A DNA stretch of 34,078 nt. Source: Desulfuromonas sp. (GTDB taxonomy: Bacteria > Desulfobacterota > Desulfuromonadia > Desulfuromonadales > BM501). The position numbers and the translations under genes were made by a program. Below the pieces are notes generated by a model. It was not told the DNA's origin and did not search any database. It saw only the letters and a program-made list of their open reading frames with translations. This document shows, piece by piece, positions 1-34,078 of the stretch. The stretch is taken from the NCBI RefSeq assembly GCF_002868845.1, contig NZ_PKUB01000043.1, positions 1-34,078 on the forward strand. The letters run 5' to 3'. Numbering within the stretch: position 1 is the first letter of the stretch; the number at the start of each line of letters is the position of its first letter.

Positions 1-2006
1 CTGCGAAAGAGCAGGGCGAGAAGAGCCGTCACCACCAGGCAGGCCAGGACGATGAAACGCAGAAAGTCGCGGCCGACCGCGGTCCCCACCGCGTCGCCGA
101 AGCGGCTCTGGGAGACGAGGCGCACCCCCTCGGGAAGCTGCCCTCCCCCGGCGAACCGGGCGGTCAGCTCGGGGTCGTCCGGGACGAGGGTGAGGAGCCG
201 CACAACCCCTTCCCCCTCCAGAAGCATGGCGTCGAGCAGCTCGCCGAGCCCGGCGGCGCGCAGGTCTCCGGGGGTCACCGGCGGTGGCGCCTCCTCCAAT
301 GCGGCGAAGAAGGGGTCGAAAGCCCGCGGCGAAAAGCCCAGCGGCGCCCCCGCCCTGTCGAGCCCGGCCCGCAGCGGCTCGCGCCTCCCGCTCCAGAAAT
401 CGACCCAGCCCCGGCGGTTGGCCTCCTGGGTGGCCTCCGACGGCAGCAGCGGGGCGAGGCTGACGATGCGCGCGTCGGGAAAATCCCGGAGCAGCCCGGC
501 GAAGAGCCGGTCGTTGACCTGCAGGGCCCCCTCCAGATCGTTCCCCTCGGCGAAGAGCATGGCCTGGCCGCGCAGATCGCCCCAGGCGTTGCGCAGCCCG
601 TCCTCGGCGGCGCGCAGGTCGGCGGGAACCGAGCCGAGGCTGCGCAGGCTGCCGTCGAAATGGAGCCGGGTCCCCTGCCAGGCGCCCAGGGCCAGCAGAA
701 CCACCCAGACGGCGACGATGGCCCGGCGCCCTCGCCGTCCAGGGGACGGAAGACGCAGGGTGCGGCGGACGCCCTCCTCCCCGGCGCTGCCGACCAGATG
801 GGGCAGGGCGAAGAGGGAGAGAAGGAGCGCCGCGGCGATCCCCGCCAGGGAGAAGACCGCCAGCTGGCGCTGCCCGGGCAGGTCGGATAAAAGCAGCACG
901 GCGAAGGCCCCGAGAGTGGTCAGGCCCCCGAAGAGCAGCGGCCGGCTGACCCGCTCCAGCACCGCGGCCCGGTCGGGGCCCCCGTGGCGCAGGGCGAAAT
1001 AGACGTGCAGGGCGAAGTCGACGGTGATCCCGAGGAGCACCGCCCCGAAGCCGATGGTGACCCCCGAGACCGCCGGGTAGACCAGGGCGGTCGCCATGGC
1101 GGCCAGGCCTAGCACCGAGACCGGCACGGCGAAGACGAAGAGCGCCCGCCAGCTTCGCAGGAAGAGGAGGAAGAGGGCGGCGATGGAGAGGCCGGAAACC
1201 CCCAGCACCAGCGCCAGGTCCCCCTGGATCGCCTCGGCGTTGGCCACGGTGTAGCGGTGGCCGCTGATCAGCTCGGCCCGCACCCCGCCGGGAAGGGCCT
1301 TCTCCGCCAGTTCCTCGAAACGGTCGAGGAGCTGGCGGCTCGTTCCGAAGTCGGTGATCGGCACCGGGGTTTCGGCCACGACGAGGGCGTTGTCCCCGTC
1401 CGCGCTCAGGAAGCTCCCCCCCTCCAGGCGCGCCTTCTCCACCGGGTTCAGAAAGCGCAGCTTCTCGAGAGCGAGGGTCCGGGTCTCCAGGGGGTCGCGC
1501 CGCAGCAGTTTCTTGACCAGCATCCCCTCCGGGGAGAGGAGCCGGGCGTAGCCTCTCTGCAGGCCGCCCTCCAGGGCCTCCGGGTCCAGCCGCCCCTCGA
1601 GAGCGGCGAGATCCTGCGCCGTGGCCAGGTTGGGCAGCGCCTCCGTCAGCCAGGGAAGGAGCCCGCTCTGCCGCGCCGCTGCCGGGCCGCTCGCCGCGGC
1701 GCTGAAGTAGGGCGGGCCCATGGCGGCGGCGAGACGGTCGGCCCCCGCCAGCAGGGCCTCCCGGTCGCCTCCGGAGCTCAGGTTGACCAGCACCTTGCGC
1801 GCGAAGGGAGCCTTTTGAAGCAGCCGGAAATCGGCGGCCACATCGCTGCCCCGGTCGGGCAGGAGCGCCTCGACGTCCTCCCGCACCTCGACCGTGGAGA
1901 GACCGACGAAGCCGAGCAGGACCGTCGCCAGGCAGACCCCGAGCAGCGCCGGCCGGCGGCGGCTCCAGCGGCGGTAGGCGGCTGAGATCAGCGTCCCGAC
2001 AGGCAT
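1..2006 (-). CDS. MMPL/RND-family exporter of the polyene operon (3' part cut by window edge)
   Basis: The reading frame opens at an ATG (complement of 2004-2006) four bases after the LolA stop, with a GAGG ribosome site, and stays open to base 1, giving 668 residues without a stop. Residues about 17-36 form one membrane helix. A large periplasmic-type domain follows, then a cluster of hydrophobic helices at about 250-370, a second soluble domain, and a further helix at about 649-668. This is the duplicated topology of MMPL/RND exporters (COG4258), which are usually near 770-800 residues, so roughly the last 100-130 are missing. In aryl polyene clusters such exporters are paired with a LolA-like protein and are thought to move the lipid-linked pigment outwards. 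That role is inferred from context here. It is the last operon gene visible, and more cluster genes may lie to the left. Confidence 0.88.
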   Translation of the reverse strand, partial: MPVGTLISAAYRRWSRRRPALLGVCLATVLLGFVGLSTVEVREDVEALLPDRGSDVAADFRLLQKAPFARKVLVNLSSGGDREALLAGADRLAAAMGPPYFSAAASGPAAARQSGLLPWLTEALPNLATAQDLAALEGRLDPEALEGGLQRGYARLLSPEGMLVKKLLRRDPLETRTLALEKLRFLNPVEKARLEGGSFLSADGDNALVVAETPVPITDFGTSRQLLDRFEELAEKALPGGVRAELISGHRYTVANAEAIQGDLALVLGVSGLSIAALFLLFLRSWRALFVFAVPVSVLGLAAMATALVYPAVSGVTIGFGAVLLGITVDFALHVYFALRHGGPDRAAVLERVSRPLLFGGLTTLGAFAVLLLSDLPGQRQLAVFSLAGIAAALLLSLFALPHLVGSAGEEGVRRTLRLPSPGRRGRRAIVAVWVVLLALGAWQGTRLHFDGSLRSLGSVPADLRAAEDGLRNAWGDLRGQAMLFAEGNDLEGALQVNDRLFAGLLRDFPDARIVSLAPLLPSEATQEANRRGWVDFWSGRREPLRAGLDRAGAPLGFSPRAFDPFFAALEEAPPPVTPGDLRAAGLGELLDAMLLEGEGVVRLLTLVPDDPELTARFAGGGQLPEGVRLVSQSRFGDAVGTAVGRDFLRFIVLACLVVTALLALLFR

Positions 2007-2010
2007 CGCC

Positions 2011-2637
2011 TCAGAACAGCCCGGCGGGCAGCGGTCCGTTGACCACCGCCTCGACGAAACGGATGCGGGTGACGTCCCCGTCCCCGGCGAAAAACTCCAC
2101 GCTCTGCACGTGGCGGCGGTCGGCGGCGAAGACGATCCGCAGGTGGTCGACGTAGTCCCGCGCCCCGGTCGCCAGGGGGGTCAGTTCGAGGGTCACCGGA
2201 GCCTCGGCGAGCAGGGCGATGCGATAGCGCTCGGCAAGCCAGGCCAGGTCGACCCGGGCCCAGGCGAGGAGCTGCTCGGCGACGAGGCGCATTCCCGGCT
2301 CCCGGGAGACGGCGAACTCCTCGGCGTCCCCGGCGCGCTCGTGCCAGCGACGGCCCTTCCCCCCCTCCAGGGCGAAACCGGAGGCGACCGGCTCGGTCAC
2401 CTCCCAGCGCAGGCGGTCGGGCCGCTGGAAGTAGAAGCGCCCGCGGGAGGTCAGGACCTCGGCGAAGATCTCAAGGCGCTTCTCCTGGACGAAGTCGGCG
2501 GCCAGGGTCTCGACCCCGGCGGCGGCCTGCTCCAGGCCCGCAAGGACCCGCTCCAGCCCGGGAGCGTCCTGGGGCGGCGGCGCGGCCCAGGCGGGGCCGG
2601 CCAGCAGCAGGATCAGGACAAGGAGGACCCCCTTCAT
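2011..2637 (-). CDS. LolA-like outer-membrane lipoprotein carrier protein
   Basis: This is a 208-residue protein. It starts with a signal peptide (MKGVLLVLILLLAGPAWA, then APPP), so it is periplasmic. The mature part has the LolA pattern: an early FVQEKRLEIF segment, then SRGRFYFQRPDRLRWEV, a late VTLELTPL strand and a C-terminal beta-rich region. LolA shuttles lipoproteins across the periplasm. The LolA paralogues in aryl polyene clusters (ApeG type) are believed to do the same for the lipid-bound polyene. The ATG was chosen because it gives the signal peptide and overlaps the upstream hotdog gene by ATGA. A longer in-frame extension upstream is only a shadow of that gene. The exporter follows after four bases. 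Assignment to the family is firm, and the substrate is inferred. Confidence 0.87.
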   Translation of the reverse strand: MKGVLLVLILLLAGPAWAAPPPQDAPGLERVLAGLEQAAAGVETLAADFVQEKRLEIFAEVLTSRGRFYFQRPDRLRWEVTEPVASGFALEGGKGRRWHERAGDAEEFAVSREPGMRLVAEQLLAWARVDLAWLAERYRIALLAEAPVTLELTPLATGARDYVDHLRIVFAADRRHVQSVEFFAGDGDVTRIRFVEAVVNGPLPAGLF

Positions 2638-3092
2638 GCCCCCTCCCCCGTCGACAGCGCCCGCTTCGGGACCCAGATCTTGATGCTCCCGGAGGCGACG
2701 GTTTCGCCGCCGCTCAGCACCTCCCCCTCGGCGACGGTGAAGCCTTCCAGGGTGGCGACGGTGCGCACGGCGATCCGCAACGCCTCGCCGGCGCGCACGG
2801 GGCGGAGGAACTCGGCCTTCTTGATCCCCACCAGGAAGCCCTCCCGGACCTCGAGCCCGGCGAGCCGGTCGGCGTGGCCCTTGACCACGCCGAAGGCCTG
2901 GGCCAGCAACTCGGCCAGGGCCACCGGCTCGAGGCAGCCGGAGTCGTCTAGCAGCAGGCCGCCCTCGGCGACGGTCGTTTCGACGGTCCCCGCCAGGTCG
3001 GCGTAGTCGGAAAGGGTCTCCACCAGGAGCATCGGCGCCCGGTGGGGAAGGAACTCTTCGGCCGGCAGGGAAAGGGCGTCGGACCCGCTCAT
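2634..3092 (-). CDS. ApeP-like hotdog-fold 3-hydroxyacyl-ACP dehydratase
   Basis: A 152-residue hotdog-fold protein carrying the FabZ-family start LPHRAPMLLVE (residues 15-25) and a helix ALAELLAQAFG (58-68), where Glu61 sits at the place of the catalytic acid of FabZ. The GHFP motif that carries the catalytic His in FabA/FabZ is absent and is replaced by a LLLDDSGCLEP segment. This matches the COG4706/ApeP group of polyene clusters, which also lacks GHFP. The expected job is dehydration of 3-hydroxyacyl-ACP to the enoyl-ACP so that double bonds stay conjugated. It overlaps both neighbours by four bases (ATGA). Which residue replaces the missing His is not clear from the sequence. Confidence 0.82.
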   Translation of the reverse strand: MSGSDALSLPAEEFLPHRAPMLLVETLSDYADLAGTVETTVAEGGLLLDDSGCLEPVALAELLAQAFGVVKGHADRLAGLEVREGFLVGIKKAEFLRPVRAGEALRIAVRTVATLEGFTVAEGEVLSGGETVASGSIKIWVPKRALSTGEGA

Positions 3093-4696
3093 GGCGTCCC
3101 CCCTTCTTCACCGGCCCAGTACGCCGAGAGGTCGTCGAAGATCTGGCTCGAGAAGAGGAGCTTGCGGAACTTCACCAGTTCCTCGTGGAAAATCCCCTTG
3201 TTGTCGTAGAGGGTGAACTCCTTCGCCAGGAGTCCGTAGATGCGCCCGGTGCCCCGCCCGAGGGTGTCGGCGTTGCGGAAGGAGAGAGCCTGAAGGACGG
3301 CGAGGACCTCGAGGGTGACGACGTGCTTGGCGTTGCTCACCGACTTGAAGGCCTTGCGGGCGGCCACCGTCCCCATGCTCACCACGTCCTGGTTGGAGGC
3401 GTTGCAGGAGATGGAGTTGGTGCTCACCGGACCGGCGAGCTGACGGTTCTCGGCGGTCGTCGATGTGGCCAGGTACTGCGCCCCCATGAAGCCCATGGTC
3501 AGGCCGAGAGTGCCGGGAATCAGGAACTCGGGAAGCCCCTCGTTGAGGTTTTTGTCGAGGTACTTGTTGATGCGCCGCTCGGAGAGGTTGCAGAGGGTCG
3601 CCAGCGCCATGCACAGGGAGTCCATGACGAAGCCGATGCTCTGGCCGTGGAAGTTGCCTCCGTGGATGACCTTGCGCTTCTCCGGGATGATGATCGGGTT
3701 GTCGTTGCTGGAGTTGGCCTCGGTCTCCACCGTCCGGGTCGCCGCTTCGATCGCCTCGGCGATCGGGGCGAGGACCTGGGGCGTGCAGCGCACCGAGTAG
3801 ACGTCCTGCACGTTGATGCTCGTCTCGAAAACCGGGCCGTCGCTCTGCTGGCCGCGAATCAGCTCGTGCATGTCCCGGCGCAGGGTGATGTTTCCCGATC
3901 CGGCGTAGAGCCGGCGGATCGTCTCTGCGACCTCGAGCTGGCCGGGATGGGGCTTGACCCGGTGAAGGTCCTCGTCGAAGGCGTCGTCGATGCCGCCGAA
4001 GATCTCCAGGGAGAAGGCGCCGGTCACGCAGGAGAGGCGCAGCAGCTTCTTGGCCCCGAACAGGGCGAAGGCGGCAAGGGCGGTCATGGCGCTGGTGCCG
4101 TTCATGAGGGCGATCCCCTCCTTGAAGGAGAGGCGCATCGGCGCCAGGCCGAGTTCGGCGTAGACCTGCGCCGCCGGGCGCAGGGCCCCGCGGTGGTAGA
4201 CGTCCCCCTCGCCGATGATCGCCAGCGCCATATGGGCGAGGTGGATGAGGTCGCCGGAGGCGCCGACCGAGCCGCACTCGGGAATGTAGGGGGCGATGCG
4301 CCGGTTGATCATCCCGGCCATGAACTCCAGGAGCTCGACCCGCACCCCGCTGTAGCCCTTGACGAGGGTGTTGAGGCGCACCGCGAGGACGCCGAGCGCG
4401 ATGTAATCCTTGAGCGGCTCGCCGAGGCCGGCGGCGTGGCTGCGGATCAGGTTGACCTGGAGCGCCTCGATCTCGCCGTCGTCGATGATCTTGTTGCACA
4501 TCGGCCCGAAGGAGGTGTTGACCCCGTAGATGACCCGCCGCGCCGCCACCTCCTCCTCGAGGAAGAGGCGGCTCGCCCGGCAGCGCTCGATAGCGGCCGG
4601 ATCGAGGCCGACCCGCAGGTCGCCGACGCCGATGGCGACGATCTCCTCCACCGTCAGGTCGGCGCCGTTGAGCATCTTGGTGGGACGTTCGGTCAT
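3089..4696 (-). CDS. MIO-type aromatic amino acid ammonia-lyase (HAL/TAL/PAL family)
   Basis: This 535-residue protein has the family's autocatalytic MIO cofactor triad Ala146-Ser147-Gly148 inside GSVGASGDL, a catalytic Tyr58 in YGVNTSFG, and the conserved C-terminal FHGQS and NSSNDNP stretches. The family eliminates ammonia from His, Phe or Tyr. The selectivity loop reads LIRSHAAG, with Ser86-His87 at the switch position. In the classical families this pair goes with histidine ammonia-lyase, while Tyr- and Phe-specific enzymes have His-Leu and Phe-Leu. However, no urocanase or other hut gene is near, and the gene overlaps a ligase gene on one side and a dehydratase gene on the other by four bases. 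A role in making an aryl acrylate starter for the polyene is therefore the better inference. The exact substrate cannot be settled from sequence. Confidence 0.9.
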   Translation of the reverse strand: MTERPTKMLNGADLTVEEIVAIGVGDLRVGLDPAAIERCRASRLFLEEEVAARRVIYGVNTSFGPMCNKIIDDGEIEALQVNLIRSHAAGLGEPLKDYIALGVLAVRLNTLVKGYSGVRVELLEFMAGMINRRIAPYIPECGSVGASGDLIHLAHMALAIIGEGDVYHRGALRPAAQVYAELGLAPMRLSFKEGIALMNGTSAMTALAAFALFGAKKLLRLSCVTGAFSLEIFGGIDDAFDEDLHRVKPHPGQLEVAETIRRLYAGSGNITLRRDMHELIRGQQSDGPVFETSINVQDVYSVRCTPQVLAPIAEAIEAATRTVETEANSSNDNPIIIPEKRKVIHGGNFHGQSIGFVMDSLCMALATLCNLSERRINKYLDKNLNEGLPEFLIPGTLGLTMGFMGAQYLATSTTAENRQLAGPVSTNSISCNASNQDVVSMGTVAARKAFKSVSNAKHVVTLEVLAVLQALSFRNADTLGRGTGRIYGLLAKEFTLYDNKGIFHEELVKFRKLLFSSQIFDDLSAYWAGEEGGTP

Positions 4697-6042
4697 CGGG
4701 TGTCCTTCCTGGCGGCGGGCGTCTCCGGAGGCCGGCCGCTCTTTGTGCGATAGTCGAAAAATGTGACGGGCTTGCGCTTGCCCTCCTGCAGGGTCCGGGT
4801 CCGCACCTCATCCGGAGAGACCAAAACCACCTCCGGCTTGACCCGGATGCGGGCGGCGATGCGCCCGGCGACGGCGGCGGGGTCGAGGTCGGGGTCGTCG
4901 GTGCCGACCACGACCCGGATGCGGTCGGAGAGTTCGAAGGGGTCGTAGGCCTCGATGTAGTAGCCGCGCACCGTCTCAAGCTCCTGCAGGGCGCTCGCGA
5001 TGGCCGGGGGATAAACGGTGGTGCCGCGCACCTTGAGCATCTGGCTCTTGCGCCCCAGGATCGGCCCGAGGCGGGCCTCGTTGCGCCCGCAGGGGCAGGG
5101 GCCGGGATGGAGCGCGGCGATGTCCCCGGTGCGAAAGAGCAGCAGCGGCATCCCGGTCACGCCGAGGGGGGTGGCCACAACCTCCCCGCTCGCCCCCGGC
5201 GGCAGGGGCCGGCCCGCCCCGTCGACGACCTCCACCACCACCAGGTCGGGGTGGGTGTGCCCACCGCGCCCCTCGGCGCAGTCGGCGAAGGTGGTCGCCA
5301 TCTCGGTGCTGGCGTAGGTGCCGAAAACATTCCCGCCCCACCCGTCCCGAAGGCGCTCCCCCAGGGCCGACAGGGAGAGGTCGGGGCGGCGAACCGGCTC
5401 GCCGATGCAGACCAACCGCTCCACCCCCGCCCGGCGCGGGTCATCCCCCTCGGCCCGCAAGACCTCGGCGAGGGCGAGCATCAAGGTCGGCACCCCGACC
5501 ACGGCGGTCGGCCGGAACCGACGCACCAGCTGGGCCAGGACCGGCAAACTGCTCGAGCCGCCGCGGATGGCGGTAGCGCCGAGCCGGTTGAGCCCGGTGA
5601 AGTAAGCCAGCCCGGCCATGAAGCAGCGGTCGATGGCGGCGGCGATAAGGACCCGATCTCCGGGGCCGATGCCGGCCGCCCGAAAAGAGAGTTCCTCGTT
5701 GTAGCCGACCCGCTCCAGGTCCGACCGGGTCTGGGCCATGGCCACCGGCGCCCCGGTCGTCCCCGAGCTCAGGCACAGGTCGAGGACCTCCGCGTCGGGA
5801 ACGCAGAGAAACGCCCGGTTGTGCTCCTCGAGGTCGGCCTTGGTCGTCAGGGGGAGCCTGGAGAGGTCGGCGGCCCCCCGAACCGCGCCGGGGTCGATCC
5901 CGAGGGCGGCGAAACGCTCCCGGTAGAAGGGCGAGCGCTCCGCCAGGTAGCACAGGTGGCGGCGCAGGAGCATGTACTGCACCTCCCGGATCGCCTCGGG
6001 GGAGCGAAAAGCCAGATCGGAATATGTGGCCACGGAACTCAT
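4693..6042 (-). CDS. PaaK-like AMP-dependent acyl/aryl-CoA (or ACP) ligase
   Basis: A 449-residue adenylate-forming enzyme resembling phenylacetate-CoA ligase. It shows the phosphate-binding SSGTTG at residues 92-97, a GTYASTEMATT motif, the FRTGD segment with a PCPCGRN turn, and GRKSQMLKVRGTTVYP before the small C-terminal domain, all in the family order. Such enzymes activate an aromatic acid with ATP and pass it to CoA or a carrier protein. Next to an ammonia-lyase and an ACP, it probably activates the aryl acrylate starter. The ATG at 6042 overlaps the acyltransferase stop by ATGA, and the stop overlaps the lyase start the same way. A much longer open frame runs upstream but only shadows the acyltransferase gene. 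Confidence 0.87.
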   Translation of the reverse strand: MSSVATYSDLAFRSPEAIREVQYMLLRRHLCYLAERSPFYRERFAALGIDPGAVRGAADLSRLPLTTKADLEEHNRAFLCVPDAEVLDLCLSSGTTGAPVAMAQTRSDLERVGYNEELSFRAAGIGPGDRVLIAAAIDRCFMAGLAYFTGLNRLGATAIRGGSSSLPVLAQLVRRFRPTAVVGVPTLMLALAEVLRAEGDDPRRAGVERLVCIGEPVRRPDLSLSALGERLRDGWGGNVFGTYASTEMATTFADCAEGRGGHTHPDLVVVEVVDGAGRPLPPGASGEVVATPLGVTGMPLLLFRTGDIAALHPGPCPCGRNEARLGPILGRKSQMLKVRGTTVYPPAIASALQELETVRGYYIEAYDPFELSDRIRVVVGTDDPDLDPAAVAGRIAARIRVKPEVVLVSPDEVRTRTLQEGKRKPVTFFDYRTKSGRPPETPAARKDTR

Positions 6043-6827
6043 CGGCTGCCTGTCATCCCCCGCATCGCGCGCAACTCCTTCTCCATCGCCGCCTTGACCG
6101 CCTTGCGCATCGCCGACGGCCCGGCCGGCCCCTCGAAGCCGGCGGGGTCGACCGGCGCCAGAGCCTTGAGGCGCACCCGGGCGGGCTGCAGCCAGAGGCG
6201 CCCCGGGGGGAGGAGCTCGCCGGTGCCGGAGAGGCAGAGGGGGACGACCGGCACCCCCTCCTCCACCGCCAGGCGGAAGGCGCCGGTGTAGAAACGCTGC
6301 AGCTCGCCGTCCCGGCTGCGGTGCCCCTCGGGAAAGAAGAGGAGGAAGCCGCTGCGGGCGAAGACCTCCCGGGCGTCGGCGCCGACCCCCTCCCAGCCGG
6401 CCCGCTCCACGTTCAGGTACCCGGCCAGGCGCATGAAGAGGGTGTACCAGAGCATCTTGAAGGGCCAGGCGCGCACCGCGAAGGTTACGTCGGAGAAGGG
6501 GAGCAGGCCCATGCAGTAGGTGTCGAAGAACGACAGGTGGTTGACCACCAGCACCGCCGGGGTGCGAATCCCGCCCCCCTCGAACCCCTGCCGCGAAAAG
6601 CGCACGAAAGGGGCCATGATGACCAGCCAGCCGCGGCCGTAAATCCAGATGCAGAGACGCACGATGCGCCCCGTCTCCCACCCGGCAAACACCTTGAAGA
6701 GCGCCAGCAGGGGGAGGAAGATAACGAAGCCAAGGAGGGTCCAGAGGACCAGGAGGGGGTAGACGGTCAGGTTCATCAGCACGGCCGCCGGGCGAAAGCG
6801 CCCCCCCCGCGGCTCAGCGGCGGACAA
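6039..6827 (-). CDS. PlsC-like lysophospholipid/lipid acyltransferase
   Basis: A 262-residue membrane-associated acyltransferase. It has hydrophobic N-terminal segments (about 18-45 and 56-72), the catalytic HX4D motif His97-Asp102 in NHLSFFD, and the FPEG motif at 165-168, the hallmarks of the PlsC/LPLAT family. In aryl polyene clusters an acyltransferase of this sort is thought to transfer the finished polyene from the ACP onto a glycerolipid or other membrane anchor. A TTG start at 6827 is preferred: it lies three bases after the ACP stop and behind a GCAGGGG ribosome site. The next ATG (residue 18) has no ribosome site. The 3' end overlaps the ligase gene by four bases. Confidence 0.85.
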   Translation of the reverse strand: MSAAEPRGGRFRPAAVLMNLTVYPLLVLWTLLGFVIFLPLLALFKVFAGWETGRIVRLCIWIYGRGWLVIMAPFVRFSRQGFEGGGIRTPAVLVVNHLSFFDTYCMGLLPFSDVTFAVRAWPFKMLWYTLFMRLAGYLNVERAGWEGVGADAREVFARSGFLLFFPEGHRSRDGELQRFYTGAFRLAVEEGVPVVPLCLSGTGELLPPGRLWLQPARVRLKALAPVDPAGFEGPAGPSAMRKAVKAAMEKELRAMRGMTGSR

Positions 6828-6830
6828 TCA

Positions 6831-7085
6831 CTACCCCTGCCCGGCGAGCTTGCCGGCGACGAATGCGTTGATGTCGCCGAGGGTGCGGATGTTGCGGATC
6901 GCCTCCTCCTCGCGAATTTTGAACCCGAAGGCCCCCTCGAGGACGATCACCATGTCGACGATGTCCAGGCTGTCGAGGCCCAGGTCGTCGAAGATGGTCG
7001 CCTCGGGCGTCATCTCCTCCGGGTCGAGCTCGAACTCCTCGGCGAGGGAAGTGTTGACGAGATTGATGATCTCCTGCTCGGTCAT
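6831..7085 (-). CDS. Acyl carrier protein of the polyene operon
   Basis: An 84-residue acidic helical protein with the phosphopantetheine attachment motif DLGLDSLD, Ser39 being the modified residue. Length and acidity fit a discrete type II acyl carrier protein. It would hold the growing polyene between the ketosynthases, ketoreductase and dehydratase encoded by the same operon. The ATG overlaps the upstream ketosynthase stop by ATGA (7082-7085). Only this one carrier protein is visible, whereas many aryl polyene clusters have two, and a second could be beyond the left edge. A housekeeping fatty acid ACP is less likely because no fabD/fabH/fabF cluster is present. Confidence 0.92.
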   Translation of the reverse strand: MTEQEIINLVNTSLAEEFELDPEEMTPEATIFDDLGLDSLDIVDMVIVLEGAFGFKIREEEAIRNIRTLGDINAFVAGKLAGQG

Positions 7086-8317
7086 GCTGCGTATCTCCTT
7101 ACGATAATCGTAGAATTCACCCCGCCGAGGGCGAAGTTGTTTTTGACGGCCACCTCGAGGGGGGCCTCCACCGGCCCGCCCTGCAGGTGGTTCACCACTG
7201 CGCAGGCCGGGTCGATCCGCTCGAGGTTGCGGGTCGGCACCAGCACCCCCCGCCGAAGCATTTCCACCGTCGCGGTCAGCTCCAACGCGCCGCTGGCGGC
7301 CATGGTGTGCCCCATGTGCCCCTTGAGACTGCTCACCGGGACCCGTTCGCCGAAGAGGGCGGCGATCGCCTCGCTCTCGGCCACGTCCCCCTGGACGGTG
7401 GCGGTGGCATGGGCGTTGAGATAGTCCACCTCGGCCGGTTCCAGGCCGGCGTCCTCCAGGGCGAGGCTCATGCAGCGCTCCATCGCCTGGCGGTTGGGGT
7501 TGGCGATGCTCTCAGGGTCGGCCACGGTGGCGAAGCCGACGACCTCGGCGAGGATCGGGGCGCCCCGCCTCCGGGCCGTCTCCAGCTCTTCGAGGAGCAG
7601 GACCCCGCCGCCCTCGGCGCAGACGACACCGTCCCGGTCCCGGTCGAAGGGGCGCGGAGTCCCCTCGGGGCGGTCGTTGTAGCCGGTGGTACCGGCGTTG
7701 AAGACGTCGAAGGTCGCCGCGGTCAGGGGGTGGAACTCGTCGGCCCCGCCGCACAGCATCCGCTCCTGCCTGCCGAAGGCGATCATCTCGTAGCCGTAGC
7801 CGACCGCCTGGCAGCCGGTGGAGCAGGCCGCCGAGGGGGCGAGCAGGCGGCCGGTGATCCCCAGGGCCTGGGCGACGTTGGCGGCGCAGGAGTGATTCAT
7901 GATCTGGAAAAAGATCGTCGACTTCATCCGCTCCAGGCTGCGGTCGCGGAAGTAGTCGGCGAAAAACGCCTCGTTGGTGACGGTGCTGCCGACGGTGGCC
8001 CCGATCGCCACCCCGGTCCGCCCGTCGCCCCGCTCTTCGGCGCCCAGGCCGGCCTGGGCGAGGGCCTCCTCGCTGGCCAGGGTCGCGAAGACGCTCATCG
8101 GCGACATGGAGCGGCGGAAACGGCGCTCGATCCGTCGCGGGTCGACCCCCGCGGCCCGGGCTCCGACCCGGGTGCGCAGGCCTCCGACCCCCTCCAGTTC
8201 GGGAAGGACGCGCACCGCGCTGCGCCCGGCCAGCAGTCCCTCCATGAGGGGTTCCACGCCGCAGCCGAAAGGGGAGATCGCCCCCTGGCCGGTGATCACC
8301 ACCCGCCTCAGGCGCAT
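7082..8317 (-). CDS. Beta-ketoacyl-ACP synthase (FabF/FabB-like), polyene ketosynthase 1
   Basis: A 411-residue thiolase-fold condensing enzyme with a complete active site: Cys165 in SAACSTGCQ, His303 in NAHATATVQGD, and Lys332/His337 in LKGHMGHTMAASG. It catalyses decarboxylative condensation of malonyl-ACP with the acyl chain. The ATG at 8317 gives the usual MRLRRVVITGQG start and overlaps the oxidoreductase stop by ten bases (ATGCGCCTGA). A longer open frame upstream shadows that gene and was not used. The ACP gene follows with a four-base overlap. Because all catalytic residues are present, it looks like an active chain-extending synthase rather than a chain-length factor. Confidence 0.92.
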   Translation of the reverse strand: MRLRRVVITGQGAISPFGCGVEPLMEGLLAGRSAVRVLPELEGVGGLRTRVGARAAGVDPRRIERRFRRSMSPMSVFATLASEEALAQAGLGAEERGDGRTGVAIGATVGSTVTNEAFFADYFRDRSLERMKSTIFFQIMNHSCAANVAQALGITGRLLAPSAACSTGCQAVGYGYEMIAFGRQERMLCGGADEFHPLTAATFDVFNAGTTGYNDRPEGTPRPFDRDRDGVVCAEGGGVLLLEELETARRRGAPILAEVVGFATVADPESIANPNRQAMERCMSLALEDAGLEPAEVDYLNAHATATVQGDVAESEAIAALFGERVPVSSLKGHMGHTMAASGALELTATVEMLRRGVLVPTRNLERIDPACAVVNHLQGGPVEAPLEVAVKNNFALGGVNSTIIVRRYAA

Positions 8318-9746
8318 CCCCGCACCTCCTCCACAAGCCGTTCGTGGCCGAGAATGGTGCCGCAGGCCAAAAAAGCCGACAGGACCGCGCCCAGGACCCC
8401 CGGAGCGACGACCGCCTGGCCGGCGACGTAGAGTCCCTCCACCTTGGTCACCGGCAGGGGGTTGTACTGGCCGATCATGTGCTTGACGCCGTACAGTCCC
8501 CCGGCGGGGGTATGGGCATAGTCGCGCAGGGTCAGGGGGGTGGCGCTGGCGACCATCTGAAGTCGCCCCGCCAGCTCCGGGCACCCCGCCTCGATATGGC
8601 TCAGGACCCGGGCTTCGGCCTCCTCCTTGAAGCGGGCGTACCCCTCGGTCCGTCCGGTGGCGGGATCGGTCCACTCGGGGGGAGCGGGGCACACCGCCAC
8701 CAGGCCGTTCCCCTCGGCGGCCGCCGCGAGGTAGAGGAGGTCAGTCCCCTGCCCGGCCACGGGCGGGCCCGGGACGAGGTACAGGTTACGCCCCTCCAGC
8801 TGAGGCAGAGGGCCGTTGCAGCGGGCATAGAAGAGATAGGCGCCCTGCGACTCGCCGAGGTCCTCCAGGCGCCGGCGCAGGGCCGGCCGGTAGAGCCCCT
8901 CGGGGGCCATCTCGAGAAAGTTCCGCGGGTGGACGGTAGCGATGCAGCAGCGGGTCTCCAGAACCTCCCCGTCCTCCAGGCGCACCCCCCGCAGGCCGCC
9001 GGCGCTGCCGGCCTCGATGGCGCGGGCGCCGCGGCCGCAGAAGACCTTTACCCCGGCCTCGGCGAGGGCGGCGTCGTAGGCCGCGACGAGGCTGAGGCCT
9101 CCCCCCTTCAGGCCGTAGACCGAGCGGTAGAAGGGGCCGACCACGCAGGCATGGCGGGCAAAGGGGATCTCCTCGGGCGCCACGCCGTAAAGGATCGCGT
9201 GGTGGCAGAGGAGTTCCTTCAACCGGGCGTCGCCCGTCAGCCCGTCGAGAACCTGGCGCAGGCTCGGGCCGTAGATGCCGCCCCGGTCCCGGCTCCGATC
9301 GACCCCGCCCTTCAGGCTCAGATAGGGGGAGCGCTCGCAGACGGCCTCGATCTCGGCGAGATAGCGGTCGATAGCGCCGCGCGCCGCCGGAAAGGCCTCG
9401 GCGAGCCGCGCCCGCAACCGCTCGAAGCCGTAGGGGAAGGCGAATCCCCCCCCCGCCCTGCATCCCGGATCACGTCGAACCCGTCGGGGTCGTAGGCCTT
9501 CTTCTCGAGGCGCCCCGCCAGCCCCAGGTGGCGGAAAAAGAGATCGAGGGGTTCGCCCTCGCCCAGCCCCCCGGTGTAGTGGAACCCGGTGTCGAACTGC
9601 ACCCCCTGGCGCCGGAAGCCGCGCAGCACGGGAGCGGTGCGGGCAGCCTTCTCCACCAGGGCGACCTTCTGGCCGGCGCGGGCCAGGATCAGGGCGGCGC
9701 TCATCCCGGCGGCGCCTGCGCCGATGATCACGCAGTCGAACTTCAC
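8308..9746 (-). CDS. CrtI-like NAD(P)/FAD-dependent oxidoreductase, frameshifted at a C9 run
   Basis: Two overlapping frames together encode one protein of about 479 residues related to phytoene desaturase/carotenoid isomerase (COG1233). The GTG start at 9746 overlaps the upstream ketosynthase stop (GTGA). The N-terminal part has the FAD-binding GAGAAGMSAALILARAG and a FDTGFHYTGGLG segment. The C-terminal part has the family ending with VEGLYVAGQAVVAPG before the stop at 8308. The frame breaks at a run of nine C (9446-9454). One added base would join FDVIRDAG to FAFPYGFERL without loss. As written, the first frame ends at 9318 after about 142 residues. A sequencing error is the simplest reading, with slippage or true inactivation as alternatives. 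The enzyme could desaturate, isomerise or hydroxylate the polyene or its head group, which is inferred from context only. Confidence 0.8.
9446..9454. repeat. C9 homopolymer (G9 on coding strand) at the frame break
   Basis: Nine consecutive C on the plus strand lie inside the FAD oxidoreductase gene, about residue 98. Ten would restore a single frame. On the coding strand the run contains a GGGGGGG heptamer, which is a possible minus-one slippery site as well as a usual place for sequencing or replication slippage. Confidence 0.9.
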
Positions 9747-10963
9747 CGGTCGAACCTCAGCACCAGGCAGGAGTTGGTCCCCCCGAACCCGGCGGAATTG
9801 CACAGCACCCGCCGGGGCGAACGGTCGAGAGTTTCGGTCACGATGTCGAGCCGGGCCGAGTGGGCGTCGGGTTCCCGGAAGTTGAGATTGGGGGCGATGA
9901 AGCCCTGGCGGGCCATGATCGTCGTGTAGACCGCCTGCGAGGCACCGGACATCCAGAGCTCGTGGCCGGTCATCGACTTGAGGGAGGAGACCGGAGGGGT
10001 CCGGTCTCCGAAGGCGGCGGCGATGTTGTCCGCCTCTGCGGCATCTCCGGCCGGCGTCGAGGTGGCGTGGGCGCAGACGTAGTCGATGTCGGCCGGGGCG
10101 AGTCCCGCGGCCCCGATGGCCTGCCCCATGGCCCGCCGCAACCCGTCCCGGTTGGGCACCGAAATGCTCTCCCCGTCGGAGGAAAAGGCGTAGCCGGAGA
10201 CCTCGCCGAGGATCTCCGCTCCCCGCTCCCGTGCCAGGTCGTAGCGCTCCAGCACCAGGGCCGCGGCCCCGCCGCTCGGCACCAGGCCGTCGCGGCCGGC
10301 GTCGAAGGGGCGGCAGGCCGCCGCGGGATCGTCGACCCGGGCGGAGAAGGCCCCCAGGCCGTCGAAGGAGCACATCGACTCCCAGTTGATCTCCTGGGCG
10401 CCGCCGCAGACGACCCGGTCCTGACGGCCCAGGGCGATGAGGTCGGCGGCCTGGCCGACGGCGTGGCCGCCGCTGGAGCAGGCGGAGCTGATCGACCAGC
10501 AGGCTCCGCGGGTGCGCAGCAGGGTGTTCAAGTTCATGGTGACGACCGAGGTCATGGAGCGAAAGACCATGCCGCTGCCGATCGACCGGGTTTCCCCCCG
10601 CTCCTCCAGCAGGGCCACCTGCTCCACGGCGGCGATGCAGCTGGAGTCGCAGCCGAAGATCAGGCCGGTGCGGTCGCTCTCGATCTGCTCCGGGGCCAGC
10701 CCCGACATCTCCAGGGCGTCGCGAGAGGCGGCGTAAGCCTGCACGGCGAATTCGGGCATCGTCTTGCGCTGCTTGCGGGCGAGCACCGCCGCGGGATCGA
10801 AGCCGGTGATCGCTCCGGTCAGGGGGCTGCGAAAACCGCGCCGCAGGCGCTCCTTGTCCACCACGATCCCCGACCGGCCAAGGCGCAGGGCCTCGCCGAC
10901 CGTCTGAAGGTCGCAGCCCAGGCAGGAGATGATTCCGATACCGGTGATGGCGACTCTGTACAT
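9743..10963 (-). CDS. Beta-ketoacyl-ACP synthase, polyene ketosynthase 2
   Basis: A 406-residue condensing enzyme with Cys162 in SSACSSGGHAVG, His299 in CAHATSTPAGD, and Lys329/His334 in LKSMTGHELWMSG, so the Cys-His-His set is intact. It differs clearly from the other ketosynthase of the operon (7082-8317). Two distinct ketosynthases are usual in aryl polyene clusters, where one may start or partner with the other. Which does what here cannot be read from sequence. The ATG at 10963 follows a GAAGG site and gives the expected MYRVAITGIGI start. The ketoreductase ends 74 bases upstream, and the oxidoreductase gene overlaps the stop by four bases. Confidence 0.91.
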   Translation of the reverse strand: MYRVAITGIGIISCLGCDLQTVGEALRLGRSGIVVDKERLRRGFRSPLTGAITGFDPAAVLARKQRKTMPEFAVQAYAASRDALEMSGLAPEQIESDRTGLIFGCDSSCIAAVEQVALLEERGETRSIGSGMVFRSMTSVVTMNLNTLLRTRGACWSISSACSSGGHAVGQAADLIALGRQDRVVCGGAQEINWESMCSFDGLGAFSARVDDPAAACRPFDAGRDGLVPSGGAAALVLERYDLARERGAEILGEVSGYAFSSDGESISVPNRDGLRRAMGQAIGAAGLAPADIDYVCAHATSTPAGDAAEADNIAAAFGDRTPPVSSLKSMTGHELWMSGASQAVYTTIMARQGFIAPNLNFREPDAHSARLDIVTETLDRSPRRVLCNSAGFGGTNSCLVLRFDR

Positions 10964-11037
10964 GAAAACCTTCGACAATCGCTTGGGGAAAACCGTCGGA
11001 CAGACTCTGAGGGAAGAGTTGGGACGGGAGGGGGGCG

Positions 11038-11769
11038 TCAGCCCATAAATGCTCCGCCGTTGACCGAAAGGACCTGGCCGGTCATGTACCCGGCGCCCGC
11101 CGAACAGAGAAAACCGACCACCGAGGCGACCTCCTCGGGCCGCCCCACCCGCCCCTGGGGGATCATGGGCAGGATTCGCTCCCGGGGCAGCTCGTCGAGC
11201 ATCTCGGTCTCGATGAAGCCGGGGGAGACGGCATTGACCAGCACGTTGCGCTTGGCGACCTCCGCGGCCAGGGCCCGGGTAGCGCCGATCAGGCCCGCCT
11301 TGGCGGCCGAGTAGTTGACCTGCCCCGGCATGCCGCTCTCGCCCGAGGTGGAGACGATGTTGACGATGCGCCCCGTCTTCTTCTTCAGCATCTGGTTGAG
11401 AACGGGCTTGGTCACGTGAAAAAAACCGTCCAGGTGGACGGAGAGGACGTCCCGCCACTCCTCCTGCTTCATCCAGATCATCAGGGCGTCTCTGGCGAAA
11501 CCGGCGTTGTTCACCAGGGCGTAGGGGGTCGCCTCCTCGAGAAGGGGATCGAGGGAGTCTTTCGCCGCCTGAGGGTCGGCGACGTCGAAGGGAAGGAGTC
11601 GGCACGCCCCGCCCGCAGCCTCTACCCCGGCGACGACCCCTAAGGCGCCGTCATGGTCGGACCGGTAGTTGAGCCAGATGTCGAACCCGTCGCGGGCCAG
11701 TTGTAGGGCGATGGCCGCGCCGATCCCCTTGCTGCCCCCCGTCACAAGAGCAACCCTGCGCTCCGCCAT
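11038..11769 (-). CDS. FabG-like 3-oxoacyl-ACP reductase, first gene of the polyene operon
   Basis: A 243-residue short-chain dehydrogenase. It has the NADP-binding TGGSKGIG (residues 10-17), NNAG at 87-90, and the catalytic Ser140, Tyr153 and Lys157 (YSAAK). The C-terminus ends in the FabG-like GQVLSVNGG. It should reduce the 3-oxoacyl-ACP made by the ketosynthases to the 3-hydroxyacyl form that the hotdog protein dehydrates. The ATG at 11769 has a GAGAGG ribosome site seven bases upstream. An upstream in-frame extension of nine residues begins at a non-ATG codon and lacks such a site. A 350-base gene-free region precedes it, so this looks like the start of the operon. Confidence 0.92.
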   Translation of the reverse strand: MAERRVALVTGGSKGIGAAIALQLARDGFDIWLNYRSDHDGALGVVAGVEAAGGACRLLPFDVADPQAAKDSLDPLLEEATPYALVNNAGFARDALMIWMKQEEWRDVLSVHLDGFFHVTKPVLNQMLKKKTGRIVNIVSTSGESGMPGQVNYSAAKAGLIGATRALAAEVAKRNVLVNAVSPGFIETEMLDELPRERILPMIPQGRVGRPEEVASVVGFLCSAGAGYMTGQVLSVNGGAFMG

Positions 11770-12120
11770 GACCGCCTCTCTTTCCAGGACCCGCAACGCG
11801 GGCCGGTTTCATTACCGCCAAAAGGGGCCGCATCAGCCCAAGAAAAGCGGATCGACACCAGGACAACAAACAAATTTCAAATTACACGATTTCGGTTTTT
11901 GATTCAACCTATTTTGCCCCCGGGACGGGGGCTGGGAGGGAGAAGGAGCGAACCGGCGGCCTTCGGTCGAAAGCGCGCCGCCGGCCATCAAACGAAGGGT
12001 GGAAACGGGGGCACAGGGAAAGCCACGAAGCGAACGCCTCCCCCCCCTGACGCAAAGAGAGGGCGCACGGTTGCGGGAGGGAGGTCCCCGTAAGACTTCA
12101 GCGAGGTCGCGGCGGCACCG
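11770..12120. other. Gene-free region upstream of the polyene operon
   Basis: No convincing gene is seen. The part next to the operon is locally A+T-rich (about 11865-11915) and contains a candidate promoter. Further right, 11953-11960 and 11977-11984 form an 8-bp GC-rich inverted repeat (CCGGCGGC/GCCGCCGG) with a 16-base loop and no T-run, so it is not a standard terminator. Short open frames here have no ribosome site or recognisable product. The region is long enough to hold a regulator-binding site, but none was identified. Confidence 0.6.
11879..11907 (-). promoter_or_regulatory. Candidate sigma-70 promoter for the polyene operon
   Basis: Reading the minus strand, TTGAAT (complement of 11902-11907) is followed after 17 bases by TAATTT (complement of 11879-11884) in an A+T-rich pocket of otherwise G+C-rich DNA. 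It would give a leader of about 100 bases before the ketoreductase ATG. The -10 match is only partial, so the call is tentative. Confidence 0.4.
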
Positions 12121-12327
12121 TCAGTGCAGCGAGACCGCCCGGTGCTGGCGCCGCTCGCGCCCCTGGAAGGACTGCCCCGGTTCCCCCCGGATCGTGTCCC
12201 GCCCCACCACGACCCATCCGCCGGAGCGCTGGAAGAAGAGAACCCGCCGCGACTCCAGATAGTGATCCAAAACCCGCGGATAGAGCTTCACCGTCGTGCC
12301 GTCCTTCAGCACAGCATGAATCATCAT
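12121..12327 (-). CDS. Small conserved-looking protein of unknown function (68 aa)
   Basis: This 68-residue protein starts MMIHAVLKDGTTVKLYPRV and has a middle segment FFQRSGGWVVVGRD, with a basic, disordered-looking tail. No signal peptide, membrane segment or metal motif is visible. The start is supported by an AAAGGGGG ribosome site before tandem ATG codons. A longer upstream frame lacks such a site. The composition is coding-like and resembles short Geobacter-group hypothetical proteins, but I cannot assign a function. It is transcribed in the same direction as the polyene operon but is separated from it by about 350 bases, and diverges from the Sel1 gene. Confidence 0.7.
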   Translation of the reverse strand: MMIHAVLKDGTTVKLYPRVLDHYLESRRVLFFQRSGGWVVVGRDTIRGEPGQSFQGRERRQHRAVSLH

Positions 12328-12564
12328 TGAGGCACCCCCTTTGCGGTGACAAAATACCCCTGCCTGTTTCAAGCTAACCAGAATCGGGGCGCTTTGCAAG
12401 GCCCCCTCCCGGGCCGCCCCCCCTGCAGTCCCGAAACCGCCCGGAGTTGCAGGAAGCGATGTCCGATGTTAACATTTAGCAATACTTTCGATGGAGAGAT
12501 TGTCGCCACCTGCGACAGGCCGTGGTTGCATGCAGGCAGCTCCAAAGACGGACGAGGGAGATCG

Positions 12565-13446
12565 ATGAAGGCACATTTGCTACTGATTGCGGGCGTCCTC
12601 GCCCTGCTGGCCGGCCCGGCCGCAGCGGACCCCTGGAAGGTCCAGCGCCAGGACGGCTCCGAACTGCAGGTGGAGATCGAAAACAACGACGGGTTCTTTG
12701 CGGGCCGGGTCAACAAGACCTTCACCGCGGCGGGGGGGGTGCTGATCGGCGAGGTCCAGGCCATCGAGTTCAGCCGCTTCGACGATTCCTGTTTCGAGTC
12801 GCCCTGCAGCGGACGGGCCCACGGACGGATCATCATGAGAGACCAAACAAGCGCAGAATTCGACACCCTCTGCACCCAGTCCTTCGTCTTCTCCAGCCCC
12901 TTCGGCCAGCTGGTCCTGCAAACTCGGAGCATCCGCGCCCTCTCCCGGGATGGACTGGGACTGGAAAAGATCGAACAGCGAGCCTCCGCCGGGGACCCTG
13001 ACGCACAATTCCAGCTGGGCCAAGCCTATTACGAGGGCAAGGTGCTGCTCCGCGACCCCACCGAGGCCGCCAGATGGTACGAAAAGGCCGCCAACAGCGG
13101 CCACAGCGAGGCCCAGTACAGGCTGGGGCTTTTGTACAGCCGGGGCGACGGCGTGGTGGAGAGCTACGCCCAGGCCGCAAAATGGCTCTTCCGCGCGGCA
13201 AGACAGGACCACCCCGAGGCCCAGTGCCGCTTCGGCGCCATGCTGTTCGAAGGCAAGGGAACCTCCAAGGACTCCATCAAGGGCTACGCCTGGACCGTTC
13301 TCGCCGCCGCCCAGAACGCGACCGACGCCCGGGACAACCTCGCCAGGATGAAGGGGCAGATGACCCCTCCCCAGCTCGAAGCGGCCCAGCAGATCGCCAC
13401 CATCCTGTGCACCCCGGAAAGCAGCGCCCTCACCGGAGGACGTTGA
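12565..13446 (+). CDS. Secreted Sel1-repeat protein
   Basis: A 293-residue exported protein. Residues 1-21 form a signal peptide (MKAHLLLIAGVLALLAGPAAA). Residues about 22-138 are a beta-rich N-terminal region with two Cys residues in CFESPC. Residues about 140-255 carry three Sel1-type (TPR-like) repeats with motifs such as DAQFQLGQAYYEG, EAQYRLGLLYSRG and EAQCRFGAMLFEG. Sel1 repeats normally serve protein-protein contacts, and no enzyme motif is seen. The ATG has GAGGGAG just upstream, whereas the longer open frame upstream lacks a ribosome site and would hide the signal peptide. The gene stands alone and is followed by a clear terminator. Its partner is unknown. Confidence 0.83.
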   Translation: MKAHLLLIAGVLALLAGPAAADPWKVQRQDGSELQVEIENNDGFFAGRVNKTFTAAGGVLIGEVQAIEFSRFDDSCFESPCSGRAHGRIIMRDQTSAEFDTLCTQSFVFSSPFGQLVLQTRSIRALSRDGLGLEKIEQRASAGDPDAQFQLGQAYYEGKVLLRDPTEAARWYEKAANSGHSEAQYRLGLLYSRGDGVVESYAQAAKWLFRAARQDHPEAQCRFGAMLFEGKGTSKDSIKGYAWTVLAAAQNATDARDNLARMKGQMTPPQLEAAQQIATILCTPESSALTGGR

Positions 13447-13475
13447 CGCCTCGCCGAAAGCAGGCAGAAACGAAC

Positions 13476-13507
13476 AAAGGGCTCGCCGTGACTGGCGGGC
13501 CCTTTTT
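13476..13507 (+). terminator. Rho-independent terminator of the Sel1-repeat gene
   Basis: AAAGGGCTCGCC pairs with GGCGGGCCCTTT around a six-base loop (one mismatch-like T.G), followed by a T-run. It lies about 30 bases after the stop codon. Confidence 0.85.
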
Positions 13508-13661
13508 CGTGGGTGGGGAGGGGGGGGCAGGTCAGCGTACCGACATCCGGGAAAAGGCCTTTCCGGAGAACGGGGCAAGACCATCGTTTTGTCGATCCCC
13601 TTGGCGAGCGAGGGCTCCATAGCCCCTTCCCGAAAAACTCCCCCAGCACGCCCCCTGAAGG

Positions 13662-13702
13662 AAAAAACAAGGGGTTAGCCAAAAAAAGGCTAACCCCCTG
13701 TT
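13662..13702 (-). terminator. Strong terminator downstream of tRNA-Ala
   Basis: GGGGTTAGCC (13671-13680) pairs perfectly with GGCTAACCCC (13688-13697) around a seven-base A/T loop, and the stem can be extended by AACA/TGTT past one mismatch. On the minus strand it is followed by TTGTTTTTT. It lies directly after the tRNA 3' end. Confidence 0.9.
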
Positions 13703-13708
13703 ATTTAT

Positions 13709-13784
13709 TGGTGGAGCTGATGAGGATCGAACTCACGACCTACGCGTTGCGAACGCGTCGCTCTCCCAGCTGAGCTACAGCCCC
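13709..13784 (-). tRNA. tRNA-Ala (anticodon CGC)
   Basis: The minus strand folds into a complete cloverleaf of 76 bases including an encoded CCA. The acceptor stem is GGGGCTG/CAGCTCC with a G3:U70 wobble pair, which is the known identity element for alanyl-tRNA synthetase. The anticodon arm is ACGCG-TTCGCAA-CGCGT, so the anticodon is CGC and reads GCG codons. The T-arm is GTGAG-TTCGATC-CTCAT. GCG is a favoured codon in G+C-rich genomes. It is a single tRNA with its own promoter and terminator. Confidence 0.97.
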
Positions 13785-13796
13785 GAAAACTGCGCT

Positions 13797-13825
13797 ACCT
13801 TAACCAAAGCCCTGCGTTTTGTCAA
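13797..13825 (-). promoter_or_regulatory. Promoter of tRNA-Ala
   Basis: On the minus strand TTGACA (complement of 13820-13825) is followed after 17 bases by TAAGGT (complement of 13797-13802), placing the start point just a few bases before tRNA base 1. The -35 hexamer overlaps the stop codon of the histidine kinase gene (13822-13824). Confidence 0.65.
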
Positions 13826-16131
13826 CGGTAAGGTGCCCGGGGGATGCGCACCGGCAGACGCAGAATGAAGACCGCTCCCAGTTCCCGGTTGACCACCTCG
13901 ATCTCGCCTTGGTGGTGCTCGATGATCCGGTGGGATATGGAGAGGCCCAGGCCCGTGCCCTCTTCCTTGGTGGTGAAGAAGGGGTTGAAGATATTGCGCA
14001 GGCTCTCCATCGGTATGCCGCCGCCGGTGTCCTCCACCTCCACGGTCACCGCCGAGCGGCCGCGCAGAGTGGCGCGGTAGACCCGCAGGGTCAGGCTGCC
14101 GCCTCCGACCATGGCCTGCCGGGCGTTGGCGATGAGGTTGACCATGACCTGGCGCAGCTTCTGACCGTCTCCCTGGATAACGGGCAGGTCGGAGGCCACC
14201 TCCCTGACCAGGTCGATCTCGGAGCGGTTCAGGGCGTCGGCCTCGAGGGTCAGGGCCTCGTCGAGGACCTCTGCGAGATGACAGTCGGTAAAGCAGAGCA
14301 TCTGCCGCTTGGAGAAGGCCAGGATGTTGGCGAGCATCTCCTCCATGCGCTCGGTTTCACGGGCGACGATGGAGGCGTACTGGTGTTCCTCGCTCCCTTC
14401 GGCCACGGTGCGGACCAGGCGCCGGGCGAACCCGCCGATGGGGACGAGGGGATTTCTCAACTCGTGGGCCACCGAGGCGGCCATCTCGCCGAGCACCGCC
14501 ATCTTTTCCCCGTGCAGCATGCGCTCCTGGGTCTCGCGCAAATCATTGTGAGCGCTCTCGAGCTGGTGCAGGAGCATGGAGTTCTCCATGGCTCCCCCGG
14601 CCTGGTTGGCGAACAGCTCCAAAAAGCGCACCCGGTCCGGGCTGATCTCCTCCCGGGAGTCGGGATTGTCCACCACCAACACCCCCAGCGGACGGTCCCG
14701 ACCCAGCAGAGGAGCGCAGGCATAGGGAGAAAGGCCCAGGGCCTCGGCCAGGGCCGCGCCGGTGGGCGGCTCGCTCTCCGGTCGATGCACGGTCACCACC
14801 TGTCCCTCCAGGGCGGCGCGGGCCAGGGCGTTGTCCTCGGCCTCGAGGGGCAGCCGCTGCTTCTTGACCTGAAGGCACAGGGGCGTGCCGCGCTGGGTCT
14901 CCAGGGCCTCCCGACTGATTACAGGCCTCTCCCAGCGCAGCTCCCCGTCCTGTCGGGCCAGCACCAGGGCAGCCCCTTCCCGGGAAACCCCCACCATCCC
15001 CTGCAGGGTTCCGCTGCGCTCGTTGGCCACGAAGAGCATGGCCCGCTCGAACCCCCCCCCTTCGGGGACGGTTGCCGCGGAGAGGATGAGGTGGATGAGT
15101 TCGTTGAGCCGCAAGGTGCTGTGCATGGCCCGGGAGATGCGGTACAGGAGGGTTGTCTCGCGCAGCTTGCGATCCCTCTCCCGGGAGATGGTCCCCAGGT
15201 GTTCGCGCCCGGTGATGCGCTCCAGGGCGTTGGCGACCTGGGATGCGACGGCGGACAGGAGTCTCTTCTCGTCGGAGTCGAAGGTAAAAAACTCCTCCTC
15301 GGAAGGCGCGCCGCCGAACAGGGTCAGGGTTCCGAGCACCCGGTCCTGAAAGATGAGGGGAAGGCATGCGACCGACGGCGGGAGGGGGTCGTCCACACCG
15401 TTTTCCCGAGCCGGGTCTCGCATGAAGCGGGCCCTCCCCCCGGCAAAGACGGCGGGGGAGATCTCAGCGTCCCGGTCGAGGAATCGCTGGCGCCAGTGGC
15501 GGTAGGGCTGGCGAACCCGGACATGGGAGGGACCAAGGCTCTCATCATTGGAGAGAGGGCGGATAACGATGCAGGCCGCCTGAGTGTACCGCAGCACGGT
15601 TCGCAGAACCGCCTGTGGCAGCCCCCTCAACGTACGGGCCTGGTTCAGGCTCCGTCCGAGCTCCGACAGGAGGGTCAGCTGACCGACCCGCCTCTGCTCG
15701 CGGCGGGAGAGCAAGGCATGCTGGGCCAGACAGGCCAACTGCTCGGCCACGGGCTGGATCAGTTCGGAAAGGTTCTCGGGAGAGGACGGGGCGACTCTCA
15801 GGGAGAGGACGCCATAGTCTGCCCGGGGGCAGCACACCGGAAAATACCACTGCGCCCCGTCCTGCACCGGACGGCCGCCGGCCAGGGCCCGGCCCTCGGG
15901 GGAGTCGGACAGCTTGGGCGAAACCGGGGGGCGGCGGTCCGGGTCGATCGGGGGAAAAGTGCGGGAGAAATGCCGCCGGTCCTCGCTCAGAAGGTGAAAA
16001 ACGGCGTCTTCGAGGTCGAGGGCCTCGGTCAGGTAACAAAGGATGGAAGCTATGCTTTGAGGATAGTCAGAAGCGGTACAGCTGGCGATGCGGACAACCT
16101 GGTGCAGAACTTCGTAGCGATCGCACTTCAT
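13822..16131 (-). CDS. Soluble sensor histidine kinase with three GAF-like domains
   Basis: A 769-residue protein without membrane segments or signal peptide, so cytoplasmic. Residues about 10-150, 180-345 and 360-525 look like three successive GAF-type sensor domains. A HisKA dimerisation helix with the phosphoacceptor His556 in VAHELRNPL follows, and then a HATPase domain with NLIANARQAM (N box), EDTGGGIP (G1), FFTTKEEGTGLGLSI (F/G2). The ATG at 16131 follows GGAGGGG; a 61-residue upstream extension covers the intergenic region and is rejected. The dksA-like gene ends 46 bases upstream in the same direction, so the two may be co-transcribed. No response regulator lies in the window, so its partner is unknown. 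The ligand cannot be read from the sequence. Confidence 0.88.
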   Translation of the reverse strand: MKCDRYEVLHQVVRIASCTASDYPQSIASILCYLTEALDLEDAVFHLLSEDRRHFSRTFPPIDPDRRPPVSPKLSDSPEGRALAGGRPVQDGAQWYFPVCCPRADYGVLSLRVAPSSPENLSELIQPVAEQLACLAQHALLSRREQRRVGQLTLLSELGRSLNQARTLRGLPQAVLRTVLRYTQAACIVIRPLSNDESLGPSHVRVRQPYRHWRQRFLDRDAEISPAVFAGGRARFMRDPARENGVDDPLPPSVACLPLIFQDRVLGTLTLFGGAPSEEEFFTFDSDEKRLLSAVASQVANALERITGREHLGTISRERDRKLRETTLLYRISRAMHSTLRLNELIHLILSAATVPEGGGFERAMLFVANERSGTLQGMVGVSREGAALVLARQDGELRWERPVISREALETQRGTPLCLQVKKQRLPLEAEDNALARAALEGQVVTVHRPESEPPTGAALAEALGLSPYACAPLLGRDRPLGVLVVDNPDSREEISPDRVRFLELFANQAGGAMENSMLLHQLESAHNDLRETQERMLHGEKMAVLGEMAASVAHELRNPLVPIGGFARRLVRTVAEGSEEHQYASIVARETERMEEMLANILAFSKRQMLCFTDCHLAEVLDEALTLEADALNRSEIDLVREVASDLPVIQGDGQKLRQVMVNLIANARQAMVGGGSLTLRVYRATLRGRSAVTVEVEDTGGGIPMESLRNIFNPFFTTKEEGTGLGLSISHRIIEHHQGEIEVVNRELGAVFILRLPVRIPRAPYR

Positions 16132-16177
16132 GGGCCCCTCCGCTCGGCAGCGGCGGCTTCCCCGTCGCCCTACACGC

Positions 16178-16534
16178 TCAGCCGATTTTTTCTTGACGTT
16201 CCTGCTCGGTCTTGCAGTCGATGCACAGGGTGGTGACCGGCCGGGCCCGCAGACGCGCCTCTCCGATCTCCTCCTCGCAGCTTTCACAGATCCCGAATTC
16301 ACCCTCTTCGACACGCTCCAGAGCCTCGCGGATCTTCATGATGAGCTTGCGCTCCCGGTCGCGGATGCGCAATTCGAAATTGCGGTCCGACTCCAGGGAG
16401 GCGCGGTCGGTGGGATCGGGGAAATTGGCCTTCTCGTCGGTCATTTCCGAAACCGTCTTGCCGGCCTCGCGCAGCAGACTGTCCAGCTGCTCCTGAAGGA
16501 TTTCGCGAAATTCCTCAATTTTCTTCTTGTCCAT
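16178..16534 (-). CDS. dksA: DksA/TraR-family zinc-finger transcription regulator
   Basis: A 118-residue protein with a long charged coiled coil, the tip motif DPTDRAS (40-46) matching the DxxDxA tip used by DksA to act in the RNA polymerase secondary channel, and a C-terminal C4 zinc finger Cys83-Cys86 / Cys104-Cys107. DksA-type proteins adjust rRNA and biosynthetic promoters together with ppGpp. It is shorter than E. coli DksA (151 residues), as is common for relatives in this group, so it could be one of several paralogues. An ATG with a GGGAGTG site is used and a promoter is visible upstream. The kinase gene follows. Confidence 0.88.
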   Translation of the reverse strand: MDKKKIEEFREILQEQLDSLLREAGKTVSEMTDEKANFPDPTDRASLESDRNFELRIRDRERKLIMKIREALERVEEGEFGICESCEEEIGEARLRARPVTTLCIDCKTEQERQEKIG

Positions 16535-16568
16535 GTGGGCACTCCCATGTCTTGTTGAGAATTAGCCC

Positions 16569-16597
16569 AAATTAAATGAAATCGGCCTCCAAGTCAA
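16569..16597 (-). promoter_or_regulatory. Candidate sigma-70 promoter of the dksA-like gene
   Basis: On the minus strand TTGACT (complement of 16592-16597) is followed by TTTAAT after 15 bases or TAATTT after 17 bases (within complement of 16569-16576). It lies about 35 bases before the ATG in an A+T-rich pocket. Confidence 0.6.
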
Positions 16598-16621
16598 CCC
16601 CAATGGGAGGTTCCGAAGGGC

Positions 16622-17146
16622 TCAAATCTTCCCGCCCAGCTGAATGTAGAGGATCAGGCCCATCAGCGCGACGGCCAGCCAGCAGGAGACGATGTCCGTG
16701 CTCTTGACCGGCGGGGCCGCCGCCATTTTTTGGGTTTCTTCGCTGACCGTCTCCTGCGGCACCCGGGCCAGCAGGGCGTTGACCAGCCCGGGGAAATCGG
16801 CATAGGCATTGGACAGGATGAGGAAGTCCTCGCCGGCCGAGAGGGTCAGGAAGGCCCGTTTGCGGACCTGGACCGTGTCGACCGAGGTCATCGCATCGAA
16901 GGAGAGGGCTCCCTGGCGCAGGAACTTGAAGACCGTCACCCCCCGATCGCTGACCTCCGCCCGGCGAAAGGCGCTCTCGACGAACAGCACGGCGACCGGA
17001 AGGATGATCACGCCGAGAATGACCACCTTGCCCGTCGGCTCCCCCTGCACGAGGCAGACCGCGAACAGGGAGACGGACAGCAGCAGGAGCAGGCCGAGGG
17101 GAATGAGAAAGGCTTTGCGAATGGCGAAACTCCGGGTGTCTGTCAC
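16622..17146 (-). CDS. Small membrane protein with PH-like core, function unknown
   Basis: A 174-residue protein with two N-terminal membrane helices (about 13-33 and 40-58), a middle soluble stretch that begins EVSDRGVTVFKF and alternates strands in the manner of bacterial PH-like (bPH) domains, and a last helix near the C-terminus (about 150-168). The GTG start at 17146 is preferred because AAAGGAGAG lies five bases upstream. A TTG eight codons earlier has no ribosome site. It sits upstream of the dksA-like gene in the same direction, with 87 bases between. The bPH resemblance is by eye only and no function is assigned. Confidence 0.7.
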   Translation of the reverse strand: MTDTRSFAIRKAFLIPLGLLLLLSVSLFAVCLVQGEPTGKVVILGVIILPVAVLFVESAFRRAEVSDRGVTVFKFLRQGALSFDAMTSVDTVQVRKRAFLTLSAGEDFLILSNAYADFPGLVNALLARVPQETVSEETQKMAAAPPVKSTDIVSCWLAVALMGLILYIQLGGKI

Positions 17147-17375
17147 CGTCTCTCCTTTCGGGGGCCGCAAGCGACCCGGCGCAAGTGTAACAGAAACCGC
17201 CCCGTGCGCAAGCTAGTGCCCCAGGCGGCTAATTCCATTCATTCATCCTGGCCCTTTTGCCCCCTGTCTGCGTTGCGCCTCCTTGGCTCAGCGCGTGGCC
17301 AGGCCGACGTCGGCGGCGCCTTCACAGGGGCCAGAACACCTCAGAATCCACAGAGACAACGAACCGCACGGGACG

Positions 17376-18728
17376 CTAGTCTAACAGGCCGTCCAGGGCC
17401 TGCTCGACGCTGCGCACCCCGACCAGCTCCATGGCGGGGGGGGGCTCGATGCTCTTCAGGTTGCCCGCGGGCAGCAGGCAACGGTCGAAACCGAGCCGGG
17501 CGGCCTCTTTGACCCGCAGTTCGGGCCGGGAGACGGCCCGCACCTCGCCGGCCAGGCCGACCTCGCCGAAGAGCAGGGTGCGGGGCGGAACGGGACGGTT
17601 CAGATGGCTCGAAGCCAACGCCGCAAGGACCCCGAGATCGACCGCCGGCTCGTCCAGCCGGACCCCGCCGGCGACGTTGACGAAGATGTCCTGGGAGAGC
17701 AGGGAGAGGCCGACCTTCTTCTCCAGCACCGCCACCAGAAGGGAGACCCGGTTGTGGTCGATGCCCATGGCGGTGCGCCGGGGGGTGCCGAAGGAGGAGC
17801 CGCTGACCAGGGCCTGCAACTCCACGAGGATCGGGCGGCTCCCCTCCAGGGAGGAGACGACGGAGCTTCCGGCGGCCCCTTCGGGCCTCTCCGCGAGAAA
17901 GAGCTCGGAAGGGTTGGAGACCTCGCGCAGGCCCTTCTCCTGCATCTCGAAAACGCCGATCTCGTTGGTGGAGCCGAAACGGTTCTTGACAGCCCGCAGG
18001 ATGCGGTAGGGGTGGCCGGGGTCGCCCTCGAAGTAGAGGACGGTGTCGACCATGTGCTCGAGCATGCGCGGACCGGCGATGGCGCCGTCCTTGGTGACGT
18101 GGCCGACGAGGAAGGTGGGGACCCCCTCGCCCTTGGCGAGCTGCATGAGGCGCCCGGCGCACTCGCGCACCTGGCTGACGCTCCCCGGAGCCGATTCGAG
18201 GGCGGCGGTGAAAACGGTCTGGATCGAATCGATGACCAGGAAGGCCGGATTGAGTTCCTTCACCCGCTCCAGGATCGCCTCGAGGGAGGTTTCGGCGAGG
18301 AGGTAGAGGTTCTCGGCGCACGCACCGAGGCGCTCGCCGCGCAGCTTGACCTGGCGGGTCGACTCCTCCCCGGTGACGTAGAGGGCGAGCCCGGCGGCGG
18401 CCAGCCGGTCGACCCCCTGCAGCAGCAGGGTCGACTTACCGATGCCGGGGTCGCCGCCGATCAGGGTCAGGGAGCCGGGAACAACCCCGCCGCCGAGGAC
18501 CCGGTCGAACTCGCCGATGCCGCAGCGGATGCGGTCTTCCTCGGCGGCCTGCACCTCCTGCAGGCGCTGCGGCCTGCCCGCCGGGCCCGGGGCACGCCCC
18601 TTGGTCTTGGCGGCAGGCAGGGCCTCCTCGACCAGGGTGTTCCACTGGGCGCAGTCGGGACAGCGCCCGAGCCACTTGGGACTCTGGTGGCCGCACTGCT
18701 GGCAGCTGAAGACGGTCTTGTGCTTCAT
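17376..18728 (-). CDS. radA: DNA repair protein RadA
   Basis: A 450-residue protein with every RadA (Sms) hallmark. It has an N-terminal zinc finger Cys9-Cys12/Cys23-Cys26, the Walker A motif GDPGIGKST (92-100), a Walker B-like FLVIDSIQ, the RadA-specific KNRFG (248-252), and a C-terminal Lon-protease-like domain that lacks peptidase activity in this family. RadA promotes branch migration of recombination intermediates together with RecA. Length is normal for the family (about 450-460). The ATG is preceded by AAGGAAAGGG. It is divergent from larA, and the membrane protein gene lies more than 200 bases downstream. Confidence 0.97.
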   Translation of the reverse strand: MKHKTVFSCQQCGHQSPKWLGRCPDCAQWNTLVEEALPAAKTKGRAPGPAGRPQRLQEVQAAEEDRIRCGIGEFDRVLGGGVVPGSLTLIGGDPGIGKSTLLLQGVDRLAAAGLALYVTGEESTRQVKLRGERLGACAENLYLLAETSLEAILERVKELNPAFLVIDSIQTVFTAALESAPGSVSQVRECAGRLMQLAKGEGVPTFLVGHVTKDGAIAGPRMLEHMVDTVLYFEGDPGHPYRILRAVKNRFGSTNEIGVFEMQEKGLREVSNPSELFLAERPEGAAGSSVVSSLEGSRPILVELQALVSGSSFGTPRRTAMGIDHNRVSLLVAVLEKKVGLSLLSQDIFVNVAGGVRLDEPAVDLGVLAALASSHLNRPVPPRTLLFGEVGLAGEVRAVSRPELRVKEAARLGFDRCLLPAGNLKSIEPPPAMELVGVRSVEQALDGLLD

Positions 18729-18865
18729 GAAGTCCGGCCCTTTCCTTTCGGGGAGATCGGTGCCGTATTCTAGGTCCTCGCGGCGGGGGTGTCAACGGCG
18801 CCGGCCCCTTTTTCCCCGTGGACAGGGAGGGGGCCCGATGGTATCCTGCGGCGCCCATCCTGAGG

Positions 18866-18894
18866 TTGCGGTTTGGGGGCAAAACCCTTATCAT
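18866..18894 (+). promoter_or_regulatory. Candidate promoter of the larA operon
   Basis: TTGCGG (18866-18871) and TATCAT (18889-18894) are spaced by 17 bases, about 24 bases before the larA GTG. The -10 matches five of six consensus bases and the -35 only three, which may mean an activator is needed. Confidence 0.5.
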
Positions 18895-18917
18895 AAAAGG
18901 CTCACGGGGAGGCCACG

Positions 18918-20195
18918 GTGGACCAGACGACCCTTCGATACGGAACCGAGACTTTCGCCTGCCGGCTGCCCGGGGCGCGGGTTCTGAGCGCCGCCGTCCC
19001 CGCGGCCGCCGCGAACCCGGAGGGGCTGACCGCCACAGACCTCGATGCGCCGATCGACGCCCCGCCCCTGGAAAAGATCGTCCGCCCGGGGGAGAAGGTC
19101 GTCATCGTCACCTCGGACATCACCCGCTACACCGGCAGCGAGCATTACCTGCCGATCGTCGTGGAGCGCCTGAACGGGGCCGGGATTGCCGACGCCGACA
19201 TCGAGATCGTCATCGCCCTCGGGATCCACCGCAAGCAGACCGAGGCCGAGCACCGCAAGATCCTCGGCCCCCTCTTCGGGCGGATCGCCGTCTTCGACCA
19301 CGAGTGCGACAACCCGGCGGAACTCGTCCTGCTCGGCGAGACCGCGGGGGGCATCCCGGTGTGGATCAACCGCCGGGTGGCCGAGGCCGACCGGGTGATC
19401 GTCACCGGCACCGTCGGCTTCCACTACTTCGCCGGCTATGGCGGCGGGCGCAAGGGCCTTGTCCCCGGCGTTGCGAGCCGCCAGACCTGCATGGCCAGCC
19501 ACTTCGCGGTGTTCCACCCGCCGGAGATCGGCGGCAAGCACCCCCTGGCGACGACCGGGGTGATCGAGGGCAACCCGGTGCACGAAGCCCTGCTCGAGGC
19601 GGCCCGGATGGTGAAGCCCGACTTCCTGCTGAACACCGTCCTTTCGCCGGAAAAGGAGATTTTGGCGGTCTTCTGCGGCGACATGGAGAAGGCCCACGAG
19701 GCCGGCTGCGACCTGACCAGCCGCCTCTACGCGGTCGAACTGGAAGAGCCGGCGGACCTGGCCGTCGTCTCCTGCGGCGGGCACCCGAAGGACATCAACG
19801 TCATCCAGTCCCACAAAGCCCTTCACTACGGGGTGCAGGCCCTGCGCCCGGGAGGGACGATCGTCCTGCTGGCCGCCTGCCCCGACGGTTTCGGCAACCG
19901 GACCTTTTTCGACTGGTTCCGCCACCGGGACCTCGACGCCTTCGAGGCGGCGCTCCGAAAAGGCTACGAGATCAACGGCCAGACCGCCCACGCCACCCTG
20001 AGCAAGGCCCGGACCTTCCGGGTCATCCTGGTCAGCGAACTGGGCGAGGTCGAAACGACGGGGATGGGCATGGAGAAGGCGGCCGACCTCGACGAGGCGC
20101 TGCGCATGGCCTCCGCGGCTCTGCCGGAGAACCCGCGCACCGTCGTCATCCCCGACGGGGGGACGGTCCTGCCGGTCATTAAAAGCAGAGGCTAG
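18918..20195 (+). CDS. larA: LarA-family nickel-pincer 2-hydroxyacid racemase
   Basis: A 425-residue DUF2088/LarA protein. Arg70 (DITRYTG), His104 (GIHRKQT), His169 (GFHYFAGYGGG), Lys179 (GRKGLVPG) and His195 align in spacing with the Lactiplantibacillus plantarum LarA set R75, H108, H174, K184, H200, so the residues that hold the nickel-pincer nucleotide and act on lactate are present. LarA interconverts D- and L-lactate, and relatives act on other 2-hydroxyacids. The start is a GTG with GGGGAGG five bases before. The next two genes encode a 2-hydroxyacid oxidase, so the racemase probably feeds one isomer to it. The cofactor genes larB, larC and larE are not in this window. Confidence 0.88.
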   Translation: MDQTTLRYGTETFACRLPGARVLSAAVPAAAANPEGLTATDLDAPIDAPPLEKIVRPGEKVVIVTSDITRYTGSEHYLPIVVERLNGAGIADADIEIVIALGIHRKQTEAEHRKILGPLFGRIAVFDHECDNPAELVLLGETAGGIPVWINRRVAEADRVIVTGTVGFHYFAGYGGGRKGLVPGVASRQTCMASHFAVFHPPEIGGKHPLATTGVIEGNPVHEALLEAARMVKPDFLLNTVLSPEKEILAVFCGDMEKAHEAGCDLTSRLYAVELEEPADLAVVSCGGHPKDINVIQSHKALHYGVQALRPGGTIVLLAACPDGFGNRTFFDWFRHRDLDAFEAALRKGYEINGQTAHATLSKARTFRVILVSELGEVETTGMGMEKAADLDEALRMASAALPENPRTVVIPDGGTVLPVIKSRG

Positions 20196-20288
20196 GCACG
20201 AGACCCGAGGCTCAGGGGAGAACCCCTTTACCCCGACCTTAACCTCGCACCTTTTTTTTCACCCTTAACCTTTTCTCTAGGACATTCC

Positions 20289-21671
20289 ATGCTCGAACCA
20301 CGCATCGTCAAGATACTGCAGGGCATTGTCGGCAAGAAACACGTCACCACCGAGAAGGCCGACCGGATCTGCTACTCCTACGACGCCACCCAGCAGCAGT
20401 TCCTGCCCGACGTGGTCATCTATCCCGGCACGGCCGAGGAGATCAGCCTGATCATGAAGATGGCCAACGCCGAGATGGTCCCGATTCTTCCCCGGGGAGC
20501 CGGCAGCGGATTTACCGGCGGCAGCCTTCCGGTGCGCGGGGGGATCGTCCTGTCGACGGAGCGGATGGAAAAGATCATCGAGATCGACGAGGAGAACCTG
20601 GTGGCCACCGTCGAACCGGGCGTCGTGACCGAACAGTTCCAGAAGGCTGTGGAAAAGGTGGGCCTCTTCTACCCGCCCGACCCGGCGTCGCTCAAGTTCT
20701 CGACCCTCGGCGGCAACGTGGCCGAGTGCGCGGGCGGCCCCCGCTGCGTCAAGTACGGGGTGACCAAGGACTACATCATCGGCCTCGAGGTGGTGACCCC
20801 GACCGGCGACATCATCACCACCGGCGGCCCGACCATGAAAGGGGTGGTCGGCTACGACCTGACCAAGCTGCTGTGCGGCTCGGAGGGGACCCTCGGCATC
20901 ATCACCCGGATCGTCATCAAGCTGCTGCCCCTGCCCGAGGCGAAGAAGACCATGCTGGTCCTGTTCGATTCGATCGACGGCGCGGCCCAATCCGTTTCGG
21001 CCATCATCCGCGGCAAGATCATCCCCGCCACCCTCGAGTTCATGGACGGACGCACCATCGACTGCGTGCGCCAGGCCACCGGCCTGGACGTGCCGGATGC
21101 GGCCCGGGCCCTGCTGATCATCGAGGTCGACGGCGACCGGGAGTTTCTCGACAAGCAGGTCGGCAGGATCACCGACATCATCCAGCCGCTCGGGGTGGTC
21201 GAAGTGCGCACCGCCACCACTCCGGAAGAGAGCGAGGCCCTGTGGCAGATCCGCCGCTCGGTCTCGGCCTCGCTGCGCAAGGTCAACCCCGACAAGTTCA
21301 ACGAGGACATCTGCGTCCCGCGCAGCAAGGTCCCGGAGATGATCCGCCGCATCGACGCCATCGCCGACAGGTATCAAATCCCGATCGTCAATTTCGGCCA
21401 TGCCGGCGACGGCAACATCCACGTCAACATCATGATCGACAAGAAGGTGGCGGGGGAGATGGACAAGGCCGAAAAGGCGATCGAAGAGGTCTTCCGCGGC
21501 GCCCTCGAACTTGGCGGCACCATGAGCGGCGAGCACGGGGTCGGCATCGCCAAGGCGCCCTATATCCCCCTGGAGATCAGCGACAAGGCCGCAGACTACA
21601 TGAAGACCCTGAAGCGGGCCCTCGACCCCAACAACATTCTCAACCCCGGCAAGATCTTTCTGGACGAGTGA
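20289..21671 (+). CDS. glcD: GlcD-like FAD-linked 2-hydroxyacid (glycolate/D-lactate) dehydrogenase subunit
   Basis: A 460-residue flavoprotein of the GlcD/D-lactate dehydrogenase family. An N-terminal FAD-binding (PCMH) domain holds LPRGAGSGFTGGSLP and the segment STLGGNVAECAGGPR. A C-terminal FAD-oxidase domain contains NFGHAGDGNIHVN and ends with SGEHGVGIAK and the family's closing DPNNILNPGKIF. It oxidises glycolate or D-lactate and passes electrons to the Fe-S partner encoded next. The ATG lies behind CTAGGACATTCC, and the larA stop is 93 bases upstream. Lactate is the likelier substrate here because of larA, but glycolate or another 2-hydroxyacid cannot be excluded. Confidence 0.93.
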   Translation: MLEPRIVKILQGIVGKKHVTTEKADRICYSYDATQQQFLPDVVIYPGTAEEISLIMKMANAEMVPILPRGAGSGFTGGSLPVRGGIVLSTERMEKIIEIDEENLVATVEPGVVTEQFQKAVEKVGLFYPPDPASLKFSTLGGNVAECAGGPRCVKYGVTKDYIIGLEVVTPTGDIITTGGPTMKGVVGYDLTKLLCGSEGTLGIITRIVIKLLPLPEAKKTMLVLFDSIDGAAQSVSAIIRGKIIPATLEFMDGRTIDCVRQATGLDVPDAARALLIIEVDGDREFLDKQVGRITDIIQPLGVVEVRTATTPEESEALWQIRRSVSASLRKVNPDKFNEDICVPRSKVPEMIRRIDAIADRYQIPIVNFGHAGDGNIHVNIMIDKKVAGEMDKAEKAIEEVFRGALELGGTMSGEHGVGIAKAPYIPLEISDKAADYMKTLKRALDPNNILNPGKIFLDE

Positions 21672-21720
21672 ACCCTGACGACTCGTCACCCGTCACTGAA
21701 TTACCGATCACGGATTTTAA

Positions 21721-23004
21721 ATGTCCAAGTTGAAAAAGCTTGAAGAATATCGCGAAGAGATCGAGATGTGCGTCAAGTGCGGCGCCTGCCGCGCCCACTG
21801 CCCGGTATTCGGCGCCGAGCGCCAGGAAGGCCGGGTCGCCCGCGGCAAGGTAGCCCTGGCCCACTCGGTCCTGAAGGGCGACGTCGGCCTCGAGGCCAAG
21901 GTCCTCGAGGACCTGAGCCAGTGCCTGCTCTGCGGCAGCTGCGGCGCCCAGTGCCCCAACAAGGTGCCGACCGACGAGATCGTCGCCGCCGCCCGGCGGC
22001 GCATCGCCGAGCAAAGGGGCCTGTCCTCCTTCGGCAAGGGGGTGGCGGCGGTCCTCGGCCGCCCCCGACTGATGAACGTCCTGGCCAAGACCGGGGGGGC
22101 GCTGTCGAGCCTGCTGTTCAAGAAGCTGCCGGAGGACAGCGGCCTGCGGCTGCGTTTCCCGGCCCCCTTCATCGAAGGGGATCGCACCCTGCCCCCGATC
22201 GCGGCCAAGCCGTTCCGCGAACGTTATCCGGAAGTTCTTCCGGGGGTCGCCGGGCAGCCGACCGTCGCCTTTTTCACCGGCTGCGGCATCAACTACATGT
22301 ATCCGGCCATCGGCGAAGCCTTCCTGAAGGCCCTCCGCTTCATGGGCGTCACCGTGGTGATCCCCAAGGATCAGGCCTGCTGCGGCCTGCCCGCGGTGAG
22401 CGCCGGAGCCGGAGGCACCGTCGAGAAGCTGGCCGACCAGAACCTCTCCGCCCTCTCCCGCCACGAGGTCGACTTCGTGGTCACCGCCTGCGCCTCCTGC
22501 AACGCCGGGCTTGGCAAGATCTACGGGGAGATGGGTTGGCCGTTCGCCGAACTCGCGGAAAAGACCAGGGACATCTTCGTCTTCCTGGCCGAGCAGGGGC
22601 TGCCCGAAAAACTCGCCGCATTGCCGCGCCATAGTTCACACAAAAAGGTCACCTATCACGACCCCTGCCACCTGCGGACCCGCGGCATCACCCGGGAACC
22701 GCGGGCCATCCTTCAAGCCCTTCCCCAGGTCGATTTCGTGGAGATGGCCGATGCCGGCACCTGCTGCGGCCTCGGCGGAACCTACTCGGTCTACCACTAC
22801 GACACAAGCAAGAAAATCGGCGCAAAAAAAGCGGCCAACATTGCCGCGTCCGGCGCCGAACTGGTGGCCACCGACTGCCCCGGGTGCATCATGCAGCTGC
22901 AGGACACCGTCAACCATGCGGTGCTGTCCCAGAAGGTCGTGCACATCCTCGAACTGCTCGTCGAGGCGTTGCCCGACGAAAACCCCGCCGACCGTCAGGT
23001 TTGA
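21721..23004 (+). CDS. glcF: GlcF-like Fe-S subunit of the 2-hydroxyacid dehydrogenase
   Basis: A 427-residue protein with two [4Fe-4S] ferredoxin motifs near the N-terminus (CVKCGACRAHCP at 17-28 and CLLCGSCGAQCP around 68-79). Two CCG domains follow, with CCGLPAVSAGAGG, HDPCHLR, CCGLGGTYSVYH and DCPGCIMQLQD. This is the GlcF/GlpC architecture, where the protein takes electrons from the flavoprotein subunit and hands them to the membrane or another carrier. It follows glcD by 49 bases. The ribosome site is weak, which may mean coupling to glcD translation. Confidence 0.93.
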   Translation: MSKLKKLEEYREEIEMCVKCGACRAHCPVFGAERQEGRVARGKVALAHSVLKGDVGLEAKVLEDLSQCLLCGSCGAQCPNKVPTDEIVAAARRRIAEQRGLSSFGKGVAAVLGRPRLMNVLAKTGGALSSLLFKKLPEDSGLRLRFPAPFIEGDRTLPPIAAKPFRERYPEVLPGVAGQPTVAFFTGCGINYMYPAIGEAFLKALRFMGVTVVIPKDQACCGLPAVSAGAGGTVEKLADQNLSALSRHEVDFVVTACASCNAGLGKIYGEMGWPFAELAEKTRDIFVFLAEQGLPEKLAALPRHSSHKKVTYHDPCHLRTRGITREPRAILQALPQVDFVEMADAGTCCGLGGTYSVYHYDTSKKIGAKKAANIAASGAELVATDCPGCIMQLQDTVNHAVLSQKVVHILELLVEALPDENPADRQV

Positions 23005-23080
23005 AATTTGCCGGGCGCCGGTTATAATGAAAGACCTGTCCGCTTGTCAATAACCACGATGAATTAAGGAGGCTGAACCG

Positions 23081-23401
23081 ATGCTGCGGAGAATTTTCCC
23101 CCTTGTCACGCTGTGCGGAGTTCTGATTGCCGCTGTCGCCTTTGCCGCCCCCCCCGGCAAGGTCCTCGAATTCAACAAAAGCCCGATGGGCACCGTCCTC
23201 TTCGACGGCCAGAAGCACAAGGACGCCGGGGCGATCTGCAAGGACTGCCACAACAAGGACATGTTCCCGAAGATGAAGCAGGGAACGATAAATATCACCA
23301 TGGAGGAACTCTACGCCGGCCGCCTGTGCGGAGTCTGCCACAACGGCGAACGGGCCTTCGGAACCAAAGGCAACTGCACCAAGTGCCACGTCACGAAGTG
23401 A
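23081..23401 (+). CDS. Secreted triheme c7-type cytochrome
   Basis: A 106-residue protein with a signal peptide (residues 1-22, ending VAFA) and three heme-binding motifs, CKDCH (53-57), CGVCH (83-87) and CTKCH (99-103), so it is a periplasmic or extracellular triheme cytochrome. The pattern MGTVLFDxxKH, then CxxCH, then a CGVCHNGERAF block is that of the c7-type triheme domain found in Geobacter-group electron transfer proteins. It has an AAGGAGG ribosome site and follows glcF by 76 bases, so it may accept electrons from 2-hydroxyacid oxidation. Only one His (H46) lies outside the heme motifs, fewer than three bis-His hemes need, so other axial ligands such as Met are likely. Confidence 0.9.
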   Translation: MLRRIFPLVTLCGVLIAAVAFAAPPGKVLEFNKSPMGTVLFDGQKHKDAGAICKDCHNKDMFPKMKQGTINITMEELYAGRLCGVCHNGERAFGTKGNCTKCHVTK

Positions 23402-23431
23402 TCCGAAGGGCGTTGCCCAACAAGGTTATCG

Positions 23432-23463
23432 GCAGGCCCGCTCTCGGCGGGCCTGCTTTTTTT
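23432..23463 (+). terminator. Rho-independent terminator after the triheme cytochrome
   Basis: GCAGGCCCGC pairs with GCGGGCCTGC around a short TCTCG-type loop, followed by seven T. It ends the lar-glc-cytochrome unit. Confidence 0.9.
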
Positions 23464-23499
23464 CGGCTCCCCGCCCCTTCTCCGGGGCGCCGGGGCATA

Positions 23500-23527
23500 T
23501 TGAAAAAAACCGGCTTTTCATGTTAAT
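23500..23527 (+). promoter_or_regulatory. Candidate promoter of the PP-loop gene
   Basis: TTGAAA (23500-23505) and GTTAAT (23522-23527) are 16 bases apart, placed between the preceding terminator and the AGGAG ribosome site of the PP-loop gene. Confidence 0.5.
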
Positions 23528-23569
23528 TTTGAAGGCCAGAATACAAGGAACAACTATCAGGAGCATACC

Positions 23570-24298
23570 ATGAGCAAAGCCCTGGGACTTCTCTCCGGAG
23601 GCCTCGACAGCAGCCTGGCGGCGATGACCCTTCTCCGCCAGGGAGTGGAGGTCACCGGCATCGCCTTTGTCACCCCCTTTTTCGGCTCGGCCAAGGCCGA
23701 GCAGGCCGCCCGCCAGATCGGAATCCCCCTGATCGTTCAGGACATCGGCGAGGTCCACCTGGAAATGGTGAAAAACCCCCGCTACGGCTACGGCAAAAAC
23801 ATGAATCCCTGCATCGACTGCCACGCCATGATGTTCCGCCTCGCCGGGGAGGTCATGGCGGGCAAAGGCTTCGACTTCCTCTTCTCCGGGGAGGTGCTGG
23901 GCCAGCGCCCCATGAGCCAGAACCTCAACGCCCTGCGGTCGGTGGCCAACTACTCGGGCCACCCCGATCGCATTCTGCGCCCCCTCAGCGCCCGCCTGCT
24001 GGCGATCACCGCGATGGAGGAAGAAGGCCTCGTGGACCGGGAGCGCCTGCTCGACATCCAGGGCCGCTCCCGCAAGCCCCAGGAGAAGCTTGCCCGGGAA
24101 TGGGGGCTGACCGACTACCCTTCTTCGGGAGGAGGCTGCCTGCTTACGGAGAAGTCGATCTCCAACCGCCTGCGGGACCTTTTCGACCATCGGCCCGAAG
24201 CCACGGTAACCGACGTGGAGCTGCTCAAGCTGGGCCGCCAGTTCCGTCTCTCGGAAACGGCCAAGCTGACCCTCGGCCGCAACCAGGCGGACAATTAA
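23570..24298 (+). CDS. PP-loop ATPase related to tRNA thiolation enzymes (MnmA/ThiI-like), prematurely stopped
   Basis: A 242-residue product with the PP-loop SGGLDSS (9-15), NPCIDCHAMMF with Cys81/Cys84, and a third conserved Cys190 in SGGGCLLTE. This is the layout of MnmA/ThiI-type enzymes that adenylate and sulfurate tRNA uridine, though relatives of this branch are not characterised as far as I know. The ATG has AGGAG seven bases before it. The frame ends with TAA (24296-24298) right after LTLGRNQADN, but the same frame continues to 24547 with a coding-like sequence resembling the NFACT-R/DUF814 domain. The stop therefore cuts a larger two-domain protein of about 325 residues. It is not LarE, whose motifs differ. 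Confidence 0.85.
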   Translation: MSKALGLLSGGLDSSLAAMTLLRQGVEVTGIAFVTPFFGSAKAEQAARQIGIPLIVQDIGEVHLEMVKNPRYGYGKNMNPCIDCHAMMFRLAGEVMAGKGFDFLFSGEVLGQRPMSQNLNALRSVANYSGHPDRILRPLSARLLAITAMEEEGLVDRERLLDIQGRSRKPQEKLAREWGLTDYPSSGGGCLLTEKSISNRLRDLFDHRPEATVTDVELLKLGRQFRLSETAKLTLGRNQADN

Positions 24299-24547
24299 GC
24301 GCTCAAGGCCATGGCCCGCCCGGAAGACCTGCTCTTGCGCTGCATCGACGTCTCCGGTCCCCTCGGCCTGGTCAGCGGCACCCCGGACACCGCCGCCCTG
24401 GAGTTGGCCGGGAGCCTGGTCGCCTCCTACGGCAAGGGCCAGGACCGGCCCGAGGTGGGAATCCTCGTCCAGCAGGCCGACGCTTCGAGCCGGCTGACCG
24501 TCAAACCCGCCGAGCGCGGCCAGGCCGGGGAACTTCTCATCGCCTGA
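24299..24547 (+). pseudogene. Separated C-terminal domain (NFACT-R/DUF814-like) of the PP-loop protein
   Basis: Directly after the in-frame TAA the same frame stays open for 82 codons: ALKAMARPEDLLLRC, then DVSGPLGLV, and a C-terminus with VGILVQQAD. Taken with the preceding GRNQADN it matches the usual flow of an NFACT-R-like domain, in which a residue such as Glu would be expected at the stop position (one base from TAA). An internal ATG at 24311 has no good ribosome site. It is best read as the severed C-terminus of the upstream gene, by nonsense mutation or sequence error. Confidence 0.7.
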
Positions 24548-24576
24548 GCCGCAGCAACCGTTCTCCGCCCTGAACA

Positions 24577-24615
24577 AAGAGAGGCCCCTGCCGACGGCAG
24601 GGGCCTCTCTTCGTT
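24577..24615. terminator. Convergent (bidirectional) hairpin terminator
   Basis: A 15-bp perfect stem AGAGAGGCCCCTGCC / GGCAGGGGCCTCTCT with a GAC loop lies between the plus-strand PP-loop gene and the minus-strand subtilase gene. T-tracts are short on both strands (TCTTCGTT and CTTTGTT). Confidence 0.75.
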
Positions 24616-24681
24616 GGGATACGACTCCCCCCCTGCGGTCGGAACACTGTCCGCAGGGAACCGGCTTCTCCGTCCGCCTCG

Positions 24682-26577
24682 CTACCGGGTTGAAAAACTC
24701 CGCACCTCGCTCTCGGCGACCCCCTCCCGACCGTCGTCGACCGTGACCTTCCAGAAATAGGTCGTCGCCGGATCGAGGCCGGAAACGGTCGCCTTGCCGA
24801 CCGGCTCGGAGGAACCGCCCCCCCCGCCGCAGGACAACAAAAAGAGGGCCGCTCCGGCCACCAGGACCAGCAGCGCCGTCCTTCCGCGCCTTCTCCCGCG
24901 GCACGGAACCACCCAGAGGAGCAGGCCGCCTGCGCCGGCCAGGAGCGCACCCCCGGCGATCGGGGCGAAGGCCGCGACGACGAGAGACTCGCTGTCGCTG
25001 AAATCGGAAAACTTCGAGATGAGCAGAGTGGTGGTCAGCGCGTCCCCGTCGGGGTCGCTGGGCAGATTCCAGCGGAAGGTCACCGTGGTATCGAGCCCGA
25101 GCGCCCCGTCGGGCGGATCCAGCAGGACGACCGGGTCGGGGGGCCGGTTGCCGAGTTCCGCCTGCAGGGCATCCAGTGACGCCGGAGCGTTGACCAGGCC
25201 GAAACCGGCGTCGTTGTCAGGGCCCTGGACCCCCAGGTCGGACGCCCCCTGGCGAAGCACCGTCTCCAGCAGCGCCACCGGGGTCTCGGGAAAGGCCTCC
25301 AGCAGAAGGGCCGCCACCCCCGCCACGTGGGGCGCCGCGAAGGACGTGCCGTCCACGAAGACGTAGGAATCGGTGAAAAGGCCGCCCAGGGTGATGTCGG
25401 CGGTCTTGACGAATTCCCCGGGCGCCACCAGGTCGGGGAAAACGGCGCCGTCGCAGGCAGAGGGCCCGCGGCTGCTCGAAAATGTGACCTCCAGGTCGTT
25501 GCCGACCGATCCCACGGAGAGTACGTTCGGATCGTTGGCCGGGCTGATGCTGGTCTCCGGGTCCGGCCCCATGTTGCCCGCGGCGAAGACCTGGAGGATG
25601 CCGGCGCTGCGCAGGGCCCGGAGGTCCTCGTCGAAGTCGTCGAAGCAGACCCCGGGAAAGTCCTCGAAACCCCAGGAGTTGTTGACCACGTCCGGGGCGT
25701 CGTCGGTGTCGGGGTCGCCGTCGGGGTCGAGCAGCCACTGGAACCCCCGGTGGATGGCGCTGATCGAGGCCAGGTTGTAGTCGTCGAAGATTTTCACCGC
25801 GATCCAGCGGGCCCCCGGCGCCACCCCGATGGCCGCCCCGCCCGCGTCTCCCCCCAGGACGATGCCCATGGTCTGGGTGCCGTTACCGTCGCCGTCGCAG
25901 GGCCGATCGGCGCTCGCCTCGCAGGCGGTGCAGTCGAACCCGGAGGGGCTGCAGTCGGCGGCAAAGGGATTGAACCAGCTGTTGTCCCCCCCCCGCCACC
26001 TCTCGGCCAGATCGGGGTGATCCGGATCGACGCCGGTATCCATGCCGGCCACCACCACGCCGTTGCCGGTGTAGCCCAGAGCCCAGAGCTGCTCGGCGCC
26101 CACGATGGAGATGTTCCCTTCAACGCCGTGGGCGGCGGGGGCAGGGGTTGCGGGCCGCCGCAAAGTCGCGTCGAGAGCGACCCCGGCCACCTCGGGCCGC
26201 TCGGCCAGGCTGCGGATCACCTCGGCCGGAGCCGATACCGCCAGGCCGTTGATGATCCACAGCGGCTGGAGGCGCTCGACGCCCCGGGTGCGCAGAAAGG
26301 CCCGGCAGGGGCCCTGGACCTGCTCCGCACCGGCGCGAAGCCTTTTGACCACCCCGGTGCGGCGCTCCCCCCTGGAGAGGCCCTTCAGCCCCTCGAGGTC
26401 GGCCCGCCCGGCAAAGGTGACGATCACCGGGACCTTCTCGCCCGCGGCAGCGCCGTCCAGAACGGCCCGCAGCCCGGGATCGAGGACGGCGCCGAAAGCG
26501 GGCCGCTCCGGCCCGGAAAGAAGGGCAAAGACCCCCAGCGTCAGCAGCAGGACCGTTCGCCATTGCAAAAGATACAT
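24682..26577 (-). CDS. Secreted subtilase-like (S8) protein with altered active site and C-terminal Fn3-like domain
   Basis: This 631-residue protein has a signal peptide (1-29), a pro-region (about 45-140) and an S8 domain (about 155-470). Asp180 in GMDTGVDPDHPDL, Asn335 in AAGNMG and Ser412 in GTSFAAPHVAG are the expected catalytic Asp, oxyanion Asn and Ser. The HGTHVAG motif, however, reads NGTQTMG (232-238), so the catalytic His is Asn232. The protein may be inactive or use another base. Residues about 478-631 resemble an Fn3-like domain, ending LDPATTYFWKVTVDDG, but it is split by two hydrophobic segments (about 541-557 and 567-582) and a lipobox-like LLSCGGGGG. The ATG at 26577 follows AGGGGGG. 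It sits alone between two terminators. Confidence 0.87.
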   Translation of the reverse strand: MYLLQWRTVLLLTLGVFALLSGPERPAFGAVLDPGLRAVLDGAAAGEKVPVIVTFAGRADLEGLKGLSRGERRTGVVKRLRAGAEQVQGPCRAFLRTRGVERLQPLWIINGLAVSAPAEVIRSLAERPEVAGVALDATLRRPATPAPAAHGVEGNISIVGAEQLWALGYTGNGVVVAGMDTGVDPDHPDLAERWRGGDNSWFNPFAADCSPSGFDCTACEASADRPCDGDGNGTQTMGIVLGGDAGGAAIGVAPGARWIAVKIFDDYNLASISAIHRGFQWLLDPDGDPDTDDAPDVVNNSWGFEDFPGVCFDDFDEDLRALRSAGILQVFAAGNMGPDPETSISPANDPNVLSVGSVGNDLEVTFSSSRGPSACDGAVFPDLVAPGEFVKTADITLGGLFTDSYVFVDGTSFAAPHVAGVAALLLEAFPETPVALLETVLRQGASDLGVQGPDNDAGFGLVNAPASLDALQAELGNRPPDPVVLLDPPDGALGLDTTVTFRWNLPSDPDGDALTTTLLISKFSDFSDSESLVVAAFAPIAGGALLAGAGGLLLWVVPCRGRRRGRTALLVLVAGAALFLLSCGGGGGSSEPVGKATVSGLDPATTYFWKVTVDDGREGVAESEVRSFSTR

Positions 26578-26670
26578 AATCCCCCCTGTGAAAACCCAAC
26601 CGACCCGTGTCCAGAAGTTTTCCAATAGTACCACATCCCTAGCACCGGGAGCGGGCCGCGACAGGAAACG

Positions 26671-26705
26671 AAAAAGCCCCCCGGACGATCCGGGGGGCTC
26701 TTTTT
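26671..26705 (-). terminator. Rho-independent terminator of groESL
   Basis: On the minus strand GCCCCCCGGA pairs with TCCGGGGGGC around a TCG loop and is followed by TTTTTCG. It lies 30 bases after the groEL stop and upstream of the subtilase gene. Confidence 0.88.
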
Positions 26706-26734
26706 CTAGCAATACAGGAAAGCCTGGCAGGCAC

Positions 26735-28402
<1,668 letters not shown>

Positions 28403-28419
28403 CTACGAAAAGTTGACGA

Positions 28420-28710
<291 letters not shown>

Positions 28711-28827
28711 GTTTTCCTCTCCTTTCTTACGAAACGGAATGTGGGGGGCGTCTCCCCCCATGGTATTAAACGCCCGAAAGGGGCGGGTCCGGCCCGCACG
28801 GCGGGCTCCGGTCCCCCCCGGAGGCTG

Positions 28828-28854
28828 TTAGCACTCCATGAAGTCGAGTGCTAA
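28828..28854. promoter_or_regulatory. CIRCE operator (HrcA-binding site)
   Basis: TTAGCACTC, nine spacer bases, GAGTGCTAA: a perfect copy of the CIRCE inverted repeat bound by the heat-shock repressor HrcA. It lies at the expected transcription start of groES, so HrcA would block initiation until heat stress. hrcA itself is not in the window. Confidence 0.97.
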
Positions 28855-28865
28855 CAACGGGGCTA

Positions 28866-28893
28866 AATATAATCAGCCGACCGAGAATGTCAA
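28866..28893 (-). promoter_or_regulatory. Sigma-70 promoter of groESL
   Basis: On the minus strand TTGACA (complement of 28888-28893) and TATATT (complement of 28866-28871) are spaced by 16 bases and lead directly into the CIRCE element. Confidence 0.88.
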
Positions 28894-28971
28894 GGGTTAG
28901 TCGGGAAAAAATTTCTCCGCGTCGCCCAAAGCCCCTTTCTGCCCGGGCAAAGCCGGGGTGCGCATCTCATT

Positions 28972-29000
28972 TTGACCGGCGGGGATTTTTGCGCTAGGAT
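28972..29000 (+). promoter_or_regulatory. Candidate sigma-70 promoter of the class V aminotransferase
   Basis: TTGACC (28972-28977) and TAGGAT (28995-29000) are separated by 17 bases, about 90 bases before the ATG. It diverges from the groESL promoter. Confidence 0.6.
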
Positions 29001-29089
29001 GCGTTGCGGGGCCCCCCCGGCCGCCCGGCGCACCGGCGAAGAGCCCTACGGCACACTCAACATCCGCATCGAGAAGGAGCGAAACAGGC

Positions 29090-30166
29090 ATGGCAAAGAA
29101 ACTCTATATCCCCGGGCCGGTCGAGGTGGCCCCCGACGTCATGCAGGCCATGACCGCCCCCATGGTCGGCCACCGCATGCCCGAATACGCCGAACTCCAC
29201 GCCCGGGTCACCGCCGGCCTGAAGAGGCTGCTTCACACCGAAGAGCCGGTCTTCCTCTCCACCTCCAGCGCCTTCGGGGTCATGGAGGGGGCGGTGCGCA
29301 ACCTGGTCCAGAAGCGCTGCGCCAACTTCGCCAACGGCGCCTTCAGCGCCAAGTGGCACGACGTCACCCTGCGCTGCGGCCTTCAGGCCGACCTCTTCGC
29401 CGCCGACTGGGGAGAGCCGGTCACCCCCGAGATGGTGGAGAATGCCCTGGCCACGGGCAAGTACGACGCCATGACCCTGGTTCACAACGAAACCTCCACC
29501 GGGGTCCTCTCCCCCCTGGCGGAGATCGCCGAGGTGATGAAGCGCTACCCGGAGGTCTCCTTCATCGTCGACACCGTCTCCTCGATGAGCGCGGTCCCGA
29601 TCGACCTGGCCGCCCTCGGCACCGACGTCTGCCTCGCCGGGGTTCAGAAAGCCTTCGGCCTGCCGCCGGGGCTGGCGGTCTTCGCCGTCTCGCAGCGGGC
29701 CCTGGCAAAGGCCGCGACCACCCCGAACCGCGGCTACTACTTCGACTTCGAGGAGTTCGCCAAGAACGACCTCAAGGACAACACCCCGAGCACCCCCTGC
29801 ATCAGCCTGATCTACGCCCTGGCCCACCAGCTCGACAAGATGTTCGCCGAGGGCCTGGAGAACCGCTCCGCCCGCCACCGCCAGATGGCCGAAAGGACCC
29901 GCCGCTGGGTGGAGGGCCAGGGCTTCTCCCTCTTCGCCGCCGAGGGCTGCCGCTCCCTGACCCTGACCGCGGGGCGCAACGACGGCCGAACCGACCTGGC
30001 CCGCCTCAAGGCGCTGGCCGGCGATCGGGGCTACGCCATCGACAACGGCTACGGCAAGATCAAGAACACCACCTTCCGCATCCCCCACATGGCCGACATG
30101 ACCGCCGCCGACCTCGACGAACTCTTCGCCCTCCTCGAGGAACTGCTCCCCCAGGCGCGCTCCTGA
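29090..30166 (+). CDS. Class V aminotransferase (alanine/serine-glyoxylate or phosphoserine type)
   Basis: A 358-residue PLP enzyme starting MAKKLYIPGPVEVAPDVMQA, typical of the serine-glyoxylate/alanine-glyoxylate aminotransferase group. Residues FIVDTVSSMSAVPIDL hold the PLP-ring Asp, and GVQKAFGLPPGLA holds the Schiff-base Lys187. The family also includes the archaeal-type phosphoserine aminotransferases, in which case the product would be phosphoserine for serine synthesis. No serA or glyoxylate gene is adjacent, so the exact role stays open. A GAGAAGGAGC site precedes the ATG, and the gene stands alone between its own promoter and terminator. Confidence 0.88.
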   Translation: MAKKLYIPGPVEVAPDVMQAMTAPMVGHRMPEYAELHARVTAGLKRLLHTEEPVFLSTSSAFGVMEGAVRNLVQKRCANFANGAFSAKWHDVTLRCGLQADLFAADWGEPVTPEMVENALATGKYDAMTLVHNETSTGVLSPLAEIAEVMKRYPEVSFIVDTVSSMSAVPIDLAALGTDVCLAGVQKAFGLPPGLAVFAVSQRALAKAATTPNRGYYFDFEEFAKNDLKDNTPSTPCISLIYALAHQLDKMFAEGLENRSARHRQMAERTRRWVEGQGFSLFAAEGCRSLTLTAGRNDGRTDLARLKALAGDRGYAIDNGYGKIKNTTFRIPHMADMTAADLDELFALLEELLPQARS

Positions 30167-30204
30167 GAGGCCCGGCGCCGCTGCCGGAAAAGCCCCCAAA
30201 AGAG

Positions 30205-30239
30205 AAAGAGCACCCAGCCTTCAGGCGGGTGCTCTTTTT
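30205..30239 (+). terminator. Rho-independent terminator of the aminotransferase gene
   Basis: AAAGAGCACCC pairs with GGGTGCTCTTT, extended inside by GCC/GGC past a bulged A with a TTCA loop, and followed by T5. Confidence 0.9.
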
Positions 30240-30416
30240 GTTCGGAAAATAAAAAAATCCTTCCCTGAAAAGCCCCTATTTAGGCCTTCCCCTGCCTGGC
30301 CCGGGAACTCTTCCGAATCGCCTCCCCGCCGAGGCCCCGGCAAGCTGACCAAAGAGGTGTATAATTACTCAAAGGGACCAGGTAAAATCAACCCAACGGT
30401 TCCGACAGGGAGCAGG

Positions 30417-31118
30417 ATGAACGGATCAGCCCCGCCCGAAAAGATGCAAGGGCCCCCACCCGCAAACAAATCCGCCTTCCACCGGCTGGCGTTCTGCCTT
30501 GCGCTGCTGCTGGCCATCGGGCTGAGCGCCTGCCAGATAACCCGCCAGATCGCCCCCTCCGGGCGCAGCCACAACGTTTCCCTGCAGAAGGGGGACCTTC
30601 GAACCCATGGGCTCGGCTTCATCACCCCCTCCACGGTGGAGGGAAAAGAGGTGGACCGACAGGCCTTGGCGATGATCCTCGCCGCCAAGATGACCAAGGA
30701 GCGGCCCCAGATCCCCCTCGTCCCCCTCTCGGAAACCCTCGGGCACACAAACCGCAACGGCCTCGCGGAGACCTACAAGAAGATGCTGATGGATTACAGG
30801 TATACGGGCGTTTTCGAACGGGAAGCTCTGCAAAAGGTGGGGGAGGCAACCGGGGTTCGCTACCTGGCACAGATCAAACTGGCCGAGTTCAACCAGAAGT
30901 CGAAGGGAAGGCTCAGCCTTTTTGGCCTCCGGATCATCCAGACCAAGGTGAGCAATGTCCGCCTCTTTCTCTCCATCTGGGACAGTTGGGACGGCAGCAT
31001 CGTCTGGGAGGGGATGCAGGAGACCCACTACGCCTACGACACGATCTGGGAAAAACCGGTCTCCTTCAAGCAGGCGGTGGCCGAGGCGTCCAGGGAACTC
31101 ATCAGTCGCATGCCCTGA
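30417..31118 (+). CDS. Predicted lipoprotein of unknown function (possible CsgG/LpoB-like fold)
   Basis: A 233-residue protein. After a polar N-terminus, a hydrophobic stretch (LAFCLALLLAIGLSAC) ends in a lipobox LSAC followed by Gln, so it is likely a lipoprotein. The mature part contains a central segment AETYKKMLMDYRYTGVF, then ATGVRYLAQIKLAEF, and a C-terminal VRLFLSIWDSWDGSIVWEG. This recalls the alternating layout of CsgG/LpoB/TolB-N-like domains, but the resemblance is weak. GACAGGGAGCAGG precedes the ATG at 30417. A longer frame beginning at 30357 overlaps a TATAAT box (30360-30365) that may be its promoter. It is convergent with the DUF4139-like gene. Confidence 0.75.
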   Translation: MNGSAPPEKMQGPPPANKSAFHRLAFCLALLLAIGLSACQITRQIAPSGRSHNVSLQKGDLRTHGLGFITPSTVEGKEVDRQALAMILAAKMTKERPQIPLVPLSETLGHTNRNGLAETYKKMLMDYRYTGVFEREALQKVGEATGVRYLAQIKLAEFNQKSKGRLSLFGLRIIQTKVSNVRLFLSIWDSWDGSIVWEGMQETHYAYDTIWEKPVSFKQAVAEASRELISRMP

Positions 31119-31212
31119 ACAGACCTGAACCCGCGGGTCCTGTCCGGGTGATTGCGCGCGTCATTGGCCTGCCCCTTCTCCCGCCCCGACCCTACAGATC
31201 CCGATTCCGCCC

Positions 31213-32700
31213 TCAGAACCGAACCCGTACGCGATATTCCAGGACCGTCCGCCCCCCGGCGGGAACCGGGATCTCCCAGGCCGCGGTCCCGGCGGCCTCC
31301 TTGCTGTGGGGATGGCTCTCCGCCACGACCTCCCAGTCCCCCGGCACCGGCTCCAGCACCCTGACCGTTACCGCCTCGTCCTTGGCGTTCTTCAGCTCGA
31401 TGCGGTAGGCGCTCTCGAAGTGGTAGTTGTAGGGGCCGACGCCGGAGAGTTTCTTGAAGTCGGTCTGTTTCTTGTCCGCCGTGACGTCGAAGGCGTCTCC
31501 GAGCTTGAGGCGCACTTCCTCGTTCCTGGGGGTGTGGTCGATGCGGTCCTCGCCCACGAACTGCGCGCCGCCCGAGCGGTCCCGCTTGTAGACCCGCACG
31601 ATGCCCTTGGGCAGGGGCAGGCCCAGGCCGGCCTCCTCCTCGTTGGCGAACTCGATGAACACCCCCACCTTGAGCTTCTGCCCGAGGTCGCCGTGGCTGC
31701 CGCGGTAGTAGTAGTCGCGCCCCCGCAGCAGGTACTCCTTGGTCACCGGCACCCCCGAGGCGCCGAGCAGGGCCACCTGCTTGGTCTGGTTGTCGCCGAC
31801 CGTGGTGGGCCGCTCCAGGGTGTAGAGATGGTACTCGAAAAGGGCCTCCTCGGCCATCTGCGGCGCGGCCTTGGCCATGGCCATTTCGGGCAGGGCCCGG
31901 TCCCTGACCAGGCGCAGTTCCGACCGCACCCGATGCACGTCGCCGGCAACCAGCTGAAGCCTGGCGTCGGGATAGGCGGTGCCGCTCTGGTTGGTCACAG
32001 TCACCCATCCCGAAAGGTCGAGGCTCCCGTCGTCGCTCCCCAGCTCAGCCACGTAGTCGGCGCGCCAGGAAAGCCCCCCGGTGAGGTAGCTCAATTCCAA
32101 CTCCTGCACACCCCCCGCCCCGCTGTGCAGCAGGGTGACGAGAGTGGGCCGGTCGCGCAGGTTGGAGGGGACGTCGGGGTAAACCAGGCGCCCGGGGAAG
32201 CCCGTCTCGATGCGCTCGCCTACGCGCAGCACCACGCCGCCGCTGGCGGCAAGCACGAGAGCGTCCTCCAGGGTCTCCTCGCCGGTCTGGGGGTGGGTTC
32301 TCACCACCTGGACCGGCCGGCCGACGTACTTCTCCAGCAGTTTCTGGGGGGAGAGCAGGTCGAAGTCGAAATTCTGCTCGACGACCCCGAACGCCCCGGG
32401 GTGATCGAGGCTGCGAAGCAGGGCGGTCTCCGGGCGCATGCGGGCGCTCACCTCGCGCAGGGCCAGGCGGCTCTCCCCCTTCTCCAGGGAGACCCGCCTG
32501 CGGTCCTTGACCAGGGCCAGGCCGTCGTTGTAGATGGTGACCGCCACCCCGGTCTGGTCGGCCAGGGTTGAACGGAGCTCCCCGTCCGGGCCCTCCCCTG
32601 CCAGGGCCGCGGGAACGGCCAGCCAGAGCCCCGCCAGCAGGGCGGCAAGGCCCGCAAGGGCCAGGCCCCTAGGGCTCGCCCACGACTTTCGGAAAGTCAC
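31213..32700 (-). CDS. Exported DUF4139-like protein
   Basis: A 495-residue protein with an N-terminal signal peptide (about 1-32) after a GTG start behind GAAGGGAA. The first mature segment, VAVTIYNDGLALVKDRR, and the later beta-rich body with GVGPYNYHFESAYRIELKN and the ending TVLEYRVRVRF resemble DUF4139/mucoidy-inhibitor-A-like proteins, whose biochemical role is not established. The start overlaps the 3' end of the epimerase gene by 32 bases, so the two are probably one transcript and translationally coupled. A longer open frame upstream is a shadow of that gene. No catalytic motif is visible. Confidence 0.78.
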   Translation of the reverse strand: MTFRKSWASPRGLALAGLAALLAGLWLAVPAALAGEGPDGELRSTLADQTGVAVTIYNDGLALVKDRRRVSLEKGESRLALREVSARMRPETALLRSLDHPGAFGVVEQNFDFDLLSPQKLLEKYVGRPVQVVRTHPQTGEETLEDALVLAASGGVVLRVGERIETGFPGRLVYPDVPSNLRDRPTLVTLLHSGAGGVQELELSYLTGGLSWRADYVAELGSDDGSLDLSGWVTVTNQSGTAYPDARLQLVAGDVHRVRSELRLVRDRALPEMAMAKAAPQMAEEALFEYHLYTLERPTTVGDNQTKQVALLGASGVPVTKEYLLRGRDYYYRGSHGDLGQKLKVGVFIEFANEEEAGLGLPLPKGIVRVYKRDRSGGAQFVGEDRIDHTPRNEEVRLKLGDAFDVTADKKQTDFKKLSGVGPYNYHFESAYRIELKNAKDEAVTVRVLEPVPGDWEVVAESHPHSKEAAGTAAWEIPVPAGGRTVLEYRVRVRF

Positions 32701-33688
32701 TTCCCTTCTCCCGGACCTGCTTCCGCCGGTCGTTCTTGCGCAGCTCATGTACGATCTCCTGGAAATAGTCGATGGTCTTGCGCAACCCCTTCTGAAGAGG
32801 AATCTGCGGGCTCCAGTCCAGCGCCTCCCTGGCCAGGGAGATGTCGGGCCGGCGCTGGCGGGGATCGTCCTCGGGCAGGGGCGCACAGGTGATCTCGGAG
32901 GCCGAGCCGATCTGCGAAAGGACCACCCTGGCCAGCTCCCCGACCTGCAGCTCGGCGGGGTTGCCCAGGTTGACCGGCCCCGTGAACCCGTCCGGCGACT
33001 CCATCAGGGCGACTAGCCCCTCCACCATATCGTCGACGTAGCAGAAGGAGCGGGTCTGGGTCCCCTCGCCGGGAATGGTCAGGGGCTCACCGCGCAGGGC
33101 CTGCAGGACCATGCCGGCCACCACCCGCCCGTCCTCCGGGTGCATGCGGGGGCCGTAGGTGTTGAAGATCCGCGCGACCTTGATCCGCACGTCGTGCTGG
33201 CGGTGGTAGTCGAAGAAGAGGGTCTCGGCGCAGCGTTTTCCTTCATCATAGCAGGCCCGCGGGCCGATGGGATTGACGTGGCCCCAGTAATCCTCCCCCT
33301 GGGGATGGACCCGGGCGTCACCGTAGACCTCGGAGGTGGAGGCCTGAAGGATCTTCGCCCCCGCGTCCCGGGCCAGGTTGAGCATGTTCATCGCTCCGAG
33401 CAGGCAGGTGCTCACCGTCGTCACGGGGGTCAGCCGGTAAGCATCCGGGGTGGCGGCGCAGGCCAGGTTGTAAACCTCCTGCACCTCCAGGCTGAGGGGC
33501 CGGGTGACATCGTGGTAGAGGAGTTCGAAGTAGGGGTCGTCCAGCAGGTGAGCGATGTTGCGCCTGCTGCCGGTAAGGAAGTTGTCGAGGCAGAGGACCT
33601 CGCACCCCCTGCGCAGCAGGGCCTCGCAGAGATGGGAGCCGATGAAGCCGGCCCCGCCGGTAACCAGAACGCGTTTTTTGAAATGCAT
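32669..33688 (-). CDS. NAD-dependent UDP-glucuronate decarboxylase-like sugar-nucleotide epimerase (extended SDR)
   Basis: A 339-residue extended short-chain dehydrogenase. It has the NAD-binding GGAGFIGSH (11-19), ASTSEVYGD with Ser119-Glu120, and the catalytic Tyr147-x3-Lys151 in GPRACYDEGKR. The CYDEGKR and HPQxExYWGxVNPxGPR elements are characteristic of UDP-xylose synthases, which oxidise and decarboxylate UDP-glucuronate. The usual LACPASP stretch is LACAATP here, so substrate could differ from the reference enzymes. The ATG has AGGAGG just upstream. It is followed by the DUF4139-like gene with a 32-base overlap, and a role in surface polysaccharide synthesis is inferred. Confidence 0.88.
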   Translation of the reverse strand: MHFKKRVLVTGGAGFIGSHLCEALLRRGCEVLCLDNFLTGSRRNIAHLLDDPYFELLYHDVTRPLSLEVQEVYNLACAATPDAYRLTPVTTVSTCLLGAMNMLNLARDAGAKILQASTSEVYGDARVHPQGEDYWGHVNPIGPRACYDEGKRCAETLFFDYHRQHDVRIKVARIFNTYGPRMHPEDGRVVAGMVLQALRGEPLTIPGEGTQTRSFCYVDDMVEGLVALMESPDGFTGPVNLGNPAELQVGELARVVLSQIGSASEITCAPLPEDDPRQRRPDISLAREALDWSPQIPLQKGLRKTIDYFQEIVHELRKNDRRKQVREKGSDFPKVVGEP

Positions 33689-34031
33689 GGAACCTCCTGT
33701 ACAGCCTGGGTGGACCTGCTTTCCCTCCGGGACGGGAGCGAACCGTTTTTCTCAAACCTCCGCTCGTCCCTCACCTATAAAAAAATCAGCCTATGACCGT
33801 GCCCTACCAGAGAAGAAAAACTGCCACGCTCATCGGACCCAATGCGGAGCGGCCGGCGCGGGGAGCCCTCCACCGCCCTAAGTGTTAGCAGGGATTAAAG
33901 TTTTCGGCAAGTGGAATGTGCAGACGGCCATTCTCGGCCAGGCTCCTCCCCTCTTCGAGAAGGGGGACGAGAGGGGGGGCAACCGGGCCGGGGGGTGGGC
34001 CGGACCGGAAGGGAAGAAGGGCCGACGGCCC
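33689..34031. other. Gene-free stretch upstream of the epimerase gene
   Basis: No convincing coding region was found in these 343 bases. Around 33770-33790 there is an A+T-rich patch (CTATAAAAAAATCAG) that could hold the epimerase promoter, though no well-spaced -35/-10 pair is seen. A G-rich tract follows near 33960-34000. Confidence 0.6.
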
Positions 34032-34032
34032 T
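34008..34032 (-). terminator. Possible hairpin terminator of the truncated right-edge gene
   Basis: AGGGCC (34018-34023) pairs with GGCCCT (34027-34032) around a GAC loop, followed on the minus strand by a pyrimidine tail TCTTCCCTTCC. It touches the stop codon of the edge gene. The stem is short and the T-run poor. Confidence 0.35.
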
Positions 34033-34078
34033 CAGGCGGGCTCGAGCCCGGCGAAGCGCAGCAGCAGCTTCTTCGGGC
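34032..34078 (-). CDS. C-terminal end of an unidentified gene entering from the right
   Basis: One minus-strand frame reads PKKLLLRFAGLEPA and then TGA (complement of 34032-34034). The composition is coding-like, but 15 codons are too few to name a product. The rest lies outside the window. Confidence 0.35.
   Translation of the reverse strand, partial: PKKLLLRFAGLEPA

Follow-up and report, generated by a model that had tools for sequence, protein, structure and literature searches.

A Desulfuromonas subtilase with a lipo-invert C-terminal tail, a candidate lipid-anchoring module set within a predicted Fn3-type domain

The subtilase gene and the layout of its tail

The window, a 34,078-nucleotide stretch of Desulfuromonas sp. 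DNA, carries on its minus strand a gene for a secreted subtilase whose C-terminal tail contains two hydrophobic segments (TM1 and TM2) and a lipobox-like cysteine. The open reading frame spans 24682-26712 (676 aa) and opens further upstream at a TTG. We took as the start the ATG at 26577, which is preceded by a purine-rich stretch; this choice gives a protein of 631 aa with the tail cysteine at residue 583. The features of the gene are as follows.

24682..26577, minus strand: gene for the secreted, tail-bearing subtilase, 631 aa, from the chosen ATG at 26577
26488..26577, minus strand: N-terminal Sec-type signal peptide MYLLQWRTVLLLTLGVFALLSGPERPAFGA, without a lipobox, read by eye from the sequence
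25198..26067, minus strand: peptidase S8 domain (PF00082)
24988..25149, minus strand: first half of the predicted split Fn3 domain, spanning residues 477-530 (the profile match starts at 477; pLDDT 86-98)
24904..24987, minus strand: TM1, Gly/Ala-rich and hydrophobic, within residues 531-558 (from the sequence)
24880..24903, minus strand: basic loop CRGRRRGR, residues 559-566 (from the sequence; charge +1 to +5 in 65 aligned rows)
24832..24879, minus strand: TM2, resembling a lipoprotein signal, residues 567-582 (from the sequence)
24829..24831, minus strand: Cys583, position +1 of the lipobox (65/65 and 70/70 aligned rows, 100/100 distinct tails)
24685..24828, minus strand: GGGGGSS linker and predicted second Fn3 half, residues 584-631 (profile match and fold)

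The S8 model PF00082 matched the window protein at 152.5 bits against a gathering score of 21.8 (E 2e-44), placing it in that family. In the tail, the first Fn3 half DPDGDALTTTLLISKFSDFSDSE is followed by TM1 SLVVAAFAPIAGGALLAGAGGLLLWVVP, the loop CRGRRRGR, TM2 TALLVLVAGAALFLLS, C583 and then GGGGGSSEPVGKATVSGLDPATTYFWKV, with TM2 running into the cysteine as LLSC(583)GGGGG. The initial annotation had described an insert between two Fn3-like halves, and the insert, the order of its elements, their coordinates and Cys583 were all confirmed in the sequence. The tail is C-terminal, the profile match extending to the last residue, 631. As in a lipoprotein signal, there is a small residue at -1, a cysteine at +1 and a basic and a hydrophobic stretch ahead of it. 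The signal is not N-terminal: the cysteine is residue 583 of 631, and the N-terminal signal peptide has no lipobox.

Two plus-strand features lie beyond the subtilase gene. An open reading frame at 23570-24547 has a start that by eye is PP-loop-like (SGGLDSS); it contains an in-frame TAA at 24296-24298 and is open from there on to 24547, so that the gene is interrupted or misread at this point. The other, at 23081-23401, encodes a protein of 106 aa that looks exported and contains three CxxCH motifs, by eye a small c-type cytochrome.

We predicted the fold of the uncut tail with AlphaFold2, using 16 sequences, no templates and one chain rather than two separate halves. Mean pLDDT was 80.8 and pTM 0.65, with values of 86-98 in blocks of the two halves and 50-75 in the insert. 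The best Foldseek match of the model was an FnIII domain (2.7e-4). The first-ranked VIA-align match had a Z of 11.4 and an rmsd of 2.5 over 101 residues (model 15..166) and spanned the insert, and the best 50 VIA-align rows were mostly FnIII-containing chains. In the predicted structure, both halves form one Fn3-type beta sandwich and the insert lies in a loop. None of the Pfam Fn3 models reached its cut-off on the window protein (the best Fn3-like match, PF16656, scored 19.6 against 30 bits), and the Fn3 assignment rests on the predicted fold.

Relation to NF058595, recurrence and conservation

The NCBIfam model NF058595, "lipo-invert putative C-terminal anchoring domain" (invert_tail), matched residues 574-645 of the 676-aa reading frame at E 4e-6. 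The window protein scored 27.2 bits, or 32.3 bits in a six-frame search, and so missed the curated cut-off of 37 bits. The suggestion that standard annotation has no name for such a tail is therefore half right: NCBIfam names it, but the window protein falls below the cut-off. Compared by the title and positions of NF058595 alone, model and window tail agree in name, C-terminal place and matched region and differ in that sub-threshold score. L014, a row of our alignment A1 (19 true tails, identified by reading loci), exceeds the NF058595 cut-off at 37.8 bits and belongs to an 18-row profile, built without the window protein, that scores the window at 119 bits. Judged from these sequence scores, the window tail is homologous to NF058595 and, given the cut-off, not a formal member of it. 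A literature search returned nothing describing the lipo-invert tail and no use of the term "lipo-invert"; the tail has been named by NCBIfam, and its mechanism seems unexplored in the literature.

At E 0.001, NF058595 matched in 160 of 194 genomes, mostly at ordinary N-terminal lipoproteins, and two matches were above the cut-off; among control genomes it matched in 14 of 14 at E 10 and in five at E 0.001. Of the two matches over the cut-off, one, the N-terminal lipoprotein L013, scored 41.5 bits, with true tails under the threshold, indicating that NF058595 admits false positives and misses true tails. We read the nine next-best matches in the window's own genome: eight were N-terminal lipoprotein-type signals, which argues that TM2 resembles such signals, and the ninth (L008) was ambiguous. 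Because NF058595 also matches ordinary lipoproteins, we used our own alignments for searching.

The A1 profile at 1e-6 gave matches in 78 of the 136 genomes of the window's order, a tally that includes single-half matches and ordinary lipoprotein signals; assigned by hand, true-tail carriers numbered 67 of 136. The window's own genome has one tail. At 1e-8, at least 16 of 395 genomes matched in a phylum sample in which, in most cases, up to eight candidates per genome were scored: at least nine of the same order and at least three of one other genus with full tails, and at least four with a single Fn3 half only. In the phylum of a Thermodesulfovibrio record, where in most cases up to 14 candidates per genome were scored, at least 22 of 245 genomes matched at 1e-15 (among the matches listed, up to eight per genome). 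A scan of named records yielded 80 loci, 15 of them with a full tail; the matches include Desulfuromonadales, Geopsychrobacter, Geoalkalibacter, Nitrospirae, Thermodesulfovibrio, Deferribacteres, Desulforapulum and Acidiferrobacteraceae, mostly as MAGs, in which binning errors are possible. Profiles built without the window protein scored it at 119 bits (18 rows), 150 bits (15 rows) and 131 bits (31 rows, other lineages only). The initial annotation had the impression that similar inserts occur in other Desulfuromonadia surface proteins; they do so in the order and also well outside it. A hairpin followed by the cysteine recurred in 100 distinct tails homologous over about 160 residues, which rules out chance. 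At one locus (G806:C52:67563-77121), four tails sit on four adjacent genes encoding proteins of 869-935 aa, a local expansion.

The cysteine was present in all 65 rows aligned from the order (61 full matches, the partially listed L097 and L101, and the added L140 and L141), which represent 64 distinct rows because L058 and L120 are one gene. Position -1 was A in 29, S in 23 and G in 13, and position +2 was G in 62 and S in three. Across these rows the loop had a net charge of +1 to +5, the flanks were negative on average, and the cysteine lay 46-94 residues from the C-terminal end. We also aligned 70 non-redundant rows from all lineages, a set that overlaps the 65 and leaves out a small type of host protein (described below), L259 (frame incomplete), L236 and L240. 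Here too the cysteine was invariant (70/70), preceded by S (42), A (21) or G (7). The pattern [ASG]C[GS] followed TM2 in 100 of 100 distinct tails, 36 of them outside the 65-row set, all from loci fetched with profiles that included the Cys column. When the profile Cys column was not used, the retrieved loci contained 99 reading frames with a C-terminal Fn3 half, 95 with a hydrophobic insert and four without. A lipobox was scored in all but one of the 95, and in that exception (L036) AACGGG can be read by eye. Glycines behind the cysteine are dispensable, the run being replaced by other residues in eight members from the order and in many from other lineages.

The motif AG.G occurred in TM1 of 29 of the 70 non-small rows (shuffle mean 5.2, maximum 13; kinship uncorrected) and in one of 30 small-type rows, which is not beyond chance, and we rejected it as a universal TM1 motif. 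No motif ahead of TM1 common to both branches was found in the aligned rows. Three small-type paralogues (L135:1-468, L136:3538-4296 and L137:3469-4161) have a hydrophilic charged loop in place of the hairpin and cysteine and are natural insert-free forms. In a relative from genome G023 (L139:3192-5175, minus strand) the reading frame shifts within the Gly run that follows the cysteine; this relative was left out of the counts.

Host proteins, neighbouring genes and candidate partner enzymes

Tails were found on subtilase hosts (the window protein and many relatives) and on trypsin, FG-GAP, SBBP propeller, UnbV/PKD, sortilin-like, GLUG, glucose/sorbosone dehydrogenase and Fn3 hosts; of the ten hosts scanned, one (L222) matched no family. 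Subtilase relatives in other lineages end differently, as judged by eye. That so many ectodomains share a single tail is typical of a sorting or anchoring module. The tail-bearing proteins are of two types, small (about 300 aa) and large. Of the two-component pair PrsK and PrsR, PrsK was nearby in 17 of 20 small-type loci (L095-L114) and PrsR in 15, often with an exosortase or EpsI in the vicinity. At 20 large-type loci, some of them on short contigs, there was no PrsK and there were two weaker PrsR-like matches. The locus of the window protease has no PrsK/PrsR neighbourhood. For the reference PrsK and PrsR, one protein each passed the TIGR02916 or TIGR02915 cut-off. Both genes are assigned to the PEP-CTERM system in PMC1569441, so a link between the small type and exopolysaccharide-linked surface proteins is probable. 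Scored for a sigma-54-like site, 7 of 29 upstream regions of the small type and none of 23 of the large type reached at least 9 of 11, a weak signal from a scan that dropped regions under 400 bases and used mononucleotide shuffles only.

The initial annotation proposed that the lipobox points to processing, membrane anchoring or sorting and that a protease or sortase might co-occur with the insert. The lipobox is conserved enough to point to processing or anchoring; a dedicated partner was not supported. Matches to the exosortase family PF09721 were present in 50 of the 136 genomes of the order, of which 46 strong ones were kept and four weak ones (G000, G101, G167 and G227) dropped; the window's own genome has two partial matches only. 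Strong matches were found in 31 of 67 carriers versus 15 of 69 non-carriers (odds ratio 3.1, Fisher p 0.004; kinship uncorrected, several genomes incomplete). We rejected exosortase as a required partner because 36 of the 67 carriers have no strong match. LspA matched in 119 of 136 genomes, mostly once and in a minority two or three times (once in the window's own genome), and rhomboid families matched in 134 of 136 (three times in the own genome). Both are so nearly ubiquitous that they are uninformative about a second LspA or a rhomboid as dedicated partner, and the absence of a shared motif ahead of TM1 likewise counts against one. Searched against NCBIfam up to E 10, where HMMER filters drop most weak matches, the window protein matched no PEP-CTERM, GlyGly-CTERM or MYXO-CTERM model.

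Models for anchoring by the tail

Classic N-terminal lipoproteins, handled by Lgt, LspA and Lol, carry a charged n-region, a hydrophobic h-region, a lipobox and a cysteine. The window tail has all of these, with a Cys-Gly like the lipoprotein-type signals of its own genome, but here the signal lies within the chain, some 50 residues before the C-terminus, behind another TM and inside a folding domain. On balance, we lean towards the view that the lipo-invert tail is a C-terminal lipid-anchoring module of secreted proteins, in which strand complementation by a lipidated half-domain would keep the ectodomain attached. Sec would export the protease by its N-terminal signal peptide; TM1 would then stop transfer, leaving the Arg loop in the cytoplasm, and TM2 would re-enter the membrane like a lipoprotein signal, as hydropathy and charge suggest. 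The resulting topology (N-out, loop-in, C-out) would bring Cys583 to the periplasmic side of the inner membrane. The conserved lipobox suggests that Lgt could add diacylglycerol to Cys583 and that LspA could cut before it, turning the last 49 residues into a small lipoprotein, on the assumption that both enzymes act on an internal signal. The lipidated second half would stay paired with the protease-borne first half as one Fn3 domain, so that the lipid would hold the enzyme; the fold was predicted for the uncut chain, and pairing of the cut halves is our inference. Leaving the inner membrane would require a cut in TM1 too, otherwise the product would stay bound there. Under the E. coli Lol rule, Gly at +2 allows outer-membrane sorting, and the Gly found at +2 would permit it here. 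Several points count against a lipid anchor: a hairpin left uncut would tether the protein with no lipid needed; a crude test flags a lipobox-like site at the N-terminus in 3 of 65 hosts; the window protein stays below the NF058595 cut-off; and the fold prediction covers a single chain and draws on 16 sequences.

A stronger form of the lipid-anchor model, which we put forward tentatively, is a natural split-domain anchor. Two enzymes would excise the hairpin, LspA at the lipobox and another protease at TM1, and the ectodomain would be held by beta-strand complementation alone. Engineered Fn3 domains that are opened at a loop can reassemble from the two pieces; those are laboratory constructs, and the split here would be natural and lipid-bearing. 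Our literature search found no precedent for Fn3 fragment complementation.

The hairpin could instead be a permanent inner-membrane anchor, with TM1 retained, Cys583 perhaps lipidated or cut, and the protease working from the periplasmic side of that membrane. For the uncut chain the prediction is indeed a single Fn3 domain that carries the insert in a loop, no TM1 motif is common to all members, and the genome surveys found no second enzyme. A plain anchor needs no lipobox, however, and the lipobox is present in all 100 distinct tails; the AG.G motif in TM1 of one branch (29 of 70 rows) also fits this arrangement poorly, and we regard a permanent anchor as rather unlikely. Retention of the cysteine for a disulphide or for metal binding, without lipidation, has nothing direct in its favour beyond an extra Cys pair in the first Fn3 half of other lineages (two columns, each with Cys in 24 of 70 rows). 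The cysteine sits at the end of TM2 with A, S or G before it and G or S after it in every distinct tail, as in a lipobox, and many members have no other Cys in their last 170 residues, making such a role very improbable. The frameshifted relative L139 shows that single copies can be damaged. A lipoprotein gene joined by chance fusion, frameshift or assembly error was nonetheless rejected as an explanation, since homology over the whole tail extends across many genomes and contigs and profiles lacking the window protein score it at 119, 150 and 131 bits.

The remaining alternative is a tag of the exosortase, rhombosortase or myxosortase type, in which TM1 and the Arg loop are the true signal, an intramembrane sorting enzyme cuts, and the remainder is a by-product. 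A TM followed by an Arg cluster is the general shape of such tags as described in PMC11980579 and PMC6219818. The MYXO-CTERM tag of secreted proteins, recognised by myxosortase, is described with features that the lipo-invert tail shares, namely an invariant Cys, one TM helix or more and an Arg-rich part; in MYXO-CTERM the Cys comes ahead of a single TM, its lipidation is predicted to precede cleavage, and no lipobox is defined (PMC11980579). The lipo-invert Cys, by comparison, follows a second TM, lies in a lipobox and is succeeded by half a domain. GlyGly-CTERM substrates of rhombosortase such as VesB resemble the window protein in being surface serine proteases with a C-terminal membrane tail, in their case with a lipid-like attachment; the tag is described with one TM, a GG-type motif and modification on the new C-terminal Gly (PMC6219818), and this description includes neither the lipobox nor the split domain of the window tail. 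The lipo-invert tail may work like MYXO-CTERM or GlyGly-CTERM tags. The likeness to PEP-CTERM/exosortase systems lies in the PrsK (17/20) and PrsR (15/20) genes adjoining small-type tails in most loci fetched, genes assigned to that system in PMC1569441, and in the excess of exosortase among carriers (31/67 vs 15/69, p 0.004, kinship uncorrected). Against this, no PEP motif and no universal motif ahead of TM1 was seen in the aligned lipo-invert tails, a strong exosortase match is missing from 36 of 67 carriers, PrsK is at none of the 20 large-type loci, and up to E 10 the window protein matches none of the three CTERM models in NCBIfam. Conservation is highest behind TM1, which is not expected of a by-product, and we consider a sorting tag of this kind improbable.

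C-terminal sorting tags and N-terminal lipoproteins have been treated as separate routes; the lipo-invert tail joins both in one chain and places the signal inside a folding domain, where predictors restricted to N-termini would miss it. If the tail is processed as the lipid-anchor model proposes, internal signals are substrates for Lgt and LspA, and a separate lipidated fragment can complete a domain. Should the split-domain anchor hold, it would be a general non-covalent lipid anchor present in more than one phylum, its internal signal, close to the C-terminus, being used by Lgt and LspA. The tail probably represents a little-explored means of attaching proteins to a bacterial membrane.
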